A stretch of 64,000 nucleotides of DNA from Pseudomonadota bacterium (lineage in GTDB: Bacteria > Pseudomonadota > Alphaproteobacteria > UBA1280 > RI-95), in contig WGLU01000006.1 in assembly GCA_016125375.1 (NCBI GenBank), positions 124,001 to 188,000 on the forward strand, in the 5' to 3' direction. The position numbers and the translations under genes are program-made. The first letter of the stretch is position 1; every line of letters starts with the position of its first letter. This document shows, one piece after another, positions 1-64,000 of this stretch. Under the pieces are notes generated by a model that was not told the origin of the DNA, did no database searches, and saw nothing but the letters and a program-made list of their open reading frames with translations.

Positions 1-1
1 G

Positions 2-52
2 CGTCAGCTGACCGACGACATGCGCTTTGCCCTGCGTGATATGGGGTACTGA
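2..52 (+). CDS. 3' end of an upstream gene (partial)
   Basis: The frame from base 2 is open from the window edge and ends at TGA 50-52 with the residues RQLTDDMRFALRDMGY. A strong intrinsic terminator reading rightward begins 17 bases after the stop, which supports a real plus-strand gene ending here. Too little is visible to name it. Confidence 0.45.
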   Translation, partial: RQLTDDMRFALRDMGY

Positions 53-69
53 CCCTCTGTAACGACAAA

Positions 70-100
70 CCCCCTGCTATAAGCAGGGGGTTTTTGTTTT
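70..100 (+). terminator. Rho-independent terminator
   Basis: CCCCCTGC (70-77) pairs with GCAGGGGG (83-90) around a short TATAA loop and is followed by TTTTTGTTTT. The T tract lies on the plus strand, so it ends the gene that stops at base 52. The minus-strand gene ending at 101 may also use the hairpin, but with a poorer T tail. Confidence 0.85.
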
Positions 101-748
101 TCAACCACGTCCCACTTCTAGTGGCGGTACCTCGATATCGTGGAAAACTTCCTTGTCTTTCTGGCGCTGGTGTTCCTGCCAGATGGCGGCTGTAACTGCA
201 GGAGAACGCTCTTCGGTCGAACCGACGAACTTGTAACCTTCGGATACCTTCTGCTGAATGTGACGCGTCACATCGTCCCAGCTGCCGCGGTATTCGGCAC
301 TGGTGACCATTTCGCCTTTATCGTTCATGCGTGCTGTACGGAAGATACCAGCCTCGTTGTGACGTTTTTGATGGTGAGCACCCAATACCTGGTTGCCGCG
401 CACATCAGTGTTGGGGTTTACCTGAAGGGGCTCCCAATCGAAATACGTCACCCCTTGCTGGAACGGGTAATCTACCTGTGGCGGGCTCAGGTGGCGCAGA
501 CCTGCCGGGCCGTTGTTTACAAAGCCCTGCTTTTCTGCCAGTTCCTCAAACTTTTTCACACGTGACGGGTGTACGGCCTGAATGCGCATGGCATCCTGCC
601 TGTCCTGGCCGACATAGCCGTAGGCAATCAGCACCGTATTGTCACGGTGGGGGCCGAACTGGTCAATGTGGGGCCGTCCTTCGCGGCTGGCGTGGGCCGG
701 CAGTTCCGGCTCTATGACGTGGTAAACACCGACAGGTTGGTCAGGCAT
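101..748 (-). CDS. Hypothetical soluble protein
   Basis: This 215-residue protein is not recognised. It has no signal peptide or membrane segment and is rich in His, Gln and charged residues. The N-terminal half mentions no known motif; the C-terminal third looks helical and polar. The ATG at 748 is preceded by an AAGGACGG element about 10 bases upstream. It is the last gene of the leftward block, 46 bases after nth, and may be co-transcribed with it. Product function is unknown. Confidence 0.6.
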   Translation of the reverse strand: MPDQPVGVYHVIEPELPAHASREGRPHIDQFGPHRDNTVLIAYGYVGQDRQDAMRIQAVHPSRVKKFEELAEKQGFVNNGPAGLRHLSPPQVDYPFQQGVTYFDWEPLQVNPNTDVRGNQVLGAHHQKRHNEAGIFRTARMNDKGEMVTSAEYRGSWDDVTRHIQQKVSEGYKFVGSTEERSPAVTAAIWQEHQRQKDKEVFHDIEVPPLEVGRG

Positions 749-794
749 GGTTTTCCCGTCCTTCTAGTTTCTCTGAAAGCTTATGGAGCGGGCG

Positions 795-1442
795 TCAAGT
801 TGTTACCTGACGCGGCTTCTTTTCTTTCCATCCGCACTGATCGTAGATAGGGCAAATATCGCATTTGGGGTTGCGTGCCGTGCATATATAGCGACCGTGA
901 AGAATAAGCCAGTGGTGGGCGTGCCGCAGGAATTCTTTCGGGATTTTCTTCTGCAACTTCAGCTCCACATCCAATGGTGTTTTGCCTTTGGCCATGCCAG
1001 TCCGGTTGCCGACGCGGAACAGGTGGGTATCCACCGCAATGGTCGGCTCGCCAAAGTAAATGTTACGGACAACATTCGCTGTTTTACGGCCGACACCGGG
1101 CAAGGCTTCAAGTGCCTTCTGGTCATTGGGGACGGCACTGCCATGCAGGTCAATCAACTGTTGCGACAGGCCAATCACGTTCCTGGCTTTGGTTTTATAC
1201 AGCCCGATGGTACGGATGAGTTCGCGTACTTTTTCCTCCCCCAGCGCCACCATTTTCTCCGGCGTATCCGCCAATGCAAAGAGCTTGCGGGTTGCCTTGT
1301 TAACGCCGGCATCCGTTGCCTGGGCAGACAGCACAACGGCAACAAGAAGTGTGTAAACATTCACATACTCCAGCTCCCCTTGAGGCTCTGGGTTCAGACG
1401 GTGGAAAATCTCGAAGACAGTGCGGATATCGTGGGCGTTCAT
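795..1442 (-). CDS. nth: Endonuclease III (DNA glycosylase/AP lyase)
   Basis: Removes oxidised pyrimidines from DNA and cuts the abasic site by beta-elimination in base excision repair. The 215-residue length is normal. The helix-hairpin-helix LPGVGRKT ends in the catalytic Lys (residue 120 counted from the ATG) and is followed by the catalytic Asp in VDTHLFR (138), the same spacing as E. coli K120/D138. The C-terminal C-x6-C-x2-C-x5-C ligates the [4Fe-4S] cluster. A GTG at 1445 directly precedes the chosen ATG and is an equally possible start. The gene starts about 10 bases after the upstream membrane-protein stop, so it probably shares that transcript. Confidence 0.95.
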   Translation of the reverse strand: MNAHDIRTVFEIFHRLNPEPQGELEYVNVYTLLVAVVLSAQATDAGVNKATRKLFALADTPEKMVALGEEKVRELIRTIGLYKTKARNVIGLSQQLIDLHGSAVPNDQKALEALPGVGRKTANVVRNIYFGEPTIAVDTHLFRVGNRTGMAKGKTPLDVELKLQKKIPKEFLRHAHHWLILHGRYICTARNPKCDICPIYDQCGWKEKKPRQVTT

Positions 1443-1452
1443 CACGAACCGG

Positions 1453-2046
1453 TTAGAGCAGCTGAACGAGCTGCAAGCCCTTGTACATCAGCCACAAGCC
1501 GCCAAAAGCCATGGCAAGCTCCGCACCCAGCCATACAGGGCCCATGGCCTGTGCCAGCGGATTGGTGACGGTCTTGATGAGCCATTCAGCGGCAGGGACG
1601 GCAAACCATAGTACGCCAAGACCTGCCAGCAGGAACCAGTGCTCGGCCAGCGGCAAACCAAAGTAGGCGCCCATACCAACGCACAGCACAAACATACCGC
1701 CAACGTCCAGCGGCAGGCGCAGGTAGGCAGGGACAGGTAGGCGCAAGGCCATCAGCAGGAAGGAAAGGGACAGGAGGCCGCCACCAACAGCCGCCAGCGG
1801 GCGGTAGGCTTCCATATGGGCGGCGCCGTAAGTGACGGCAAATCCGGCTAGTGCCAGCATTGTACCCAACGCGAGCACGAAAGCACCTGCAACGGTCTGT
1901 TGTAAAATGGCACCGGTCTTTGCAGGTTCAGGTACTTTATCCACCACTTGCAGGAACACAGGCGGTTCCGGCTCGCCGCCATGACGGTGGGCGGTATCAT
2001 CCCCGTCCTTATTCATCACGGCAGCTGGGTAGATGTGGACACTCAT
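1453..2046 (-). CDS. Multi-pass inner-membrane protein of unknown function
   Basis: This 197-residue protein has a polar N-terminal 45 residues (Asp, Glu, Pro-rich) followed by about five hydrophobic segments spanning residues 47-195, so it is an integral inner-membrane protein. I do not recognise a family. Its ATG overlaps the TGA of the UDP-glucuronate epimerase gene (ATGA, 2043-2046), which implies translational coupling and a place in the polysaccharide operon. It could be an accessory membrane component of sugar-nucleotide or polysaccharide handling, but this is inferred from position only. Confidence 0.65.
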   Translation of the reverse strand: MSVHIYPAAVMNKDGDDTAHRHGGEPEPPVFLQVVDKVPEPAKTGAILQQTVAGAFVLALGTMLALAGFAVTYGAAHMEAYRPLAAVGGGLLSLSFLLMALRLPVPAYLRLPLDVGGMFVLCVGMGAYFGLPLAEHWFLLAGLGVLWFAVPAAEWLIKTVTNPLAQAMGPVWLGAELAMAFGGLWLMYKGLQLVQLL

Positions 2047-3092
2047 GCGGCAGAGGCTTCTTTCAGTTCTTTACGCAGTGCTGCGGCAGTTGCCTGAGAG
2101 TCGGCAATTTTGCCCAGCGTATTGTGGTACTCAGTGTACCATGTCGCGAACTTTTTCAGACCGTCTTTTAATGGTGTGTCAGGCGCAAAGCCCACGGCAG
2201 CACGGATTTTGCTCGTGTCTGCGTAGGTTTTCAGCACTTCCGTCGGGGGCAGGGGCTGCATGTCCAGAATCGCCTTTTTGCCCAGCGCTTCTTCCATTGC
2301 CGTAATGTAATCCAGCAGCTTGACCGGATTGTGGTTGCCGAGGTTGTACACGTCGTGCGGCGGTGTGGTTTGCGGCTGGTGCGTCATCAGGCGCACTACG
2401 CCTTCAACAATGTCATCAATGTACGTAAAGTCGCGCCAGAGGTTCCCGTGGTTGAACACCTTGATGGGGGTGCCATCCAGAATGGCCTTGGCAAACAGCA
2501 TCGGGCTCATGTCGGGGCGGCCCCACGGGCCGTACACGGTAAAGAACCGCATGCCTGTGGACTTAAGGCCGTACAGGTGAGCGTAGCTTTGGGCCATCAG
2601 CTCGTTGCTGCGTTTGGTTGCGGCATACAGGCTTTGTGGCTGAGTGACGGGGTCCTCTTCCGAGAAAGGCACCTTCTCGTTCCCGCCGTAAACGGAGGAG
2701 GAGGATGCATACGCCAGATGCTCAATCGGCTTTTCCGCATGGCGGCAGGCTTCGAGAATATTCAGGAAACCGACCAGATTGGCTTGGGAGTAGGTGTGCG
2801 GGTGGCTGACCGAGTAACGGACACCGGCCTGTGCGGCCAGATGCACCACATAGTCAGGCTTGTGGGTGGCAAACGTGCGGGTCAGGGCATCCATGTCGGT
2901 CACGTCGGCCATTTCAAAGCGGTAGTTGGGTTGACCCAGCAGCAACGGCTCAAGGCGGGCGGCCTTCAGGGCAGGGCTGTAGTAGTCGTTGATACTGTCA
3001 ATGCCAACCACACGATAGCCGTCTTTCAGCAACCGGGTGCTGACAGCGGCACCAATAAAGCCCGCTGCGCCTGTAACCAGAACCGTCTTCAT
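2043..3092 (-). CDS. UDP-glucuronate 4-epimerase (NAD-dependent)
   Basis: Predicted to interconvert UDP-glucuronate and UDP-galacturonate for surface polysaccharide. This 349-residue extended SDR has the Rossmann motif GAAGFIG at residues 8-14, the SSS stretch at 130-132 and the YAATK catalytic Tyr156/Lys160 pair. The N-terminal IDSINDYYSP and the length fit the UDP-glucuronate epimerase branch better than GalE. The gene directly follows ugd (UDP-glucose to UDP-glucuronate), which supplies the substrate. The ATG at 3092 overlaps the ugd stop region and the stop overlaps the next gene, so all three are coupled. GalE-type activity on neutral sugars is the main alternative. Confidence 0.85.
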   Translation of the reverse strand: MKTVLVTGAAGFIGAAVSTRLLKDGYRVVGIDSINDYYSPALKAARLEPLLLGQPNYRFEMADVTDMDALTRTFATHKPDYVVHLAAQAGVRYSVSHPHTYSQANLVGFLNILEACRHAEKPIEHLAYASSSSVYGGNEKVPFSEEDPVTQPQSLYAATKRSNELMAQSYAHLYGLKSTGMRFFTVYGPWGRPDMSPMLFAKAILDGTPIKVFNHGNLWRDFTYIDDIVEGVVRLMTHQPQTTPPHDVYNLGNHNPVKLLDYITAMEEALGKKAILDMQPLPPTEVLKTYADTSKIRAAVGFAPDTPLKDGLKKFATWYTEYHNTLGKIADSQATAAALRKELKEASAA

Positions 3093-4420
3093 GCAGTTTT
3101 CTCCTTTTTCATGACGGGTTTGCCAATCGGCACATAGGTCAGGCCCGCGGCGACAACTTCGTCGGCTTTCAGCATGTTACGCAGGTCAACTACAACATCG
3201 CCTTTGAGGTGGCTGCGCAGGGTTTTGCCTGTCAGCTCGCCAAATTGCGGCCATTCGGTCACGACCACAGCGGCGTCGGCACCTGTCAGGGTTTCCGAGG
3301 CGTTCTGGCAGAAGGTGATGCCACTCATCAGCTTGCCAGCCTCGTGCATGGCAGCGGGGTCGTAGGCTTTGATAAGGGCGCCGGCTTTTTGCAGCTCGGG
3401 CACAATGGCCAGCGACGGTGCCTCGCGCATGTCATCTGTATTGGCTTTGAAAGCCAGCCCCAGCAGAGCAATGGTTTTGCCCTTTACGGTGCCGCCACAG
3501 GCATTAATCACTTTTTTCGCCATATTTGTTTTACGCACGGTGTTGGAGGTAATCACGCTCTCCACAATCGTCAACGGGCGCTGGTAGTCCTGTGCCGTTT
3601 GGGCAATGGCCAGTGTGTCTTTCGGGAAACACGACCCGCCGTAACCGGGACCTGCGTTCAAAAAGCCCTCGCCGATACGCTTGTCCATGCCCATGCCTTT
3701 GGCGACCATTTTCACGTCGGCGCCTACGGCCTCGCACAGGTCGGCCATTTCGTTGATAAAGCCGATTTTAACGGCCAGAAATGCGTTGGACGCGTACTTG
3801 ATGAGCTCGGCTGTTTTGACGGCTGTCAGCAGCAGGGGGAAACCCTTGTCCGACAGCGGTTTGTACAGACGCTCCATGACCTTGCCAGCCTTATCGGAGC
3901 TGACACCCAGCACAATGCGGTCCGGGTTCATAAAGTCGCCGATGGCGTTACCTTCGCGCAGGAACTCGGGGTTGGAAACCACGTCAAAATCCGCTTTCGG
4001 GTTGGTGGTGCGGATGATGTCGGCCACCTTGTCGCCTGTGCCTACCGGCACGGTGGATTTGTCCACCACCACGGTGTATTTGGTCATCCCGGCGGCTACT
4101 TCGGCAGCTGCGGCAAACACGTATTGCAGGTCGGCGCGGCCATCGGCTGCGGGCGGTGTGCCCACGCAGATGAACACTACATCGGCAGTGCCTACAGCAG
4201 CTTTAAGGTCGGTAGTAAAATGCAGGCGGCCGGCTTTGACGTGCTTCCATACCAGCTCTTCCAGTCCCGGCTCATAAATCGGGATGATGCCCTTTTCGGC
4301 CAGTGCGGTAATTTTTTCGGGGTTGTTATCCACGCAGGTCACGTTAAAGCCCAGCTCGGCAAAACAGGTGCCGGAAACCAGCCCTACATAGCCTGTTCCA
4401 ATCATCACAACGTTCATCAT
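3089..4420 (-). CDS. ugd: UDP-glucose 6-dehydrogenase
   Basis: Oxidises UDP-glucose twice to UDP-glucuronate using NAD+. The 443-residue product has the N-terminal GTGYVG nucleotide-binding loop (residues 8-13), the central catalytic Lys208 (ELIKYASNAF) and catalytic Cys264 (GYGGSCFPKD). I chose ATG 4420 because it overlaps the stop of the upstream GNAT gene (ATGA) and places the Rossmann strand at the N terminus. A longer in-frame reading to 4486 would add 22 residues with no family match. It sits between galU, which makes its substrate, and the UDP-glucuronate epimerase, giving a three-step route from glucose-1-phosphate to UDP-galacturonate. Confidence 0.95.
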   Translation of the reverse strand: MMNVVMIGTGYVGLVSGTCFAELGFNVTCVDNNPEKITALAEKGIIPIYEPGLEELVWKHVKAGRLHFTTDLKAAVGTADVVFICVGTPPAADGRADLQYVFAAAAEVAAGMTKYTVVVDKSTVPVGTGDKVADIIRTTNPKADFDVVSNPEFLREGNAIGDFMNPDRIVLGVSSDKAGKVMERLYKPLSDKGFPLLLTAVKTAELIKYASNAFLAVKIGFINEMADLCEAVGADVKMVAKGMGMDKRIGEGFLNAGPGYGGSCFPKDTLAIAQTAQDYQRPLTIVESVITSNTVRKTNMAKKVINACGGTVKGKTIALLGLAFKANTDDMREAPSLAIVPELQKAGALIKAYDPAAMHEAGKLMSGITFCQNASETLTGADAAVVVTEWPQFGELTGKTLRSHLKGDVVVDLRNMLKADEVVAAGLTYVPIGKPVMKKEKTA

Positions 4421-4899
4421 AGCGCCATCTCTTTCTGTTGCCGGTCGGCTGCGTGTATATCGATTTCTTTTAGCATGAGTTTCCAATCGTTGTCATGGGC
4501 GGCAACGGTCTTGAAACCCAGTTCCTGATAAAAACGGTTCTTTTCCGTCGAGAGGAGCACAACACCCGATTGTTGACCTCGCCGGACGCGGTTAGTGGCT
4601 TCGTTCAGGCAATGGGTGGCCATTGTACGGCCCAATCCCTGATGGCGGTGCGCGGGGTGGATGCAAACCCAGCTCAAGGCGTAGGTATTGTCACGGAACC
4701 ACGATGTCAGTACGGCACCCAGACCAATCAGATGGCCGTCCTGCCGCATGCCGAAGACGGCATTGGGATAGGCAGACGTGTTGTTCAGGCTTTGGCCCAG
4801 CTCTTTACGCGCCTGCTCTTCCCATTCCAGACCAAAACAAAGGCCGGCAAGGGCAACGGCCTCGTCCAGATCAGGAGCGGAAAGCTTCTCTACGCACAT
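4417..4899 (-). CDS. GNAT-family N-acetyltransferase
   Basis: This 160-residue protein has the GNAT fold signature: motif A reads V-C-I-H-P-A-H-R-H-Q-G-L-G-R (about residues 78-91), the acetyl-CoA pyrophosphate-binding Q/RxxGxG/A loop, followed by a C-terminal FYQELGF motif B. The substrate cannot be read from the sequence. Its start overlaps the 3' end of galU by 10 bases and its stop overlaps the ugd start, so it is embedded in the sugar-nucleotide operon. It may acetylate an amino sugar or simply be a passenger. Confidence 0.85.
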   Translation of the reverse strand: MCVEKLSAPDLDEAVALAGLCFGLEWEEQARKELGQSLNNTSAYPNAVFGMRQDGHLIGLGAVLTSWFRDNTYALSWVCIHPAHRHQGLGRTMATHCLNEATNRVRRGQQSGVVLLSTEKNRFYQELGFKTVAAHDNDWKLMLKEIDIHAADRQQKEMAL

Positions 4900-5804
4900 T
4901 TTTTCTCGCCCTTTTGGGCGGATTCCAACAGCGCCTCCAAAGCAGGCATCAATTGGGTGCGCAGGTCGTCACGGCGCAGTGCCATGGCCATGTTGGCAAT
5001 CACCAGTCCGGCCTTGTCGCCGCAGTCAAAACGCTCGCCATGCAGGCGCCAGGCGTAGAAGTCTTCCTCGTGCATCAGCTCGACCATGGCGTCGGTGAGC
5101 TGGATTTCGCCGCCGGCACCGGCCTTTTTCTCGTCCAGAAAATCAAAGATGCGGGGCGACAGTACGTAGCGGCCCACGTTGGCCAGTGTGGATGGCGCAT
5201 CCTTGGGGTCCGGCTTTTCAACAAAGTTTTTGGCTTTTACAGCCTGTCCTGTGGCGTCACCGGCGGGCTCTAAAATACCGTAGCGGCGGGTATGCTCGCG
5301 CGGGACATCGGTTACCAGTGTCACGGAAGTACCGGTTTCCTCGTACAGGGCAATCATGTCCTTCAGCGCATTGCCTTTGTGGCTGACGATAATGTCATCC
5401 GGCAGCAGCACGGCAAACGGCTCGTTGCCCACAAAACCCTTGGCACACCAGACGGCATGGCCAAGGCCCAGCGGTGCACGCTGGCGGGTATAAAATACGC
5501 TGCCTTCTGGGGGCAGGCTCTCGCGCAGGATTTTCAGCTCGGCCATTTTGCCGCGCTCTTCCAGCGCACGCTCGAGCTCGGCGGCGCGGTCAAAGTGGTT
5601 TTCAATCGCGCTCTTGCCGTGACCGGTCACAAAAATAAACTCTTCAATACCGGCGGCCATGGCTTCCTCTACCGCGTACTGGATGATGGGCTTGTCCACC
5701 ACGGTGAGCATTTCCTTGGGCATGGCTTTGGTTGCAGGCAGCACACGGGTACCCATGCCGGCCACGGGGAAGACGGCCTTGCGGACTTTACGGGGCATGC
5801 TCAT
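4890..5804 (-). CDS. galU: UTP-glucose-1-phosphate uridylyltransferase
   Basis: Makes UDP-glucose from UTP and glucose-1-phosphate. The 304-residue product has the nucleotidyltransferase signature GMGTR at residues 16-20, then PATKAMPKEML and the VDKPIIQYAVEEA segment typical of bacterial GalU. ATG 5804 is chosen because AAAGGAG lies 5 bases upstream; a TTG five codons earlier overlaps that ribosome-binding site. Its product feeds ugd two genes downstream. The C terminus has a CxxKxG-like stretch (FDCGDKAG) conserved in GalU. Confidence 0.95.
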   Translation of the reverse strand: MSMPRKVRKAVFPVAGMGTRVLPATKAMPKEMLTVVDKPIIQYAVEEAMAAGIEEFIFVTGHGKSAIENHFDRAAELERALEERGKMAELKILRESLPPEGSVFYTRQRAPLGLGHAVWCAKGFVGNEPFAVLLPDDIIVSHKGNALKDMIALYEETGTSVTLVTDVPREHTRRYGILEPAGDATGQAVKAKNFVEKPDPKDAPSTLANVGRYVLSPRIFDFLDEKKAGAGGEIQLTDAMVELMHEEDFYAWRLHGERFDCGDKAGLVIANMAMALRRDDLRTQLMPALEALLESAQKGEKKCA

Positions 5805-5815
5805 GGTAACTCCTT

Positions 5816-7699
5816 TCAAACCGCTTTTTTCTGTTGCGGCTGTTGGGTGGCGTACGGGCTGTTGGCGGCAGGGGTGTACTCGGGCACCAGTGCGCGCAGC
5901 GCGGCCACGGCTGCTGCCGCATCCTCGGCAGCGCAGGCAGATTTAATCATCGCAAGGTGGTTTTTCAACTCGGTTTTACCCATGCTGCGGGCGGCACCGA
6001 GGAAAATTCCCTCGCGGTGGGTCTTTTTGAGGTTCTCCTCGTCATGGAGCAGTTCCTCGAACAGTTTTTCACCCGGGCGCAGGCCAACTTCGACAATCTC
6101 GATATCCACTTCGGGGATGAGGCCGCTCAGGCGCACCATTTCGCACGCCATATCGTAGATGTTGACGGGCTTGCCCATATCGAGAACAAAAATCTCGCCC
6201 CCTTCGCCCATGGTACCGGCCTGAATGGTCAGCTGTACCGCTTCCGGGATGGTCATAAAGTAGCGGGTCATGCGCTTGTCGGTCACGGTTACCGGACCGC
6301 CGGCGGCAATCTGCGACTGGAACAGCGGCACGACCGAGCCTTTGCTACCCAGCACGTTGCCAAAGCGGACGGTGATATAACGGGTCGGGCCCTCGTGGTT
6401 CTGGCAATAGATTTCGGCCGCGCGCTTGGTTGCCCCCATCACGTTGGTGGGGTTGACGGCCTTGTCGGTACTGATGATGACCATGGTGCCAACCTTGTGT
6501 TTGGCGGCCGTGTCGGCCACGGTCAGGGTACCGAACAGGTTGTTGACGATGCCGTTCAGCGGGTTGGATTCCACCATCGGCACGTGTTTGTACGCGGCAG
6601 CGTGGAAGACGACCTCTGGCGCGAAACGGCTGAATACATTGTCCATGTCGTCCTTGTTGCGGACATCTGCCAGAATGCTGTGACGCTCTGTCTGCGGCGC
6701 AAGACGGGTCATTTCCATGTCGACTTCGTACAGGGCGAACTCGCTGTTTTCGACCATGACCAACTGGCTGCACCCGAGGGCGGTAATCTGGCGGCACAGT
6801 TCGCTGCCGATGGAGCCACCGGCGCCGGTCACCAGCACGCGTTTGCCTTCCAGCATGGCTTTGATGGCGGTCATGTCCAGTTTGACAGGCGGCCGGCCGA
6901 GCAGGTCTTCAATCACCACAGGGCGCAGGTTGGTGGCGCTTTCGCCCTCGGCGAGGTCGGTCACATCCGGCAGGCGCTTGATGGAGAGTTTACGCTTACG
7001 CGCGGTGGCGATCAGGCTTTCAATGCGCAGGTGTTCCTGACGGGTCAGCACGACCATATCCACCTCAACCCCCTTGGCAGCCAGACTGTCCAGCGCGTGG
7101 TCGAGGTTCACAATCGGGCCCAGAACAGGCACGCCGTGCAGGTAACGGCCCTGTTTGTCCTTTTCGTCATCCAGTACGCCCTGGACGTAGAACACCTTGG
7201 GCGACATGCGGTTGGTTTCACGCAGGAAGGCATCGGCGGCCTCGTTGGCGCCAATCAGCAGGGCGTTGATACGGGTCTTGCCGAAGCGCGGCGCGGTGGA
7301 AGCGCTCAACATTTCGCGCACATAGCGGTATGTAAAACGCGTACCGGCAAGGCCAGCCACCTGCAGGAACCACACAATGCCGAACACCATGCGGGGGAAG
7401 TTCTCCAGCCGCGTGGTCATGGTCAAAACCGTCAGGCACACCAGAACGATGACGGTTACAGCCTGTAGAATGCGTACCATCTCGCTTTCGGATGTGTAGC
7501 GCCAGATGCCGCGGTAAAGGCCGAAAATCTTGATAACAATGACGCTGAGCAGTGCATAGGGCAGCGCGTATTTGAGGTTGTGCACCATCACCTCGGGCAC
7601 CTGACCGGCAAAACGCAGGAAAAGAGCAGCGGCAAACGCAACTGCCGACACCAGCAAATCATGGGTTACAATAATGGCCAGTTTTGTCTTTAAGCCCAT
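5816..7699 (-). CDS. WbpM/FlaA1-like membrane UDP-GlcNAc 4,6-dehydratase
   Basis: This 627-residue protein has about four N-terminal transmembrane segments (to about residue 110), a first Rossmann-like CoA-binding domain and a C-terminal SDR dehydratase domain with GAGGSIGSEL. The catalytic region reads STDKAVNPTNVMGATK, with Met instead of Tyr in YxxxK, as in the large membrane WbpM/CapD group. Such enzymes turn UDP-GlcNAc into the 4-keto-6-deoxy sugar that leads to UDP-QuiNAc or UDP-FucNAc. ATG 7699 is chosen because earlier starts lie inside the upstream gene and add a Cys-rich stretch. It follows WbpL- and WbpV-like genes in the same order as in Pseudomonas O-antigen loci. Confidence 0.9.
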   Translation of the reverse strand: MGLKTKLAIIVTHDLLVSAVAFAAALFLRFAGQVPEVMVHNLKYALPYALLSVIVIKIFGLYRGIWRYTSESEMVRILQAVTVIVLVCLTVLTMTTRLENFPRMVFGIVWFLQVAGLAGTRFTYRYVREMLSASTAPRFGKTRINALLIGANEAADAFLRETNRMSPKVFYVQGVLDDEKDKQGRYLHGVPVLGPIVNLDHALDSLAAKGVEVDMVVLTRQEHLRIESLIATARKRKLSIKRLPDVTDLAEGESATNLRPVVIEDLLGRPPVKLDMTAIKAMLEGKRVLVTGAGGSIGSELCRQITALGCSQLVMVENSEFALYEVDMEMTRLAPQTERHSILADVRNKDDMDNVFSRFAPEVVFHAAAYKHVPMVESNPLNGIVNNLFGTLTVADTAAKHKVGTMVIISTDKAVNPTNVMGATKRAAEIYCQNHEGPTRYITVRFGNVLGSKGSVVPLFQSQIAAGGPVTVTDKRMTRYFMTIPEAVQLTIQAGTMGEGGEIFVLDMGKPVNIYDMACEMVRLSGLIPEVDIEIVEVGLRPGEKLFEELLHDEENLKKTHREGIFLGAARSMGKTELKNHLAMIKSACAAEDAAAAVAALRALVPEYTPAANSPYATQQPQQKKAV

Positions 7700-7706
7700 C
7701 CCGAGG

Positions 7707-8684
7707 CTACTTTCCTTCCAGGTACACAATACGCCGCGCAGCATACAACAGCGGCAACAGGCCAGCAAGCACTGTAAGCCCTGTAGACTGGGTAATATAC
7801 CCGCCGACGGCAACGCCTAGAAGGGTTGTATACAACAAAATTGCGCGCCAGAGAACCTGATTATGACGCATCCCCATCAAATGGGCGCGTTGGTACCAGT
7901 GTTCCCGGTGGGCAACCCACGGGAGTTTGCCTTGGAAGAGGCGTTTGAACAGCGTGTAGGTGGCATCTGCCACAAACAGCATGGGCACGGTAATCAGGCT
8001 GCAAAACAGCGGCAGGGACGGGGCGTTTGCCAGTGTGGCCAGCAACAGTGCGGCACCGTAAAAGCCAAGGAACGTGCTGCCCACGTCGCCCATAAAGATT
8101 TTAGCCGGCGGCCAGTTGGTCCGCAAAAAGCCCATACATGCCCCGATGTAGACCAGTGCCAGCGGTGCCAGCACCGGGGAGAGAATCACCACCCCCAGAC
8201 CGATGAAGATGGCCTGTACGGTGGCAAGGCCATCCAGCCCGTCCATAAAGTTGTACAGGTTGACGAACCACGTCCATGCCAGCAGCAGGAACACTTTTTC
8301 TGCCCAGACGGGCACAAAATCCGGCGTTATTTTGGGTAAAAAGACCAATGCCGTGCCGATGCAGACCAGTTGAATCAGCAGGCGCAGGCGGGCGGGCAGG
8401 TTGTGGCGGTCGTCCAGATAACCCAGCGCCGCAATCACCAGACCCAGCCCGAGTGAAACCAGCAGGAACGTCTGCTGCGGAAAGGTACCCAGCCCATGCA
8501 GTGCCGCACTGACCAGCAATACCGTGAGCACAATCCCGATACCGCCCCCGCGGGGCGTGGGTGTTGTGTGGCTGCTGCGCTCGTTGGCAACGTCCATCAG
8601 GCTTTTTTCCTTAGCCATGCGGACGATCTTAGGGGCCAACCAGCCGCTGAAGAACGTGGCGCAGATGACACTCAGAGCTTCCAT
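7707..8684 (-). CDS. WecA/WbpL-family undecaprenyl-phosphate glycosylphosphotransferase
   Basis: Loads the first sugar-1-phosphate onto undecaprenyl phosphate at the inner-membrane cytosolic face, starting glycan assembly. The 325-residue protein is polytopic with about ten hydrophobic segments. Family motifs are TPRGGG near residue 45, NFMDGLDGL near 145, and FMGDVGSTFLG near 195, the conserved Asp-rich cytosolic loops of the MraY/WecA superfamily. The short length and the neighbours favour WbpL (FucNAc-1-P or QuiNAc-1-P transfer) over WecA. Its ATG shares a base with the epimerase stop (TGATG). Confidence 0.9.
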   Translation of the reverse strand: MEALSVICATFFSGWLAPKIVRMAKEKSLMDVANERSSHTTPTPRGGGIGIVLTVLLVSAALHGLGTFPQQTFLLVSLGLGLVIAALGYLDDRHNLPARLRLLIQLVCIGTALVFLPKITPDFVPVWAEKVFLLLAWTWFVNLYNFMDGLDGLATVQAIFIGLGVVILSPVLAPLALVYIGACMGFLRTNWPPAKIFMGDVGSTFLGFYGAALLLATLANAPSLPLFCSLITVPMLFVADATYTLFKRLFQGKLPWVAHREHWYQRAHLMGMRHNQVLWRAILLYTTLLGVAVGGYITQSTGLTVLAGLLPLLYAARRIVYLEGK

Positions 8685-9544
8685 CAGCCTTGCAGCTCCG
8701 CAATCAGGTGTTTCAGCCCGGCCTCCACGTCACGAGGCTTGTAGCCAAAGGCGTGGGCGGCATCTTCGTGCGGGAAAGCCTTGTCTTCGTTCAGACGCAG
8801 GAGCTGCTCTTCCTTCAGGCGTGGATAGCGGGCCATCAACTCGTAAAACCGCAGGATCATCCGGCATGGCCAGAGGGGGATGGACAGCACCCACACCCGT
8901 TTGCCCAACAATCTGCCTGCCGTGTGGACGACCTCGGCAAAGGTATGCGGGTTGGCCCCGCTGACGGTGTAGGACTTGTTGAGGGTTTTGTCGCTGAAGA
9001 ATGCATCCACAACGGCCTGCGCCACATCATCCACAAAGACCGGTTGTTGCAGGCTGTTTGCGGTACCCGGTACCAGCAGCACGCGCCAGCGTTTGAGGTA
9101 TTTGACCAGCCGTTCCATGTTGCGGTCGCCGCGGCGGCCGTAAATCATGGTCGGGCGCAGGATTGTCCAGTACAGGTCGCTGTTGGTGATGGTGCGCTCG
9201 GCCTCTGTCCGCAGCTTTTTGGAGGCCGCGTTCAGTTTGGTAAAAATCGCCGTGGTGCTGACAAAAAGTGCCCGGCGCACACCGGCTTTTTTGCAGCCTT
9301 CCACCACCGCGGGCGCATGGCCAAAACCAAGAGAGGCGACGTAAATCAGCCCGTCCTGTCCCTTAAGGGCGGTGGCAATGCTGGCGGCATCCTCAAGGTC
9401 ACCGACAAAGGTTTTAAAACCTTCGGGCGCGCGGCTCGCGTCGCGGCAGAAGACTGTTATGTTGAGGTCGGCTCTGGGGCGCAGCAAGGCAAGAACGCGC
9501 TTGCCCGTAAAGCCCGTGCCGCCAATGACCAGAATGTTTTTCAC
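8684..9544 (-). CDS. WbpV/WbpK-like NAD(P)-dependent sugar-nucleotide epimerase/reductase
   Basis: This 286-residue atypical SDR starts with the Rossmann loop GGTGFTG (residues 8-14) and has a conserved RPTMIYG substrate-pocket motif about residue 135. In the common WbpV/WreQ-type arrangement, such proteins reduce the 4-keto sugar made by the WbpM-like dehydratase to UDP-QuiNAc or UDP-FucNAc. Placement directly before WbpL- and WbpM-like genes supports that role. The YxxxK pair is not obvious, with SKKLRTEAE at the expected place, so an epimerase-like or NmrA-like role cannot be excluded. Confidence 0.8.
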   Translation of the reverse strand: MKNILVIGGTGFTGKRVLALLRPRADLNITVFCRDASRAPEGFKTFVGDLEDAASIATALKGQDGLIYVASLGFGHAPAVVEGCKKAGVRRALFVSTTAIFTKLNAASKKLRTEAERTITNSDLYWTILRPTMIYGRRGDRNMERLVKYLKRWRVLLVPGTANSLQQPVFVDDVAQAVVDAFFSDKTLNKSYTVSGANPHTFAEVVHTAGRLLGKRVWVLSIPLWPCRMILRFYELMARYPRLKEEQLLRLNEDKAFPHEDAAHAFGYKPRDVEAGLKHLIAELQG

Positions 9545-10782
9545 CGTTTTAGAACCTTGTCAAAGATGCCCAGATACTGCTGGCCCAGCAATGTATGGCG
9601 GTAGTTCTGGGTCACGAACGCGCGTCCGGCAGCCCCCATCTGGTCGGCCTGTTCCGGGTGGTCGATGAGGTGAAGGATAGCCTTGGCCATTTTTTCCGGC
9701 TCCTCCGGCGGGACGACAATGGCAGATTTGCTGGCGCTCATGATGTCGGCACCCTCACCGCGCAAAGCGCCGACCGACGGCCGTCCTGCGGCCATAATCT
9801 CGAACATCTTGGAGGGGATAAAGGTCTCGAAACCTTTAACATCCTTCAGCGGCACCAGCGCCACATGGGCCAGCTTATAGAACAGCCAGACACGCTCTTT
9901 GGGCTGGGACGGAATAAACTGAATATTCGGCAACCCGCGGGCGATGCGCTTGATGCGCTCCTTTTCGGCACCGTCGCCGACCATCAGGAACAGGATGTCA
10001 CTGCGTGGCAGCAAAATCTTTGCCGCGTCCACCACCTGCCCCAAAGCCTGTGATACACCGTGGTTACCCATATACAGCACCACGCGGGTCAGGGGGTTGA
10101 GCTGGAGCTCGGTCCGCAGGGAATCCACTTCCGCACTGGTGTCATGTGCCGCGCCTTCCAGCTCCACGTCCGACACGCCGTTGGTGATGACGTACAGTTT
10201 GGACGGGTCAATGCCACGCTTGGCAATATCTTTAGCAAAACCTTTGGTCACCGTGACCACGGCCGAGGCCTGACGGTACAAAAACAGTTCCAGTTTTTCG
10301 AGCGTATCCAGCAGGCGACCCTGTTTGAGCACGCCCAGCTCCACAAAAATACCGGGCCAGAGGTCGCGCACCTCCATTACAAACGGTACACGGTAGCGTT
10401 TGGCCAGCAGCCAGCCCGTGACGGCGGCAAAAAAGGATGGTGAACTGACCATAATCACATCCGGCTGCAAAGGTCGGCCCCACATATTGCGCAACAGGGT
10501 AAAGGCAAAGCTCAGATGGCTGAAAAGCTTGTTTTTCATGCCCTCGTTAGGCGTGGCATACAGCCAGTGACGCCAAATGCGGATGCCGTCCACCTCGTCA
10601 TCGTAAAAGGCGCCGCGGTGACGGTGCTCTTCGTAAACAATACCGCGCGGATGATTGGGCAAGCCTGTCAGGATGCGCACACTATGGCCAGCATCCTCCC
10701 ACACCCGCGCAAAGCCGGAAAGGCGCGCCGAAGGGGCACCCGGCTCAGGTTTGTAATATTGGCAGATCAACCAGATGTTCAT
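9541..10782 (-). CDS. Glycosyltransferase family 4 (WbuB-like)
   Basis: This 413-residue GT-B enzyme starts with the WbuB-type motif IWLICQYYKPEPGAPSAR, followed by an N-terminal acceptor domain and a C-terminal nucleotide-sugar domain with PSKMFEIMAAGRP (about residue 335), the E-x7-E-like donor-site region. WbuB-type enzymes often transfer N-acetylfucosamine-like sugars onto the lipid-linked acceptor. The stop overlaps the start of the epimerase gene (ATGA, 9541-9544), linking it to the amino-sugar trio. The actual donor sugar is inferred, not seen. Confidence 0.85.
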   Translation of the reverse strand: MNIWLICQYYKPEPGAPSARLSGFARVWEDAGHSVRILTGLPNHPRGIVYEEHRHRGAFYDDEVDGIRIWRHWLYATPNEGMKNKLFSHLSFAFTLLRNMWGRPLQPDVIMVSSPSFFAAVTGWLLAKRYRVPFVMEVRDLWPGIFVELGVLKQGRLLDTLEKLELFLYRQASAVVTVTKGFAKDIAKRGIDPSKLYVITNGVSDVELEGAAHDTSAEVDSLRTELQLNPLTRVVLYMGNHGVSQALGQVVDAAKILLPRSDILFLMVGDGAEKERIKRIARGLPNIQFIPSQPKERVWLFYKLAHVALVPLKDVKGFETFIPSKMFEIMAAGRPSVGALRGEGADIMSASKSAIVVPPEEPEKMAKAILHLIDHPEQADQMGAAGRAFVTQNYRHTLLGQQYLGIFDKVLKR

Positions 10783-10809
10783 GACCGTAGGTTCTCTTTA
10801 TCCGTCAGG

Positions 10810-11859
10810 TTACAGGTCGCCAGGGGTATAGAGACGCAGGGTTGTCCCGTTGTCAAAAACCAGCTGGTACGGCTCAATCACAATGGTGGCAGAGGCAGGA
10901 ATAGCCACCTGCAGGTGGCCGTTCAGGGGCCATACTTTGTCCACGGCATTGCCGTGCAGGAGGGGGGAGCCCTCGTGGTGGATGTCTGTCCCGTACAGGG
11001 GGGGCTGGCCACCTTCGGCCAAAATGGTCATGCGGGCATCAAAAGCAATCACAGTCTCATCGCCCGTGTTGGCAACAACGGTACGAACGGCTGTCGGTGC
11101 GCCGTCTTCCTCCAACAGGGTGGTATCGCTGAAAGTCAGGTGCTCTGCCAGTTGTTTCAAAATCGGCGCGTTCAATACCTCTGTCCGTTGCAGGCGGGCG
11201 CGGTAGATGCCGTCAATAAACGGGCGCAGATTTTCCAGCGAGGTTACTTTCCATGTTTCGCTGTCGCGGGTCAGGCCAACAACCAGACTCAGCGGCTCGG
11301 CAGAGCCGGCAACAGCCAGTCGCAGGGTCACTGTGGCTGTTTTATCGCGGGTCTTGCCGACCAGAATGTCCTTCAGGCTCTCGGGCTTCGCACCGGTTTC
11401 CTGCCAGAGCAGGTTAAGGAACGACCCTGTACCGTCCGTGGGTGACAGGAACTGGCCGGTTTTCAGGAAAGCATCCAACTGGGCTTGCAACGCAATTTCT
11501 ATTTCCGGCGCGAGCAGGGACAGCATGTTCTGGCTGTACAGGGTGCCAGCCGGGCGGCTGTCGGTATCCATATCCACCAGTTGGTGCACAATGCTGCGGG
11601 CAACAGCGTGGCGGTCGACCAGCTTGTCGAACTGCATTTCATCGTGAATAGCCAGCGCCTGCCATACGTTCTGCAAAACAGCCTCCGGCTTGCCCGCATG
11701 GTTGCGGAACAGCGTATGGCCGGCAATCACCATCAGCGCGGCCAGTACCATACTGCCGGCACCGGCAACGATGAAACGCCGGAGTGCCTGCGTTTTGACA
11801 GCGGCAGCCGACGATGCGGCTGCCTTTTTAGTGGTGGCCTTGGTCTTTTTGGCGGTCAT
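10810..11859 (-). CDS. Membrane-anchored protein of unknown function
   Basis: The 349-residue product has a Lys/Ala-rich cytosolic N terminus (residues 1-28), one transmembrane helix (about 29-49) and a large periplasmic region. Residues 57-120 (VLQNVWQALAIHDEMQFDKLVD onwards in pattern) resemble the DUF2939-type layout, in which a short repeat of acidic residues precedes a helical domain; the rest looks beta-rich and zinc-ribbon-free. Its ATG overlaps the heparinase stop (ATGA, 11856-11859), so it is coupled to the lyase gene. It may tether or assist the lyase, by inference from coupling only. Confidence 0.6.
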   Translation of the reverse strand: MTAKKTKATTKKAAASSAAAVKTQALRRFIVAGAGSMVLAALMVIAGHTLFRNHAGKPEAVLQNVWQALAIHDEMQFDKLVDRHAVARSIVHQLVDMDTDSRPAGTLYSQNMLSLLAPEIEIALQAQLDAFLKTGQFLSPTDGTGSFLNLLWQETGAKPESLKDILVGKTRDKTATVTLRLAVAGSAEPLSLVVGLTRDSETWKVTSLENLRPFIDGIYRARLQRTEVLNAPILKQLAEHLTFSDTTLLEEDGAPTAVRTVVANTGDETVIAFDARMTILAEGGQPPLYGTDIHHEGSPLLHGNAVDKVWPLNGHLQVAIPASATIVIEPYQLVFDNGTTLRLYTPGDL

Positions 11860-13622
11860 TTGTTTTTAATCCCCCAGAGCATTTGGCATTTGCCGCCTTC
11901 CCACGTGCCGCGCAGAACCAACTGGCGGGTCGGGGTAGAGCGGCCGAATTGCGGCGCATATTGGCTGTCTATATCGTAAAGGCGGCCACCTTTGGCGCGA
12001 AAGACCAGTTTGGTGCCGCGTGCTGTCGTCAGCTCGGCCGTATGGTCGCCGGTCAGCTTGTATTTGACGTCCGGGTGCAGGTGAAAGTGCACGGTGACCG
12101 GATACTCGGTTTTACTGTCAATCACGTCCTCGCCCCGCAGGTCGGTACCTTCCTCGTTCAGGAACAGGCGGCGGGTATGTTTGGCGCCCATATATTTGTA
12201 GCCGTCGTGCCAGGCTTCGACACCGATGCCGGTGTTCGGCTCTTCCCGCAGGGAGAACTCCACCTTGCGGGGGCGGCGGCCCAAGCGGAAGTTGTCCCAT
12301 ACCTCGGCACTGTCGGTACCTGCAACCACAGCGGTGTTGTGGGCGGCCGTACCACGGAAGGTGTTGCGCAGCTCGTGCTGGTAGGCGTAGGTGCCGCTGT
12401 TGACGAAAACGCGTTCATCCCCGACCGACAGCTCGAACGAAAGGGTATCGGCGTGGGCGTGGGCAGGCAGGTCGTCCGGGCAGCACTTGCCTGTATCCAT
12501 CAGCACGCAGAAGCCTTTTTTCTGCAGACGTACATAGCCGGCATAGGGCAACTGACGCGGCAGTTTGCCGCCAAGGCCGCCGCAACGCTCCAACAGGTCG
12601 TCGATATGATCCACGTCGCCGACAGCACCGTCGTTAAACAGGGCCAGACCGCCATCCGGGTGGCGGTAAAATGCGAGGGTAACAGCCATGCGATCAATCG
12701 CATCATCCAGTTCCTGCGGCGGGACCTGATTCGCTTTGAGCATCAACGCATGGATGTCCAGCAGGTCCTCGAGCACATCGGCATGGTAGTGGGGGGACAG
12801 TTCATAATGGGCACCGTCGGGCAGGATTTGCAGATCCAGCTGCTCCTTGAGCAGGCTGACAGCTTCCAGATAGGTACTCTGACGTCCCGGCAGGCACAGG
12901 CCCGTGTAGGCCAATGCCTTGAGGTTTTTAATCAGATGGTTGCCGCCCACGTCCCACTCCAGCACGCGGGGCATGTGGTCGGCCTGCTGGCTCAAACTGG
13001 TCATGAAGTCTTTCCGCCAGCCGCCGTCAGCGCCTTCTAGCAGCCACTCGGCATGGGTCAACCAGCTGACAAGGCGCAGGGAAAGCGGGTATGGGTGCCA
13101 GCGCAGAGGATGGAAAGTACCGCAGTTCTCAATCCAGTCACGCACCATCTCGCGGGCGGTTTGGCGTGCCTCCTCGGTATCGGTCGCGCGCAGGTCGGCC
13201 AGCCACTGGAAGTAGTGGAGGTTGTACAGCCACAATGTCGACACACCCTGTGGCTCCCATTGGACTTTTTTGTCCATGTTGACCGGTCGGTCAAGGAACA
13301 GAAAGGTGTATTTGGCCAGAGCCTTGCCCAGTTCTGCGTTGCCACGCCACAGATGTGGCGGGTTGAAAAGCGGTTTCTCCGGAATCTCGTGGTCTTCATA
13401 CTCGATGAAGGGGTAGAGGAAGCTCTTGTAGTAAAGCACACGGGCGCGGTAGTCCAGACGGGCCAGAATCTGCACCGGTCTTAAATAACGCAAGGTGCGC
13501 CAAAGCGCCCCCAAATGTGCAAACGTACCCGCCGGCTTGGTGCCGCCATGCGCCGCAACGCGCAGCGCGGGCGCGGCGGGCGGGCTCTGGAAGGTGTTCT
13601 TTTTGCGCACTTGGGCTGTCAT
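11856..13622 (-). CDS. Heparinase II/III-family polysaccharide lyase-like protein
   Basis: This 588-residue protein has an N-terminal alpha/alpha toroid with the GGNHLIKN motif (about residue 225) and DGAHYELSPHYH (about 285), then a C-terminal beta-sandwich with HAHADTLSFEL (about 390). These His, Tyr and Asn positions are the family's uronate-binding and catalytic residues. Members cleave acidic polysaccharides by beta-elimination. No signal peptide is seen, as in many family members encoded in polysaccharide loci, which may act on lipid-linked or imported glycan. The operon also makes UDP-glucuronate and galacturonate, plausible sources of the acidic residues it would recognise. Confidence 0.88.
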   Translation of the reverse strand: MTAQVRKKNTFQSPPAAPALRVAAHGGTKPAGTFAHLGALWRTLRYLRPVQILARLDYRARVLYYKSFLYPFIEYEDHEIPEKPLFNPPHLWRGNAELGKALAKYTFLFLDRPVNMDKKVQWEPQGVSTLWLYNLHYFQWLADLRATDTEEARQTAREMVRDWIENCGTFHPLRWHPYPLSLRLVSWLTHAEWLLEGADGGWRKDFMTSLSQQADHMPRVLEWDVGGNHLIKNLKALAYTGLCLPGRQSTYLEAVSLLKEQLDLQILPDGAHYELSPHYHADVLEDLLDIHALMLKANQVPPQELDDAIDRMAVTLAFYRHPDGGLALFNDGAVGDVDHIDDLLERCGGLGGKLPRQLPYAGYVRLQKKGFCVLMDTGKCCPDDLPAHAHADTLSFELSVGDERVFVNSGTYAYQHELRNTFRGTAAHNTAVVAGTDSAEVWDNFRLGRRPRKVEFSLREEPNTGIGVEAWHDGYKYMGAKHTRRLFLNEEGTDLRGEDVIDSKTEYPVTVHFHLHPDVKYKLTGDHTAELTTARGTKLVFRAKGGRLYDIDSQYAPQFGRSTPTRQLVLRGTWEGGKCQMLWGIKNK

Positions 13623-13635
13623 CCGTTTCTACGCG

Positions 13636-14919
13636 TCAGGCCTGTTTGATTTTCTTGTTACCGACTTCCAGTGACTCAATGTCCGTATCGGCGCTCGGGC
13701 GTACACGGCTGATGGTGTACAGTACCATCAGACCGATAATAGCACTGATGCTGGAGCCACAGATAATCCCAAGCTTTGTTTCGGTCAGGAAGATGCGGGT
13801 TTCCGGTGTCTGGTAGGCCAAGTTACCAATGAAAAGGCTCATGGTAAAGCCAACACCTGCCAAAATGCTTACGCCCCAGATGTGTGCCCAGTTGGTGTTG
13901 CGGGGCAGGCTGGCCAGACCGGATTTGATGGTCAGGAATGTCATGAGGAAAATACCGGTCTGCTTACCGAACACCAGACCGCAAACGATGCCCAGCGTGA
14001 CGTGGTCCCACAGAATATCAATGCTCGCGTCACCCAGATAAACCCCGGCGTTGGCAAAGGCAAACAAGGGCAGCACAACGTAGGCGACCAGCGGGTGCAG
14101 GTCATGCTCCAGCTGGCGCAGGAGCGAGCGGCGCTCTGTTTTGCCCTCCAGCGGGATGAAAAAGGCGATAATCACGCCTGCCAGCGTGGCATGGATACCC
14201 GATTTGAAGACGCACAGCCACAACCCCAGACCCAGAGCACCATAGAGGCTCAGGCGGTTGACATTCATGTAGTTTAACAGTGCCAGACCGGCGGTAAACA
14301 CACCCGCCCATGCCAGATTTACCCACGACAGGTCACCGCTGTAGAACAGTGCAATAATCAGGATGGCGCCAATGTCGTCGATAATTGCAATGGCCAACAG
14401 GAACACTTTCAGCTCAATCGGCAGGCGTTTACCGACCAGCGCAAAAATACCGACGGCAAAGGCAATGTCCGTCGCAGTGGGAATGGCCCAACCTGCCAGC
14501 ATTTTCGGGTTGTTGTGGTTGAACAGCGTAAAAATAATACCCGGTACGATAATCCCGCCGATAGCTGCGAACAATGGCAATGCCATCTGCCGCCACGAGG
14601 AGAGTACGCCCTCGCGCATCTCGCGCTTGAGCTCCAACCCCACAAGGAGGAAGAAAATACTCATCAGGCCGTCGTTAATCCAGTGCTGGATGCTTTTGTT
14701 GGCAATGCCAATGCCGCCAAACTCAACAGTGCCGAACGTTTCGTGCAGGATGTGATGGTAGGCGTCATGCCATGGGGAGTTGGCGACCAGCATTGCGGCG
14801 AGTGCACAGACCACCAGCAGAACACCCGCTGTTGCTTCGAGTTTGAAAAACTCGCGCAGCATGAACATCGGGCGGTAAAAGACGGCGGCTATTTCATCAT
14901 CGAAGCGGTTGCGGCTCAT
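13636..14919 (-). CDS. nhaA: Na+/H+ antiporter NhaA
   Basis: Exports Na+ in exchange for protons at the inner membrane. The 427-residue polytopic protein contains the NhaA signatures LVGLELKREMREG (about residue 95), AIPTATDIAFAVGI with the conserved Asp of the unwound helix, and AIIDDIGAIL with the Asp pair that binds Na+/H+ (equivalent to D163/D164 of E. coli). Length is slightly above the 390-residue norm because of the C-terminal tail. It interrupts the polysaccharide genes and ends 13 bases before the heparinase gene. Bases 14920-15026 upstream hold no gene. Confidence 0.95.
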   Translation of the reverse strand: MSRNRFDDEIAAVFYRPMFMLREFFKLEATAGVLLVVCALAAMLVANSPWHDAYHHILHETFGTVEFGGIGIANKSIQHWINDGLMSIFFLLVGLELKREMREGVLSSWRQMALPLFAAIGGIIVPGIIFTLFNHNNPKMLAGWAIPTATDIAFAVGIFALVGKRLPIELKVFLLAIAIIDDIGAILIIALFYSGDLSWVNLAWAGVFTAGLALLNYMNVNRLSLYGALGLGLWLCVFKSGIHATLAGVIIAFFIPLEGKTERRSLLRQLEHDLHPLVAYVVLPLFAFANAGVYLGDASIDILWDHVTLGIVCGLVFGKQTGIFLMTFLTIKSGLASLPRNTNWAHIWGVSILAGVGFTMSLFIGNLAYQTPETRIFLTETKLGIICGSSISAIIGLMVLYTISRVRPSADTDIESLEVGNKKIKQA

Positions 14920-15026
14920 GGCGGATAGGCACGTTCTTGTTGATAAGGTTTTTCAAGCTAAAAGGATACGTCCTGTGCCCCGTGTGAGCAAGTGCAATCG
15001 GCACGCGCCGGGCCGTAAAAAGCGAA

Positions 15027-15052
15027 AACCCCCAGCCAAATGGCTGGGGGTT
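15027..15052 (-). terminator. Rho-independent terminator
   Basis: AACCCCCAGCCA (15027-15038) and TGGCTGGGGGTT (15041-15052) form a 12-bp stem with a two-base apex (effective loop larger). On the minus strand it is followed by TTTTCGCTTTTT, so it ends the lipoprotein gene stopping at 15069 and separates it from nhaA. Confidence 0.9.
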
Positions 15053-15068
15053 CCGTTCGTTCGGGAGG

Positions 15069-15551
15069 TTAGTTCCCGTTGACGATACGCCAGGTACCGT
15101 CGGGGTTGCGGCAGGCGGTGCCGACGCCGGTCTGTGCGCGGCCACCGATGTTAACGGTGGTCGTGTACTCGCGGCAGTAGGCGCCGGTGTTGCGATCGGT
15201 GCCGTCGCGACGCGGGGTGAACGAGCCGCTGTTGCCCGAGTTGGGGTTGTTCCACTCGACGGTGGAGCCCAACGGGGCCGCATAGGCGGTGTTCAGCGCC
15301 TGGTTCGCCTTCATGCGATCGACTTCGTCCATGGACGCGCCGATCTCGCCGCCGAGGGCAGCACCCAGAAGGACGCCGGCGCCGGTGGCGATGAGGCGGC
15401 CAGTGCCGCCACCGATGGTGGAACCGAGCCAGCCGCCCAGACCCGCACCCGCGAGGGTACCGAAGGTCTGCTTGGGGCCGCCAAAGGTCTGGCAGCCAGC
15501 GGTGGAAAGAGCGACGACGAAGAGCAACGGAAGGATGACGAGCTTACGCAT
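15069..15551 (-). CDS. Glycine-zipper lipoprotein, 17-kDa surface antigen type
   Basis: A 160-residue lipoprotein with a type II signal peptide and lipobox STAGC (Cys19). A glycine-zipper segment follows (about residues 34-78, GxxxG repeats), then a C-terminal domain with two Cys (AYCREY and GTACRNPDG). This layout matches the rickettsial 17-kDa surface antigen/RcsF-like outer-membrane family. The gene next upstream encodes a clear paralogue. Third codon positions are strongly G/C and the Shine-Dalgarno AAAGGAG lies in a short inverted repeat. It has its own terminator. Exact role is unknown; envelope integrity is the usual guess. Confidence 0.88.
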   Translation of the reverse strand: MRKLVILPLLFVVALSTAGCQTFGGPKQTFGTLAGAGLGGWLGSTIGGGTGRLIATGAGVLLGAALGGEIGASMDEVDRMKANQALNTAYAAPLGSTVEWNNPNSGNSGSFTPRRDGTDRNTGAYCREYTTTVNIGGRAQTGVGTACRNPDGTWRIVNGN

Positions 15552-15561
15552 AACATGGAGC

Positions 15562-15574
15562 TCCTTTGAAAGGA
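15562..15574 (-). promoter_or_regulatory. Inverted repeat covering the ribosome-binding site
   Basis: Read on the minus strand, TCCTTT-C-AAAGGA precedes the lipoprotein ATG; AAAGGA is the Shine-Dalgarno core. The outer 3-4 pairs could form a small hairpin that hides it, and GGAGCTCC just downstream is also self-complementary. The stem is short, so an effect on translation is only possible. Confidence 0.35.
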
Positions 15575-15660
15575 CAGAGGTGATGAAAAAGAAAGGGAGA
15601 TGAGACAGGTCTCACCGCTTTATATGGTGGATTTTTAACGTCTTTGCAAGGGGGCTATGA

Positions 15661-15687
15661 AAAAAGCCCCGCCGGAGCGGGGCTTTA
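15661..15687 (-). terminator. Rho-independent terminator
   Basis: AAAGCCCCGC (15664-15673) pairs with GCGGGGCTTT (15678-15687) around CGGA. On the minus strand it runs into TTTTTT, so it ends the lipoprotein gene that stops at 15703. Confidence 0.92.
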
Positions 15688-15702
15688 TAAGGCAGGTAAA
15701 AC

Positions 15703-16170
15703 CTACTGCTGGATCTTCCAGGAGCCGTCGGGCTGGCGGCAGGCGGTGCCGTAGGCAACTTCGGACTTGCCGCCTACAGTAATCTGCTGCTGAAACTCGC
15801 GACAGTAAGCACCGCTCGCAGCCTGATAGGTCTGTGTCGGGGTAATGGTGCCGCTGTTGCCGCTGTTGGGGTTTTGCCAGGCACCGGCACGGTTGTCGGG
15901 GTAGGTTTCCAGCGTTTGTTGCTGGGTTTGGCCGAGGTAGGCCATGTCGGCACGGTCAAGGGAGCGGCCCACGCTGCTGCCGATGAAGGCGCCCAGCAGA
16001 GTGCCTGCGGCGGCGGCGGCAATCTGGCCTTTGCCTTTACCGAATTGGGAGCCCACAACAGCGCCGGTTGCGCCGCCGAGGATGGTCCCCCATTGTTCTT
16101 TCTGGTTGGTGCTTTCGCAGCCCGCCAGCACAAGACCGGTCAGGGCAATCAGGGTCAGGGAACGTTTCAT
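15703..16170 (-). CDS. Glycine-zipper lipoprotein, 17-kDa surface antigen type (paralogue)
   Basis: A 155-residue lipoprotein from ATG 16170, with signal peptide MKRSLTLIALTGLVLAGC (lipobox LAGC, Cys18). The glycine zipper is about residues 28-70. The C-terminal half shares NPNSGNSG, GAYCREF and GTACRQPDGSWKI with the gene 152 bases downstream, so the two are paralogues from a tandem duplication. An in-frame extension to 16251 would hide the signal peptide behind 27 polar residues and is rejected. The gene has its own terminator. Function as for the 17-kDa antigen family: outer-membrane lipoprotein of unclear role. Confidence 0.88.
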   Translation of the reverse strand: MKRSLTLIALTGLVLAGCESTNQKEQWGTILGGATGAVVGSQFGKGKGQIAAAAAGTLLGAFIGSSVGRSLDRADMAYLGQTQQQTLETYPDNRAGAWQNPNSGNSGTITPTQTYQAASGAYCREFQQQITVGGKSEVAYGTACRQPDGSWKIQQ

Positions 16171-16240
16171 GGCCGTTATTTCCACTTCAAAATTGGTTGT
16201 TGGCGTATTCAAGCACAGCTGTTCTGTACTGTCCATGCCC

Positions 16241-17587
16241 TCAGGCGGCATTATTTTTTTCAGCCTTTACGTGGCTGAGGTAGGCATCCGCCACCGCCTG
16301 TAATCCGTAAGGTGCCAGCAGTGCTGCAGTCTTGGCTGCCGATACCTTTTTGGGCAAATGACTGATAAAGTCATGTACCTGTATAACGATGTTGTCGAAA
16401 TTTCCCGTCTCTAAAACATTCAAAACAGCAGGATAATCAGTAAAAAACGCCATCGCACTATCATTGCGTGACTTGATGAGGTTCAAAATGGGCTTGCCGG
16501 TTGCGGCGTATTCCACCACCTTGCTGGGGAGCTGATAGGCCGTGTCATTGCCGATATTCACCAGTACATCCGCGTGGGCCAGCATGGCTGCCGCTTCGTC
16601 ACGCGGGCGCAGGCCATGCAGGAACAGTTGTCGGCCCTTATAAAGCTCGTAAGGACGGAACATGTTCTCGGTATCGTGCAGGGTGCCCACCATGTGGAGC
16701 TCCAGTCCCTCGTTACCAGCCTTGCGGGCCAGGGCGTTGAAGAGCTTCAACAAAAAGGCCGGGCTGCGGATTTTTTTGTACAGCGACCCTACAAACACCA
16801 GCCTGAGCGGCTTGTCGTGCAGTTTTTTGAACGGATTCTCCGGCGTCGGCGCTTTTTCGGGCAGGCTCGCGAGGGGCGGAATAACCACGTACTTATGTGC
16901 AAAACGCGGGAACAGGCGGGCATAAATCGCCCGCGTGGGCTCTGTGGTTACGCTCACCACATCGGCAAATTCGGCCACATCCCCATCCCAGGCATTGTTG
17001 CGGCGGCGGTAAAACAGCAGGTTGTTGACAGGGGTTTTATCCATGAAGCAGAAGGGGTCACCCACGTCGGCCAGCCAGCGCATCTCGGGGAACTCCGCCT
17101 TCAGGAACAAACCGACAACATGGCTGGAAAACGGCAGGGAGACTGTCATCACCATGTCATAGTCGTGCTGTCTTATCAGCTCGGACGCCTGCTTGATGGC
17201 CGGTTTTATCCATCCGGCAGCAAAATCCGGCCAGATGAAGGGGCGCACAAACAGGTCATACACGCCACGCATCAGGGATTTGAGCAATTTTTTGGGAAGG
17301 GAGGGTTTGGCGGCTGATGCGGTGGCCGCGGCAGATTGCTTTTTCTCGGCCGCGTAGTTGTTACCAAAACGGGTCCGTAGGCGGCCAATCAGACCTGCCG
17401 TGCCCACACGGTAAACGCTGACACCGTTCAGCGTGCTGTGGCCATTCAGCCCCGGCGTTGCCGAACACAGCACATCCACGGTGTAGCCGCGTTTGACCAT
17501 TTCCTCCGCCAGTGACGTCCAGCGGAAAGCACGTGGCGAAACCATCGGTGCGTAGGCATGGCTGATAATCAGGATGCGGCCACTCAT
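16241..17587 (-). CDS. Glycosyltransferase, family 4-like (GT-B fold)
   Basis: The 448-residue protein opens with RILIISHAYAPMVSPRAFRW, the typical N-terminal loop of GT4-like polysaccharide transferases. A basic Ala/Lys-rich insert (about residues 83-105) precedes a hydrophobic/amphipathic stretch with Trp and Phe (YDLFVRPFIWPDF), suitable for membrane association. The C-terminal donor domain contains VFVGSLYKKIRSP and LPSKVVEYAATGKPIL (about residue 375), the E-containing nucleotide-sugar site. Donor and acceptor sugars are unknown. It lies between the lipoproteins and the GNAT/wecB pair within the leftward polysaccharide block. Confidence 0.8.
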   Translation of the reverse strand: MSGRILIISHAYAPMVSPRAFRWTSLAEEMVKRGYTVDVLCSATPGLNGHSTLNGVSVYRVGTAGLIGRLRTRFGNNYAAEKKQSAAATASAAKPSLPKKLLKSLMRGVYDLFVRPFIWPDFAAGWIKPAIKQASELIRQHDYDMVMTVSLPFSSHVVGLFLKAEFPEMRWLADVGDPFCFMDKTPVNNLLFYRRRNNAWDGDVAEFADVVSVTTEPTRAIYARLFPRFAHKYVVIPPLASLPEKAPTPENPFKKLHDKPLRLVFVGSLYKKIRSPAFLLKLFNALARKAGNEGLELHMVGTLHDTENMFRPYELYKGRQLFLHGLRPRDEAAAMLAHADVLVNIGNDTAYQLPSKVVEYAATGKPILNLIKSRNDSAMAFFTDYPAVLNVLETGNFDNIVIQVHDFISHLPKKVSAAKTAALLAPYGLQAVADAYLSHVKAEKNNAA

Positions 17588-17655
17588 GAGCGGTCTGGTG
17601 TTCCCCGTGTGTTGCTGGTTAGACGGCTAGTCTACCCCAATCGGCTATGAAAAGG

Positions 17656-18207
17656 CTAGCGTTGAAGGTGTTTTTGCCAGTCTTCTGGCAACAGCTCAAG
17701 CACCAGATCATCCACGAGCTCACCATTGATCTCGAACGCTGCTGGCCGGAAAGATTTGTGCCGAAAACCCAGCCGTTGCCAAAGCCGGATAGAAGCGGTG
17801 TTGCGCGGGTCGCAAGACACGTTCACGCAGGTTTTACCAGCGGCGAATACCTGTTTAATGACGTCGGTACAGGCAACCGTTGCCAGGCCTTTGTGCTGCC
17901 AGTCTTTTGCCAGTGTGATGCCCAGTTCGACCATTGTGGGGTCATCCGCCACGACGTGGATGCCAATGTCGCCAACCAATGTTTTTGTCCGGGTGTAGCG
18001 AAGGGCGAGTTGATACCAGCCCGCCTGGTTGAAATTCAGTACCGGCGGCAGGCTGCGGATAAACTCTGCCGCCTCACTTTCCGTCTTGGGTTGCCAGGAT
18101 TGATACCGGGCATTGGTCGGGTCACTGCGGTATTGAAACAGTGCGGCTGCGTCATCCTGACGTAACCCATCCAGCGTGAGGGTGCTGACATCGGTAGCAA
18201 CGGCCAT
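17656..18207 (-). CDS. RimJ/RimL-type GNAT acetyltransferase
   Basis: This 183-residue protein has the RimJ/RimL arrangement: an N-terminal LRQDDAAALFQYRSDP segment, a central VELGITLAKDWQHKGLATVA acetyl-CoA site (about residues 112-131) and the C-terminal NTASIRLWQRLGF motif. Members acetylate protein N termini, amino sugars or small molecules. Its place between wecB and a glycosyltransferase makes an amino-sugar substrate attractive, for example N-acetylation of a 4-amino sugar, but no aminotransferase is nearby. Substrate unknown. Confidence 0.85.
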   Translation of the reverse strand: MAVATDVSTLTLDGLRQDDAAALFQYRSDPTNARYQSWQPKTESEAAEFIRSLPPVLNFNQAGWYQLALRYTRTKTLVGDIGIHVVADDPTMVELGITLAKDWQHKGLATVACTDVIKQVFAAGKTCVNVSCDPRNTASIRLWQRLGFRHKSFRPAAFEINGELVDDLVLELLPEDWQKHLQR

Positions 18208-18244
18208 GTTAGGCCTCCTAAGCCTGAGGGGTCGTTCGGGTTGC

Positions 18245-19396
18245 CTAGGCGGCGGTGGTAATACCGGCGTCGAAGGTGTTTGTGGCTACTTCTTCGCCTG
18301 CCAGAATGTTCAGGATGCGCCTTGTTGCCTTGCCGTCGCCATAGGGGTTCTTTGCCTGACTCATGCGGGCGTAGACGTCCGGGTTATCCAGCAATTCGCT
18401 GACAGCAGCAATAATGCGCTCTTTTTTGGCGCCAACCAGTTTGACCGTACCCGCGGCAACAGCGTCAGGGCGTTCGGTCACCTCACGCATGACCAGTACG
18501 GGCTTGCCGAGGCTTGGCGCTTCTTCCTGAATACCGCCTGAGTCGGTCAGAATCAGCGTGCTGCGCTGCATGGCCGCCACAAAGCTCGGGTAGTCCATGG
18601 GTGCGACAAGGTGCACGTTGCCGATGCCGTCGAGCATTTCGTGGACTACGTTTTTCACGTTCGGGTTCAAGTGCACGGGGTAGACCACGTGGGTGTCCGG
18701 ATAGGTAGTGGCAATGTGTTTGAGCGCTTCGCAGATCTGGACAAAGCCGTCGCCGTAGTTTTCGCGGCGGTGGCCTGTCACCAGAATCATCCGGGCATCT
18801 TCCGGTACTTCGGGCAAGACTTTGATGGGCTTTTTCGCCAGCATGGTCGTGGTTTCCAGCAGGGCATCAATCACGGTGTTGCCGGTGACGAAAATATTCG
18901 GATTCGGTACGTCCTCGCACATCAGGCTGTCCGCCGCCGTCTGGGTAGGCGCAAAGTGCCACTGGGCCAGACGCGAGATCAGCTGGCGGTTGGCCTCTTC
19001 CGGGTAGGGGGCGTACAGGTCGCCTGTCCGCAGGCCGGCCTCGATGTGGGCCACGGGTACGCGGTTGTAAAAAGCCGCCAGCGCGCCGATAAAGCCGCTC
19101 GTGGTGTCGCCGTGCACCAGTACCATGTCGGGTTTGTAACCACTGATGATGGTCTGCAATCCGTTCAGAACCCGGCCGGACAGGTATGCCAGCGGCTGGT
19201 TGTGGGTCATCACGTTCAGGGCGTAATCCGGCGTAATTTTGAACCAGTCCAGCACCTGATACAGCATTTCGCGGTGCTGGCCTGTGGCGCACACGGCAGA
19301 TTCAAAACGTTCGTCATTTTGCAAAGCCAGTACCAGCGGGGCCATTTTAATAGCCTCGGGGCGGGTACCGATAATGGTCAGCACACGGATGGTCAT
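18245..19396 (-). CDS. wecB: UDP-N-acetylglucosamine 2-epimerase (non-hydrolysing)
   Basis: Interconverts UDP-GlcNAc and UDP-ManNAc. The 383-residue GT-B-fold protein has the N-terminal TIIGTRPEAIKMAPL motif, VHGDTTS near residue 95, HIEAGLRTGD near 117, TGHRREN near 208 with the catalytic His, and DSGGIQEEA near 290. All are conserved in WecB/MnaA. The start overlaps the regulator stop (ATGA, 19393-19396). An FnlC-like role in N-acetylfucosamine synthesis is a possible alternative because these enzymes are homologous and the downstream locus looks built for such sugars. Confidence 0.93.
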   Translation of the reverse strand: MTIRVLTIIGTRPEAIKMAPLVLALQNDERFESAVCATGQHREMLYQVLDWFKITPDYALNVMTHNQPLAYLSGRVLNGLQTIISGYKPDMVLVHGDTTSGFIGALAAFYNRVPVAHIEAGLRTGDLYAPYPEEANRQLISRLAQWHFAPTQTAADSLMCEDVPNPNIFVTGNTVIDALLETTTMLAKKPIKVLPEVPEDARMILVTGHRRENYGDGFVQICEALKHIATTYPDTHVVYPVHLNPNVKNVVHEMLDGIGNVHLVAPMDYPSFVAAMQRSTLILTDSGGIQEEAPSLGKPVLVMREVTERPDAVAAGTVKLVGAKKERIIAAVSELLDNPDVYARMSQAKNPYGDGKATRRILNILAGEEVATNTFDAGITTAA

Positions 19397-20037
19397 GCGG
19401 CTGTAAACTCCTGTTGGGCGGCGGTCACGGTATTGCGCAGAATGTAGGGCACCAGAATCCGCTCTTCCGGCACGATGGCGCGGATGCGGCGGTAGACCTC
19501 CAACGGCTGGTTGATTTCGGTAAAGATAATCGCGTCTGTTTTGCCGATGCGGCTCAGATCATGGACGACGGGCTGCTGCAAAAAGGCGTCGGTCGAGCCA
19601 TCGTCTACGTAAACAGCGGTCCGGATGTGGTCGAACTCCAGCAGGGTCAGCAGGGCGATTTCTGACAGAATGCCGCGGCCGGTAAAAATAAACCCGTCAA
19701 TGCCATTTGCCAGCGCGGCCTGAATCTGGTCGCGGCAGGCGGTGCGCGCATCTGTATACAGACTCAGCGAGCTGCGCAGAAAGCGTGCTGTCAGGCGGTT
19801 TTTTTCCAGATAGCCTTTTGGGGTCAAAACAAAGGGGGTGCGGGTGATGGCGCTGCCGATCGCGTCCGTCGGGGCGATAAAGCCGCGTTGTACACACTTT
19901 TTTATGTAGGCGTTGGTCAGCCCCAAGGCGATGCCGAGCTCGCGGGAGAGGTCCCGCTGGCTTTGCACCTTACCGCGTTCCAGTGCTGCCAGAACGTTCA
20001 TGGTAATCCGGGCTTCGCGTTCGGTCTTTTCCATCAT
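19393..20037 (-). CDS. MarR_EPS-like winged-helix regulator fused to a Rossmann-like domain
   Basis: A 214-residue protein from ATG 20037. Residues 10-75 form a winged helix (SQRDLSRELGIALGLTNAYIKK is the recognition region; KCVQRGFI the wing lead-in), like the EPS-associated MarR-type regulators found at the head of exopolysaccharide loci. From about residue 105 a second domain begins with GIDGFIFTGRGILSEIAL, a dinucleotide-binding-like Gly pattern, followed by AVYVDDG and DAIIFTE strands, suggesting ligand sensing. Translation further upstream gives a Cys/Pro-rich, non-protein-like stretch, so the ATG at 20037 or 20034 is the start. It is first in the operon and coupled to wecB, so it probably controls the polysaccharide genes. 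Confidence 0.78.
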   Translation of the reverse strand: MMEKTEREARITMNVLAALERGKVQSQRDLSRELGIALGLTNAYIKKCVQRGFIAPTDAIGSAITRTPFVLTPKGYLEKNRLTARFLRSSLSLYTDARTACRDQIQAALANGIDGFIFTGRGILSEIALLTLLEFDHIRTAVYVDDGSTDAFLQQPVVHDLSRIGKTDAIIFTEINQPLEVYRRIRAIVPEERILVPYILRNTVTAAQQEFTAA

Positions 20038-20071
20038 GTCTTTAATGCATGCTCCGTGGTCTTTGGTCACC

Positions 20072-20100
20072 AAGGTAGCTTGCCTTGTGCGGCGCGTCAA
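20072..20100 (-). promoter_or_regulatory. Candidate sigma-70-type promoter of the polysaccharide operon
   Basis: On the minus strand TTGACG (20095-20100) and TACCTT (20072-20077) are separated by exactly 17 bases. The -35 is good and the -10 is weak, as expected for a regulated promoter. It lies 35 bases upstream of the regulator start. Confidence 0.45.
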
Positions 20101-20107
20101 CCGCCTT

Positions 20108-20124
20108 TGTTCATTTTGTGAACA
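20108..20124. promoter_or_regulatory. Palindrome TGTTCA-N5-TGAACA, candidate operator
   Basis: A perfect 6+6 inverted repeat with a 5-base spacer, centred about 16 bases upstream of the candidate -35 of the regulator/wecB operon. A near-identical copy (TGTTCA-N5-TGAACG) lies at 55773-55789 in the leader of the major exported protein. The local winged-helix protein is an obvious candidate to bind it. Confidence 0.45.
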
Positions 20125-20212
20125 TGGGCATAAGTCCTTGCTGCAACACTCAAGGCATTCCCTGCTTTTGTGTATACAACATATATGTGGGGGTGTGGCG
20201 TATTTGCCGCAA

Positions 20213-20872
20213 CTAGGCCTGTGCCGCGGCCCGCAGGGCGGCAATATTGGCTGCATAGTCGGGGGTTTTGAATACAGCGCTGCCAGCCACAAACACATCC
20301 GCACCGGCGGTACGTGCGGTGGCGATGGTATCTGGGGCAATACCGCCATCCACTTCGAGCTCCACTGGCGATGCCTGATGATCAATCCAGCTGCGTAAGG
20401 TGCGGACCTTGTCCATTTGGTCCGTCATGAACGACTGGCCGCCAAAGCCCGGCTCCACGGTCATGACCAGAATCAGGTCAATCTGCGGCAACAGGGGTTT
20501 GAGTACATCGACGGGGGTTGCCGGCTTAAGGCTCACGCCGGCCTTGCAACCCAGTGCGCGGATGTTTTTAAGCGTTGCAGCCAAGTCTGGGCACGCTTCG
20601 GCGTGGACAGTCAGAATATCCGCGCCGGCATCGGCAAAAGCCGCCAGATAGGCATCCGCATTGTCCATCATCAGGTGTACGTCGAAGGGCAAGGTGCTGT
20701 GCTTGCGCCAGTGTTTGATGAGCGGCGGCCCAAAGGTAAAGTTGGGCACAAAATGTCCGTCCATCACATCCACGTGGACATAATCCGCACCGGATGTCTC
20801 CAGCGCGCGCAGTTCCTCACCCATGCGGGCAAAGTCTGCCGAAAGAATAGACGGGGCAATTTTGATGGTCAT
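20213..20872 (-). CDS. rpe: Ribulose-phosphate 3-epimerase
   Basis: Interconverts ribulose-5-phosphate and xylulose-5-phosphate in the pentose phosphate pathway. The 219-residue TIM barrel starts with KIAPSILSADFARMGEE and carries HVDVMDGHFVPN, DVHLMM, MTVEPGFGGQSF and EVDGGI, which provide the metal-binding His/Asp residues and the phosphate grip. Length is normal. Its ATG overlaps the upstream hypothetical gene stop (20869-20872). The region 20038-20212 downstream of its stop holds the promoter and operator of the polysaccharide regulator and no gene. Confidence 0.95.
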   Translation of the reverse strand: MTIKIAPSILSADFARMGEELRALETSGADYVHVDVMDGHFVPNFTFGPPLIKHWRKHSTLPFDVHLMMDNADAYLAAFADAGADILTVHAEACPDLAATLKNIRALGCKAGVSLKPATPVDVLKPLLPQIDLILVMTVEPGFGGQSFMTDQMDKVRTLRSWIDHQASPVELEVDGGIAPDTIATARTAGADVFVAGSAVFKTPDYAANIAALRAAAQA

Positions 20873-21288
20873 TGCAGGGGTGCGTTGCTTTTCTGTTGTT
20901 GCTCCATACGGGCAATCAGAATATCCCAGACGCGTACCTCTTCGGCAAGGGCTTTTACCTCTGCCGCAATGGTATTGGCAATGTCCTGCAAAGTTCTGTC
21001 CAGCTGCTGGAAACGCCCGATCAGCACAAACCCCTGTTGCAGGTGTTCTTTCCGGCGGGGGTCGTTTTGGGCCACAATAAAGCCGTAAACAAAGGCCTTG
21101 CGGATGTCTTCCTTGCTGTGCGGGAGCAGGGTTTCGTCAAATGCCGGCGCGTTCAGGTCAAGCTCAGCAAGCACACTGCTGTAGTCGCGCATAATGGCGG
21201 CGGCTTCCTGCGGGGTATGGAGGGATTGCAACATATCAATGTAGGGCCCAAGGTCGGGCATCTGTTGCTGTGTATAGTCGTTTGTCAT
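20869..21288 (-). CDS. Small hypothetical protein coupled to rpe
   Basis: The 139-residue soluble product has no signal peptide or membrane segment. It is largely helical, with a long C-terminal helix rich in Ala, Glu, Gln and Val (residues 95-135) that could form a coiled coil. I do not recognise a family. The ATGA overlap with rpe implies co-translation. The gene starts 72 bases after the rsmB stop. It may be lineage-restricted. Confidence 0.6.
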   Translation of the reverse strand: MTNDYTQQQMPDLGPYIDMLQSLHTPQEAAAIMRDYSSVLAELDLNAPAFDETLLPHSKEDIRKAFVYGFIVAQNDPRRKEHLQQGFVLIGRFQQLDRTLQDIANTIAAEVKALAEEVRVWDILIARMEQQQKSNAPLQ

Positions 21289-21295
21289 CGTTTTC

Positions 21296-21348
21296 GCTTT
21301 CCCAGTGGGGCTACCCCTCTCCCCTATACAAGTTGGGGGGTGGAAAGC
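21296..21348 (-). terminator. Possible attenuating hairpin after rsmB
   Basis: GCTTTCC (21296-21302) and GGAAAGC (21342-21348) are exact inverted repeats enclosing G/C-rich inner repeats (GGGG-CTA-CCCC and CCCC with GGGGGG). No long T tract follows, so it is a weak or partial terminator between rsmB and the rpe pair. Confidence 0.35.
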
Positions 21349-21359
21349 GGTATGTCCAG

Positions 21360-22655
21360 CTATTCCTTAATAAAAGCCGTTACATAGAAGCCGTCCATGC
21401 CATCAATCGGCAGGGTGCGCAGGGCGCCGTCGTCGGCGGGCCGGGCAACAGGTATGCCGCCCAAATCTATGGTCAGACGTTTTGCAGATGGTGTTTTGGC
21501 CGCAAACTTTTCTGTCCGTCGTTCGCCCTCTGCTTTCAGGAGGGAACACACGGCGTAAACAAGAACGCCGCCCTTTTTCAGCACACGGAAGGCTTCGGCC
21601 AGCATATCCCGTTGCAGCAGAGCGAGGGATTCCAAATCACTTTCCAACCGCACGTGGACCAGCTCCGGATGGCGACGGGTGGTGCCCAAAGCCGAGCACG
21701 GGGCGTCCAGCAACACAGCGGCAAAAGTACCATCGCCATAGGGCAGTCTGGTGCCGTCTGCCTGCATAACCGTTGGCGTTAGCCCCATACGGGTCATATT
21801 TTCCTCCAGTGTCTGGAGGCGGCGGGGGTTACTATCCACCGCATGTACAATGCGGCCGGGCAGCAGGTCCATCAATTGGGCGGTTTTACCACCAGGTGCG
21901 GCACACAGGTCCAGGACATCACCGTCTGTTTTCAACAGGCTGGCAAGGGCAAGGGCAGGTATCTGGGCGGCGCCGTCCTGCACATATGCTGTACCTTTTT
22001 GCAGGCCGGGTACGGTAGCCGGTCCTACGTCCGGCGGCATTTGCCAGCAGCCGGCAACACCGGTAAAGGGGTCGGCGCCGATTTTTTCAAAGGCTTCGGC
22101 GGTGGCGGCATCCCGGGCGCGTGCGAACAACGGGGCGCGGGCATACATGGCTTCTGCCAAATCAGGAAAATCATCCCCGTAGTCGAGGCGCAGTTTCTGG
22201 GCCAGCCAGTCGGGCAGGGCATCTTTTGCAGGCAGGTCCATTTTGGGCTTCTCGCGGCTTGCCCGGCGTAGCAAGGCGTTTATCAGGCCGGCAAAATTAT
22301 CCAACCCCTCTGTGCGGGCCAGTTCCACCGTTGTGTTAATCGCCGCAAAAGGGGGCACGCTATCCATCAACAGCAGCTGGGCGAGGCCGATACGCAGGAT
22401 ATGCCGTGCGCGCATCAGTTTGATGGGCTTGTCCAGCATTCCGTTGGTGGCTTTATCGAGGGCGCTGAGGTGACGGAACACAAGCCCAACAAGCGCATGG
22501 GCAAATTTACGGTCCTGTGCGGAAAGGGCAACGCCATAAACATCCAGCCCGTCATCAAGCGGCTGCTTGCGGTCAAGGACGTGCTCCAGAATGCGCAGCG
22601 CCGCATGGCGGCTGGCCAGCGGGTTCTGGGTCATCTGGGTGGCTGTTTGTATCAT
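21360..22655 (-). CDS. rsmB: 16S rRNA (cytosine-967-C5)-methyltransferase
   Basis: Methylates C967 of 16S rRNA using S-adenosylmethionine. The 431-residue product has an N-terminal NusB-like helical domain (to about residue 140) and a C-terminal Rossmann methyltransferase domain with DLCAAPGGKTAQL (SAM-binding) and DAPCSALGTTRRHPE (about residue 320), then YAVCSLLKAEGE with the second catalytic Cys. ATG 22655 is chosen; a longer frame adds an unlikely Cys-rich leader. It lies 39 bases after the acs stop. Confidence 0.93.
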   Translation of the reverse strand: MIQTATQMTQNPLASRHAALRILEHVLDRKQPLDDGLDVYGVALSAQDRKFAHALVGLVFRHLSALDKATNGMLDKPIKLMRARHILRIGLAQLLLMDSVPPFAAINTTVELARTEGLDNFAGLINALLRRASREKPKMDLPAKDALPDWLAQKLRLDYGDDFPDLAEAMYARAPLFARARDAATAEAFEKIGADPFTGVAGCWQMPPDVGPATVPGLQKGTAYVQDGAAQIPALALASLLKTDGDVLDLCAAPGGKTAQLMDLLPGRIVHAVDSNPRRLQTLEENMTRMGLTPTVMQADGTRLPYGDGTFAAVLLDAPCSALGTTRRHPELVHVRLESDLESLALLQRDMLAEAFRVLKKGGVLVYAVCSLLKAEGERRTEKFAAKTPSAKRLTIDLGGIPVARPADDGALRTLPIDGMDGFYVTAFIKE

Positions 22656-22694
22656 GGCGCGGAGTGTGCCGCAACAGGCCCCTCGGCGCAACGG

Positions 22695-24638
22695 TTATTT
22701 AAGCGGCCGGTTGGCAATCAGCTCTTTGACCACATCCGGCTCGGCCAGTGTGGATACGTCGCCGATGGCGCCAATATCGTTCTCCGCAATTTTACGCAGG
22801 ATACGCCGCATGATTTTACCCGAGCGTGTTTTCGGCAGACGCGGTGCCCACTGGATGATGTCCGGCGTGGCGATTGGACCGATTTCCTTGCGGACGAGGG
22901 CAATAACCTCCTTACGCAGGTCGTCGGTTGGCTCCACACCCACATTCAGCGTTACATAGGCGTAAATGCCCTGCCCCTTGATGTCGTGGGGGTAACCCAC
23001 CACGGCGGCCTCCGCCACCAGATCATGCAGCACGATGGCGCTTTCCACCTCGGCCGTGCCCATACGGTGGCCGGAGACGTTGAGCACGTCATCCACCCGT
23101 CCGGTAATCCAGTAGTATCCGTCTTTATCGCGTTTGGCGCCGTCACCGGTAAAATACAGGCCCGCAAAATGGGTGAAGTAGGTCTGTTTGAAGCGCTCGT
23201 GGTCGCCGTAGACGGTCTGCATCTGGCCCGGCCAACTGGCACTGATGCACAACAGACCCTCGGCGGCACCTTCCAACTCGCGGCCATGTTCATTCACCAG
23301 CATCGGCTGCACGCCAAAGAACGGGCGGGTGGCGCTGCCGGGCTTCAGGTCCGTGGCACCGGGCAGGGGTGTAATCAGAATCCCCCCTGTTTCAGTCTGC
23401 CACCAGGTATCCACAATCGGGCAGCGGCCGTCGCCAATCACGTCGTAGTACCATAGCCATGCCTCGGGGTTGATGGGTTCCCCCACGCTGCCCAAAATCC
23501 GCAGGCTGCTACGGTTAACGTTTTTCACCCAGTCGTCGCCCTGCGCATGCAGGGCACGGATGGCGGTCGGTGCCGTATAGAAAATATTAACCTTGTGGCG
23601 CTCCACCACCTGCCAGAAGCGGCTGGCGTCCGGCCAGCTGGGGATACCTTCGAACATCACCGATGTGGCACCGTTGGCCAGCGGGCCGTAGACAATGTAA
23701 CTGTGGCCGGTAATCCAGCCCACGTCGGCCGTGCACCAGTAGATGTCATCCTCGTGATAGTCAAACACGTACTTGTGGGTCATGGTCGCATACAGCAGGT
23801 AACCGCCGGTGCCGTGTACCACGCCCTTGGGCTTGCCGGTGGAGCCGCTGGTGTACAGAATGAACAGCGGGTCGTTGGCGCCCATCGGCTCGGGTGGACA
23901 GTTGGTGCTCTGTTTTGCCATAGCATCGTGCAGCCACACATCGCGGCCAGCCTTCATGGACACGTGACTGCCGGTGTTTTTAACCACAAACACACGGCGC
24001 ACAACCTTGGTACCGTGTACCGCCTCGTCTACCGTAGCCTTGAGAGGCACGTGTTTGCCGCCGCGGCGGCCTTCGTCTGCCGTAATCACCACAGCACAGC
24101 CGGCATCGTCAATCCGGCCTCTGAGGGACTCTGCCGAGAACCCGCCGAATACCACGCTGTGGATGGCGCCGATACGGGCACAGGCGAGCATGGCGTAGGC
24201 CGCTTCCGGAATCATCGGCATATAGATACACACGCGGTCACCGCGCTTGACACCGTCGGCCTTCAGGGTGTTGGCCAGACGGGTCACATTGTTGTACAGC
24301 TCCTGATAGGTAATATGCTTGGCGTCGTCGGACGGGCTGTCCGGCTCCCAGATAAGGGCAGTTTGATTGGCGCGGTCGGGCAAGTGGCGGTCAATGCAGT
24401 TTTCGCTGACGTTCAGTACGCCGCCGCTGAACCATTTGATGGTTGCCGTGTGGTAGTCACACTGGCTGACCGTGTCCCATTTTTTAATCCACGTCAGGTG
24501 TGTGTTGGCCATTTCCGCCCAGAAAGCGTCCGGTTTCTCGACCGATTGCCGGTACATCCGCTGGTATGTGGCATCGTCCAGATGCGCGGTGTGCTTGAGT
24601 GCCGCCGGAACAGAAAAAAGACTACGTGTGTCGGTCAT
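22695..24638 (-). CDS. acs: Acetyl-coenzyme A synthetase
   Basis: Activates acetate to acetyl-CoA through acetyl-AMP. The 647-residue product matches family length. It has the P-loop-like [12 protein letters not shown] (about residue 262), the W-W-Q-T-E-T-G adenylate-binding motif, [14 protein letters not shown], and the C-terminal [11 protein letters not shown] whose Lys is the known reversible acetylation site. ATG 24638 has GAGG about 6 bases upstream; the frame continues upstream without homology. No pat/deacetylase gene is adjacent. Confidence 0.96.
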
Positions 24639-24818
24639 GGGAACCTCATCGCTGCAATTCAGACCTTTCCACCATAAAGGTATTGGGTTGAAAGGAAAAA
24701 AAACCATCTCGCGATTGCAAAAAAACATATGGTAAACGAGGCATTTATTCTTGCTGTTGGTACGGGTATGCTGTTGGGCAAGCGGTTAAAAAAACGAAGA
24801 GGCACGGAGAAAAAGCCC

Positions 24819-25712
24819 ATGCGCGCCTACCACCAAATAACTTTTGTCAGCTTGATATATGGGGTAGTGGCTTATGCGGCAGTTGCAGCAGAAAATCAGG
24901 TAAGTGTCACGACCGACAGCGTATACCGCTATATCACCGCCAATGGCATTCCGGACCATGGTACGGGTCATTTCCCCAACCGGGGCAACCCAAACACCAT
25001 CAGCGCGCAAAGCTATCACTACCGGGTACCGTTGCAGCCAAAGCTTTACAAAACATCCCGGAACATTGGCATGTCCGCCTTCGGTGTTGCCGTGAACGGT
25101 GTACCGTTCGACCCCTCTGCGAACGAGTTCTGGAACAATGACCGCACCAGCGGTTGGCAATATGACGCTCTTTCCGGTGCCATCAATCTGGGGATGGATG
25201 CCAACAATGCCCATGTTCAGCCGGGCGGCGCCTATCATTATCACGGCATTCCGACGGGGCTTGTTGGCAAACTGGACGCATCAACCCATGCACCGCTGGT
25301 TGGCTGGGCGGCGGATGGCTTCCCGATCTACGTCGTTTACGGGTACAAAGACCCCGCTGACATGACAGGCGTAATTGTGGAGCAAACCTCCTCCTGGCGG
25401 CTGAAAGAAGGCACCCGTCCCGATGGTCCCGGCGGCCGTTATGACGGGACATTCGTTCAAGACTACGTCTACACCGAAGGCGCAGGTACACTGGACGAAT
25501 GTAACGGCATTTACACCCGCACCCCCGATTACCCGGGCGGGACCTACGCCTACTTTCTCACACGGGCTTTTCCTGTTGTGCCACGCTGCCTGATGGGGCA
25601 GATGGACGACAGTTTCCGTAAGCACCCCCCTCAGGGCGGTCGAGGTATGCCCGGTGGCCACGGGCATCCGCATCCACCATTTGGTGGCCCCCCGCCGTAT
25701 GGTCCGCGCTAA
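24819..25712 (+). CDS. Secreted YHYH-domain protein with His/Gly/Pro tail
   Basis: A 297-residue exported protein. ATG 24819 follows GGAG by about 10 bases and opens a signal peptide (residues 1-24, cleaved after AVAA). The mature domain includes GAYHYHGIP (about residue 148), the hallmark of the YHYH family, plus a HAHV-like His and conserved WAADGFPIY. The last 35 residues are GGRGMPGGHGHPHPPFGG-like, a probable metal-binding or flexible tail. YHYH proteins have unknown biochemical roles. The start at 24729 is open but would place the signal peptide internally. It is divergent from acs. Confidence 0.82.
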   Translation: MRAYHQITFVSLIYGVVAYAAVAAENQVSVTTDSVYRYITANGIPDHGTGHFPNRGNPNTISAQSYHYRVPLQPKLYKTSRNIGMSAFGVAVNGVPFDPSANEFWNNDRTSGWQYDALSGAINLGMDANNAHVQPGGAYHYHGIPTGLVGKLDASTHAPLVGWAADGFPIYVVYGYKDPADMTGVIVEQTSSWRLKEGTRPDGPGGRYDGTFVQDYVYTEGAGTLDECNGIYTRTPDYPGGTYAYFLTRAFPVVPRCLMGQMDDSFRKHPPQGGRGMPGGHGHPHPPFGGPPPYGPR

Positions 25713-25825
25713 AAAGCTCTTCGCAGTTGCAAAAAACACTTGTATACCAATGCTAAAGTGCCCAATATAGAAGTTACTTTATCCACTTACCCGTTTCCTC
25801 CAACATCCTAGATCCTTTCTACGTC

Positions 25826-25845
25826 CCTCCGTCTGACCGAGGAGG
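25826..25845 (+). promoter_or_regulatory. Inverted repeat covering the ribosome-binding site
   Basis: CCTCC (25826-25830) is complementary to GGAGG (25841-25845), the Shine-Dalgarno of the HD-domain gene, with a 10-base loop. It could mask the ribosome-binding site. No promoter is obvious in 25713-25825, where nothing else is seen. Confidence 0.4.
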
Positions 25846-25850
25846 TTCCC

Positions 25851-26525
25851 ATGACCGGAGACGTTCATCAGGTTTCGCTCCAGTCCGCAGTGATGGGTGT
25901 GTATGTGGCGTTCAACGCCATCCACCACGGCGCGACCGTTGCCGAAATCAATCCCCAAGCCGACAAGCGCGTGCTTGCGGCCGAACTGCTCGCCGAGCTG
26001 ATGCATCAGCGCCAGAAGCGCAAGGGTCCCAGCGGCCGGCCGTACATGCACCATCCGCGGATGGTGTGGTATCTGGTCTGGCAGGCCGGCGGCACCGTGG
26101 AGCAGCAGATTCTGGCGCTCCTGCACGATGTCATCGAGGACGGCCACAAGACCTGGCCCAACAAGACCCGTGCCGACCTGTACACCGATGTGCTGGGCTT
26201 TTTCGGCAAGGAGCTGGCCGACAAGCTGATGTGCTTCTCGAACCCGACCACGCTGGACGATCCGTCGCTCAGCCCGGAACAGAAGCACCAGATGAAGGTC
26301 GACTTCCAGATGCAGATGCTGTCCGACAATCCGGACCTGCGCCTCATCAAGCTGGCCGACAAGGTGGCCAACGGCTACGACACCATCTTCGACCGCCCCA
26401 AGGGCTGGTCGGACGAGAAGCTGGCCGAGCAGTTCGCGTTCGCGGACCAGATGCTCGCCACTTTCGGCGACGAGGTGCCGGAGTTCTTCAAGGCCATTCA
26501 GGCCGCGCTCAAGCGCGAGATCTGA
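25851..26525 (+). CDS. Single-domain HD hydrolase, SpoT/MESH1-like
   Basis: The 224-residue protein consists of one HD domain. Residues about 65-110 read YMHHPRMV, LLHDVIEDG, and IKLADKVAN appears near 168, matching the H...HD...D metal-binding pattern and the ED dyad of (p)ppGpp hydrolases of the RelA/SpoT and MESH1 groups. No synthetase, TGS or ACT domain is present, so it would be a small alarmone hydrolase if active. Nearly all Lys codons are AAG and third positions are G/C, unlike neighbours. GAGGAGG lies 5 bases before ATG. Another nucleotide could be the substrate. Confidence 0.72.
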   Translation: MTGDVHQVSLQSAVMGVYVAFNAIHHGATVAEINPQADKRVLAAELLAELMHQRQKRKGPSGRPYMHHPRMVWYLVWQAGGTVEQQILALLHDVIEDGHKTWPNKTRADLYTDVLGFFGKELADKLMCFSNPTTLDDPSLSPEQKHQMKVDFQMQMLSDNPDLRLIKLADKVANGYDTIFDRPKGWSDEKLAEQFAFADQMLATFGDEVPEFFKAIQAALKREI

Positions 26526-26543
26526 TGCCATTCAACGCACGAT

Positions 26544-26570
26544 GCCGCCCCGTAAGGGGCGGCTTTTTTT
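26544..26570 (+). terminator. Rho-independent terminator
   Basis: GCCGCCCC (26544-26551), loop GTAA, GGGGCGGC (26556-26563), then seven T. It ends the HD hydrolase gene, 18 bases after its stop. Confidence 0.95.
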
Positions 26571-26621
26571 GTTGCAAAAGCAACCACACGGACGTAAATA
26601 CTGGGAAATATGCACGCACGT

Positions 26622-26697
26622 GCCGACTTAGCTCAGTTGGTAGAGCACCTCATTCGTAATGAGGGGGTCGGAGGTTCGAGTCCTCTAGTCGGCACCA
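26622..26697 (+). tRNA. tRNA-Thr (CGU anticodon)
   Basis: The 76-base cloverleaf includes the CCA end. Acceptor GCCGACT pairs with AGTCGGC; the D arm is GCTC-AGTTGGTA-GAGC; the anticodon arm CCTCA-TTCGTAA-TGAGG presents CGU at positions 34-36, decoding ACG; the T arm is GGAGG-TTCGAGT-CCTCT. The CCA is genomically encoded. Confidence 0.97.
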
Positions 26698-26742
26698 GCC
26701 TTTCCGCAGAACCTCCCCTATCCACATAGCCGCAGGCGAAGG

Positions 26743-27651
26743 CTAGCCCAGTATTTGGGCCAATTCTTTCTCCAGGAACTCGAGGCACCGCAGCACTTTC
26801 GGGAACACAAGGCTTTCGGACCGGTATGCTGCATGCAGGTTGCCGGGTGCCATGCGATGTTGTGGCAGAACCCGCATAAGCCGACCATTTTCCAGATAGG
26901 GTTGCGCATATATGTCGGGCAGAAAAGCGATACCCAGACGGCTCAGGCACGCGTTCAGCATCAGTTCGGGGTCGTTGACGGACATCCTGCCGTTCACATA
27001 CACGGCCGACTCTTCCCCTTTTGCCGTGTAGAGGCGCCATTCCCTGTCATTGGGGCGGTGGGAGCGCACAATACATTGATGGGTTGTCAGGTCGTCGGGT
27101 GTCTTTGGCGTGCCCTGCTGTTCAAGGTATGCCGGCGATGCGCACAGTATCCGCTGTACAGGCGCAAATTCCCGTACACGGACGGGTTCAACCTCTCTCG
27201 GTGTGCCAATCCGGATGGCAATATCTACCGCGTCGCCCTGAAGGTCTACGTACTGACCGGTGGCAACCAGGTCCACCTGTATATGCGGGTGCTCTGACAT
27301 GAAACGCAGAATAATCGGTGTCACCACCCGCCGCCCAAAAGCACCGGAGACAGAAATCCTCAGCAAGCCGGTCGGTTCGGTGAAGGATTGGCGGGCACTG
27401 TCGGTCACCTCTTCAAGCTCGCGCAGTATCCGCTGGCAGAGGCTGAAGTAGGATGCCCCTGTTTCCGTCAGTGTCACGCGCCGTGTTGTGCGTTCAAGTA
27501 GCGCGACCCCCAGTTCTGTTTCCAGGGCGGAGATGTGCTGGCTGACCGTTGCGACGGCCATGCCCAAACTGTCCGCAGCGCGGCGGAATCCGCCTTCTTC
27601 AGCGACGGCCAGAAAGGTACGGATAGCTGGCAGGTTGTACTTCATTGCCAT
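26743..27651 (-). CDS. LysR-family transcriptional regulator
   Basis: A 302-residue LTTR. The N-terminal winged HTH (residues 5-62: TFLAVAEEGGFRRAADSLGMAV and ISALETELGVALLERT in pattern) is canonical, followed by the LysR substrate-binding domain (about 90-295) of the CrgA/DmlR-like group. It is divergent from the fibre-like gene at 27775 with about 120 bases between starts, which contain T/A-rich LysR-type sites, so it may regulate that gene or itself. The effector is unknown. Confidence 0.93.
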   Translation of the reverse strand: MAMKYNLPAIRTFLAVAEEGGFRRAADSLGMAVATVSQHISALETELGVALLERTTRRVTLTETGASYFSLCQRILRELEEVTDSARQSFTEPTGLLRISVSGAFGRRVVTPIILRFMSEHPHIQVDLVATGQYVDLQGDAVDIAIRIGTPREVEPVRVREFAPVQRILCASPAYLEQQGTPKTPDDLTTHQCIVRSHRPNDREWRLYTAKGEESAVYVNGRMSVNDPELMLNACLSRLGIAFLPDIYAQPYLENGRLMRVLPQHRMAPGNLHAAYRSESLVFPKVLRCLEFLEKELAQILG

Positions 27652-27669
27652 CTACATTGTTCTAAAATG

Positions 27670-27696
27670 TTGACAAAATAAAGCGATGTGTAAAAT
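27670..27696 (+). promoter_or_regulatory. Candidate promoter for the fibre-like gene
   Basis: TTGACA (27670-27675) and TAAAAT (27691-27696) with a 15-base spacer, in the AT-rich gap between the LysR regulator and the fibre gene. The spacing is short. If used, transcription starts near 27703, which argues for the ATG at 27775 over the one at 27700. Confidence 0.35.
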
Positions 27697-27774
27697 TATA
27701 TGGCAATAAATACGAACAATAGTCATATTATGTGTTGTAACCTTGCTTGTGCTGTGTTGATGGAAGCTATTATC

Positions 27775-29427
27775 ATGCATATTCCAGAGCTTTTGAAGTA
27801 TTTATCCGGCCACGGCCGCTCCGTTGTCCGTGCGGGTAAAAGGTGCCATTCCGCCTTTACTAATGCCTATGAGCGGCGCGAGGAGTTTCTGGTTCTGCTG
27901 TTTCTCGTCTTTATCGTGTGGGCATGTTTCATGCTCTACAGTCTGGATGCGTATGGCCAAAGCAAGTTCTTCAGTACGCCCAACCGCGGTGGCGCCGACG
28001 GGGCTAAAAGTCAGGCCATTTTGCAGATGCTGATGAACGAAAACGCTATCCGCAAAGGCGAGACAACAGCCAACGCGGCGAGCGTTACCACGCTGGGTGC
28101 TGCCACCGATGCCAGTATTACCGCACTGAAAGCCGCAACAGATGCCAGCCTGACAACGATTGGCAACTGTGGTACTCAGGGGATGATGTTTGGCCCGGGC
28201 CACGCCCATGCGGACGGTAATGACTGTATCCAGTCTTTTCAGGTTGTCAGCGATGGCAACGTCCTGTTTCAGGCAGGGGCCAAATTTGGTACGTCCACTC
28301 TCTGTGACCCGACGACAGCGGGGACGATTCGCTATAACGGCACTGCCAAGCGCATGGAGTTCTGCAACGGGGATGTTTGGGGCATGCTGGGCGGCAATAC
28401 CGGTTGCTCTATCAATTTTCCTGCTGTCTCTGACGCCAGTCTGGACACATTTTACGACACAACGGATGCCATCTACAGCGGTACAACAACCACGGCTTCA
28501 GTCAATGGCGCGACACCCGCCGTCATCCGACGCAACGGCAGCAATACGGGTATGGTTTCCGGTGTAACGGTCAATCAGGGCAACAGTGTCGGCATTCGGG
28601 GCAAGTCTGCGCCCCAGTTTAACCAGACCGCAAACTTCACACTCGACATTGGCGCTTATACAGCCTGCTGGCAGATTACGACAAAACAGCAGGACGTTCT
28701 GCCGAATGCCTTTAGCTTTAACAGCTTAACGGGACAGGATCTGGATACGCTGGTGGTTTCCAACAGCGTTACGGTTAATGGCTTTGACGGACCGTTAACC
28801 GTATCCGTGAGTGGGCAGGGCGGCCCGCAGCTCAAGATTGGTGGCGGTAGCTGGGCAACCTCCGGCCAGATCAATCCCGGCGACAGCCTGACCCTCCGCG
28901 TGACAACATCACCAAATTACGAAACCAGTTACAGCATATCGCTCGGTCTTGGCGCATTCTCTACAAGTTGGAATGTCACAACCAAACCGGACTGTGTTCC
29001 GGGCAGTTTTGTGGCTACAAGTTGTGGGACGGTCTACACGGTCAACAATGTTCTGCCTACTTGTTCCATTACAGCGGACCTTTCGGCCTCAGGCAGCGGC
29101 GGACGTTGGTGCGACAACCCCGAGTGCTCCGCGAAAAGGGGCGGGCAACGGGGTGACCGTCTGACCTATTCGGGTGTTCTTGGTCCGGGCACCATTCAGG
29201 TTTACGCCAGTTGCGGCCCGGGTGATGGTTGGGGACCCGCATGGTTGAAGCTTGATGGCGTTATCAAGCTACAGGCTGGCCTGGGCGGTGGTGGCAAGGT
29301 GGCACCGGCAGGCGCATCATATATTAACAACGGCGGTGCCGACGGTGGTCACGGTGACGAGGGCTGCTGGAACTGCGGTGGCGGCCAGGCTGCCTCTAAC
29401 GGCTGGGTAACGCTCTCGTGGCACTGA
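27775..29427 (+). CDS. Membrane-anchored fibre-like surface protein
   Basis: The 550-residue product (ATG 27775, GGAAG 8 bases upstream) has a basic N terminus and one transmembrane helix (about residues 37-56), then a large exported region. A helical/Ala-Thr stalk (TDASITALKAATDASLTT) leads to two beta-rich repeats ending in ITTK (to 28686) and NVTTK (28690-28986). The C-terminal 145 residues are Cys-rich and Gly-rich, with paired Cys (CDNPEC, CWNC), ending WVTLSWH. The pattern suggests a type II-oriented stalk with Ig-like modules and a disulphide-stabilised tip. No family recognised. It converges on the Hint cassette with only 12 bases between stops and no terminator. Confidence 0.7.
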   Translation: MHIPELLKYLSGHGRSVVRAGKRCHSAFTNAYERREEFLVLLFLVFIVWACFMLYSLDAYGQSKFFSTPNRGGADGAKSQAILQMLMNENAIRKGETTANAASVTTLGAATDASITALKAATDASLTTIGNCGTQGMMFGPGHAHADGNDCIQSFQVVSDGNVLFQAGAKFGTSTLCDPTTAGTIRYNGTAKRMEFCNGDVWGMLGGNTGCSINFPAVSDASLDTFYDTTDAIYSGTTTTASVNGATPAVIRRNGSNTGMVSGVTVNQGNSVGIRGKSAPQFNQTANFTLDIGAYTACWQITTKQQDVLPNAFSFNSLTGQDLDTLVVSNSVTVNGFDGPLTVSVSGQGGPQLKIGGGSWATSGQINPGDSLTLRVTTSPNYETSYSISLGLGAFSTSWNVTTKPDCVPGSFVATSCGTVYTVNNVLPTCSITADLSASGSGGRWCDNPECSAKRGGQRGDRLTYSGVLGPGTIQVYASCGPGDGWGPAWLKLDGVIKLQAGLGGGGKVAPAGASYINNGGADGGHGDEGCWNCGGGQAASNGWVTLSWH

Positions 29428-29439
29428 TAGCGGGAATGT

Positions 29440-29931
29440 TTAGTTGCCGCCCTTATCCACCACAGGGGCCACTGCTGTGGAGTTGATGATTTGCTGGGCT
29501 GCTTTTTGGGCTGTTTTCTGGGTTTTTCTGGAGCTGGCCCAACGGGCGTCCTGCATGGTGTTCACAATGTTCATCAGGGCGGCTTCCTGTTGGTCGCGGA
29601 ACTCGGCATCGGCCTGTGCCTGCGCCTCGTCAGTCATGGGTACGTACACCACCTGGTCCGGTGAGGCAAAGTGCTGGAGCAGCTGTTGACGGTCAATTGT
29701 CGGTTTGCCCTGGGCTACCAGCTTGTTGTTCAGAATCTGGTAGATGGTGTTGATGTCGCGGTCAGCCTGCATAATTTCCTGCGCCACGTGCATCATCACG
29801 GGCAGGTTGCGCTCGTTGCTGTCCTCGATTGTTTTTTCAATCACGCCCTGCATGGCAGCCTGACCCTGATAATCGGCCGCGTGGGCAGTGGTTGCGCCTA
29901 AACAAAGCAGGCTCAAGATGATGTAACGCAT
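29440..29931 (-). CDS. Small exported helical protein (unknown)
   Basis: A 163-residue protein from ATG 29931, one base after the preceding stop (TAACATG). Residues 1-18 form a Sec signal (cleaved after AHA). The mature part is Gln/Ala-rich and helical, with no Cys and a C-terminal run of Lys/Gln/Ala. It is the fourth gene of the exported cassette and has no recognised family. An extension to 30084 would bury the signal peptide and is rejected. Confidence 0.72.
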   Translation of the reverse strand: MRYIILSLLCLGATTAHAADYQGQAAMQGVIEKTIEDSNERNLPVMMHVAQEIMQADRDINTIYQILNNKLVAQGKPTIDRQQLLQHFASPDQVVYVPMTDEAQAQADAEFRDQQEAALMNIVNTMQDARWASSRKTQKTAQKAAQQIINSTAVAPVVDKGGN

Positions 29932-29932
29932 G

Positions 29933-30409
29933 TTAGCGGTCTCCCCCTGATTGCAGGAAAGGTTGTTGCTGTGCCTCTTTCTCTTTGGCAAGGCGCAGAA
30001 TGTCGGCAATCTCCTGTTGGGAGAAAGCAGTATTCTTGTTCTTGACGTCAATTGCGGCCTTGTCTGTTTCCGTACCGGCATCATGTTGCAGGAAAAGCGT
30101 ACCTTTAGTCGTGTTCACAAAGGTTTTTGCGTCGTTCCACGGCAGGGTTACCCCGATTAGCTGGCAGCAACGCAGCTGGCGTTCTACGGCAACTAGGTTC
30201 AGGGCACGGTCCTGCAGTTCTTTCAGGTAGGCCCGGCGTTGTTGGATAAGGGTGTCCTGATAGGTGGTCTGCCCTTCAACTGCACGCGTGGTGATGATGG
30301 TGTTGACGTGTTGCTGGTTACCGATTTTGTTGGATGTGCCGGTAAACGTCTGCGCCCATGCGGGTTGGGCCGCCAGGGCCAGAACACAGAGGATAAGGTA
30401 TTTGGTCAT
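29933..30409 (-). CDS. Small exported protein with a Cys pair (unknown)
   Basis: This 158-residue protein starts at ATG 30409, with GGAGG 5 bases upstream. A signal peptide covers residues 1-19 (cleaved after AWA). The mature region is helical, with a QQRRAYLKELQDRAL segment and two adjacent Cys (RQLRCCQL, about residue 84). No family recognised. It lies between the Hint gene (11 bases away) and the fourth gene (1 base away), so the genes are almost certainly one transcript. Confidence 0.72.
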   Translation of the reverse strand: MTKYLILCVLALAAQPAWAQTFTGTSNKIGNQQHVNTIITTRAVEGQTTYQDTLIQQRRAYLKELQDRALNLVAVERQLRCCQLIGVTLPWNDAKTFVNTTKGTLFLQHDAGTETDKAAIDVKNKNTAFSQQEIADILRLAKEKEAQQQPFLQSGGDR

Positions 30410-30420
30410 GGCACCCTCCA

Positions 30421-31155
30421 TCAGTCGGTCAGGTTGATGATGCCGGTGGGGTCGTAACCGCCGACCTGCATGCCTGCTGCCACAAAGGTATTGTTGGGCG
30501 ATACAATCAAGTTATGGACGTGGTAGGCACCCTCTGGCTTTGTAACGCTGGCAACGATATGCGTTTTACCGTCCGTCATGGCCAACACATCGCCCGTGGC
30601 CACATCCTGAGCGGATTTAATCGTACCGTCGCTCAGGCGGAATTTGTGTTCCGGCGTTACGTGGATGCCGTCGATGATCATGATGGGCTTGTCCGGTGTC
30701 TCCACGCGCGCCAATACCGTACCGGTGACGGATTTACCGTCTGCCGTCCATGACAGGACTTCCTCGCCTTCCACAATATCTGCAATCCGGCGTTGCGAAC
30801 CGTCGGCCATGGTCACCTCCGTATCGGGCAGGAAACACCCGGTGCGCCCATAGCCCAGCATCTCCTGTTGTGTGACTTTGAGGTACTCCACGACGACGAC
30901 GGGCTTAAAGTTGTCGATAAAGGCTTCAAGGTATTTGATTTCAGCTTCGATGGCGGCAAGGTCTTCCTGCGCTTCCTGCTGCGTCTTGTTATTTACCTCG
31001 GCTGTGTCACCCACTTTGAAGCCATCGCCATTATTAATAACGATTGCATCCCCTGTACCAAGACCGCTGAAAATCTGGCCGGATTTCTGAGGGGTTTGTG
31101 CCACGGCACCCAGTGGTGCCAGTAAAGCCAGAGCTGCGACGATAAAAGACTTCAT
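30421..31155 (-). CDS. Exported Hint (hedgehog/intein) domain protein
   Basis: A 244-residue protein with a Sec signal (1-19), a helical spacer (about 55-100, AAIEAEIKYLEAFIDN) and a C-terminal Hint domain from Cys107. Block A reads GCFLPDTEVTMADGS; block B is VTPEH with His170; the final block is HNLIVSPNNTFVAAGMQVGG. The Cys and the TxxH needed for the N-S acyl shift are present. Where inteins have HN, this has GG, so C-terminal Asn cleavage seems absent. The expected chemistry is N-terminal thioester formation after Gly106, as in hedgehog proteins. It overlaps the upstream gene by ATGA (31152-31155). Confidence 0.82.
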   Translation of the reverse strand: MKSFIVAALALLAPLGAVAQTPQKSGQIFSGLGTGDAIVINNGDGFKVGDTAEVNNKTQQEAQEDLAAIEAEIKYLEAFIDNFKPVVVVEYLKVTQQEMLGYGRTGCFLPDTEVTMADGSQRRIADIVEGEEVLSWTADGKSVTGTVLARVETPDKPIMIIDGIHVTPEHKFRLSDGTIKSAQDVATGDVLAMTDGKTHIVASVTKPEGAYHVHNLIVSPNNTFVAAGMQVGGYDPTGIINLTD

Positions 31156-32450
31156 TGAGCATCCCCCTTTTGGGCGGCTGAAGCAGCCAGAGCCTTGTCA
31201 ATCAGGCCGTACCAGGCATCCAGCACCAGACCGCCGCTCGCTTCCTGCCCGTTAATAAAGGCTGTCGGCGTAAAAAACACGTTGTGGCCGTTCATGAGCT
31301 TATCTCTAGATTCCTTAATATATTTGCTGACGTCCGGCTTACGGGCACAGGTCGCAGCCTCGCGGGTGGCGATACCCAGACTGCCCAGCTGGCGCAGGGT
31401 CAGCGACCACATTTCGGGGTTGGCTTTCCAGTCCTCGTTAGGGTCCAGCCAGACATTGTTAATGGATGCCATGGTGAAGTAACCCTTGAAAAAATCCTCC
31501 TCCGGCAAGCAGTAGAGCAGGCCCAGCACCTCGTAACCGTTGCTGAACCACGGGAAGGGGCGCAGCTCGTAACGCAGCAGACCCTTGCTGATGTACTTGT
31601 CTTTCAGCTTGGGCAGGATGTCCTTGAAAAAGGGGATAATCGTATGGCTTTCCGGAGTTTCGTACTGGATAAGTGTCACGGGCGCGTCCGGGCTGCCGAG
31701 GCCGCGTGCAAACTGTTTGTTAGGGGTGAGTTCAGCCGCACTCAACTGAAGTGGCGCGTCGCTTTGGGAGAGCTTGCGTATGGCAGCGCCCAGCGCATTA
31801 CCGAAAAAGTCTTCTTCTACAATGACTGGAAAATAGTACTGGTTGACGTAAAGCTCTGGCCGGGCGAGCCGGAAAAGCTTCATGTCACGAGCCTTGGCGG
31901 CGTGTTCGGCAATTTGTTTGTCAGTCGTCTGGTCTTTGAGGCAGGCATCAAGCGCGGTTTTATTCATCCCGAACTTTGCCGCCTGGGGGGTCAACCATTG
32001 GCGGATGTCGCCCTTTTCGCGCCATTGGTCCTGAACATCCAACATGCTGCGGACAAAAGGAATGCTATTGCTGTTGGGCAGGCATTGCGCCGTTTTGTAA
32101 ACAGTTACCGAGTTGGCAGACTGGCCCTTGTCACGCAGGATGAAAATAGCTTGCTGGTTGTTCACCGCGGTTTCGACGGTCTTATATTGTTTGTTGAAGA
32201 ATGTTTTTGTAACCGGATCGCCGAGGTCGGCATAAAAGAACACCGCTACCTTGGGGAAGGTAAATACATCGCCTTCGACAATATCCGTTTGCGTCAGCGA
32301 GAGCATGCCGTTCCAGTTAAAATATCCGTGAGCGAAGTAAAACGGCATAAAATCAGGGATATTGGGCTGGCCCGGTTGTTCTTTGGGTTGGGCGTAGGCG
32401 TTGAAGGTGCAGATAAAAAGCAGAAAAAGACCGGAAAAAACACCGCGCAT
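31152..32450 (-). CDS. Exported DsbA-fold protein without catalytic cysteines
   Basis: A 432-residue protein from ATG 32450, with a signal peptide (1-20, cleaved after AYA). Two thioredoxin/DsbA-like halves can be traced: one from about residue 65 (KVAVFFYADLG) and one from about 250 (SPDAPVTLIQYE, then the long helical insert with TPTAFINGQEASGG near 400, the cis-Pro loop). Aligned with DsbA-type PVTLVEY-x4-CxxC, the second half has Ser268-His-Thr-Ile271, so both active-site Cys are gone; the first half also lacks CxxC. It may act as a chaperone or a partner of the Hint protein. It is the first gene of the cassette. Confidence 0.75.
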   Translation of the reverse strand: MRGVFSGLFLLFICTFNAYAQPKEQPGQPNIPDFMPFYFAHGYFNWNGMLSLTQTDIVEGDVFTFPKVAVFFYADLGDPVTKTFFNKQYKTVETAVNNQQAIFILRDKGQSANSVTVYKTAQCLPNSNSIPFVRSMLDVQDQWREKGDIRQWLTPQAAKFGMNKTALDACLKDQTTDKQIAEHAAKARDMKLFRLARPELYVNQYYFPVIVEEDFFGNALGAAIRKLSQSDAPLQLSAAELTPNKQFARGLGSPDAPVTLIQYETPESHTIIPFFKDILPKLKDKYISKGLLRYELRPFPWFSNGYEVLGLLYCLPEEDFFKGYFTMASINNVWLDPNEDWKANPEMWSLTLRQLGSLGIATREAATCARKPDVSKYIKESRDKLMNGHNVFFTPTAFINGQEASGGLVLDAWYGLIDKALAASAAQKGDAQ

Positions 32451-32617
32451 GCAAGCTAAACCCGACTGTTTGTTTGATATATGTATGCAATGATATGCGT
32501 CAGGCTCCACCCCTGTCTATTATTTTATGTTGTTCATTTGGAGCGGTGCGCAAGCCGGTTGGCAGGGCAGAGGCTTTTGGGTAAGGTCTTAGGGCTGACA
32601 TAAAAGAGGCTCCTGCC

Positions 32618-33892
32618 ATGACTGCTTTCACACTTGCCGATGCCAAAGCCCGCGACGCTGCCGATAAACTGGCTCCCCTGCGTCAGGCGTTCCATAAGCC
32701 CAAACAGGCCGATGGCAGCGACGTGCTTTACTTTGGCGGTAACTCCCTTGGTCTGATGCCGAAAAAAGCCCGTGATTATATGACAGAAGAGCTGGACGAC
32801 TGGGCAACCATGGGTGTTACGGGCTACTTTGCATCCCGCAATAACTGGGTGCGTTACCACGAGCAATTTAAAGAGCCGCTGGCCCGTCTGGTAGGCGCCC
32901 TTCCGCATGAGGTGGCTGCGATGCTGACGCTGACCGCCAACCTGCATCTGGCCATGGTCAGCTTCTACCGCCCCACACCGTCGCGGTATAAAATCGTTAT
33001 CGAAAAGCAGGCCTTCCCGTCGGACCATTATGCCATCCGCTCCCAGCTTGCTTTTCATGGCTTTGGGACGTCCGATGCGCTTATCGAACTCGCCCCGCGG
33101 GAAGGGGAAGATACCCTCCGCATGGAAGATGTCGAACATGTGCTGGAGGTGGAGGGCGCAAATGTAGCGCTGGTGCTGCTTTCCGGCCTTGCCTATTACA
33201 GTGGCCAGCGCTTTGACCTGAAAAAAATTGCAGCTATGGCCCACGCCCACGGGTGTGCTGTCGGGTTTGATTTGGCTCACGCAGTCGGTAACGTGCCGTT
33301 GAACCTGCACGATGCCGATGCCGACTTTGCCGTCTGGTGCCATTACAAGTACGTCAACGCGGGCCCGGGCGCTGTGGGTGGCCTGTTTGTACACGAACGT
33401 CACCACGCTCATAAGGGCCTGCCACGGCTGGAAGGCTGGTGGGGTAACAATCTGGACACCCGCTTTAAAATGGGGCCGGAGTTTGACCCTGCACCGGGGG
33501 TGGATGCCTGGCAGCTGAGCAACTATTCTGTCTTTTCCTTTGCCGCACTGAGGGCCAGTTTGGAGCTGTTCGAAAAAGCCGGCATGGGGGCCCTGCGCGA
33601 AAAGAGCGTTGCCCTGACCACCTGCCTGTACGACTTGCTTGCCCCGCTTGATGGGGTAGAGGTGTTCACCTCTGCCGATCCGGAACAGCGCGGCGCTCAA
33701 CTTTCCGTCCGCGTTGCGGGCGGCCGCAAAACCTTCGAGGCATTGCAAGCCCACGGGGTAGTTTGTGACTGGCGGGAGCCGGACTGTATCCGTCTGGCGC
33801 CTGCGCCGCTCTATACATCTTTTGAAGAGGTTTACCGCCTTACAGACGTGCTGCGTCAGGTTATCACGCAGCAGCTGGCGCGGGTTGTTTAA
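32618..33892 (+). CDS. kynU: Kynureninase
   Basis: Cleaves kynurenine to anthranilate and alanine in tryptophan degradation. The 424-residue fold-type I PLP enzyme has GNSLGLMP (40-47 region), FPSDHYAI, VGFDLAHAVGNVPL with cofactor-binding Asp218, and WCHYKYVNAGPG with PLP-binding Lys244, then FVHERH. A GAGG lies 9 bases before the ATG. No kynA/kynB or anthranilate genes are adjacent; phhA lies 142 bases downstream. The divergent gap 32451-32617 contains no gene. Confidence 0.96.
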   Translation: MTAFTLADAKARDAADKLAPLRQAFHKPKQADGSDVLYFGGNSLGLMPKKARDYMTEELDDWATMGVTGYFASRNNWVRYHEQFKEPLARLVGALPHEVAAMLTLTANLHLAMVSFYRPTPSRYKIVIEKQAFPSDHYAIRSQLAFHGFGTSDALIELAPREGEDTLRMEDVEHVLEVEGANVALVLLSGLAYYSGQRFDLKKIAAMAHAHGCAVGFDLAHAVGNVPLNLHDADADFAVWCHYKYVNAGPGAVGGLFVHERHHAHKGLPRLEGWWGNNLDTRFKMGPEFDPAPGVDAWQLSNYSVFSFAALRASLELFEKAGMGALREKSVALTTCLYDLLAPLDGVEVFTSADPEQRGAQLSVRVAGGRKTFEALQAHGVVCDWREPDCIRLAPAPLYTSFEEVYRLTDVLRQVITQQLARVV

Positions 33893-34034
33893 GTTTGAGG
33901 CCCGCATACCCATAATAATACTAGGGAATAGGAGGTTTTGGCGCCGTTTTGTGCGGTGCACGGCATATGGGTCGCATGGTCCGCGCAGATGCCGTATGCT
34001 GGAGCCGTCCAACTGAACATAAAGGAGTGCAGAG

Positions 34035-34856
34035 ATGGCAAAGGGTGATGGCAAATACATCTCCAAAGAGCCGGATGCCCAGGGTAACCGCGCCTACACG
34101 GCCGAGGAACACCTCGTCTGGCGCGACCTTTATAACCGTCAGGAAAAGCTCCTGCCGGGCCTGGCTGCACAAGAATATCTGGATGCTCTGGAAAAACTGG
34201 GCCTGCCCCGTGACCGTGTGCCGCAGCTGAACGAGGTTTCCGCCACACTGCTGCAACACACCGGGTGGCAGGTCGAAGGCGTACCCGCGCTGATTTCCTT
34301 TAAAAAGTTTTTTACCCTGCTGGAGGCCCGCAAGTTCCCGGCTGCTACGTTTATCCGTCTGCGCGAAGAGTTCGACTACCTGCAAGAGCCGGATATCTTC
34401 CACGAGATTTATGGCCACTGCCCGTTGCTGACCAACAAGATTTACGCCGACTTTATGCAGAAATACGGCGAAATTGGCCTGAAGGTCGCAAAAGAAGACC
34501 GCGCCATGCTGGCCCGTCTATACTGGTTCACGGTCGAGTTTGGCCTGATGAAGAAACCCGAAGGCATGCGCATTTACGGTGCGGGTATTCTTTCTTCCGT
34601 AGGGGAGAGTGATTATGCCCTGAACAGTGGCATCCCCGAATACCGCAAACTGGATCTGGTCGATGTTTTCCGTACCCCGTATCGTATCGACATCTATCAG
34701 CCGGTCTATTTTGTGATTAACGGTTTTAACGACCTTTACAATCTTGTCAAAGACGAGAATGTCCTGCTGGATGCGATTCGTGAAGCACGGTCGCTGGGTG
34801 AACATGCGCCAAAGTTTCCACCTAAGGAGGCGGGCCTGCAGGCTGTGGGTGCCTGA
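34035..34856 (+). CDS. phhA: Phenylalanine 4-monooxygenase
   Basis: Hydroxylates phenylalanine to tyrosine with tetrahydropterin and O2. The 273-residue bacterial-type enzyme has the iron ligands His123 and His128 (IFHEIYGHCPLL) and Glu168 (YWFTVEFGL), plus GAGILSSVGE. AAAGGAG (34021-34027) gives a strong ribosome-binding site 7 bases before ATG. It has no regulatory ACT domain, as usual for bacteria. Pairing with kynU suggests an aromatic amino acid catabolic group; tetrahydropterin recycling genes are not in the window. Confidence 0.96.
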   Translation: MAKGDGKYISKEPDAQGNRAYTAEEHLVWRDLYNRQEKLLPGLAAQEYLDALEKLGLPRDRVPQLNEVSATLLQHTGWQVEGVPALISFKKFFTLLEARKFPAATFIRLREEFDYLQEPDIFHEIYGHCPLLTNKIYADFMQKYGEIGLKVAKEDRAMLARLYWFTVEFGLMKKPEGMRIYGAGILSSVGESDYALNSGIPEYRKLDLVDVFRTPYRIDIYQPVYFVINGFNDLYNLVKDENVLLDAIREARSLGEHAPKFPPKEAGLQAVGA

Positions 34857-34953
34857 ACATATATAAAGCCTTGCAGGTATAGGGTTTTTTTATGTTACAA
34901 TTGACCCTTGCGCTAGATGGAAAAACAAGACAGAAAGTAGCGGGAATCAAGGC

Positions 34954-35721
34954 ATGAAGCTGCGTGTGCTCGGGTGTGATGGCGGTCGTGGGCAGGGTTA
35001 CTACAGTACGGGTCTGCTGCTGGATGACACGGTTCTTATTGATGCTGGTACCATTCTCTCCGCACTGACTGTCGAAGAAGCGCTCAAGATTACCGATATT
35101 TTTCTGACACACAGCCACCTCGACCATATCTGCGAGTTGCCCTACCTGCTGGATGCCACCTTCGATATGCGGCGCGAGCCGCTCAGAATCCATGCACAGA
35201 AAGAAACGATTGATGTCCTGATGAAGCACATCTTCAACTGGGTCGTCTGGCCGGATTTTTCCAAGCTGCCAACGCCCGAGCGTGGCCAGTTTACCATTCA
35301 CGAAATCAAACCCGGCAAAGCTTATCAGGCCGGTGGTCTTAACCTTACGCCTATCGAGGTGAACCACACTATCCCGACGGTTGGCTACAAAATTGCCGAC
35401 AAACAGGCGTCTATCGTTTTTACCGGTGACACCGGACCGACAAAAAGAATCTGGGACGTTGCCAACGAGAGTGCGGACCTCAAAGCCGTGATTGTTGACC
35501 TGTCCTTTGCGATTAAGGAACAGTATGTTGCCAACGTCAGTAAGCATATGACGGCAGACGATCTGGCCAACGAGCTGAAAAAACTCAATGTGGATTGCGA
35601 TGTCTATGCTTTCCACTACAAGGTAGGCCAGGCGACAACGGTGGGCGCACAAGCCCAGCGGGTCATGCACTTCGGCCGCCCGGTCATGCACCTGCGGGAG
35701 CATGAAACCCTTTATTTCTAG
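34954..35721 (+). CDS. MBL-fold metal hydrolase, class II cyclic-nucleotide phosphodiesterase-like
   Basis: This 255-residue cytosolic protein has the metallo-beta-lactamase THSHLDHI motif (about residues 52-59), a later His in EVNHTIPTVGY (about 133), FTGDTGPT with the metal Asp, and a C-terminal His (YAFHYKVGQ). No class A, lyase or RNA-binding domains are present. The overall pattern matches the cAMP phosphodiesterase class II group, which suggests a cyclic-nucleotide substrate and is notable given the adenylate cyclase 7 kb downstream. Other phosphodiesters remain possible. Its TAG overlaps the opposing PP2C gene stop (35718-35721). Confidence 0.8.
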   Translation: MKLRVLGCDGGRGQGYYSTGLLLDDTVLIDAGTILSALTVEEALKITDIFLTHSHLDHICELPYLLDATFDMRREPLRIHAQKETIDVLMKHIFNWVVWPDFSKLPTPERGQFTIHEIKPGKAYQAGGLNLTPIEVNHTIPTVGYKIADKQASIVFTGDTGPTKRIWDVANESADLKAVIVDLSFAIKEQYVANVSKHMTADDLANELKKLNVDCDVYAFHYKVGQATTVGAQAQRVMHFGRPVMHLREHETLYF

Positions 35722-36560
35722 AGGATGACCAGAACGGCGGTGGCGTCGTCACTTTTTTTCAGGCGCGGGTGCTTCAGGGCATCCGCGTCTGCGTTTTCAA
35801 GGGCACGCAGCTCCGCATACAAGGGCTCCAGCCCACGTTCCTGGGCTGCTGTCAGCAGGGTGGCTGGGCTATAGGCGGTAAAGGTATCCCACAGGCGCGA
35901 AAAGCCGTCACTGACCAGTAACAGCGGGCCGGAGGGCAGGGGCATGGTCTGCACCTGCAGACGGGCCTCGATGCCCTTTTCAATCCCCAAAGCCGGATAA
36001 CCGTCGGGCGCGTTGGCTTTCATCCGCCCCGAGCGAATCGTTGGCAGGAGCATCTGGCGCGCCTGTTGAATATCTGTCACGCCCTGCGCGCGCAGTTTGG
36101 CCAGTTGCTGCATGGTGTGTGCGTCGATAGCCTCATGCATGGGGTCGCCGCCCATCAGCCGCACATCATTACCATAACGGGTGATGAGGTAGCTGTCGCT
36201 CAGGGTGAGCAGCGTGAGGGTATCTGCGCCCGTATGGGCCATGACGAGCGTGGCGACCGGCAGTTCGTAGCTGTGTGCGACCTCGCGGGTGCGTTGGTTG
36301 TCGAACCTTTGGCGCACATAGGCGATGCCTGCGGCAACAAGGCCTGCCAGATCGGCACCAAAATCGGCTGCGTTGGCATGGAAGAAATCGTCAAATGCAC
36401 CTACCAGCCAGGATGGGTCGCTGGGTGCCTGCGGGAAGAGCGGCATGTCGGAGAGCCCTGTAGCGCCATCCATCAGCCAGACGGTGTCGGCAGACTGACC
36501 CCACATGTCCTCGTTGGCGCGGGAGCTGCCGGCAATGCAAACGGCCTCGCGGATACGCAT
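35718..36560 (-). CDS. PP2C-type Ser/Thr phosphatase-like protein
   Basis: A 280-residue cytosolic protein. The order of short motifs, ANEDMWG (about 15-21), WLMDGATGL (28-36), TLLTLSDSYLI, LLVSDGFSRLWD (about 213-225) and SDDATAVLVIL at the C terminus, follows the PP2C/PPM catalytic core, whose Asp residues bind two metals. Its ATG shares a base with the lolA stop (TGATG), so translation is coupled. Its targets are unknown, and no Ser/Thr kinase is seen in the window. It ends face to face with the MBL gene, the stop codons overlapping. Confidence 0.78.
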   Translation of the reverse strand: MRIREAVCIAGSSRANEDMWGQSADTVWLMDGATGLSDMPLFPQAPSDPSWLVGAFDDFFHANAADFGADLAGLVAAGIAYVRQRFDNQRTREVAHSYELPVATLVMAHTGADTLTLLTLSDSYLITRYGNDVRLMGGDPMHEAIDAHTMQQLAKLRAQGVTDIQQARQMLLPTIRSGRMKANAPDGYPALGIEKGIEARLQVQTMPLPSGPLLLVSDGFSRLWDTFTAYSPATLLTAAQERGLEPLYAELRALENADADALKHPRLKKSDDATAVLVIL

Positions 36561-37189
36561 CAGAACCCCTCGTCGTAGTGGGGTGGTGTATAGGCGAAAA
36601 TCTTGTCGCCCAGCTTGGGGTTTTCCTGAATGTCATGGAAGCTGACCACAACATCCTGCCCCAGTTGGTTGCTGGTCACTAACTGTTTCAGCTGAAAAGG
36701 CTTCTGCGAGAAAATAAACTGCACACGATTGCTGCTGTCAAAGTCATCATCGGCAGTGCTTTCATCCAGTTCCACTGTAATGCCGATAGTGTCCTCGTCA
36801 CGCTGGTGGTCGATGACCTTGATATCCCCGCTCATCAGGTGGATCTGCTTTTTACCCAACAGGTCGGACAAGCCACCCCGTGGTACCTGTGTAACCTGAC
36901 CGGTTTCACCGTCTTCATAGTAAATCAGGCCGCCGCTGGTAATCAGTTTGTGGCTGGTTGGCTTAGTGTACTGCCATAAAAACTTACCCGGACGTTTGAG
37001 GTAGAACATCCCCTCGGAAAAGGGTGCCCCCGGTACAAACTGCTCAAAGCCAGCTTTGAAGCTGTCCAAACGGTTCAGGTATTTTTCTACGGCGCTGATG
37101 TCGGCAAGGGCTGTTGCATCCGGCTCGTAGGCACGGGCAGGCAGGGCGATGGTCAGGGCCAGCAGGCAGGCAGGAATCAGTTTTTTCAT
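36560..37189 (-). CDS. lolA: Outer-membrane lipoprotein carrier protein LolA
   Basis: Carries lipoproteins across the periplasm from LolCDE to the outer membrane. The 209-residue product starts at ATG 37189 (MKKLIPACLLALTIALPARA signal peptide) and folds as the LolA beta-barrel half, with FKAGFEQFVPGAPFSEGMFYL, RPGKFLWQYTKP and the C-terminal IFAYTPPHYD. It directly precedes the PP2C gene (TGATG). The ftsK-lolA linkage seen in many proteobacteria is not kept: ftsK is 16 kb away. Confidence 0.9.
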   Translation of the reverse strand: MKKLIPACLLALTIALPARAYEPDATALADISAVEKYLNRLDSFKAGFEQFVPGAPFSEGMFYLKRPGKFLWQYTKPTSHKLITSGGLIYYEDGETGQVTQVPRGGLSDLLGKKQIHLMSGDIKVIDHQRDEDTIGITVELDESTADDDFDSSNRVQFIFSQKPFQLKQLVTSNQLGQDVVVSFHDIQENPKLGDKIFAYTPPHYDEGF

Positions 37190-37196
37190 ACAGGCA

Positions 37197-37976
37197 TCAT
37201 ACGCCACGCCCTGCGCGCTGAAAAGGGCGCATCATCAGCTTTTTCAGGGACAGGTCACCTTTTGTCCCCTCAACGCCCAACGGCATGTCGGGTTTGCGCG
37301 CCGCAGGTGTGTATGTGCCGAAAAGTTTATCCCAAAATACGATGGAAACACCGTAGTTGCTGTCTGTATCTATGCGCTTTTTGTGGTGGTGCATCCAGTG
37401 CAGCCCGGGAGTGATAATGTACGGGCTCAGGCGACGCTCCCAGCCTGTTGGCAGGCGGATGTTGCTATGGTGGAAGAAGATGCACACCACGACCAGCGCC
37501 TCATACAACAGCACGTGCGCAAACGGGATGGCCAGCAGCATAATCACGCCGCAGCGGAACAGGGCGGAGAGCATCAACTCTCCGAAATGGAAGCGCAGGG
37601 CGGTTGTGCTGTCCATGTGCGCATCCCGGTGGTGGATTTCGTGGAAGCGCCACAGGAAAGGTATTTCGTGATTGAGCCTGTGCCAGACGTAAAGCGCCAG
37701 ATCCAGCAGGATGAGATGTACCGCAAGCAGCAATGGCTCGGGCAGGTCCAGCGGGCGGCCCACAGGGGTGCGTGTGGCTGCCAGTGTCAGCGGTACAACC
37801 CACCAGCGGGAGGCCAATACCGTTGTCAGCACAAACGCGCCGTTGCGCAACAGGTGCGATTTATTGAATAGAGGCCGCCTTGCATAAGGCCAGGCAAAGC
37901 GTTCAAGTATAAAAAAGACCGCCAAACCGGCCACAAAGGCAACAAGTTTGGCGGTCTGGGCAAGTTCCACGCCCAC
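37197..37976 (-). CDS. Fatty acid hydroxylase/sterol desaturase family protein
   Basis: Polytopic 259-residue membrane protein with the eight-His di-iron signature: WHRLNH (about 94-99), FHEIHHRDAHMD (about 108-119), HHSN (about 168-171) and WMHHHKKRIDTDSNYG (about 195-210). Family members hydroxylate or desaturate lipids, including fatty acids, sterols and carotenoids. Substrate unknown. It ends 7 bases upstream of the lolA start, so it is in the same leftward unit as lolA and the PP2C gene, and begins 12 bases after the LysM-gene stop. Confidence 0.9.
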   Translation of the reverse strand: MGVELAQTAKLVAFVAGLAVFFILERFAWPYARRPLFNKSHLLRNGAFVLTTVLASRWWVVPLTLAATRTPVGRPLDLPEPLLLAVHLILLDLALYVWHRLNHEIPFLWRFHEIHHRDAHMDSTTALRFHFGELMLSALFRCGVIMLLAIPFAHVLLYEALVVVCIFFHHSNIRLPTGWERRLSPYIITPGLHWMHHHKKRIDTDSNYGVSIVFWDKLFGTYTPAARKPDMPLGVEGTKGDLSLKKLMMRPFQRAGRGV

Positions 37977-37987
37977 GGGCAGAATCC

Positions 37988-39100
37988 TTAACGGCCGTCG
38001 TAGAAATCGTACGGGGCTGTTTTTTCTACCGCGCGGCGCTGGGCATCCACACCTTCGGACTGAGTATAGTCGCGGGGGATACCAAGGTCCTGACCCGGGA
38101 AAATCAGGTCAGGGTCGTTAATCTGGCTGCGGTTGGCATCATAGATGAGCGGCCACAGTTTCCAGTCGCCGTAGATTTTCTCCTGATCCGAAATGCCGGA
38201 CAGGCTGTCACCCGGGACAACTTGGTAGCGCTCCGGGTAGTTGCCGTTAGCACCGTAAGGCATTGGACGGCCCTGAGCGTCATAGCCGCTACCGGGCATC
38301 CCGCTATTACCGTTACCACCGCCCATAGCGCCATTCATGCCGCCACCGTTCATGCCGTTGGCCATACCCATTTGCTGGCCGTCGCCCATGCCGTTGTTAC
38401 CGGCAGCGTCGCCACCAGCGCCACCGTCATAGCGGGGCTGGGTGCCGTTAAAGATTTCCTGCCCGCCCTTGCTGCTGCCGGGGGCATTTTCGTAAACCAT
38501 CTGACTCTCGTCCTTCACGCCAAGCTTGGTGGCATCCTTGAAGTCAAAGTCGCCGGGACGGGGCGTAATGGCGGCACTGCGCTCGCCCAGACTGCCGTCC
38601 TTGGGATTGCCACGCCAGTCTTGCTTGGGGCGGCCAATCATCGTCTTCTGGCCTAGCTCGCCGCTGCCATCCGGCTCGAACATGCCGTAGGGGTTGGTGC
38701 CCGGGTCACCCAGATACATTTTGGGGCGGTCGCCAGCCAGGCGGTTCAGATAGTCGCGGCGGTCAATGGCTGCAAAGCCACGCGGGTCGCCGATTTTACC
38801 ACCCTTGCCGAAGTGGTCGTAATCCGGGTTGCGCGGACGCATGACCATGGAGGCGGAGCCGTCCATATACGGTACAGGTTCCAAATCTTCGCGGGTGTAG
38901 TGGCGTGCCCATTTGGTGGCTGCTTCGGTGTCGTAGTTCATGCTGGGCATGGCTACGGGGTGTTCGCTATCCCAAAAGCCGCGGTCGCTGTTCCAGCCGG
39001 GAATCTCCTGCGGGCTTTCGGCAGCGGCAGGTAGGGCATAGGCGCAGGCGCTCAATGCCAAGGCGAACAGGGTCAGGGACTGTCGGTACACTACTGTCAT
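37988..39100 (-). CDS. Exported LysM-domain protein
   Basis: A 370-residue exported protein with a signal peptide (residues 1-27, cleaved after AAA). Residues about 30-220 are polar and carry no known domain. A low-complexity Gly/Met/Asn segment (about 225-290) leads to a LysM-type domain (about 295-350, YQVVPGDSLSGIS and DLIFPGQDLGIP), which binds peptidoglycan or chitin. It is probably a periplasmic wall-associated protein. It lies upstream of the hydroxylase and lolA genes. Confidence 0.82.
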   Translation of the reverse strand: MTVVYRQSLTLFALALSACAYALPAAAESPQEIPGWNSDRGFWDSEHPVAMPSMNYDTEAATKWARHYTREDLEPVPYMDGSASMVMRPRNPDYDHFGKGGKIGDPRGFAAIDRRDYLNRLAGDRPKMYLGDPGTNPYGMFEPDGSGELGQKTMIGRPKQDWRGNPKDGSLGERSAAITPRPGDFDFKDATKLGVKDESQMVYENAPGSSKGGQEIFNGTQPRYDGGAGGDAAGNNGMGDGQQMGMANGMNGGGMNGAMGGGNGNSGMPGSGYDAQGRPMPYGANGNYPERYQVVPGDSLSGISDQEKIYGDWKLWPLIYDANRSQINDPDLIFPGQDLGIPRDYTQSEGVDAQRRAVEKTAPYDFYDGR

Positions 39101-39188
39101 GAGGGTATACTCTTATTATTCTAGCCCCATTATGGACGAAAAGGCTGTATAGTTCAAAAAAAAGATACGTACAGACCGGATAAATCTC

Positions 39189-40685
39189 TTGCTTTTGTTG
39201 CGCCTGCTTTTGCTCACACTCTGCGCCGCCTTTGCGGCGATACCTGCCCATGCGGGAGATAAGACACTTGTTGTGGGTGTTCAGGCAGGTGCTGCCTCGC
39301 TGGATGTACGTCAGGCAACCGATGCTGCCTCTGCCCGTATTCTGCGGCTGGTGACGCTGGGTCTTGTTACGCTGGACGCCAGCCAGACCGTTGTGCCCGA
39401 TGCTGCCGCCCGCATCGAAGAAACCAATGCGCTGACCTATAAAATATGGCTCAAACCCCTAGCCTACCATGACGGCACCCCGCTGACGGCACAGACGGTC
39501 AAAGACCTGTACGACAGTATCCGCGACCCTGCGGGTACGTCGCCGCTCAAGGGGCTGTACGGCGTTATCGCGCGTATTGATACACCCGCTGCGGATGAAC
39601 TGGTATTCACCCTGAACAAACCTAACCCCTTCTTCTGGAACCTGCTCCTGCGTCCGCTGGTGCACCTGACACCGGAAGCTGAAGAATCCGGCGTCCCCAT
39701 CGGCCTTGGACCGTATAAAGTGGTGCAGATTGGCGAGGTGGGGGATGTGACACTGGTCCGTGCGCCAACATGGCAAGGCGACCAGCCGCCATTGGACGAG
39801 ATTATTTTCAAGGTCGTGCCGGACCCTCTGGTGCGGCTCCTCAAACTCCGTCACGGTGAGTTGGACCTCGTACAGAATGATATTCCGGACGTGTTTTATG
39901 ACTACGGGATTGCCCACGGCCTGAAAGGCGTAACGGGAGAGGCTGCCACCTACACCTACATCGGCTTTAACCTGCAAGACACCGTGACGGGAAATCCGGC
40001 TGTGCGGGATGCCCTTGCCTACGCCATCAATAAAAAGGTCATGATGGACACCCTGCTCGGTGGCCGTGCCCGCCCGGCCCGCAGCGTCCTGCCCGAGGGC
40101 AGCCCCGCCTTTTGGGGGGCGCCCGAAGTACCATACGACCCGTTGAAAGCAGCGGAAATACTGGAGAGAGCCGGCTTCAAAAAAGGGCCGGATGGCACAC
40201 GTCTGCGTCTTACGTTCTCCGTTACCAACAATCCATCCATTCTGCTTATGGCACAGGTGCTACAGGCGCAGCTGGGGGACGTGGGTATTGACCTCAAGAT
40301 TGCCGGTAGCGAATGGGGCACTTTTTACGGCAACATCAAAAAAGGGAACTTTCAGCTTTTCCTGCTGAGTTGGGTGGGCCTGTTCCAGCCCGACTTTCTC
40401 CAGTATGTCTTCCACAGCAGTATGGTGCCGCCTGCCGGCGCCAACCGTGGCCGCTACATCAATGCGGAGATGGACAAACTCATTGATGCCCTGATGACGG
40501 AGCCGGATGCCGCCAAACGCGATGTGCTGGCTGTGAAAGTGCAGCAGTTGCAGGCAAAAGACCGCATTTATCTGCCGCTCTGGCGGCGGGACCATCTGGT
40601 TTTGATGCGCCCGCAGGTGACCGGCTATACACCCGCGCTGGATGGCGGGTATGATGCGCTCCTGCACACGGATATTCAGCCCTAA
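39189..40685 (+). CDS. ABC-type oligopeptide/nickel-like solute-binding protein (SBP_bac_5)
   Basis: The 498-residue protein has a signal peptide (1-22, AHA end) and the SBP_bac_5 layout: VVGVQAGAASLDV, an N-terminal lobe with the Tyr-x-x-Trp motif, IGLGPYKVV (about 175), AYAINKKVMMDTLLGG (about 280) and the C-terminal domain. No permease or ATPase genes adjoin it, so it either serves a distant transporter or acts on its own. The start is TTG 39189 with weak ribosome-binding match; no nearer ATG preserves the signal peptide. Confidence 0.85.
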   Translation: MLLLRLLLLTLCAAFAAIPAHAGDKTLVVGVQAGAASLDVRQATDAASARILRLVTLGLVTLDASQTVVPDAAARIEETNALTYKIWLKPLAYHDGTPLTAQTVKDLYDSIRDPAGTSPLKGLYGVIARIDTPAADELVFTLNKPNPFFWNLLLRPLVHLTPEAEESGVPIGLGPYKVVQIGEVGDVTLVRAPTWQGDQPPLDEIIFKVVPDPLVRLLKLRHGELDLVQNDIPDVFYDYGIAHGLKGVTGEAATYTYIGFNLQDTVTGNPAVRDALAYAINKKVMMDTLLGGRARPARSVLPEGSPAFWGAPEVPYDPLKAAEILERAGFKKGPDGTRLRLTFSVTNNPSILLMAQVLQAQLGDVGIDLKIAGSEWGTFYGNIKKGNFQLFLLSWVGLFQPDFLQYVFHSSMVPPAGANRGRYINAEMDKLIDALMTEPDAAKRDVLAVKVQQLQAKDRIYLPLWRRDHLVLMRPQVTGYTPALDGGYDALLHTDIQP

Positions 40686-40689
40686 GACG

Positions 40690-42846
40690 TTATTTACTGG
40701 TGGCAACATAGACACCGTCCCAGCTCTTGGGCGGTGCTTTTTTACGGAAGGCGGCAATACGCTCCAGATACAGCTCTTTGAGCACATCAAAGCCGTCCAG
40801 GCTGCCGAACAGCTTTTCGGCTTCTTTCCAGTTCTGGGCACGGTAGGCTGCCATAGCAGCTTCGGCGGTTTGTGCGGCCTTTTGCTGTTCAGGCGTGCCC
40901 GTGCCAAGGGCGAGCAGGGCATAAATATCCACCGGCTCCGTTTTACCCTTTACCGCGACAAGGTCCAGCGGCATGCACAGGGCATCCGTTACCTTGCTAC
41001 GCATATCGCCACTGATGATGACCTGCACGCCATAAAGTTTGCATAGCCCCTCGAGGCGGGAGGCAAGGTTCACCGCATCGCCGAGCACGGTATAATCAAA
41101 ACGCTGGGTGGAGCCCATGTTCCCCACGGTCACGGTGCCGCAGTGCAGGCCTAGGCCCATTTTGATGGTCGGGCGGTTCTCTGCCGACCATTTGGCGTTC
41201 AGATCCCTGAGCTTGTCGAGCATGGCAAGGGCGGAGACACAAGCCAGCCGCTCATGGTCCGGAATGTCCAGCGGTGCGTTCCAGAAGGCCATAATCGCAT
41301 CGCCCATGTACTTGTCGATCGTGCCCTTGTTGGACATGACGATATCCGTCATCGGGGTCAGGTATTCGTTCAGCAGGGCGGTCAGCTCCTGCGGGGTCAG
41401 GCCTTCGGAGAGGGTGGTGAATCCGCGGATGTCGGAAAACAGCATAGTCATGTGTTTTTGCTCGCCACCCAGTTTGAGCTGCTCAGGTGCGTGGGTCAGG
41501 GCGTTGACAAGGTCACCGGACAGGTAGTGGCTGAACGCATGGCGGATGGCCTTACGCTGCGATTCCTCGCGCGCGTATTTGATAACGTTATGCACCATGT
41601 AAACGGCAATTACCGTCATGCTGGGGTACACCACGTCAACCAGCATGTTCATATAGCGGAAGGCCTGTACGCTGAGCAGGGCGACCAGTGCCAGAATACT
41701 CACCGCCACAAAACCGCCGGTCAGCGCACCGAAGAACTCCACCATCAGAATCAGGGCAATGCCCATGCCCAGCAGGAACATCTGCTCGTAAAGGTCGGCG
41801 TTGTAGTCGCGGGTCAAAAACTGCCCGTCGAGAATGTTTTCCACCATTTGGGCATGCACATCCACCCCTGGCATACTCGGGTGGACAGGTGTTGCGCGGA
41901 TATCCAACAGGCCGGAGGCCGAGGTACCGACAAAAACAATCGCGTCTTTCAGGAGCCCGTTCTGCACGCGTCCATGCAGTACATCACTCGCCGAGATGTA
42001 TTTTTGCGGATCAAGCTCCCGGTAGCGGACCCAGAAATTGCCCTCCGCATCGGTCGGCAGGACCAAATTTTTGATTTTAAAGCCTTTCACATCGCCAAAA
42101 CTGTCCGTCAAGGCGACAAAGCTGCGGGTGTCTTTCCACAGGCGCAGGGCCTCGATGCCCAGAATCGGGAAGTACTGGCCGTTGTAGGCCGTCACCAGTG
42201 GAGGCTTGCGTACAATGCCGTCCGCGTCCGGGTTGAAGGAGAAGAACCCCGTACCCGAGGCGGCTTTCTCCAGTTTGGGGATGTTCCGGATAACGTTGGC
42301 GGCTTGCGGAACGTTGGGCAGGCCGCTGCCACCGGCAATGTTCACACTGACTTTGGGCTCAAAGTCCTTAACCGGTTGACTGTCCGTCGTGTACTCGAAC
42401 GCATACCCTGCCACAACGGGGTATTTGGCAAAGGCTCTGGCCAACACATCGTCGTTCTTGGGCAACTCGGCCAGTTGTTTGCGGGTACCTTCCGGCAGGT
42501 TCCAGTCCTTGCTCACTACTTCCGGTGCCGTCCGGTCGGGTTCGGCAAACACAACGTCGAAGGCCAGGGTCTTAATACCTTCATGCTCGAAGGCGTTTTC
42601 CACCAGCTTGGCAATCACAGTCCGTGGCCACGGCCATTGGCCGACTTCGGCCAGACTCTTCTCGTCAATGTTCAGAATATAGACCGGCGCGGTACTGGTG
42701 CCGCGCGGCCATGTTTTTTGGTAAAAATCGAATGTCTTGTAACGGATTGTCTGGATGAACTGCGGGTCCTGCAAGCGCAGGACGAACAGCATCGCAAGCA
42801 TCAGGTACGGCAGTGCCGACAGCAGCCAGCCGACCAGTCTACGCAT
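40690..42846 (-). CDS. CHASE2-domain adenylate/guanylate cyclase
   Basis: A 718-residue membrane cyclase. After a short N-terminal transmembrane segment, a periplasmic CHASE2 sensor domain (about residues 30-330) precedes three transmembrane helices (about 350-425) and a class III cyclase domain (about 460-640). Catalytic signatures are MLFSDIRGFTTLSE (metal Asp), YMGDAIMAFW (second Asp) and YTVLGDAVNLASRLE. The C-terminal tail is Ala-rich. It makes cAMP or cGMP in response to an envelope signal. It shares a TGATG with the FecR-domain gene upstream, so the pair are co-translated. Confidence 0.93.
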   Translation of the reverse strand: MRRLVGWLLSALPYLMLAMLFVLRLQDPQFIQTIRYKTFDFYQKTWPRGTSTAPVYILNIDEKSLAEVGQWPWPRTVIAKLVENAFEHEGIKTLAFDVVFAEPDRTAPEVVSKDWNLPEGTRKQLAELPKNDDVLARAFAKYPVVAGYAFEYTTDSQPVKDFEPKVSVNIAGGSGLPNVPQAANVIRNIPKLEKAASGTGFFSFNPDADGIVRKPPLVTAYNGQYFPILGIEALRLWKDTRSFVALTDSFGDVKGFKIKNLVLPTDAEGNFWVRYRELDPQKYISASDVLHGRVQNGLLKDAIVFVGTSASGLLDIRATPVHPSMPGVDVHAQMVENILDGQFLTRDYNADLYEQMFLLGMGIALILMVEFFGALTGGFVAVSILALVALLSVQAFRYMNMLVDVVYPSMTVIAVYMVHNVIKYAREESQRKAIRHAFSHYLSGDLVNALTHAPEQLKLGGEQKHMTMLFSDIRGFTTLSEGLTPQELTALLNEYLTPMTDIVMSNKGTIDKYMGDAIMAFWNAPLDIPDHERLACVSALAMLDKLRDLNAKWSAENRPTIKMGLGLHCGTVTVGNMGSTQRFDYTVLGDAVNLASRLEGLCKLYGVQVIISGDMRSKVTDALCMPLDLVAVKGKTEPVDIYALLALGTGTPEQQKAAQTAEAAMAAYRAQNWKEAEKLFGSLDGFDVLKELYLERIAAFRKKAPPKSWDGVYVATSK

Positions 42847-45653
42847 CAGCGCTTGCCTTGCAGGACGCCGGCACCGCCGCCGCCTGTGTAGTCAAAGTCG
42901 AACCGTCCCAGAATCTCCTCGGCGTTGGGGCCAAGCAGCAAACCGTTCACAGCACCGGAGCTGATGGTGTGGGTACCGTCCCCCCCTGTGATACTGGGAA
43001 TGTTGAAACGCGCCATACCGCCACTGTTGCTGATAGAGCCGGAACCGGCATTAATATTAAAGCCATTAAAGTTGGTAATATCCAGGTTGGTAATGGTGGA
43101 ACTGCCAAAGTTGATCGTCATTGCCAAATCACCGTAGCCGTGTTGGATGGACGTGTTTGTTGTGTCGATTGTCGAACCGAACACACGGCCGTTATACACA
43201 ACACTGCCAAGGCCTGTCAGGCTTGAAATGGACGAGAACGGTGTCACAGAAGCGGTATCTGCCGCCACGTAGGGGATAAGCTCTGCAACATCCACATCAT
43301 CTGCGCCGCTTCCCGGTACGTTGATTTTGGCAGCCCACACGCCCCACTGGGCAAACTGGCACTGGGAACACAGGGGCTCCGCGGCAATCTCCGATATCAG
43401 CACACCTTCAAAGTCTGTTGAGTTGGTGCCGTTGTACTCGACCGAGTGGATATCCGCCGCATACACCTTGTCGGAGAGCAGAACGCTGTCTGCCGTACCG
43501 GCATCGCCAAAACGAATCGTCAGGGAGGCCGGGCCCGAACCGCCACCGAACTGGGTATAGTTCAAAATCGCGCCCACGGTGTTCGCAGCGGATTTGGTAA
43601 TTGCCACATCACCCGGATCAAGTGCCAGGTATTTGGTAAAGGACGGTGCGGCACCGCTGGAGAGGACGTCATCCGTCAGGAAGCCGGCCGAGAAACCTAC
43701 CTGGGAGCCGGTGTGCAGACCGTTAAACAGCTGCGCTGCATCGGATGGGGTTTGCGTGACCACCGTGGGGTTGTAGCTGTGTATTTCCTGCAGGTTTGTA
43801 CCGTTTGTAAAGGCATTACCCGTGTCACCGCTTACACCCAGAAGGAAACCGTCAATCAGCACGTTGCCATCGGCACGCTTGATGCCGTAGAGGTCAGGGA
43901 CGGTAAAATCGCCCTCGGTTGTTTTGCCGCGGCCATGCACGGTCGCGCTGCCGCTCTGGAATTTGGAGTCGTAGCCGAAAATGCTGCCGTCGATAGCCGT
44001 ATTGCCGGTCCCGCTGGTGTCAAACCGGCCAAAGGCAACGCGCAGATGCGCCTCATGTGTAGAACCGGAGCCGGTGATGTCCAGATCACCCGCTAGCAGT
44101 ACACGGCGTTGCAGGTCCAGCAGTAGTGAAGGTTGTGAAAGTGTAACGGCGCCGCTCCCCTCAAGATCAAAAAATCCGGGATCTGTAGCGGGTTGCAGGG
44201 GATCTTTCAGGAACCCGAAGAAAATGGGGATGTTGCCACCGCCTGGGTTGGAAGTCGGCAATGTGGCGACATCCAGAGGGCGCCCGACGTTCAGGATGAA
44301 ACGGTCACCGTCAACATTGTGCAGGTCGTAGAAAATCATCGAGTCGTTGGGCGAGATAAAGGCCTGACCGGAGAGACTTTCGTCATCAAACAGGAACGGG
44401 CTGATTGTAACCGCACCCGTACCCGGCGGCTTGGGCAGAATGCCTTTGAAGGTTTCCTCGGTCGTATCTTCCGGGTCAAAATCGGCACGCAGCTGGCCGC
44501 CGAAAATGTTGGCGGATACGTCGCCCAGTTCGTCGTCGTCAAAACCATTGCCATTACGGCGTACACGGTAAATACCGAAGTGGGTATCCGGCACATCCGC
44601 GTCGTTTGTCGAGGTGTTCAGGCTGTTGTCCTGACTGAACACGGCAGTGTTCAGGCCCAGGTCACTACCGACGTTTGGTGCAACAGGCGGCGGGGCTGCC
44701 AGCGCGCCACCGGGGCCCGGAGGAGGTGGCGGCGCACCTGCACCAGCCGTGCGCGTGCCGCCAGCCGGTGCTGCGGCGCCCTGCTGTTTGGGGGCGGGGG
44801 CACCACCGTTATTGCCTTGTTTGCCATCGCCTTTGGGGGCGGTACCGTTGCCCGCGGGTTTGCCATTGCCTTTTTGGTCTCCGCCCTCTTTCTGGGCAGG
44901 TTTGCCACCATCGCCTTGTTTGCCGTCACCGGACTTCCCGTCGCCCTGTTTGCCTTTGCCGTCGCCGTCTTTCTTTTTGCCATCGCCATCACCACTCTGG
45001 CCGTCATCATCCCCGCTGTTGCCTGCAACAGCATTGTTCAGCGCCATAAGCTGGGCCGTATTCATTTTGACGGGTGTGCTCGGCGGTTGGGCCGGGTCGC
45101 TGATTTTGGTGAAGAAGTTTGGTGTTTCCAGCGGCACTGTACCGGCACCGGTTGAGACGTCCAGACAGCAAACGGTCAGACCTACAGTGGTTACACCGTC
45201 GGGGCCAACGCTGCCGATACCGCCGGAGCCGCGGATACCGATGGTGGCGACAGGAGTCTTAACCTTGACGTTCTGGGGCGTTGTCTTGGCGATTTTACCT
45301 GTGAGGAATTTGAAGAAACCCTTGGTCACGTTGATGACGGAGGAACCTTCATGTGTCTCCGGATTATAAACGAACGTATCCAGAATCACTTCCGAGTTCC
45401 GGCCAACAGTGAAAATGGTTTCGTCGTTGAAGATGATCTGGGCCTGTGCTTCGGCACCAGTGGTGATGGTGTCGTTCTGGTAAATCTGGTCTTTGGAGGA
45501 CAAATCCCGCTTTGCACCATCCGCGCCTGTAACTGTGACCTTGCCGCGGACAACAGCCGCGATGCCTATGGCGTCTTCAGCCAGGGCACGCAGCGGCAGG
45601 CCTGCCGCAATCACGGCTGACACTATAAAAAGGGCGCGCAGGAAACGTTTCAT
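42846..45653 (-). CDS. FecR-domain exported protein with Gly/Asp/Lys linker
   Basis: A 935-residue exported protein with a signal peptide (1-25, cleaved after ALA). A FecR-type domain (about 35-165, VRGKVTVTGADG, NDTITTGAEAQAQIIFND, TPVATIGIRG) is followed by a low-complexity GDGK-rich linker (about 210-330) and a long repetitive beta-rich C-terminal half (about 340-925) with no clear family. It is not anchored by a helix, so the C-terminal half is probably exposed or secreted. The overlap with the CHASE2 cyclase gene and the upstream TPR/barrel gene indicates an envelope-sensing unit. Confidence 0.85.
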   Translation of the reverse strand: MKRFLRALFIVSAVIAAGLPLRALAEDAIGIAAVVRGKVTVTGADGAKRDLSSKDQIYQNDTITTGAEAQAQIIFNDETIFTVGRNSEVILDTFVYNPETHEGSSVINVTKGFFKFLTGKIAKTTPQNVKVKTPVATIGIRGSGGIGSVGPDGVTTVGLTVCCLDVSTGAGTVPLETPNFFTKISDPAQPPSTPVKMNTAQLMALNNAVAGNSGDDDGQSGDGDGKKKDGDGKGKQGDGKSGDGKQGDGGKPAQKEGGDQKGNGKPAGNGTAPKGDGKQGNNGGAPAPKQQGAAAPAGGTRTAGAGAPPPPPGPGGALAAPPPVAPNVGSDLGLNTAVFSQDNSLNTSTNDADVPDTHFGIYRVRRNGNGFDDDELGDVSANIFGGQLRADFDPEDTTEETFKGILPKPPGTGAVTISPFLFDDESLSGQAFISPNDSMIFYDLHNVDGDRFILNVGRPLDVATLPTSNPGGGNIPIFFGFLKDPLQPATDPGFFDLEGSGAVTLSQPSLLLDLQRRVLLAGDLDITGSGSTHEAHLRVAFGRFDTSGTGNTAIDGSIFGYDSKFQSGSATVHGRGKTTEGDFTVPDLYGIKRADGNVLIDGFLLGVSGDTGNAFTNGTNLQEIHSYNPTVVTQTPSDAAQLFNGLHTGSQVGFSAGFLTDDVLSSGAAPSFTKYLALDPGDVAITKSAANTVGAILNYTQFGGGSGPASLTIRFGDAGTADSVLLSDKVYAADIHSVEYNGTNSTDFEGVLISEIAAEPLCSQCQFAQWGVWAAKINVPGSGADDVDVAELIPYVAADTASVTPFSSISSLTGLGSVVYNGRVFGSTIDTTNTSIQHGYGDLAMTINFGSSTITNLDITNFNGFNINAGSGSISNSGGMARFNIPSITGGDGTHTISSGAVNGLLLGPNAEEILGRFDFDYTGGGGAGVLQGKR

Positions 45654-45716
45654 GGGTACTTGTCTGTCCTATTTACCTGTATTCACTGCCTTACACTGCA
45701 ATATGGGTACCAAGCG

Positions 45717-47018
45717 CTAGAACTTGTACGATAAAGACACAGTCGTCCGTTCGTTCTCGTACGCATAGTTCTGGATATTGGCGCCAACTTTTTTGTACTG
45801 GTATGCCAGCGCAGCCGTTAGGTCCGGCGTAATCTGTTTACCAAAAGTAAAGGTGACGCCCCGCTCGTTCTCGCGGCGGACGGTATTGGCGTTCACCAGA
45901 GCGTCCACCCCCTTGTAGTGGGTCCGCCTTAGCGAGCCGGTCGTATTCAGGAACAGGCCATCGCCGAAAACGTGGGTATGGCTGACAATGGCTTCCTGCT
46001 GGCGGTTCTCAAAGCGTATTTCGCGCGTGGTTTCCTGACGGAAGCGCAGACCGATGTCCAGCAGGTCATTGTTGGTGACGAACATTTTAGCCGACAGGCG
46101 CTGCTCACGGGCGCGGCCGTTACGGGCGGTTACTGTGCTGTTTGTCGGCGTATTGAAATAGTTACGTTTTTCGTAGCGGTACAGACCGCTGATGGCGAAC
46201 TTGTTGTTGATTGGCTGCTCGTAACCGGCCTGCCCGTACAGGGTATCCTGATAGTTGAAACCGCCCAGATTAATGTCGTCAAAACCTACGGCAGGGGTAA
46301 AGCGTCCGCCACCGTTCTTTTTGGTTATGTTGTAGGTAAAGGCACTCTTGACCGACATCACCGTCAGGTCCAGCGAGCCAAGCTGGTGCTGCTTTGTTTT
46401 ATACAGCGAGGCGGTGTTTTTAATCTGGTGCGCCTGCTGGGTCGGCATGGTGTAGGTGTGGTTGCCGGTCACGGCGGTAAAGAAGTGATAGTCATCCTTG
46501 GACAGGTTGGTGCCTGTCAGCTGAACGGCGACACCGAACAGATCCACCTGATTACTGGCAGGGGCTGCATTGGCATTGGAGTCAAAGTTGATCCCTGTTA
46601 CCACACTGCCGTCAAACTTGTTGCGTTGTTCCGCCTCATCAATCTGGTGAATCAGGTTCTGGACGTTGCTGCGCACCTCTTCCGGCGGGTTTTTGGCCAG
46701 TACTTCGTCAAACAGTTCGCGGGCCTGAGTGTAGTTGCCCATGCGCGCATAGGCGAGTGCCATATCCAGCTTCACCCGATCCAGATCCGGAGCAATCATC
46801 AACATGCGTTCATAGGCGGTGATGGCGGCGTCGTATTTGCCCAGCTGCATGGCCATATTGGCATAACTGAAGTTCAGGTCCAGATTTTCCGGGTCTTCCA
46901 GAACCTGACGGAAAATATCGGCCAGCGCCTGATCACTGGGCGGGGTTGCCTGAGCCTGTGCCGTGGTGGCACTGACGGTCAACAGCAGGCTCAGCAGGGC
47001 AATGCGCAGGCGGTTCAT
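45717..47018 (-). CDS. TPR plus outer-membrane beta-barrel protein (Slam-like)
   Basis: A 433-residue exported protein with a signal peptide (1-22). About three TPR repeats (residues 25-130, including DAAITAYERMLMIAPDLDRV) lead into a beta-strand region (about 140-433) ending in SLSYKF, whose C-terminal Phe is typical of outer-membrane barrels. The layout resembles the surface lipoprotein assembly modifier (Slam) group with a DUF560-type barrel, which exports surface proteins. The start overlaps the GAF gene stop (ATGA, 47015-47018). It may export the FecR-domain protein, encoded next, by inference. Confidence 0.78.
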   Translation of the reverse strand: MNRLRIALLSLLLTVSATTAQAQATPPSDQALADIFRQVLEDPENLDLNFSYANMAMQLGKYDAAITAYERMLMIAPDLDRVKLDMALAYARMGNYTQARELFDEVLAKNPPEEVRSNVQNLIHQIDEAEQRNKFDGSVVTGINFDSNANAAPASNQVDLFGVAVQLTGTNLSKDDYHFFTAVTGNHTYTMPTQQAHQIKNTASLYKTKQHQLGSLDLTVMSVKSAFTYNITKKNGGGRFTPAVGFDDINLGGFNYQDTLYGQAGYEQPINNKFAISGLYRYEKRNYFNTPTNSTVTARNGRAREQRLSAKMFVTNNDLLDIGLRFRQETTREIRFENRQQEAIVSHTHVFGDGLFLNTTGSLRRTHYKGVDALVNANTVRRENERGVTFTFGKQITPDLTAALAYQYKKVGANIQNYAYENERTTVSLSYKF

Positions 47019-47719
47019 TGGCTGTTCAGGACGTTCTGCAGTTGTTGTTCCTTGTTAGCCAGTTCGTGGCTCAGGCGCTCAACCTCTTTCACCAGGGCTG
47101 TCCGTTCAACCAGCATGCCAATCATGGTGACAAGACTCTTCATCTCATTGATGTGGGCCAGTTTGAAAGAGCCAACCTTGTCAGCGCCTTCCAAATGGTT
47201 CAGCAGCTGGATAACACCCGTGACCTGACCGCGCAGGTTCTTGAGCGGGAATACCAACATGGATTTGGAGCGGTAGCCGTGTTTGTCGTCGAACATGCGG
47301 TTGAAGCTATAGGGGCGGTCTACCGGTATTTCATACAGGTCCGTGATTTCCAGAATCTCGCCCGTCTGTGCGACGTAACCGGCAATGCTGCGCTTGTCGA
47401 TAGGAATGGAAAAGCTGGCGCGGTCCATCTGGATACGGTCGTTCTGGAGTGAGCAGCAGCGCAGCACGCGCTCACCACCGCCCATGATCGGGTCGACAAT
47501 GAAAATGCTGCCCGCCTCGGCAATGCTGGCACGGCGGGCTTTGGCCAGAATCAGCTCCATGAGGGATTCCACATCCAGCTCGGGGCGGTTGGACAGGGTT
47601 TCCAGCACCTCGTCGAGGAAAGTGGCTTCCGGCTCGTCCACAGCTGTCGTTACGGCAGCCTTCTGTGCCGTTTGGGGCTTTTCATCCCCACCTTTTTTAA
47701 AGAAATTCAGGTTTACCAT
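47015..47719 (-). CDS. GAF-domain protein
   Basis: A 234-residue cytosolic protein from ATG 47719. A GAF domain spans about residues 40-200 (SIFIVDP, VLRCCSLQNDRIQM, GYVAQTGEILEITDLY, PLKNLRGQVTGVIQLLNH), and the last 30 residues form a helix with coiled-coil-like Glu/Leu pattern. GAF domains of this kind bind cyclic nucleotides or other small ligands. Earlier ATG codons at 47743 and upstream are possible, the ribosome-binding match being poor for all of them. It heads the four-gene unit that ends in the CHASE2 cyclase. Confidence 0.85.
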   Translation of the reverse strand: MVNLNFFKKGGDEKPQTAQKAAVTTAVDEPEATFLDEVLETLSNRPELDVESLMELILAKARRASIAEAGSIFIVDPIMGGGERVLRCCSLQNDRIQMDRASFSIPIDKRSIAGYVAQTGEILEITDLYEIPVDRPYSFNRMFDDKHGYRSKSMLVFPLKNLRGQVTGVIQLLNHLEGADKVGSFKLAHINEMKSLVTMIGMLVERTALVKEVERLSHELANKEQQLQNVLNSQ

Positions 47720-47795
47720 TTTTTTCAATCTTGTCCTGAACATAATAAGATTAGCCCCCATCATAAAGGGCACGCCCTGCCTGTGCAAGGACGGA

Positions 47796-49616
47796 CTAAG
47801 GATGAAAAGGCCAGAACAGTGGAATCAGAAAAACGGTGACGCCGAAAAGCAACAGGTTCAGCGGCAGGCCAACCTTCACGAAATCGGTATATTTATACCC
47901 GCCGGGGCCGTAGACCATCGTGTTGGTCTGGTAACCCACCGGAGTGGTAAAACAGGTCGATGCCGCAAAGGTAATTGCGACAAGGAATGGTGTGGGCGAA
48001 ACCCCCAGTTTGGTTGCCGTCGAAATGGCAATAGGCGCTAACAGAACAGCAGTAGCGTTGTTCGAGATAACCGCCGTCAGCACCATTGTCAGGGCATAGA
48101 TGGCGGCCACGGCCGCTGTGGGGTTTTTACCGATGGCACCAAGGACAAAGTCCACAATCATACCGGCCGTTCCCGTGTGGGACATGGCGTACCCAAGGGG
48201 GATCATTCCCGCCAGCAGGACGATGACTTTCATGTCGATGGCTTCATAGGCCTCGTTCACAGTCAGGCAGCGGCTGATAATCATGGCCGCTACACCGATC
48301 AGCGCCATGGTCAGAATGGGCGCCACGCCGATGGCCGAAAGACCCACAACACCGGAAATAATGCCCATGGCCATAATCGCGCGGTTTTTACGCAACCGCA
48401 GGTCCGACAGGCTTTGCAGCAGGATAAAGTCCTTTTCTGCCGACAAGTGGGCAAGGTCGGTCTGGTGGCCTTGCAACAGCAGGGTGTCGCCAATCTCGAA
48501 GCGTACTTCGGAAAGGCGTTGGTTCAGCACGGTGCCGCGGCGGCGCACGGCCAGCACGGCGGCATGATAACGCCAGTAAAAGTCCAGCTGCGCCAGCGTG
48601 CGGCCTACAAGGCGCGACTGGTGGGGAACAATGACCTCGGCAAGGCCCACATCGTGGGACTTCGCATGGCTCTCGCCCAGTTTGTGCTCGGCCCAGTTTT
48701 CCAGTTTAAGGCGGTCTGCGGCCTCGATAAGGGCGTTAACGTCACAGCGCATCAGCAGCACGTCACCCTGCTTGATAACGGTGGAGCCGGGTGCCCAGAT
48801 CATTTTGCCGTCGCGGATGATTTCCAGCACTTTTGTGCCGCCGCCGATGTCTTTCAGGTCGCTGTCTGTCGCCGTCTGGCCGATAAGGGGAGAGTTCTTC
48901 ATCACCCGCATTTCGGTCAGGTAGTCTTTGAGGCCGTATTCTTTTTCGATGGCATCGGCGTCGGTTCTCTCCGGCAGCAGGAATCGGCTTGCCATGAGCA
49001 TGTATAGTGTGCCGACCGCAAAGCAGATGAGGCCGAGCTCGGTAAATTCGAACATATTAAAACCGCGCAGGCCCGCATCTTTGGCAAGGCTGTTTACCAG
49101 CAGGTTGGTAGATGTACCGATGAGCGTACAGGTGCCGCCAAACTGAGCGGCAAACGATAGGGGCATCAGGATTTTAGACGGGTTGATACCGCGCTCTTTG
49201 GCAAGGCTCATCGTCACGGGCAGCAACACAGCCACCGCAGCTGTGTTGTTAATGAATGCGGACATGGCACCACAAGTTGTCTGCAACACCAGACTCAAAC
49301 GCCCGCGGCCCTTGCCGGCCACTATGCCGATGGTCTGGGCTATCCAGCGCACCACGCCTGTGCGCTGCAAACCGGCAGACAGAATGAACATGCAGGCAAC
49401 AGTAATGGTTGCAGGGCTGGAAAAGCCATCCAGAATATCCCGGTCCGGCACAAGGCCGGTCACCAATAGGGCCAACAGCACCAGCAGGGCGACAAGGTCG
49501 ACAGAGAACTTTTCCGTGATGAATAGAATCAGCGAGGCAAACAAAATGCACAGCACAAGGAAGGGCTGATAGGGCATGCTTTCCAGCCAGCTCTGAAAGG
49601 TGGTCAACAATGCCAT
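47796..49616 (-). CDS. DASS-family (SLC13/CitT-type) transporter with two TrkA-C domains
   Basis: The 606-residue inner-membrane protein has an N-terminal DASS half (about 1-200, with STNLL near 165), two TrkA-C (RCK-C) regulatory domains (about 215-375) and a C-terminal half with NNATAVLL (about 520) and NTMVYGPGGY. The layout matches SLC13-type sulphate, silicate or dicarboxylate transporters with a central RCK-C insert. ATG 49616 is chosen because the open frame upstream is polar and non-homologous. It points away from the SH3 gene, with 84 bases between starts. Confidence 0.88.
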   Translation of the reverse strand: MALLTTFQSWLESMPYQPFLVLCILFASLILFITEKFSVDLVALLVLLALLVTGLVPDRDILDGFSSPATITVACMFILSAGLQRTGVVRWIAQTIGIVAGKGRGRLSLVLQTTCGAMSAFINNTAAVAVLLPVTMSLAKERGINPSKILMPLSFAAQFGGTCTLIGTSTNLLVNSLAKDAGLRGFNMFEFTELGLICFAVGTLYMLMASRFLLPERTDADAIEKEYGLKDYLTEMRVMKNSPLIGQTATDSDLKDIGGGTKVLEIIRDGKMIWAPGSTVIKQGDVLLMRCDVNALIEAADRLKLENWAEHKLGESHAKSHDVGLAEVIVPHQSRLVGRTLAQLDFYWRYHAAVLAVRRRGTVLNQRLSEVRFEIGDTLLLQGHQTDLAHLSAEKDFILLQSLSDLRLRKNRAIMAMGIISGVVGLSAIGVAPILTMALIGVAAMIISRCLTVNEAYEAIDMKVIVLLAGMIPLGYAMSHTGTAGMIVDFVLGAIGKNPTAAVAAIYALTMVLTAVISNNATAVLLAPIAISTATKLGVSPTPFLVAITFAASTCFTTPVGYQTNTMVYGPGGYKYTDFVKVGLPLNLLLFGVTVFLIPLFWPFHP

Positions 49617-49700
49617 TGAACTTGTACGCCCTTGCTGTGTAATGTAACGTGCAATCGCAACACGATGGTAATGCCTAAGGGCAGATGACGATAGAAAAAA

Positions 49701-50222
49701 ATGACCAGACCACGCACCGCCGCCAAGGCCGCTGACAGCAACCACGCACCTATGCCGAAGGTGGATAAATCCATTGTGCGCTTTAAACATGGCCGCAAAA
49801 CCGACGGCAAACTGACCCGTAAAACCCTTGTGGTCCTGAGCGTCTTCTTCGCTTTGGGCATGTATGCCGTTCTGGGCGGCTTTCCACAGGGTGAGGGGAT
49901 GCATGTAGATACAACATCCCTGCGTCAGAGCATCCGGCAGTTTGTCGATGCACAACCTGCCCGACGTGCCGCACAGACGCCGGCCATTCCGCAAACAACA
50001 GACAAACCAGCCCAACACCCTGCCCTTGCCGGTGTTGTCACCGATCATGTGACTCTGCGTCAATACCCCAGTACCGCGGCCCAGACTGTTCTGGTGCTCG
50101 AGCCGGGTGACGAGGTGGAGCTTATCGGCCAGCAAAAAGGCTGGGTACAGGCCCGCTGGTCCCTGCAGGAGGGCTGGTTGCCCGCTGATGCCGTTTTTAG
50201 TAAAGAGGAGCTTGTCCGCTGA
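49701..50222 (+). CDS. Membrane-anchored bacterial SH3-domain protein
   Basis: This 173-residue protein has a basic cytosolic N terminus, one transmembrane helix (about residues 43-60) and a periplasmic region ending in an SH3-type domain (about 110-165, VTLRQYPSTAAQTVLVLEPGDEVELI and GWVQARW). Such SH3_3 domains bind peptidoglycan or peptides. Its stop shares a base with the esterase start (TGATG). Role unknown; a scaffold at the inner membrane is plausible. Confidence 0.75.
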   Translation: MTRPRTAAKAADSNHAPMPKVDKSIVRFKHGRKTDGKLTRKTLVVLSVFFALGMYAVLGGFPQGEGMHVDTTSLRQSIRQFVDAQPARRAAQTPAIPQTTDKPAQHPALAGVVTDHVTLRQYPSTAAQTVLVLEPGDEVELIGQQKGWVQARWSLQEGWLPADAVFSKEELVR

Positions 50223-50857
50223 TGCTTTCCGGTCCCGAATATGTTCCCGCCAAAGCGGATGCCGCAATTGTGTTCCTGCACGGTTATGGCAGTAACGGTG
50301 ACGACCTCATGGGCCTGACCCCCATGATGGCGCCCCAGTTGCCCAATACAGCTTTTTTTGCCCCCAATGCGCCACAGCAGACGGTGTTTGGTATGGGGTA
50401 CCAATGGTTTTCCGATGCCGGCGGTACGTTTGACGACCGCAAGGGCATCGGCAAGGCGCAGGAACAGCTGGCCACCTATCTGAAAACAGCCGTTTGGGAC
50501 AAACACGGGATCAAGCCCGAAAAAACCGTGCTGGTCGGTTTTTCCATGGGTACCATGACCGCCCTTTTTGTGGCCCCCCGTCTGGAGCAGAAAATCGCTG
50601 GTGTTGCCGGTTTCTCGGGTCGTTTGATGTATGCTGACGAGCTGGCTGACGGTCATGGCCACCGGATGCCCGTGATGCTTTTCCACGGCGAGCAGGACGA
50701 TGTGGTATCGGTAAATGACTCCCGCGAGGCGGAAAAAACCCTCCATAATCTGGGGTTTTCTGTTGAAGCCAAGTTCTACGATGGACTGGCCCATAGTATC
50801 GACATGCGCGGCATCGGTGATGCGCTGGCCTTTATCAAATGGATTTTGAACCGATGA
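50222..50857 (+). CDS. Carboxylesterase/phospholipase (YpfH-like alpha/beta hydrolase)
   Basis: The 211-residue alpha/beta hydrolase has an oxyanion-loop VFLHGYGSNGDDL near residue 20, the nucleophile GFSMG (about 103-107), Asp in HGEQDDVV (about 155) and His in DGLAHSID (about 185). The family acts on short-chain esters, lysophospholipids or acylated proteins; no signal peptide is present, so it is cytosolic. It is coupled to the SH3 gene and overlaps the next gene by 4 bases. Confidence 0.87.
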   Translation: MLSGPEYVPAKADAAIVFLHGYGSNGDDLMGLTPMMAPQLPNTAFFAPNAPQQTVFGMGYQWFSDAGGTFDDRKGIGKAQEQLATYLKTAVWDKHGIKPEKTVLVGFSMGTMTALFVAPRLEQKIAGVAGFSGRLMYADELADGHGHRMPVMLFHGEQDDVVSVNDSREAEKTLHNLGFSVEAKFYDGLAHSIDMRGIGDALAFIKWILNR

Positions 50858-51240
50858 GAATCTTGTTGATTGTGCTTACAGCCTGTCTGGCAGCCTCTAC
50901 CGCTCAGGCCTGCATGGGCGTTGCGTCCGAGACCCAAACTTACCTGAACGCCCTCCCGCCCGAGGCGAAAGAAAAGCCGGTCGTTGCGCAGGTCAAACCC
51001 ATCAGCACGCAGGACTATACTGTTTACCGGTTGACCTATGTCGAGGTCGTCCTTGGCATCAAGGGCATCAAACAGGGTGAAAAGCTACTTGTCCGTTCCG
51101 ATACGAACTCCTGTGCGCGGGATTACGCCTTCCCCCTCGACAAGCTTTATTACATTGCCGGTGAGCGTGACGAAAAAGGTGTTTTTTCCGGCAGCTGGAA
51201 GGGCCTCGACTGGGGCACCCAGCACATCGACCACCCTTAA
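50854..51240 (+). CDS. Small exported protein with three cysteines (unknown)
   Basis: A 128-residue protein from ATG 50854, overlapping the esterase stop (ATGA). It has a signal peptide (1-19, ending AQA) and a compact mature domain of about 109 residues, with Cys in ACMG and NSCAR, and many Lys/Asp/Tyr. The pattern TYVEVVLGIKGIKQGEKLL suggests a beta-rich OB- or cupredoxin-like fold, but no family is recognised. It ends a three-gene unit (SH3, esterase, this). Confidence 0.7.
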   Translation: MRILLIVLTACLAASTAQACMGVASETQTYLNALPPEAKEKPVVAQVKPISTQDYTVYRLTYVEVVLGIKGIKQGEKLLVRSDTNSCARDYAFPLDKLYYIAGERDEKGVFSGSWKGLDWGTQHIDHP

Positions 51241-51346
51241 GGGCTTGACGTTCCCCCCCATCTACCCCAACTATCGGGGTTAAGGAGTCCCATTTGCCGC
51301 CGAGTGCGGTGTGTTCCGTTTCGTCTCTTGCTTACTTTTCCCTGAC

Positions 51347-51360
51347 CTCTAACGCGGGAG
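51347..51360 (+). promoter_or_regulatory. Weak inverted repeat covering the plsX ribosome-binding site
   Basis: CTCT (51347-51350) can pair with GGAG (51357-51360), including one G-T pair, across a 6-base loop. GGAG is the plsX Shine-Dalgarno. ACCCC/GGGGT (51264-51268/51276-51280) forms a second small hairpin further upstream. Bases 51241-51366 otherwise hold no gene. Confidence 0.25.
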
Positions 51361-51366
51361 TTTCCC

Positions 51367-52368
51367 ATGCTGCTGGCCAAGAAAACCAGCACCAAAGCCC
51401 TTACTTTGGCTGTTGACGGAATGGGCGGCGACCATGCCCCTGCCAGCGTGCTGGCCGGTATGGACAAAGCCTTCAAGGCCAACCCCAACCTGTCGTTTCT
51501 TCTGTTCGGCCCCGAGTCCGAGCTCGCGCCGCTGCTGGTCAAGTACCCGAAGCTCGCCAAGGTGACCACGCTCACCGCCACGGATGTGGTGGTGCTGGCC
51601 ACCGACAAACCCACCGATGCGCTCCGGCGCAAACGCGGGTCGAGCATGCATTTGGCGGCAGAGGCCGTCAAATCGGGTGCTGCCGACGCTGCAGTGTCCG
51701 CAGGCAATACGGGTGCGTGGATGGCGATTGCCACTCTCGCGCTGCGTACCGCTGCGGGCATTGACCGTCCGGCCATCGCCAGCTTCATGCCGTCCCCCAA
51801 GGGGCCGGTGGTGATGCTGGACATGGGTGCCAACATCCAGTGCGATGCCAACAATCTGGTACAGTTCGCTGGCCTCGGCGCTGCCTTCTACCGTCAGGTG
51901 ACCGGTGTGCAGGCCCCCACCGTGGGGGTGCTGAACATCGGCTCCGAGGACGGCAAGGGCAAGCCCGAGCTGAACGACGCCCATGCCACGCTCAAAACGG
52001 GCAGTCTGGCCTACCACGGCTTCGTGGAAGGCAACGACATCATGCAGGGCACCGTGCAGGTGGTCGTCACCGACGGCTTTACCGGCAACGTGGCCCTCAA
52101 GGCCATCGAGGGTGCGGCCAAGGGCATCAAGACCTTCTTCACCGACGCGGTCAAACGCTCGGTGCTGGGGTGGATCGGGATGCTCATCGCGGCGCCTGTT
52201 CTGCTCGGCCTCAAGAAAAAGGTCGACCCGCGCCTGTACAACGGTGCGGTGTTCCTGGGCCTGAACGGTGTGGTGGTCAAAAGCCACGGCGGTACCGATG
52301 CCACCGGCTTTGCCACGGCACTGGCCGTTGCGGCAACTGTCGCCAACGACCGAAAGGTTTCGTCATGA
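51367..52368 (+). CDS. plsX: Phosphate acyltransferase PlsX
   Basis: Converts acyl-ACP to acyl-phosphate for phospholipid synthesis. The 333-residue product has the family motifs AVDGMGGDHAP (about residues 15-25), AVSAGNTGAWMAIA, MLDMGAN, NIGSEDGKG and VTDGFTGNVALKA. The usual partners rpmF and fabH are absent; instead an 87-residue gene overlaps its stop (ATGA) and an ACP-like gene lies 390 bases downstream. Third positions are strongly G/C, especially after the first third of the gene, unlike most of the window. Confidence 0.95.
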   Translation: MLLAKKTSTKALTLAVDGMGGDHAPASVLAGMDKAFKANPNLSFLLFGPESELAPLLVKYPKLAKVTTLTATDVVVLATDKPTDALRRKRGSSMHLAAEAVKSGAADAAVSAGNTGAWMAIATLALRTAAGIDRPAIASFMPSPKGPVVMLDMGANIQCDANNLVQFAGLGAAFYRQVTGVQAPTVGVLNIGSEDGKGKPELNDAHATLKTGSLAYHGFVEGNDIMQGTVQVVVTDGFTGNVALKAIEGAAKGIKTFFTDAVKRSVLGWIGMLIAAPVLLGLKKKVDPRLYNGAVFLGLNGVVVKSHGGTDATGFATALAVAATVANDRKVSS

Positions 52369-52628
52369 GTGACTCAAAGCGGCTACGCGAGTTGATTCTG
52401 GCGTACCTTGCCATCACGGACAGTGAACTGACCCTCAAGACGGTCATTCCGTGGGCCAATCATCCCTTACTGGTGAAAACCATCGAGGAGACGTTCGCAA
52501 TCCAGATTGCAGAACGGCACCTCGAAAGGATGGTGGACTTCGGTATGACACAGTTGATCGTTCTTCGTCTGCTGCGTGAGAAAAAGCGGCAGTTGGAGAA
52601 AGAAAAAGGCTGGGATTTGTCCCTCTAA
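52365..52628 (+). CDS. Small hypothetical protein coupled to plsX
   Basis: The 87-residue protein starts at ATG 52365, overlapping the plsX stop (ATGA). It is helical and highly charged, with a leucine-rich N terminus (LRELILAYLAI) and a basic C-terminal helix (REKKRQLEKEKG). No family is recognised; it could be a DNA- or protein-binding partner. Its codon use is more AT-rich than plsX. It ends in an intrinsic terminator. Confidence 0.6.
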   Translation: MSDSKRLRELILAYLAITDSELTLKTVIPWANHPLLVKTIEETFAIQIAERHLERMVDFGMTQLIVLRLLREKKRQLEKEKGWDLSL

Positions 52629-52632
52629 CGAT

Positions 52633-52660
52633 AACAGGCACCCTTCGGGGTGCCTGTTTT
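52633..52660 (+). terminator. Rho-independent terminator with UUCG loop
   Basis: AACAGGCACCC (52633-52643), loop TTCG, GGGTGCCTGTT (52648-52658), followed by TTTTATTT. It ends the plsX two-gene unit. Confidence 0.93.
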
Positions 52661-52738
52661 TATTTGTCATAAGATAAAATCCTCCCTACATATGAGGGGT
52701 CTTAATTGCGTTCTGTGTACCGTTTCCCACCCCCCAGA

Positions 52739-52751
52739 CCTTTCAGAAAGG
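52739..52751 (+). promoter_or_regulatory. Hairpin covering the ribosome-binding site
   Basis: CCTTT (52739-52743), loop CAG, AAAGG (52747-52751): a perfect 5-bp stem whose 3' arm is the Shine-Dalgarno core of the ACP-like gene (ATG 52759). Confidence 0.5.
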
Positions 52752-52758
52752 AAGGCCC

Positions 52759-53022
52759 ATGACCACCGACACCGTGGAAACCAAGCTGTTCGCCATTCTC
52801 GCCCGCCGCCTGTGCATCAAGGCCGCAGACGTCACCGACGATACGGAGATTGCCTGCGCCCATGACGATGACGGCTGCGATACCGCCTTTCTGCGCATGG
52901 ACATCGCCTCGGATATCGAGGAAGCCTTCGGCATCAGTCTCTCCGAACGGGAGCAGCGCGGGCTGACGACGGCCGCCGGCGCGCTCAGCACCGTGCAGGC
53001 CCACCTGCGCGCCGCCAAGTAA
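52759..53022 (+). CDS. Acyl-carrier-protein-like protein lacking the usual serine
   Basis: The 87-residue acidic protein aligns over its length with the ACP four-helix bundle: N-terminal TVETKLFAILARRL helix, VTDDTEI loop, then the helix-II region DIASDIEEAFGISL and a C-terminal ALSTVQAHL helix. The phosphopantetheine Ser, normally in DSL, is replaced: the site reads GCDTAFLRM, leaving Thr or Ala. It therefore probably cannot carry an acyl chain, unless Thr serves. Third positions are strongly G/C. The preceding plsX and the fold suggest a lipid-metabolism link. Confidence 0.6.
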   Translation: MTTDTVETKLFAILARRLCIKAADVTDDTEIACAHDDDGCDTAFLRMDIASDIEEAFGISLSEREQRGLTTAAGALSTVQAHLRAAK

Positions 53023-53035
53023 CCTCTCAAACGCT

Positions 53036-53060
53036 AAGCCCCCCGGCAACGGGGGGCTTT
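53036..53060 (+). terminator. Rho-independent terminator
   Basis: AAGCCCCCC (53036-53044), loop GGCAAC, GGGGGGCTT (53051-53059), then TT. It ends the ACP-like gene and lies 6 bases from the ftsK stop; it may also serve ftsK as its 5' A run becomes a T run on the minus strand. Confidence 0.85.
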
Positions 53061-53065
53061 TGCAT

Positions 53066-55483
53066 TTATCCGACGTAACCGTCTTCCGGTGGCTTCTGCA
53101 TCACCACCTCGCGTTTGCCGACATGGTTAGGTGGCCCGATAAGACCGTCGGATTCCATTTGTTCAATAATCCGGGCGGCGCGGTTGTAACCAATCTGCAG
53201 GTGACGCTGGATGAAAGAGGTTGAGGCCTTCTGTTCCTTGGCCACAATCTCGATGGCTTGACGGTAGAGCGGGTCGTCGGCCAAATCGCCGCCATCTTCG
53301 CCGCCGTTGCCACCACCGCTGCCGCCGTTTGCATCGGCGTTTTTGGTGATGTTCTCGATATAGCTGGGCTTGCCCTGGCTGCGCAGGTGTTTGGCCACGT
53401 CCAGACATTCCTCTTCGGCCACAAAAGCACCGTGAACACGTTGCAGGCTCTGGGCACCGTTGCCCATAAACAGCATGTCACCTTTGCCCAGCAGCTGCTC
53501 CGCACCCATCTGGTCAAGCACCGTGCGGGAGTCGATTTTAGACGTGACGTTGAACGACATACGGGTCGGGATGTTGGCCTTAATCAGACCTGTGACCACG
53601 TCCACACTCGGGCGCTGGGTCGCAACCAGCAGGTGAATACCGGCCGCACGCGCCATCTGCGCCAAACGGGCGATAGAGGTTTCTACCTGTTTACCTGCCA
53701 CCATCATCAGGTCGGCCAGCTCGTCAATCACCACCACAATGTAGGGCATAGGTTCCTTGGCCAGCGGCTGTTCGGCCATAATTGGCTGGCCTGTATTGGG
53801 GTCAAAACCGGTCTGTACCATACGGGTAGGGATTTCACCCTTTTCCTTGAGCTCCATGAACTTGTTGTTGAAGCTCTGCATGTTCTTGACGCCGAACTCC
53901 GACATCAGGCGGTAGCGGTTTTCCATCTCCCGCACGGCCCATTGCAGGGCAACCGATGCCTTGTTCGGGTCTGTGACCACAGGGGTGAGCAGGTGGGGAA
54001 TATCGTTATAAATGCTGAGCTCCAGCATTTTGGGGTCGATCATGATAAAGCGCAGCTGCTCCGGTGTCAGACGGTAGACAAGGCTGAGAATGAACGCGTT
54101 CATGGCGACCGATTTACCCGAGCCGGTGGTACCGGCAATCAGGGCGTGGGGCATTTTGGCAATATCCGTGTAAACGGGGTTACCCGTACTGTCTACACCC
54201 AGTGCGACGGTCAGTTTACCCGGGTGGGTCTCGAACTGCTCGGTACCCAGCATCTCGCGCAGGGTTACGGTGCGGCGTTCGGGGTTGGGCATCTCGATAC
54301 CCAGTACGTTGCGACCCGGAATCGGGGCAATACGTACGGAAAGAGCGGACATGGCGCGGGCCAGATCGTCCGACAGGCCCACAACCTGAGAGGTTTTTAC
54401 ACCGGGGGCAGGCTCCAGTTCATACGTTGTAATCACGGGGCCGGGGCAGATACGGTGGACAACACCCTGTACGTTGAAGTTGGCCAGCTGTGCCTCAATC
54501 TGGCGGGCGTTCTGGGTCAGCGCTTCTTCGCTCTCCGGCTTAAAGGTGTCTTTGCTTTCGCTCAGGATATGCAGCGGCGGCAGCATGTAGCTGTCGCTCA
54601 GGTTCAAAGGCAGGGCTGTTTGACGCTCGGCTTCCACCCGTTTGGCGGGCGGTGCTACGGGAGCTGGCAACTCCACCTGTGGCTTAATCTTTTTAGGAGA
54701 CAGGCTTGCTGCGCCAAAACCAACATATTTGGGCGTTGGCATGGGCAGGTTGATTTCCATCTGCGTATCTTTTTTCAGGTCGTGGGCCATGCGGGTGGCA
54801 AGGCGCATCAACTGGACAAAGCGTACATGGACAACCTTGGCCAGCCGGTACAAGTCGTGCGTGGTCAGGTTGCTCAGCCACAAAAAGCTGAGGAACGTAA
54901 TCAGCGAGGGTAGAAACACGGCGCCGAACTCGCCCATCCAGCGGGTCAGGGTGTTGCCGACCAACAGGCCGACCAGACCACCGTTGCCGGGACCCTCAAC
55001 CGTTGGCCAGCCTGCAAATGGCTGGGCCAGCGCAAACAAACCGGCTAGCGCCACCATCAGAGGCGGAATCGTTGCCAGACGCAGCGAGAAGTGGGCAATT
55101 GGACGGTGCAGGACCAGGCTTGCCGACCAGAACAGCAAAACGGCTGCCAGTGTGTAAGACGCGGCACCAAAATAGGTCAGCAGCATATCTGCCATGTAAG
55201 CGCCAATAACGCCGCCGCCGTTATGAACACGTCCGGCGATGCTTTTGGCAACGTTGAACGACGGGTCGGCAGGGTGGAATGTGCTCAGGCTGATAATGAC
55301 ATAGCCGCACAGGAACAGCAGGATAAGACCGGCAGCCTCGTAAATACGGTAGCTGAGCATGTTCTCGGGCACGTGGCGTATCCGTGCGGGGGCGGCCTTC
55401 TCCTTTTTAGAGGCAGGCTTTTTACTGGCACCCTCCTCGGGCAGCAGGGAGGGCATATCATCGGTGCGTGGTGCGGTGGCCAT
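53066..55483 (-). CDS. ftsK: DNA translocase FtsK
   Basis: Septal DNA pump that moves chromosome ends and activates XerCD recombination. The 805-residue product has about four N-terminal transmembrane helices (to about residue 205), a Pro/Lys/Ala linker, an alpha/beta motor domain with Walker A GTTGSGKS (451-458) and Walker B VVVIDELADL (about 560), and a C-terminal gamma winged helix (TSFIQRHLQIGYNRAARI). Length is typical. It reads leftward from a start at 55483, next to the large leader region. The gene itself shows no oddity. Confidence 0.96.
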   Translation of the reverse strand: MATAPRTDDMPSLLPEEGASKKPASKKEKAAPARIRHVPENMLSYRIYEAAGLILLFLCGYVIISLSTFHPADPSFNVAKSIAGRVHNGGGVIGAYMADMLLTYFGAASYTLAAVLLFWSASLVLHRPIAHFSLRLATIPPLMVALAGLFALAQPFAGWPTVEGPGNGGLVGLLVGNTLTRWMGEFGAVFLPSLITFLSFLWLSNLTTHDLYRLAKVVHVRFVQLMRLATRMAHDLKKDTQMEINLPMPTPKYVGFGAASLSPKKIKPQVELPAPVAPPAKRVEAERQTALPLNLSDSYMLPPLHILSESKDTFKPESEEALTQNARQIEAQLANFNVQGVVHRICPGPVITTYELEPAPGVKTSQVVGLSDDLARAMSALSVRIAPIPGRNVLGIEMPNPERRTVTLREMLGTEQFETHPGKLTVALGVDSTGNPVYTDIAKMPHALIAGTTGSGKSVAMNAFILSLVYRLTPEQLRFIMIDPKMLELSIYNDIPHLLTPVVTDPNKASVALQWAVREMENRYRLMSEFGVKNMQSFNNKFMELKEKGEIPTRMVQTGFDPNTGQPIMAEQPLAKEPMPYIVVVIDELADLMMVAGKQVETSIARLAQMARAAGIHLLVATQRPSVDVVTGLIKANIPTRMSFNVTSKIDSRTVLDQMGAEQLLGKGDMLFMGNGAQSLQRVHGAFVAEEECLDVAKHLRSQGKPSYIENITKNADANGGSGGGNGGEDGGDLADDPLYRQAIEIVAKEQKASTSFIQRHLQIGYNRAARIIEQMESDGLIGPPNHVGKREVVMQKPPEDGYVG

Positions 55484-55936
55484 GTTACGTCAGCTTAACG
55501 CTCGTTTGTGTGATGTTTGTGTTCTTGGTTTTTGGTATCGGCGGATAACCTTTTATATATATCACGCCCGTCTGCGCAAGGGGCGAATTTTCTGGCCTGT
55601 TTTTGTGTGTAAGTTGAAGCGTTTGCGCCCTTAAAACTTATTCTGAGGGGGTGTGGCGGTAAAGACACGCACAATAAAAATCATTTAAAAACAGCATGTT
55701 ATTTGCACTTCGGAAATGTTACTGGCTGGTAATAGGCGGATATCCTGAGGGGATATGATTATGAAAACGCCATGTTCACCAAGTGAACGCTTTACAGGCA
55801 TGGCGCCCACGTTTTAGAAATATGGTGCCTCCTTAAAAGGGGCGTGGCTTATGGTCATTTTGCCTAATTTGGCTATAAGTCAGCGATTCAGGAAAATAAG
55901 AGTGTAATGACAACCAACAAGGGGTCTCGTCGGGAG
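55484..55936. other. Long intergenic/leader region with inverted repeats
   Basis: About 450 bases without a gene. It contains ATATCC-N5-GGATAT (55740-55756), CGCCATG (55768-55774) matched by CATGGCG (55799-55805), and the GTTCAC-CAA-GTGAAC repeat inside that pair. The region is AT-rich for the window. It separates ftsK (leftward) from the small lipoprotein and major exported protein (rightward), and is most likely a promoter plus structured untranslated leader. Confidence 0.6.
55773..55789. promoter_or_regulatory. Palindrome TGTTCA-N5-TGAACG, candidate operator
   Basis: Matches 11 of 12 half-site bases of the palindrome at 20108-20124 with the same 5-base spacer. It lies about 150 bases upstream of the 43-residue lipoprotein start. 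Confidence 0.45.
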
Positions 55937-56068
55937 ATGACTAAATTTACCAAAGCCCTGTTTGTTCTGTCTCTGGCAGTTGCCGCTTCGCTGGCTCTGA
56001 CTGCTTGTGACGACAACAACAATAGCGGTTCGACTTCGAACAACTTTGTAATCGGTAACGACGGCTAA
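55937..56068 (+). CDS. Small lipoprotein (43 residues)
   Basis: An ATG at 55937 opens a frame of 43 codons ending TAA 56066-56068. The product is a signal peptide with lipobox ALTAC (Cys24) followed by a 19-residue polar tail rich in Asn, Ser and Asp (DDNNNSGS). It is therefore a probable lipoprotein. Codons favour GCT, GGT, GTA and CTG as in the large gene downstream, which suggests high expression. AAGGGG lies about 12 bases upstream. The next gene begins 48 bases later, so the two are probably co-transcribed. Confidence 0.65.
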   Translation: MTKFTKALFVLSLAVAASLALTACDDNNNSGSTSNNFVIGNDG

Positions 56069-56116
56069 TCCGTTCGCCGGCTGAATAAGTAAATATAATT
56101 GAGGAGTGCCTTCAAG

Positions 56117-57916
56117 ATGAAACAATGGCTGAAGAATCTCGCAATCGCTGGTGCTACGGCTGGTGCCGTTGTACTGGGTGCGGCTTCTGCTTCGGCGGTC
56201 TCGTTCACCGTGGTGATCGAGAAAATCGAACTGATGAAAAACGGCAGTGACTCTGACCGTTTCGTAATTTACAACCCGTCCGCTGGTATCGCTGCTTCTG
56301 CTACCTCCACGCTGGACCTGCTGAACGCTAACAAAACCGGCGCAACCCTGGGTGTAGCTGCTCCTAAGTCGGGCACCTACAAAACCATGCTGGTAACGTT
56401 CTCCAAAATCTCCGTAGCTGCTGAAACAGCTACCATCTCCGCTACTCAAGACCTGACCGGCGCCCTGACTGGCGGCGAAGGTTTTGGTTCCGAGCTGGGC
56501 CGCAAGGTTCTGGTAATGGGTGAAGTAGACAACAACGCTGGCAAAATCGGCGCCCTGCTGGGCGGTGGTATCACTGCTGTACCGATGCAGCCGATCGTTT
56601 CCGACGGTTCTACCGTATCCCTGCCTTCCTTCAACTTCTTCCTGCCTGCTGCCAACGTTGTAACCACTGGTACCGGTACTGTTAACGTACTGAAAAACCC
56701 GGTTCCAATCTCGGTTGCTCGTACTGACGTTGACTCCGCTGCTACACCGAACGTAACTATCGGTGTTAAAGCCCGTGCGTTCCGCGGCGTATCCACCACT
56801 CTGGGCGGTACAACCGGTTCCACTTTCACTGCTAAACTGGGTCTGTTCAAGAGCGCCCTGGATCTGAAACCTGTTTACGTTAAGTCCGTAACCATGGTTT
56901 CCTCCACCGCTGTTGGCGCTGGTTCCGTAACCGAAGCCACTTTCCTGGACGTAGCTGACGGTACCTACCTGCCGCTGGCTTGGCTGGACAAAGACAGCGA
57001 CGGCCTGCTGGATTCCGGCGAAGCCTTCATCGCTGTTGACGGCGACGACACCGGTCTGGTGACCACCACCAACAACCTGGCAGCCGGTGCTGACCACCAG
57101 CACTTCCTGACTGTTAACAAGTCCGACATCTTCGGTGCAAATGCTACCACTACCGGTACCATTTCCACCACTTCGGCTGCGTTTAACACTTCTGCCACCA
57201 CGACTAACGGCAGCACAACCAACGTGAACACTGGTGCTCCTCTGGGTACTACCTTCGGTAACAACTCCGATGGTTACCTGGGTCAGTCCAGCTCGTTCTA
57301 CCTGTTCCCTGCTCGTGAGATCTCGGTTACTATCGCCTTCACCGAAGACGGTTCGACCACTCTGGACAACGGTACTGACGCTTGCGCAGCTGCTACCCGT
57401 TGCGGTCTGGGTATCACCTGGCAGGGCGGTACTGTAGCTAGCAACGCACATGCTGCTACTGTAACGTTCACTGTAGGTAGCGTAACTGCTCCGTCGTTCA
57501 CTCTCGAGCTGGACAACGGCGGCGGCGACGGCAACCTGGACAACGCTGAAACCGCGTCTCTGGTTGTTGTAGACACTGCTGGTAAGATCTCCGAGATCTC
57601 CGGTAACGCTCTGCTGACCTACGCTCAGACCGATGCCAATACCTCCACGCTGAAAATCAGCCCGGTGCCTCTGGCTACTCTGATCGACATGAACCGTAAC
57701 GTTAACACTGGCTTCGGTACCTTCTCCGTTGTTACTGCTATCCAAGCACGTAACACCGGTACTGGTAACGCACTGGGCGCGATCGACGCTGGTTCGATCA
57801 CCCAAGCTGCTGCTACCCTGGACGCTGACGCTGGCGGTAACTACTCCGGTACTACCGAGAACGTGTCCATTGTTAACGGGAACAAAGTATCGCTTTCCGC
57901 TAACCTGGGTAACTAA
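56117..57916 (+). CDS. Major exported repeat-rich protein (probable surface-layer or matrix protein)
   Basis: A 599-residue exported protein with a Sec signal (residues 1-27, AASASA). The mature part is Thr/Ser/Ala/Gly-rich and largely beta-strand, lacks a membrane anchor and has two Cys. Two EF-hand-like loops appear: DKDSDGLLDSGE (residues 291-302, a perfect Ca2+-loop pattern) and NGGGDGNLDNAE (467-478). Codon choice is extremely uniform (GCT, GGT, GTA, AAC), a sign of very high expression. ATG 56117 follows GAGGAG by 11 bases; the in-frame TTG at 56099 overlaps it. A Ca-dependent surface-layer-like role fits but is inferred. Confidence 0.75.
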   Translation: MKQWLKNLAIAGATAGAVVLGAASASAVSFTVVIEKIELMKNGSDSDRFVIYNPSAGIAASATSTLDLLNANKTGATLGVAAPKSGTYKTMLVTFSKISVAAETATISATQDLTGALTGGEGFGSELGRKVLVMGEVDNNAGKIGALLGGGITAVPMQPIVSDGSTVSLPSFNFFLPAANVVTTGTGTVNVLKNPVPISVARTDVDSAATPNVTIGVKARAFRGVSTTLGGTTGSTFTAKLGLFKSALDLKPVYVKSVTMVSSTAVGAGSVTEATFLDVADGTYLPLAWLDKDSDGLLDSGEAFIAVDGDDTGLVTTTNNLAAGADHQHFLTVNKSDIFGANATTTGTISTTSAAFNTSATTTNGSTTNVNTGAPLGTTFGNNSDGYLGQSSSFYLFPAREISVTIAFTEDGSTTLDNGTDACAAATRCGLGITWQGGTVASNAHAATVTFTVGSVTAPSFTLELDNGGGDGNLDNAETASLVVVDTAGKISEISGNALLTYAQTDANTSTLKISPVPLATLIDMNRNVNTGFGTFSVVTAIQARNTGTGNALGAIDAGSITQAAATLDADAGGNYSGTTENVSIVNGNKVSLSANLGN

Positions 57917-57947
57917 GCCTACCAATCAAATCCTTGTGGTTTGATGC

Positions 57948-57979
57948 AAAGCCCCGCTTCGGCGGGGCTTTGTTTTTGT
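57948..57979 (+). terminator. Rho-independent terminator
   Basis: AAAGCCCCGC (57948-57957), loop TTCG, GCGGGGCTTT (57962-57971), then GTTTTTGTG. It ends the major exported protein gene and is 26 bases upstream of the GspC-like start. Confidence 0.95.
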
Positions 57980-58004
57980 GTGTAATCACCGTATACTGGC
58001 GCCT

Positions 58005-58961
58005 ATGAAAAACATACTGCACACTCTGAAAGCCGTCCGTATCGAACACCCGCTTGATGCGCTGGATATGCTCGTATTTTACCCGCGCCTGCGTCGGGGG
58101 CTGCGGTTAGGCCTGAGTGTGGCATTGACACTTTTTATGGCCAAGGAAGCCGCTGCTGTTTTCTGGCAGGCAGCTCTGCCGCCGGTGGCCGGGGTGGAAA
58201 CAACACTGATTACACCGCAGACACGCAGTCCACAGGCAGATATGGCTGCAAGCACGCCACTAAGCCGCTACGAACCCTTGCGGACCTCTTTACTCTTTGG
58301 CCGTTCATCGGATCTGGCCAGTGACGGACTGGTTACGGAAGCCGTGCAGGTACAAACCACCCTGAACATGACCCTGACGGGAACGGTGGTAGATGCGGAG
58401 CCACGCGCCTTTGTGCATGATAACACCACCAACAAAACCAAAGTTGTCCGGGCCGGGGATACCCTTATTCCTGCTGTCAAAGTCGAGAAAATCGACCGTC
58501 GTCGTATTTTGATTACCAATCAGGGCCGCGCAGAACAACTGGTCATGAAAACGGCGGATATCACACCCCACGGTAAGGGAGGCGGTTTAACGAGCTCTTC
58601 GGCGCCACTTGCTTATGAGCAGGAAGCAGGCAAAAAGCTGACGATTACCATTACCCGTGCCGAGGCGCTGACCGCGCTGGGCAACCCGGGCGAGCTGGCC
58701 GGTCAGGCGCAGTTTGTCAAACGGGTGAATGACGACGGCGTGCATGAGGGCTTTACATTGATGAATATTTTGCACAACTCGTTTATCAGCCGTCTTGGCC
58801 TGCAGGACGGGGATGTGCTCCTTAAACTCGACGGCGTACCCGTCGTCCAGCGGGAAAAAATCCTGCCTATGATGTTCGCACTCCAGAATGCCAAAGGTGC
58901 AGAGTTGACGCTCTTGCGTGGCGGGGAAGTGCTGGCACTCGATGTGAGTGTGGTTGAATAA
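58005..58961 (+). CDS. gspC: Type II secretion GspC-like protein (orphan)
   Basis: The 318-residue protein has a short cytosolic start, one transmembrane helix (about residues 37-56), a periplasmic T2SSC homology region with VTLTGTVV-like strand and VVRAGDTL-IPAVKVEKI (about 100-165), and a C-terminal PDZ-like domain (about 210-318, GFTLMNILHNSFISRLGLQDGDVLLKLDGVPV). That is the GspC plan. No other gsp gene is adjacent, as argS follows. ATG 58005 is used instead of the GTG at 57978, which lies within the upstream terminator's T tract. Confidence 0.82.
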   Translation: MKNILHTLKAVRIEHPLDALDMLVFYPRLRRGLRLGLSVALTLFMAKEAAAVFWQAALPPVAGVETTLITPQTRSPQADMAASTPLSRYEPLRTSLLFGRSSDLASDGLVTEAVQVQTTLNMTLTGTVVDAEPRAFVHDNTTNKTKVVRAGDTLIPAVKVEKIDRRRILITNQGRAEQLVMKTADITPHGKGGGLTSSSAPLAYEQEAGKKLTITITRAEALTALGNPGELAGQAQFVKRVNDDGVHEGFTLMNILHNSFISRLGLQDGDVLLKLDGVPVVQREKILPMMFALQNAKGAELTLLRGGEVLALDVSVVE

Positions 58962-58986
58962 AAAAGCCCCCGTTCGGGGGCTTTTT
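58961..58986. terminator. Bidirectional Rho-independent terminator
   Basis: AAAAAGCCCCC (58961-58971), loop GTTC, GGGGGCTTTTT (58976-58986). With A runs on the left and T runs on the right it serves both the GspC-like gene (+) and argS (-). Confidence 0.93.
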
Positions 58987-58987
58987 A

Positions 58988-60802
58988 CTAGCGTCCGCCT
59001 ATCGCGGCAGCCTCGGGTTCCTTTTCAGCTTCACGCTCGCGGGTCAGCATGCGCTCGGGCGCCTCTATCCCTAACAGGTCAAGGCACAGGCGCTGCTGGT
59101 TGCCGACCAGCTTGGTCAGGCTCAGGCGGCTGCCACGCAGCGCCCTGTCACGCTCGGCCATGATGGGGCACTCGGTATAAAAACGGCTGAACTTCTGACC
59201 CAGTTCAAACGCGTGGGCGCTCAACTCGCTGGGTTCGCACTTGGTGTAGGCGCGCTCCACCGCTTCGGGGAAACGCAGCAGACCCAGCACCAGCTCCCGT
59301 TCTTCCGGTGTGGTAATGGTCACATCAGCCAGTGCAGCCCCTTCCGTGTCGGCACGGCGGAGCAGGGCATTGGTCCGGGCGATGGCGTATTGCAGATATG
59401 GCCCTGTTTTACCCTCGAACTTGGCAAAGGCTTCGGTATCGAACACGTAATCGCTTTCGCGGTTACCCTTCATGTCCTGGAACTTGATGGCTGCGACAGA
59501 TATCTGTTCGGCCAGCTTTTCCACTTCAGTGGCGTTTTCGGGCGTTGTGTCCGGCAGATTCTCGCGGGCCTTGCCGTTGGCGGTGGTCAGCAGGTCCTCA
59601 AGACGCATCACGCCGCCGTCGCGGGTTTTAAAAGGTTTGCCGTCCGCGCCGTTGATGGTGCCAAAACCCACGTGGGTTATCTCCAGCCCTTCGGGAGCGA
59701 TGCCCGCCTTGCGGGCAACGGTAAAGACCTGTTCAAAGTGCTGGCTCTGGCGTTTGTCCACTACGTATAAAATTGTATCGGCATGTAACTCTTCCACCCG
59801 CTGGGCAATGGTTGCAAGGTCGGTGGCGGCATAGGTATAGGCCCCATCGCTTTTCTGCAGAATCAGCGGCGGTTGGGGCTTGTTGCTGGTCCCGTCGTCC
59901 AGCGGCACAACGGTGGCGCCGTCACTCTCCACAGCAATGCCACGGGCCTTCAAATCTTCGACCATCGGGGCAAGGCGGTCATTCACATCGCTTTCGCCCA
60001 GCCACAGCTCAAAATGGATGCCCATGCGGTCATAGTTACGTTTAACCGCTGTGACGGAAACATCCTTGAAGTGCTTCCACAGCGCCATATAGCCCGGGCG
60101 GCCCTGTTGCAGCTCAAAGGTTGCCTGACGGGCAGCATCCTGCATGTCAGGCTCGGTTTTAAAGCGGGCGGCGGCGCGGCGGTACAGGGCCCCCAGCTCT
60201 TCAATATCCATCGGCGGTTCGTCAGGGTAGGCGTTCTGTGGAACAGTGCTGAAATACGGCAGGTCCGGATGTTCCTGTTGCAATTGGGCAATCAGCATGC
60301 CCATGGGGGTGCCCCAGTCACCAAAGTGGACGTCGCCCACGGCCTCGTCACCACCAAAGGCGCGGACACGTTTGACAGACTCGCCGATAATGGCGGCGCG
60401 CAGGTGGCCGACGTGCATCTCTTTGGCGATGTTGGGGCCGCCGTAATCCACCACTGTCTTGCGTTTCTTTTTGGGAGTGGCGCAGCCCTGGCGGCTGTCG
60501 GTCATCAGGGTGTTTGCGGCTTGCGACAGGTACGCATCGCTAAAACGGATGTTGATAAAGCCGGGTCCTGCCAGCTCAACTTTTTCCAGTCCATCCACGC
60601 CGGCAAGCTTGTCGGCAATGGCCTGACCAACCTCGCGTGGGTTTTTACCCATGGCTTTGCCCAGCGGCATGGCGGCGTTGCATTGGTAGTCGGCAAGGTC
60701 AGGACGGGCGGAAACAACGGCTTCGGCATAGCGGGTATCAAACCCGGCTTCGGTGAAAATACCTTTGAGCGTGGTGTCCAGAATTTCCTTGAGCGATGGC
60801 AT
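58988..60802 (-). CDS. argS: Arginyl-tRNA synthetase
   Basis: Charges tRNA-Arg with arginine. The 604-residue class I enzyme has the N-terminal Add-1 domain, the HIGH-type motif (AKEMHVGHLR, about residue 128), the catalytic Rossmann core and the C-terminal anticodon-binding domain with LRRADTEG and LGQKFSRFYTECPI; KMSK is replaced by the weaker KTRDGGVMRLED stretch, as is usual in ArgS. Length is normal. The start at 60802 is preceded by TACGGAGGCTC. Confidence 0.95.
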   Translation of the reverse strand: MPSLKEILDTTLKGIFTEAGFDTRYAEAVVSARPDLADYQCNAAMPLGKAMGKNPREVGQAIADKLAGVDGLEKVELAGPGFINIRFSDAYLSQAANTLMTDSRQGCATPKKKRKTVVDYGGPNIAKEMHVGHLRAAIIGESVKRVRAFGGDEAVGDVHFGDWGTPMGMLIAQLQQEHPDLPYFSTVPQNAYPDEPPMDIEELGALYRRAAARFKTEPDMQDAARQATFELQQGRPGYMALWKHFKDVSVTAVKRNYDRMGIHFELWLGESDVNDRLAPMVEDLKARGIAVESDGATVVPLDDGTSNKPQPPLILQKSDGAYTYAATDLATIAQRVEELHADTILYVVDKRQSQHFEQVFTVARKAGIAPEGLEITHVGFGTINGADGKPFKTRDGGVMRLEDLLTTANGKARENLPDTTPENATEVEKLAEQISVAAIKFQDMKGNRESDYVFDTEAFAKFEGKTGPYLQYAIARTNALLRRADTEGAALADVTITTPEERELVLGLLRFPEAVERAYTKCEPSELSAHAFELGQKFSRFYTECPIMAERDRALRGSRLSLTKLVGNQQRLCLDLLGIEAPERMLTREREAEKEPEAAAIGGR

Positions 60803-60872
60803 CGCCGAGCCTCCGTATTAAAAAACAAAGCTGGGTGAGTATGTAGGTGAAAATACCCCCCATGACAAGGGA

Positions 60873-61034
60873 TTAACGTTTTTTAGGCGTCTCGTCCTCG
60901 TCGTCGAATAAAATCCGGCTGGCGGCGCCATCCAGATCGTCAAACTGGCCGCTCTTTAGGGCCCAGATGAATGCGGTCAGCCCGAGCGTGCCCAAAAACA
61001 GGGCCATCGGTATCAGGTAAGCCAGAACATTCAT
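60873..61034 (-). CDS. ccoS: cbb3-type cytochrome oxidase assembly protein CcoS
   Basis: A 53-residue inner-membrane protein from ATG 61034 to TAA 60873. It has one transmembrane helix (about residues 5-25) and the typical cytosolic WALKSGQFDDLDGAASRILFDD stretch, in pieces WALKSGQFDD and DGAASRILFDD, shared by FixS/CcoS proteins. CcoS is needed for copper and haem insertion into cbb3 oxidase. It is the last gene of the ccoHIS unit and begins 4 bases after the ccoI stop. It is short but well supported. Confidence 0.93.
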   Translation of the reverse strand: MNVLAYLIPMALFLGTLGLTAFIWALKSGQFDDLDGAASRILFDDEDETPKKR

Positions 61035-61038
61035 GGAT

Positions 61039-63339
61039 CTAATCCCTCAGCAGCCGTAACGTGTTCAGCACCACCGTCACGGACGATGCCGACATCAGCA
61101 CCGCCGCACCCAGCGGCGTAATATACCCCGCCATAGCTAGGGGCACGGCCACGGTATTGTAACAGACAGCCAACGTAAAATTGCCCAAAACCATGCGGTG
61201 TGCCCGTTTGGACAGACGCCATGTGCGGACGGCGTCCATCAGGCGGTCATGCTGCAAAATCACATCTGCGGCTGTTTTGGCCACATCGCTGCCCGTGGCC
61301 AGCGTCATGCTGGCATGGGCCAGTGCCAGTGCAGGGGCGTCGTTGATACCGTCACCTATCATTAAAACGCGCTGTTCGCCATCCGAGAGCTTTTTCAGGG
61401 CGGCATGCTTGTCTTCGGGCGATTGATGGGAAAAAGCTTCCGTAATGCCCGTTTGGGCAGCAACAGCGTCCACGGCGGACTGTCTGTCGCCGGACAGCAG
61501 CATAACGGGCAATCCCGCTTGTTTAAAGGCCGCCACCGCCGCAGCGGCATCGGGGCGTAGCGTATCCTGGCAGGTCAGGGGCACGGCAGGTTTGCTGCCG
61601 TCACGGAACCAGAGCGGCGTGTTGTCATCTGCCACAGCGCCGCAAAAGGCGGCGCTGCCCAGACGGCAGACCCGTAGGCCGATTTTCCCTTCCAGCCCCT
61701 GACCGGGGATCTCGCGAACATTTTTTGCCGGTTCAGCCTGCGGGCAGGCGGCCACCACAGCCCGCGCCAGCGGGTGGGTACTGCCCACGGCAAGGCGTGC
61801 GGCTTTTGCCAGAGTATCCGACGGGGCCTCAACGGTGATGCGCCCGCTGGTCAGGGTGCCGGTTTTATCCAGCACCACGGTGGTGATGTCCTTCAACCGC
61901 TCAAGTGCACTCGCACTGGTCAGGAGGACACCCTGCCTGAGCAGCCGTGTAACGGCCGCCACCTGCACGCTGGGAACCGCCAGCGCCAGCGCGCATGGGC
62001 AGGTGACCAGTAAAACCGCCACCGCATGGGTAAGCGCCGTATGAATCTCCGCGCCAGCCAGCCACCACAGCGCAAAAGTTGCAGCCGCCAGCACGTGCAC
62101 AAGGGGGGCGTACAGCCGTGCCACGCGGTCGGCCAGCAGGGTGTAGCGGTTACGTGCCGTGGTGGCCTCTTCCACCAACGCCACAATGTGGGCCAGTCGG
62201 CTATCAGCCGCCCGTGCCGTCATGCGCAGCTTAAGCGCATCGCCTGCATTTAGGCTACCGGCAAAGGCAGTATCGCCTTTATGCAGCTGTGTGGGCAGAC
62301 TCTCGCCCGTCAGAAAAGCCGTATCCAGTGTCACTGTGTCGGTGAGCACCACGCCATCGGCAGGAATACGCTCGCCTTTGGCAACCAGAACGGTGTCACC
62401 AGCCGCCAGCGCCGACAGGGGCACGACTTCACTGCTTTGTCCGTTTAAACGCAGGGCGCTACCTGCCTGTAATCCGGCCAACTGTTCGGCTGCCGCCCGG
62501 CTGCGGCCACGGGCCCGACTGTCCAGATACCGACCCAGCAGCAGAAAGAACAGCAGCATGGCGGCGCTTTCAAAGTAGGTCTCGCCGCCGGTTTGGGTCA
62601 GCGTGTCAAAAATACTCAGGCCGAGCGTGAGGAGTACTGCAAGGCTGATGGGCACATCCATGTTCAGGCGCCCATGACGTAGCGCCCGCAGTGCCGAGGT
62701 GAAAAATGGCTGACCCGCCCAAACCGCCGCAGGCAGCACAATCAGTGCGGAAAACCCCTGCATCATCAAACGTGTCGTGGGCCCCATGCTGCCATCCGTA
62801 TCGGCCCACAGGGCGACCGACAGCAACATCACATTGGCGGCGGCAAACCCGGCAACGGCCAAACACAACAGCAGGTGTTTTTCTTCTTCCTTGCGGGTGG
62901 TTTCCAGCAGTTCCGGCCTGTACGGGCGCAGGGTGTACCCCAGTTGATGAACAGGTTCCAAAACCTTCTGTGCGGTCGTTTTCGACCTATCCCACCGCAC
63001 GGTCAAGCGCCGTGTGGTCAGGTTCATGCGGGCATAGGTCACACCGCTCTGCTGGCTCAGAACTGTTTCAATCAGCCATGCGCAGGCGGCGCAGTGAACG
63101 GCACCGACCATCAGGTGCACGGTCTGGATATTGCCTTCGGTGGTGATAAACGCCGTCATATCCGGCAGTGGTGCCTCTTCCGGCACCTGCGGGGGCTGGT
63201 TACTATCGAGCGTGCGACGCTCATAATAGCTGCCGAGCGAGAGGCCGTTAATCAGCGTATACGCCGCCTTGCAGCCTGCACAGCAGAAGCCTTGCCCCGC
63301 CGGAGAAGGCTGGCCGCAATGCTGGCAGGCGGTGGTCAT
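61039..63339 (-). CDS. ccoI: CcoI/FixI copper-type P1B ATPase for cbb3 oxidase
   Basis: The 766-residue membrane ATPase moves copper out of the cytosol for cbb3 oxidase assembly. The N terminus has two cysteine sites (C5xxC8 and C19CxxC23), a heavy-metal domain with GAVHCAACAW (C83/C86), then a P-type core of about eight helices. Signatures are the CPC metal site (TCPCALALAVP), phosphorylation DKTGT, THPLA (equivalent of the copper-specific HP) and GDGINDAPAL. It is flanked by ccoH and ccoS, which settles the identity. Confidence 0.95.
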   Translation of the reverse strand: MTTACQHCGQPSPAGQGFCCAGCKAAYTLINGLSLGSYYERRTLDSNQPPQVPEEAPLPDMTAFITTEGNIQTVHLMVGAVHCAACAWLIETVLSQQSGVTYARMNLTTRRLTVRWDRSKTTAQKVLEPVHQLGYTLRPYRPELLETTRKEEEKHLLLCLAVAGFAAANVMLLSVALWADTDGSMGPTTRLMMQGFSALIVLPAAVWAGQPFFTSALRALRHGRLNMDVPISLAVLLTLGLSIFDTLTQTGGETYFESAAMLLFFLLLGRYLDSRARGRSRAAAEQLAGLQAGSALRLNGQSSEVVPLSALAAGDTVLVAKGERIPADGVVLTDTVTLDTAFLTGESLPTQLHKGDTAFAGSLNAGDALKLRMTARAADSRLAHIVALVEEATTARNRYTLLADRVARLYAPLVHVLAAATFALWWLAGAEIHTALTHAVAVLLVTCPCALALAVPSVQVAAVTRLLRQGVLLTSASALERLKDITTVVLDKTGTLTSGRITVEAPSDTLAKAARLAVGSTHPLARAVVAACPQAEPAKNVREIPGQGLEGKIGLRVCRLGSAAFCGAVADDNTPLWFRDGSKPAVPLTCQDTLRPDAAAAVAAFKQAGLPVMLLSGDRQSAVDAVAAQTGITEAFSHQSPEDKHAALKKLSDGEQRVLMIGDGINDAPALALAHASMTLATGSDVAKTAADVILQHDRLMDAVRTWRLSKRAHRMVLGNFTLAVCYNTVAVPLAMAGYITPLGAAVLMSASSVTVVLNTLRLLRD

Positions 63340-63815
63340 TTGAAGTACAGGCGCTTGTGCGAATAGAGTGCGTCGTCACCGCGCGTGATGGTCAGAATGC
63401 TGTCCCATTGACCTTTGAGCGGCACATCTACCGCCACGGTATAGATGCCGTCTGTGCGCGGCGGGATGGTCAGGCTGACATCCGCCACCTGCTCGACAGG
63501 GCGTACAAGTGTGAGAACGAGGCTGGTTGGCACCAAAGGTTCGCCTCTGTTGTCCGCCAACTGGATTTTCAACACACCTTTTTGCGGCTCGGCAGATAGC
63601 ATGTCACTGGTGACATGCCACCCCAGCTTCTGCTCGGTTTCGCGTTGGGCAAGGGTCTGGTTATAGGCGAGCCCATGCTGGTAGGCTTGGTCGTCTGTCA
63701 CACCGTTAAAGGTGGTTTCGGCAAAGTAGACCATCACACCATCAACGGCAAAAATCACCCCAAAAAAGACGAAAAACCAGCTCCAGACCGGCAGGCGGGT
63801 AAAGGGGTTTTGCAT
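63336..63815 (-). CDS. ccoH: CcoH/FixH cbb3 oxidase assembly protein
   Basis: The 159-residue product has an N-terminal membrane helix (about residues 8-28) and a periplasmic immunoglobulin-like FixH domain with GVLKIQLADNRGEPL and SVSLTIPPRTDGIYTV-like strands. The ATG at 63815 has GAGG about 6 bases upstream; the longer frame from 63851 is less likely. Its stop overlaps the ccoI start (63336-63339, ATGA). It helps cbb3 oxidase assembly, probably by holding CcoI or the oxidase subunits. Confidence 0.92.
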   Translation of the reverse strand: MQNPFTRLPVWSWFFVFFGVIFAVDGVMVYFAETTFNGVTDDQAYQHGLAYNQTLAQRETEQKLGWHVTSDMLSAEPQKGVLKIQLADNRGEPLVPTSLVLTLVRPVEQVADVSLTIPPRTDGIYTVAVDVPLKGQWDSILTITRGDDALYSHKRLYFK

Positions 63816-63837
63816 GGGTGTCCTCTCTTGGTGCCGC

Positions 63838-64000
63838 TCAGGGCGCAACAAATATACTGGTGTAGGTGTCGGCGTATGTACCGTTGGTGATATGCAGGTC
63901 GACAGATGCTTTTCCGCTCACCTCACCGCGGGGCAGGTCTGCATACACGCGGTACGTACCTACTTTACCGGGTTTGACGGTCAGAACAAGCTGTCCATCC
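63838..64000 (-). CDS. ccoG: 3' end of probable CcoG/FixG (partial)
   Basis: The frame open from the window edge ends at TGA 63838-63840. Its 54 residues form a beta-rich stretch ending SVDLHITNGTYADTYTSIF, like the C-terminal immunoglobulin-like domain of FixG. The gene order ccoG-ccoH-ccoI-ccoS supports the call, but no ferredoxin-type Cys motifs are visible because the 5' part lies outside the window. Confidence 0.65.
   Translation of the reverse strand, partial: DGQLVLTVKPGKVGTYRVYADLPRGEVSGKASVDLHITNGTYADTYTSIFVAP

What the first reader, a model, noticed from the sequence alone, without database searches (positions are those of the whole stretch)
27775..32450. Exported Hint cassette facing a membrane-anchored fibre-like protein
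Four tightly packed minus-strand genes (overlap ATGA, then gaps of 11 and 1 bases) all encode exported proteins: a cysteine-less DsbA-fold protein, a Hint protein and two small proteins. They converge with a fibre-like gene, 12 bases apart and with no terminator between them. None of the small proteins is recognised. Together they could form a periplasmic autoprocessing or surface-attachment system: a Hint thioester could link or cleave a partner while the DsbA-like protein assists folding of the Cys-rich tip. The parts are seen; the joint function is inference.
Basis: partly seen in the sequence, partly recalled or inferred. Interest (0 to 1): 0.72.

Follow-up and report, generated by a model that had tools for sequence, protein, structure and literature searches.

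The report
Exported Hint operon beside mosaic fibre
A small-genome alphaproteobacterium carries an operon of four secreted proteins, one holding a self-cutting (Hint) domain, tail to tail with one copy of a multi-copy surface-fibre family whose tips differ between copies; sister fibres carry Hint domains as tips, which links Hint to these fibres although their joint function is untested.

Summary
Four tightly packed minus-strand genes (ATGA overlap, gaps of 11 and 1 bases) encode exported proteins and converge, 12 bases apart and without a terminator, on a fibre gene. The DsbA-like protein is not cysteine-less: it is a tandem of two DsbA domains that both lost CXXC but keep their other cysteines. 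The fibre more likely has a cleaved signal peptide than a membrane anchor.

The fibre is one of about nine paralogues with an invariant mature start (QxKFFS) and unrelated tips, similar in design to Bdellovibrio MAT fibres. Hint is one interchangeable tip: two paralogues end in Hint domains, and in same-order genome G005 two proteins of one array share an N-terminus but only one ends in Hint. The window's Hint keeps Cys1 and TxxH but lacks the terminal His-Asn, like B-type BIL domains, so it should cleave only at its N-terminus.

The cassette recurs nowhere tested: neither small protein had a homologue in 384 other class genomes. No held genome shares its genus or family, so near relatives could not be checked. 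Best reading: accessory module of a mosaic fibre with a self-releasing Hint cap (0.42). New variant of a known kind.

The parts
27775..29427 (+). Fibre gene (550 aa from ATG 27775): signal peptide, invariant QSKFFSTPNRGG start, helical segment, C..QGMMFGPGH..DGNDC module, repeat shaft, variable Cys-rich/Gly-rich tip
   Evidence: ORF; paralogues; shaft matches phrog_4924 short tail fiber, E 1.8e-14
27958..28227 (+). Conserved mature N-terminal region of the fibre (residues 62-151)
   Evidence: invariant columns in alignment A1; used as profile A2
29005..29427 (+). Variable tip of the fibre, unrelated to the tips of its paralogues
   Evidence: protein identity of about 63-70% to the C4 and C9 187-kb paralogues ends near residue 410; nucleotide identity falls off after about 28889-29057
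29428..29439 (.). 12-base convergent junction without a terminator
29440..29931 (-). Small exported protein 2 (163 aa), orphan
   Evidence: no family; no homologue in 384 other class genomes
29933..30409 (-). Small exported protein 1 (158 aa, mature start QTFTG), orphan
   Evidence: no family; no homologue in 384 other class genomes, plasmids or viral contigs
30421..31155 (-). Exported Hint protein (244 aa); its only cysteine is Cys107, the expected Hint nucleophile
   Evidence: Pfam Hom_end_hint E 4.1e-8, above cut-off; Cys count
30457..30837 (-). Hint domain (residues 107-233): C1, TPEH, block-F-like VHNLIV..NTFVAAG; terminal His-Asn replaced by Gly-Gly
   Evidence: alignment A3
31152..32450 (-). 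DsbA-like protein: two thioredoxin/DsbA domains (about residues 50-204 and 233-427), CXXC lost in both
   Evidence: Thioredoxin_4 E 2.2e-23; both halves align to ordinary DsbA of G005/G003; PDB 3f4r match
27670..27699 (+). Promoter-like site in front of the fibre gene (TTGACA-18-AATTAT)
   Evidence: consensus scan only
32490..32519 (-). Promoter-like site in front of the four-gene cassette (TAGACA-18-TATCAT)
   Evidence: consensus scan only

Best explanation
The plus-strand gene makes a secreted, probably surface-displayed fibre of a mosaic family: a constant N-terminal base and shaft with exchangeable C-terminal tips. The minus-strand operon is an accessory module of that fibre system, exported to the periplasm or surface. 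Its Hint protein is a short helical stalk capped by an N-cleavage-only Hint domain. After export, Cys107 would attack the preceding peptide bond (N-S acyl shift), and the thioester would be hydrolysed or taken by a small nucleophile, releasing the roughly 87-residue stalk from its cap. This is analogous to the self-cleaving S74 cap of other fibres and to the Hint tips of sister fibres. The DsbA-like protein would be a redox-dead chaperone or holdase for these exported proteins, and the two small proteins subunits or assembly factors. Shown: gene layout, the paralogous fibre family with swapped tips, Hint as one of the tips, conserved Cys1 and TxxH with loss of His-Asn, loss of CXXC. Inferred: self-cleavage, surface location, and joint action of cassette and fibre.
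For: Fibre paralogues with the same mature start and different tips; Hint as tip on two of them; a Hint-tipped protein and a non-Hint protein with the same N-terminus, 72% identical over 146 aa, in one five-gene array of exported proteins in G005 of the same order; all five Hint proteins in 12 genomes searched are exported fibre-type proteins or the window protein; an S74-capped exported protein of similar build in G005 (E 2.1e-15); retained C1/TxxH and lost His-Asn, the pattern described for B-type BIL domains (PMC7765530); Cys107 is the only cysteine of the Hint protein; other fibre genes also have exported companion genes beside them, including a companion family shared between this genome and the distant G381.
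Against: The four-gene cassette is known only from this genome: small proteins 1 and 2 have no homologues, and only single DsbA domains match elsewhere. Similarity of the N-termini of the Hint protein and small protein 1 to the fibre family is only suggestive: with free offsets, 3 and 9 of 139 control proteins score as well. Fibre and cassette are on opposite strands with separate promoter-like sites. Both structure models are of low confidence (mean pLDDT 45 and 37) and add nothing.
Confidence: 0.42

Rival explanations
1. Chance neighbours: the cassette is an independent, lineage-specific periplasmic operon (for example envelope quality control) that happens to lie tail to tail with one of about nine fibre genes.
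For: Opposite strands, separate promoter-like sites; cassette absent from all other genomes tested, whereas fibres occur without it; the other DsbA-tandem pair of this genome has no fibre nearby.
Against: Fibre genes with a few kilobases around them cover only a few percent of the genome, so a Hint gene beside one by chance is unlikely (rough estimate of a few percent, made by hand); the other two Hint domains of this genome are fused to fibres.
Confidence: 0.33
2. One reading: the Hint thioester covalently links its stalk to the fibre (or cleaves it) while the DsbA-like protein forms disulfides in the Cys-rich tip.
For: Hint retains the acyl-shift residues; the fibre has many cysteines.
Against: Both DsbA domains lack CXXC, so no disulfide catalysis is expected; nothing shows a ligation partner; hydrolysis is the simpler fate of the thioester.
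Confidence: 0.09
3. Polymorphic-toxin style processing: the Hint domain releases a C-terminal effector, and the cassette encodes toxin and immunity proteins.
For: Many Hint domains elsewhere in the class sit in toxin-like or other large proteins (by eye); weak PT-HINT similarity.
Against: Only about 11 residues follow the Hint domain, so there is no C-terminal effector; Pfam and NCBIfam show no toxin domain (the padloc library was not searched).
Confidence: 0.05
4. Degenerate remnant: the Hint domain lost its C-terminal His-Asn by decay and is no longer active.
For: Terminal His-Asn is missing here and in the two fibre-fused copies.
Against: Cys1, TxxH and an open frame with normal codon use are kept, and B-type BIL domains also lack the C-terminal motif yet are described as cleaving (PMC7765530).
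Confidence: 0.1

Closest known systems
Mosaic adhesive trimer (MAT) fibres of Bdellovibrio bacteriovorus (PMC10769870)
   Same: Many paralogues per genome, signal peptide, constant N-terminus and variable C-terminal tips; an S74-capped exported protein of similar build exists in G005.
   Different: The constant N-terminus here is short and probably helical, not the ~130-aa beta-rich domain of MATs; no sequence match to solved structures; Hint caps; trimerisation and surface display not shown.
B-type bacterial intein-like (BIL) Hint domains (PMC7765530)
   Same: Intein-type Cys1 and TxxH motifs, no C-terminal His-Asn, placed in variable, poorly conserved proteins.
   Different: Sits as a cap on a short helical protein beside a fibre gene, and on fibres; activity not measured.
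Alphaproteobacterial DsbA (for example chain 3f4r_A)
   Same: Thioredoxin_4/DsbA family by sequence; two non-catalytic cysteines per domain are kept.
   Different: Two domains fused in one chain and CXXC lost in both; not a plausible oxidase.
Phage short tail fibres (phrog_4924; cyanophage short tail fibre proteins)
   Same: The shaft repeat matches.
   Different: Chromosomal, with a Sec-type signal peptide; no phage genes recognised around it.

Membership tests
MAT fibres | Signal peptide followed by a constant N-terminal region shared by all paralogues | tested here: met
MAT fibres | The constant region is a beta-rich domain of about 130 aa | tested here: inconclusive
   Low-confidence model shows helices at residues 73-104 and 112-134; the invariant block is shorter
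MAT fibres | Sequence relation to solved MAT structures | tested here: not met
   profile A1 against PDB sequences: no significant hit
MAT fibres | Diverse C-terminal tips on a common shaft | tested here: met
MAT fibres | Trimeric beta-prism fibre, surface display | not testable with these tools
   needs structure determination and microscopy
B-type BIL / Hint | Nucleophilic Cys at the first position and TxxH in block B | tested here: met
   alignment A3, invariant C5, T65, H68
B-type BIL / Hint | C-terminal His-Asn motif absent | tested here: met
   window ends VGG, paralogues VMSF, other genomes VHN
B-type BIL / Hint | N-terminal self-cleavage | not testable with these tools
   needs expression and mass spectrometry
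A-type BIL / intein / PT-HINT | C-terminal His-Asn followed by a C-terminal flanking protein | tested here: not met
   no His-Asn; about 11 residues follow the domain
DsbA oxidoreductases | CXXC active site | tested here: not met
   replaced by non-Cys stretches (DLGDP, ETPESH) in the two domains

The most novel reading that the evidence does not exclude
A bacterial analogue of Hedgehog-type processing for surface fibres: the Hint domain activates the C-terminus of its stalk as a thioester and transfers it to a partner (the fibre or a small envelope molecule), building or anchoring a covalent surface structure.
Probability: 0.07. Interest if true: 0.85.

Novelty: new variant of a known kind. 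Interest (0 to 1): 0.45.

Why it matters
Self-cleaving caps on bacterial fibres are known for the S74 domain; here Hint domains occupy the same C-terminal place in several fibre-type proteins. That gives a concrete, testable role to Hint domains in variable secreted proteins. It also points to a multi-copy, tip-swapping fibre family in Alphaproteobacteria, with possible use in recognising other cells.

Tried and rejected
Recurrence of the cassette: searched with small protein 1 (class, plasmids, viral contigs), small protein 2 (class), DsbA-like (order, class, genome contigs) and Hint (relatives, plasmids, phages, viral contigs); no second cassette. Phage origin: a viral-contig scan with the fibre profile found nothing; only the shaft repeat resembles phage tail fibres. 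Common N-terminal motif for Hint protein, small protein 1 and fibres: it looked strong with positions fixed (0 of 110 controls for small protein 1) but not with free offsets; the offset of 7 for Hint had been chosen after seeing the sequence, so I do not claim homology. Structure prediction of the Hint protein and the fibre: too poor to search with. Genome-level co-occurrence of fibre and Hint (3 of the 10 fibre-matching genomes have Hint; 23 other genomes in the 289-genome sample have it too) was not tested formally, and the two samples differ. In one search one reference gene (acs) was cut out of frame and pooled into the codon reference; the in-frame advantage of the cassette genes is clear but the absolute values are rough.

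Full report
Observation. The four minus-strand genes and their spacing are as described. The fibre gene converges on them with 12 bases between the ends, with no terminator-like site and no unusual RNA fold at the junction. Codon adaptation in frame exceeds all other frames for the four cassette genes. Two statements need correction. The DsbA-like protein has four cysteines after its signal peptide; it is a fusion of two DsbA domains, each of which aligns to ordinary DsbA of the same order, and each has lost CXXC while keeping two non-catalytic cysteines. The fibre's hydrophobic segment ends at a signal-peptidase-like site directly before the conserved QSKFFS start, so a cleaved signal peptide is likelier than an anchor (crude rule, no dedicated predictor available).

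The fibre family. The profile of the fibre N-terminus finds nine places in that genome: C8 (window), C4 256 kb, C9 187 kb, C9 43 kb, C7 92.6 and 94.5 kb, C1 13 kb, C4 12 kb and a fragment at the end of C6. QxKFFS is invariant in the six aligned copies and is read in the C1 and C4 12-kb copies as well. The window, C4 256-kb and C9 187-kb copies are 63-70% identical up to about residue 410 and then diverge: same shaft, different tip. Outside the genome, copies with the same start occur in Telmatospirillum sp. J64-1 and Stappia albiluteola, and close variants (QxKFFA) in genome G381. Weaker matches occur in G003, G005, G087, G105, G201, G240, G321 and G370; some of these cover only a short or shaft-like part and need not be the same family. 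Ten of 385 class genomes match at E <= 0.001.

Hint as a tip. Two adjacent fibres on C7 end in Hint domains; one of them is 61% identical over 289 aligned positions to the non-Hint fibre on C1, before the tip. In G005, of the same order but another family, five exported proteins are encoded in a tight array; the second and fourth are 72% identical over their first ~146 residues, and only the second ends in Hint, with an intact His-Asn. In G087 an exported 821-aa protein with Cys-rich repeats ends in Hint. In a search of 12 genomes (the ten with a match, plus G001 and G002) these four and the window protein are all the Hint domains found. In other class genomes Hint domains sit in many unrelated kinds of proteins, with one exported Cys-rich exception (L110). 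This is the main evidence that the Hint protein of the window belongs with fibres. It is circumstantial, because the relation of its short helical N-terminus to the fibre N-terminus is not established.

Hint chemistry. The window domain keeps the first Cys, TPEH in block B and a block-F-like VHNLIV..NTFVAAG, but the terminal VHN of other members is VGG. The two fibre-fused copies also lack it. B-type BIL domains are described as sharing the intein motifs except the C-terminal one and as cleaving N-terminally (PMC7765530). Cys107 is the only cysteine of the whole protein. From this I infer N-terminal cleavage only, with release of the stalk; nothing here measures it.

The cassette. Small proteins 1 and 2 had no homologue at E <= 0.001 in the other 384 genomes of the class sample; small protein 1 had none in plasmids or viral contigs. 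DsbA matches in other genomes cover essentially one domain only; the own genome has a further tandem pair of such two-domain proteins near C4 303-306 kb, with no fibre nearby. No held genome shares the genus or family, so recurrence among near relatives is untested. Other fibre genes also have exported companions beside them: a family of about 650-aa proteins adjoins the fibres at C1 and C4 12 kb and in the distant G381, and small exported proteins adjoin fibres in G381 and Stappia. Exported companions beside fibre genes are thus a repeated pattern, but with different companions.

Comparison. In design the fibres resemble Bdellovibrio MAT fibres (PMC10769870): paralogous, constant base, variable tip; an S74-capped protein of similar build occurs in G005. 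They are not filed as MATs: no sequence relation to solved MAT structures and a constant region of apparently different kind. Nothing here shows that the organism is a predator.

Verdict. An accessory module for a mosaic fibre is the best-supported reading (0.42), chance neighbours the main rival (0.33). New variant of a known kind; interest 0.45.

Noticed in passing
L010 5753-6346 and ~6523-6550; L027 6564-7232 and ~7335-7362 (G000 contig C9): Two fibre genes each face a divergent ~200-aa tyrosine recombinase, with a near-palindromic core-type site (TGAAACAAAAT-TGGTAA-TATTGTTTCA) between them. With up to 3 mismatches the site occurs at exactly these two places in the genome, and a homologous recombinase (53% identity) lies near the Telmatospirillum fibre.
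   Followed up: partly
L064 9085-11106, L065 3526-5469 and 5474-7465, L061 7246-9150: Family of ~650-aa exported proteins without Pfam match in the two tested, multi-copy in this genome and beside fibre genes here and in distant genome G381.
   Followed up: partly
L098 13841-18343 (G005): Array of five tightly packed exported proteins with repeated N-termini and different C-termini, one ending in Hint.
   Followed up: partly
L009 4135-5175 and L073 8295-9365: VirB11-like ATPase gene (recognised by eye, not searched) near a fibre-type gene in two distant genomes.
   Followed up: no
L061 and L063 (G381), L030 2228-4267 (Stappia): Fibre genes lie near VirD4-like and relaxase-like genes (by eye), which suggests that some travel on conjugative elements.
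   Followed up: no

Follow-up and report, generated by a model that had tools for sequence, protein, structure and literature searches.

What is encoded by a gene pair in which a 43-residue lipoprotein directly precedes a 599-residue exported protein with extreme codon usage? The pair lies in a 64,000-nucleotide stretch (the window) of an alphaproteobacterial genome (1.98 Mb in 9 contigs, 97.7% completeness). A preliminary description of this DNA had placed the two open reading frames at 55937-56068 and 56117-57916, and both are found there; the description largely holds. We propose that these two genes make up a rare cassette that can move between genomes and encodes an exported protein, which is probably mass-produced, and that the pair is probably something beyond an ordinary hypothetical protein. 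The locus contains these features:

53066-55483, minus strand: ftsK (identified by Pfam search), the 5' neighbor of the cassette
55774-55788, no strand: palindrome GTTCAC-CAA-GTGAAC, a candidate operator, 163 nt 5' of the lipoprotein's ATG
55789-55936, plus strand: leader of the lipoprotein gene, with marginal structure that is not conserved in the relative
55937-56068, plus strand: 43-residue lipoprotein; lipobox LTAC, mature part starting with CDD
56102-56236, plus strand: conserved 5' block, comprising AGGAG (Shine-Dalgarno-like), a spacer, and codons 1-40 of the large gene
56117-57916, plus strand: 599-residue exported protein, codon-biased to an extreme; Sec-type leader ending in ASASA
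56117-56197, plus strand: signal peptide, residues 1-27, with cleavage site by the AxA rule; identical in the relative (27/27)
56987-57022, plus strand: canonical Ca2+-type loop DKDSDGLLDSGE, residues 291-302; DSDNDGLLDSGE in the relative
57515-57550, plus strand: second loop of the preliminary description, NGGGDGNLDNAE, residues 467-478; neither canonical nor conserved
57946-57973, plus strand: intrinsic terminator, a 12-pair hairpin; 25/28 bases equal in the relative, with pairing kept
58005-58961, plus strand: orphan gspC (T2SSC plus PDZ), outside the conserved cassette; a possible functional link

The cassette and its one detected relative

We scanned one genome from each of 84,980 species for exact matches to six 8-residue patterns (members that lack all six escape detection). 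The sole relative that was detected is from Flavimaribacter sediminis, a member of the Rhizobiaceae. The gene order is the same there, with a lipoprotein (L002:4822-4950), an exported protein (L002:5001-6695), and a terminator. The lipoproteins are 62% identical and the large proteins are 59% identical in alignment, while the flanks of the cassette are unrelated (34% identity upstream and 27% downstream, in forced alignments). The pair is a two-gene cassette that is kept as a unit and has one detected relative, which goes beyond the preliminary description. Because the lipoprotein from Flavimaribacter aligns from the same methionine, we favor a start at 55937 over the in-frame ATG at 55907.

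Other searches returned no further members. A profile (A1) matched just the window's own genome among 385 genomes of the class and just Flavimaribacter itself among 297 genomes of the relative's family. Across 398 genomes of the phylum (E <= 1), it gave the own match plus weak ones of at most 16.7 bits. Among the HMMER alignments listed, these weak matches (L026-L036) look like chance; for instance, the one in L026 is antisense to a glmU-like gene. A protein query against 60 relatives matched the own genome only, with nothing in the five genomes of the same order, and searches of viral contigs, plasmids, and phages gave none. Neither the window's genome nor Flavimaribacter has a paralogous copy. 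When the 5' block was searched as DNA, 32/385 genomes had hits at E <= 0.01, but besides the own locus these were short partial matches, which we judged to be chance. We found nothing in print on this lipoprotein/exported-protein pair, which has no name to search by.

Conservation is uneven along the large gene. The first 40 codons are identical at 110/120 nucleotides (92%), and dS is 0.36 there, versus 1.45 to saturation in five later segments. Where the aligned residue is the same (omitting Met and Trp), the codon is also the same for 27/36 of the first 40 aligned codons versus 110/285 thereafter (Fisher p = 5e-5). This near-frozen block suggests either constraint at the nucleotide level or recombination. 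RNA structure is a possible cause, as the RNAs of its two copies fold much alike, but a synonymous null gave only 29/500 and 132/500, and a test of pair-keeping gave 47/1000. At the protein level, identity falls from 27/27 in the leader and 68/83 in residues 28-110 to 45/129 in residues 471-599. This C-terminal fifth, at 35% identity, is the most divergent part. Overall, dN/dS is about 0.19, which implies that the large protein is under purifying selection.

As to regulatory signals, the preliminary description mentioned a long structured leader and a strong terminator. The terminator is borne out: its hairpin has a predicted stability of -23.9 kcal/mol (z = -4.9), and 0/200 shuffles were as stable. 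The leader's structure is marginal (z = -1.97, with 10/200 shuffles folding as well), and the leader of the relative does not stand out (z = -0.26).

A palindrome of the form GTTCAY-N3-RTGAAC lies 5' of both cassettes, at 55774 in the window and at 4730 in L002. The Flavimaribacter version, GTTCAT-TAA-ATGAAC (L002:4730-4744), nearly abuts the start of a small divergent gene that has weak helix-turn-helix (HTH) matches. This is a typical place for an operator, and the palindrome is a possible one. Such a repeat was shared by 7/4000 random pairs of windows, in a test that was devised after seeing the sequence, so we treat the shared palindrome as a lead. Apart from the copies 5' of the two cassettes, a 464-kb sample of the host's own genome has two more near gene starts; we take one to be close to the start of a glmS-like gene and the other to be beside an rpe-like gene. 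The sites of the palindrome GTTCAYNNNRTGAAC near gene starts are 20109-20123 and 55774-55788 in the window (2 found versus 0.01 expected per window by shuffling), L052:14871-14885, and L002:4730-4744. They are a possible regulon. The same sample contains no convincing HTH relative of the Flavimaribacter regulator.

Codon bias and the predicted proteins

The preliminary description viewed both genes as highly expressed from their uniform codons, proposed a comparison to ribosomal protein genes of the same genome, and held that codon use near the genome mean would speak against the idea. We ran this comparison with 24 ribosomal proteins as the reference. The large gene has an effective number of codons (Nc) of 32.6 and a codon adaptation index (CAI) of 0.786, which exceeds 17 of the 24 ribosomal proteins as scored by leave-one-out (their range was 0.655-0.823). 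Among 363 genes of at least 150 amino acids from 464 kb of the genome (shorter ORFs were dropped, and the ribosomal genes that define the CAI reference are included), it ranked 11th for low Nc and 12th for CAI. Synonymous simulations never reached the bias of the large gene, either with genome codon frequencies (0/1000) or with ribosomal-protein codon frequencies (0/1000). (The ranking and the simulations scored a 605-amino-acid form of the ORF. The EF-Tu gene, a natural extra yardstick, is interrupted by contig ends.) So, the large gene's codon use is not near the genome mean. The claim does not extend to the lipoprotein (CAI 0.695), whose short length leaves its bias unestablished: genome-mean simulations reached it in 75/1000 cases by CAI and in 18/1000 by Nc.

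We infer that the codon bias of the large gene is a mark of mass production in this host, and it predicts that the large protein is among the host's most abundant proteins. Together with the signal peptide and the terminator, the bias lends good support to the suggestion of a major exported product.

The cassette is also overlapped by an antisense ORF of 681 residues (minus strand, 55880-57925) that is open across its entire length. TTA, CTA, and TCA codons are absent from the large gene, so this ORF is best read as a by-product of codon bias. Elsewhere, another long exported-looking ORF (L055:6082-7752, minus strand, 556 amino acids) also has an Nc of 32.6. On contig 8 (G000; L015:3676-19965), a secretin gene adjoins a codon-biased pilin-like ORF (6017-6613) within a run of minus-strand genes that is perhaps a pilus or transfer cluster.

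The Sec-type leader of the large protein was assigned by motif. The predicted mature form is 57.4 kDa with a pI of 4.5, and it is rich in Thr, Ala, Gly, and Ser and has few Cys. Neither protein of the pair has a significant match in Pfam or NCBIfam. When both large proteins were trimmed and searched in parts, the best match was to DUF6692 (E = 0.04). Against the PDB, there was no match by single sequence and one match by profile (E = 0.7). PHROGs had no match to either large protein; for the lipoproteins it gave uninformative matches, mostly over the leader. Two AlphaFold predictions gave a mean pLDDT of 29 and no usable model. On visual inspection, the N-terminal domain shows its motifs in the order seen in DUF4382 (PF14321). 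The hhalign score for this comparison was above all 200 column shuffles, yet the probability was 5%. HMMER with five DUF4382 sequences gave no match, with the real proteins scoring below most shuffles, and neither whole nor trimmed large proteins reached Pfam's gathering score. We consider kinship with DUF4382 to be a weak lead.

Of the two EF-hand-like loops that had been noted, the one at residues 291-302 holds up and the one at residues 467-478 does not. The former fits DxDxDGxxDxxE, a canonical form that occurs in 27/20000 shuffles, and it satisfies the EF-hand-type pattern DxDxDGxIxxxE; the loop is conserved in the relative. Pfam's EF-hand models have no match in the large protein, so this would be a Ca2+-type loop without the helix-loop-helix.

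In both lipoproteins, the lipobox LTAC follows a hydrophobic leader, so lipidation is a motif-based prediction. The mature part has 20 residues, with Asp-Asp following the Cys (CDD in both members). In E. coli, Asp at position +2 of a lipoprotein leads to retention in the inner membrane.

Mobility, secretion, and competing explanations

The cassette in Flavimaribacter is within a mobile element. On its 5' side are a tyrosine integrase and a small gene whose HTH match falls just below Pfam's cut-off; on its 3' side are an AbiJ-like gene and a type III restriction-modification pair. Farther along are a VirD4/TraG-type coupling protein, a MobA/VirD2 relaxase, a NikA-like protein, and ParB. The element spans loci L010 and L002 and is integrated and mobilizable; its ends were not found, and a search for direct repeats beside the integrase gave one 14-base match, which is not convincing. 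The large gene looks foreign to Flavimaribacter: its GC3 is 0.43, while 56 genes of the genome have 0.70 +/- 0.07, with a minimum of 0.45. In the window's host, the codons of the large gene are fully adapted, and no integrase was noted beside the pair. The mobile-element setting and foreign GC3 in one genome, the adapted codons in the other, and the lack of further copies together indicate horizontal transfer.

The host encodes a type II secretion system (T2SS) on contig 9 (gspD, E, F, G, L, M, and N; L063:6559-17852). This cluster begins at gspD, with no gspC seen in front of it. The orphan gspC is on another contig, directly 3' of the pair and past its terminator. A gspC query against the five genomes of the same order and Flavimaribacter, run without a positive control, gave no match. 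In Flavimaribacter, we detected one secretin, between CpaB- and CpaD-like genes, which indicates that it is of the Tad pilus type. There is thus no support for the large protein of the relative leaving the cell by type II secretion.

Our preferred reading, which we hold tentatively and rate as somewhat short of probable, is that the pair is a horizontally acquired operon for a very abundant, acidic structural protein of the cell exterior and its tiny lipoprotein companion. The large protein would leave the cytoplasm via Sec. In the window's host, type II secretion, whose GspC is encoded by the adjacent gene, may carry it across the outer membrane. The large protein would then coat the cell or join a matrix, stabilized by Ca2+. 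The lipoprotein would most simply be a membrane-bound partner for the assembly or retention of the large protein. Identity as a surface-layer or biofilm-matrix protein, as had been suggested, is plausible, and the pair probably represents a new family of envelope or surface proteins that are made in bulk.

A coat is favored by the bias beyond ribosomal-protein frequencies; by the conserved Sec-type leader, lipobox, and Ca2+-type loop and the low dN/dS; by the recurrence of both genes and the terminator amid unrelated flanks; by the mass, acidity, and composition; and by the divergence of the C-terminal part, as in an exposed region. The adjacent gspC and the T2SS cluster also favor it, and Slr4 follows the same logic (PMC7821379). 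Counting against a coat are the Tad-type secretin of Flavimaribacter, the position of gspC past the terminator and outside of the cassette, the pLDDT of 29, the lack of significant bias by CAI in the lipoprotein, and the five genomes of the same order, where an ancestral main surface protein might be expected to have relatives but none were found.

An abundant periplasmic protein would also fit the mass, pI, composition, and lack of domains. It might serve as a Ca2+ buffer, in stress, or as a scaffold, and would work with an inner-membrane lipoprotein without ever passing the outer membrane. The Sec-type leader, the Ca2+-type loop, the CDD of both lipoproteins, and the lack of a detected type II secretin in Flavimaribacter agree with this. 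However, the +2 rule is not established for the host's group, rapid C-terminal divergence is more common in exposed parts, and an orphan gspC is adjacent in the window's host; we consider this explanation rather unlikely. The product might instead be defense cargo that blocks phage adsorption or predation at the surface or envelope, as the mobilizable element of Flavimaribacter has an integrase on one side of the cassette and AbiJ-like and type III restriction genes on the other. But this is a single locus whose neighborhood may be chance, no defense gene was noted beside the pair in the window, and no PADLOC model was matched by the window's proteins (the relative's protein matched only IetS, at 9 bits and E = 0.066). 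This makes defense quite doubtful. That the large protein is secreted as an enzyme, as an adhesin, or to bind nutrients, belongs to an undescribed family, and plays no structural part is if anything a shade more doubtful: the lack of a domain leaves room for an activity, but composition and codon bias indicate bulk use. The size of the lipoprotein and its position directly 5' of the exported gene would suit a lysis or release peptide that frees the large protein, as colicin release proteins do. Yet the large protein carries a Sec-type leader of its own, neither Pfam nor NCBIfam shows a toxin domain in it, and a strongly expressed lysis peptide would damage the cell, so this is very improbable.

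A more ambitious version of the preferred coat reading joins it to defense: conjugative or integrative elements would move a mass-produced surface shell among distant Alphaproteobacteria as a defense-cargo cassette. The cassette would combine a common operator and a tiny lipoprotein anchor with a 5' block that is almost frozen and an exposed part that diversifies. We think that all of this together is improbable. If the large protein is as abundant as its codons suggest, then a main component of the envelope or matrix is missing from the family libraries that we searched. The pairing with a lipoprotein, and the element with defense genes in the sole relative, would allow the transfer of a surface coat as cargo to be tested.

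Comparison with known surface-layer proteins

The RsaA protein of Caulobacter is an alphaproteobacterial surface protein that is stabilized by Ca2+. It is an RTX-type protein that uses type I secretion and lacks a cleaved Sec leader. Whereas RsaA is RTX-type, the large protein has no Pfam match of any kind. RsaA is named in the available parts of PMC7821379 and of a review of S-layers (PMC12175726).

A closer parallel is Slr4 of Pseudoalteromonas tunicata. This S-layer protein is abundant, has a mature mass of about 57 kDa and a Sec signal, and contains no known domain; it adjoins a T2SS operon and has signs of horizontal transfer (PMC7821379). The large protein likewise has a Sec signal (by motif), no known domain, a predicted mature mass of about 57 kDa, and a T2SS gene beside it, and the pair also has signs of horizontal transfer. 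There are differences. Slr4 is beside a full T2SS operon, while the large protein is beside gspC only, with the other T2SS genes elsewhere in the genome. The absence of a detected type II secretin in Flavimaribacter is the strongest result against an Slr4-like mechanism as a general rule. The window's pair includes a companion lipoprotein, and none is mentioned for Slr4 in the part of PMC7821379 covered here. Also, S-layer proteins of the Slr4 type form a two-dimensional lattice on the cell, for which the large protein is a candidate.

NpdA, an S-layer protein from Paracidovorax citrulli, has a Sec-type signal, a mature mass of 52 kDa, and no conserved domains, and it is reported from Beta- and Gammaproteobacteria in the available text (PMC10765051). 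As described there, NpdA resembles the large protein in its Sec-type signal, its similar mass, and its lack of domains.
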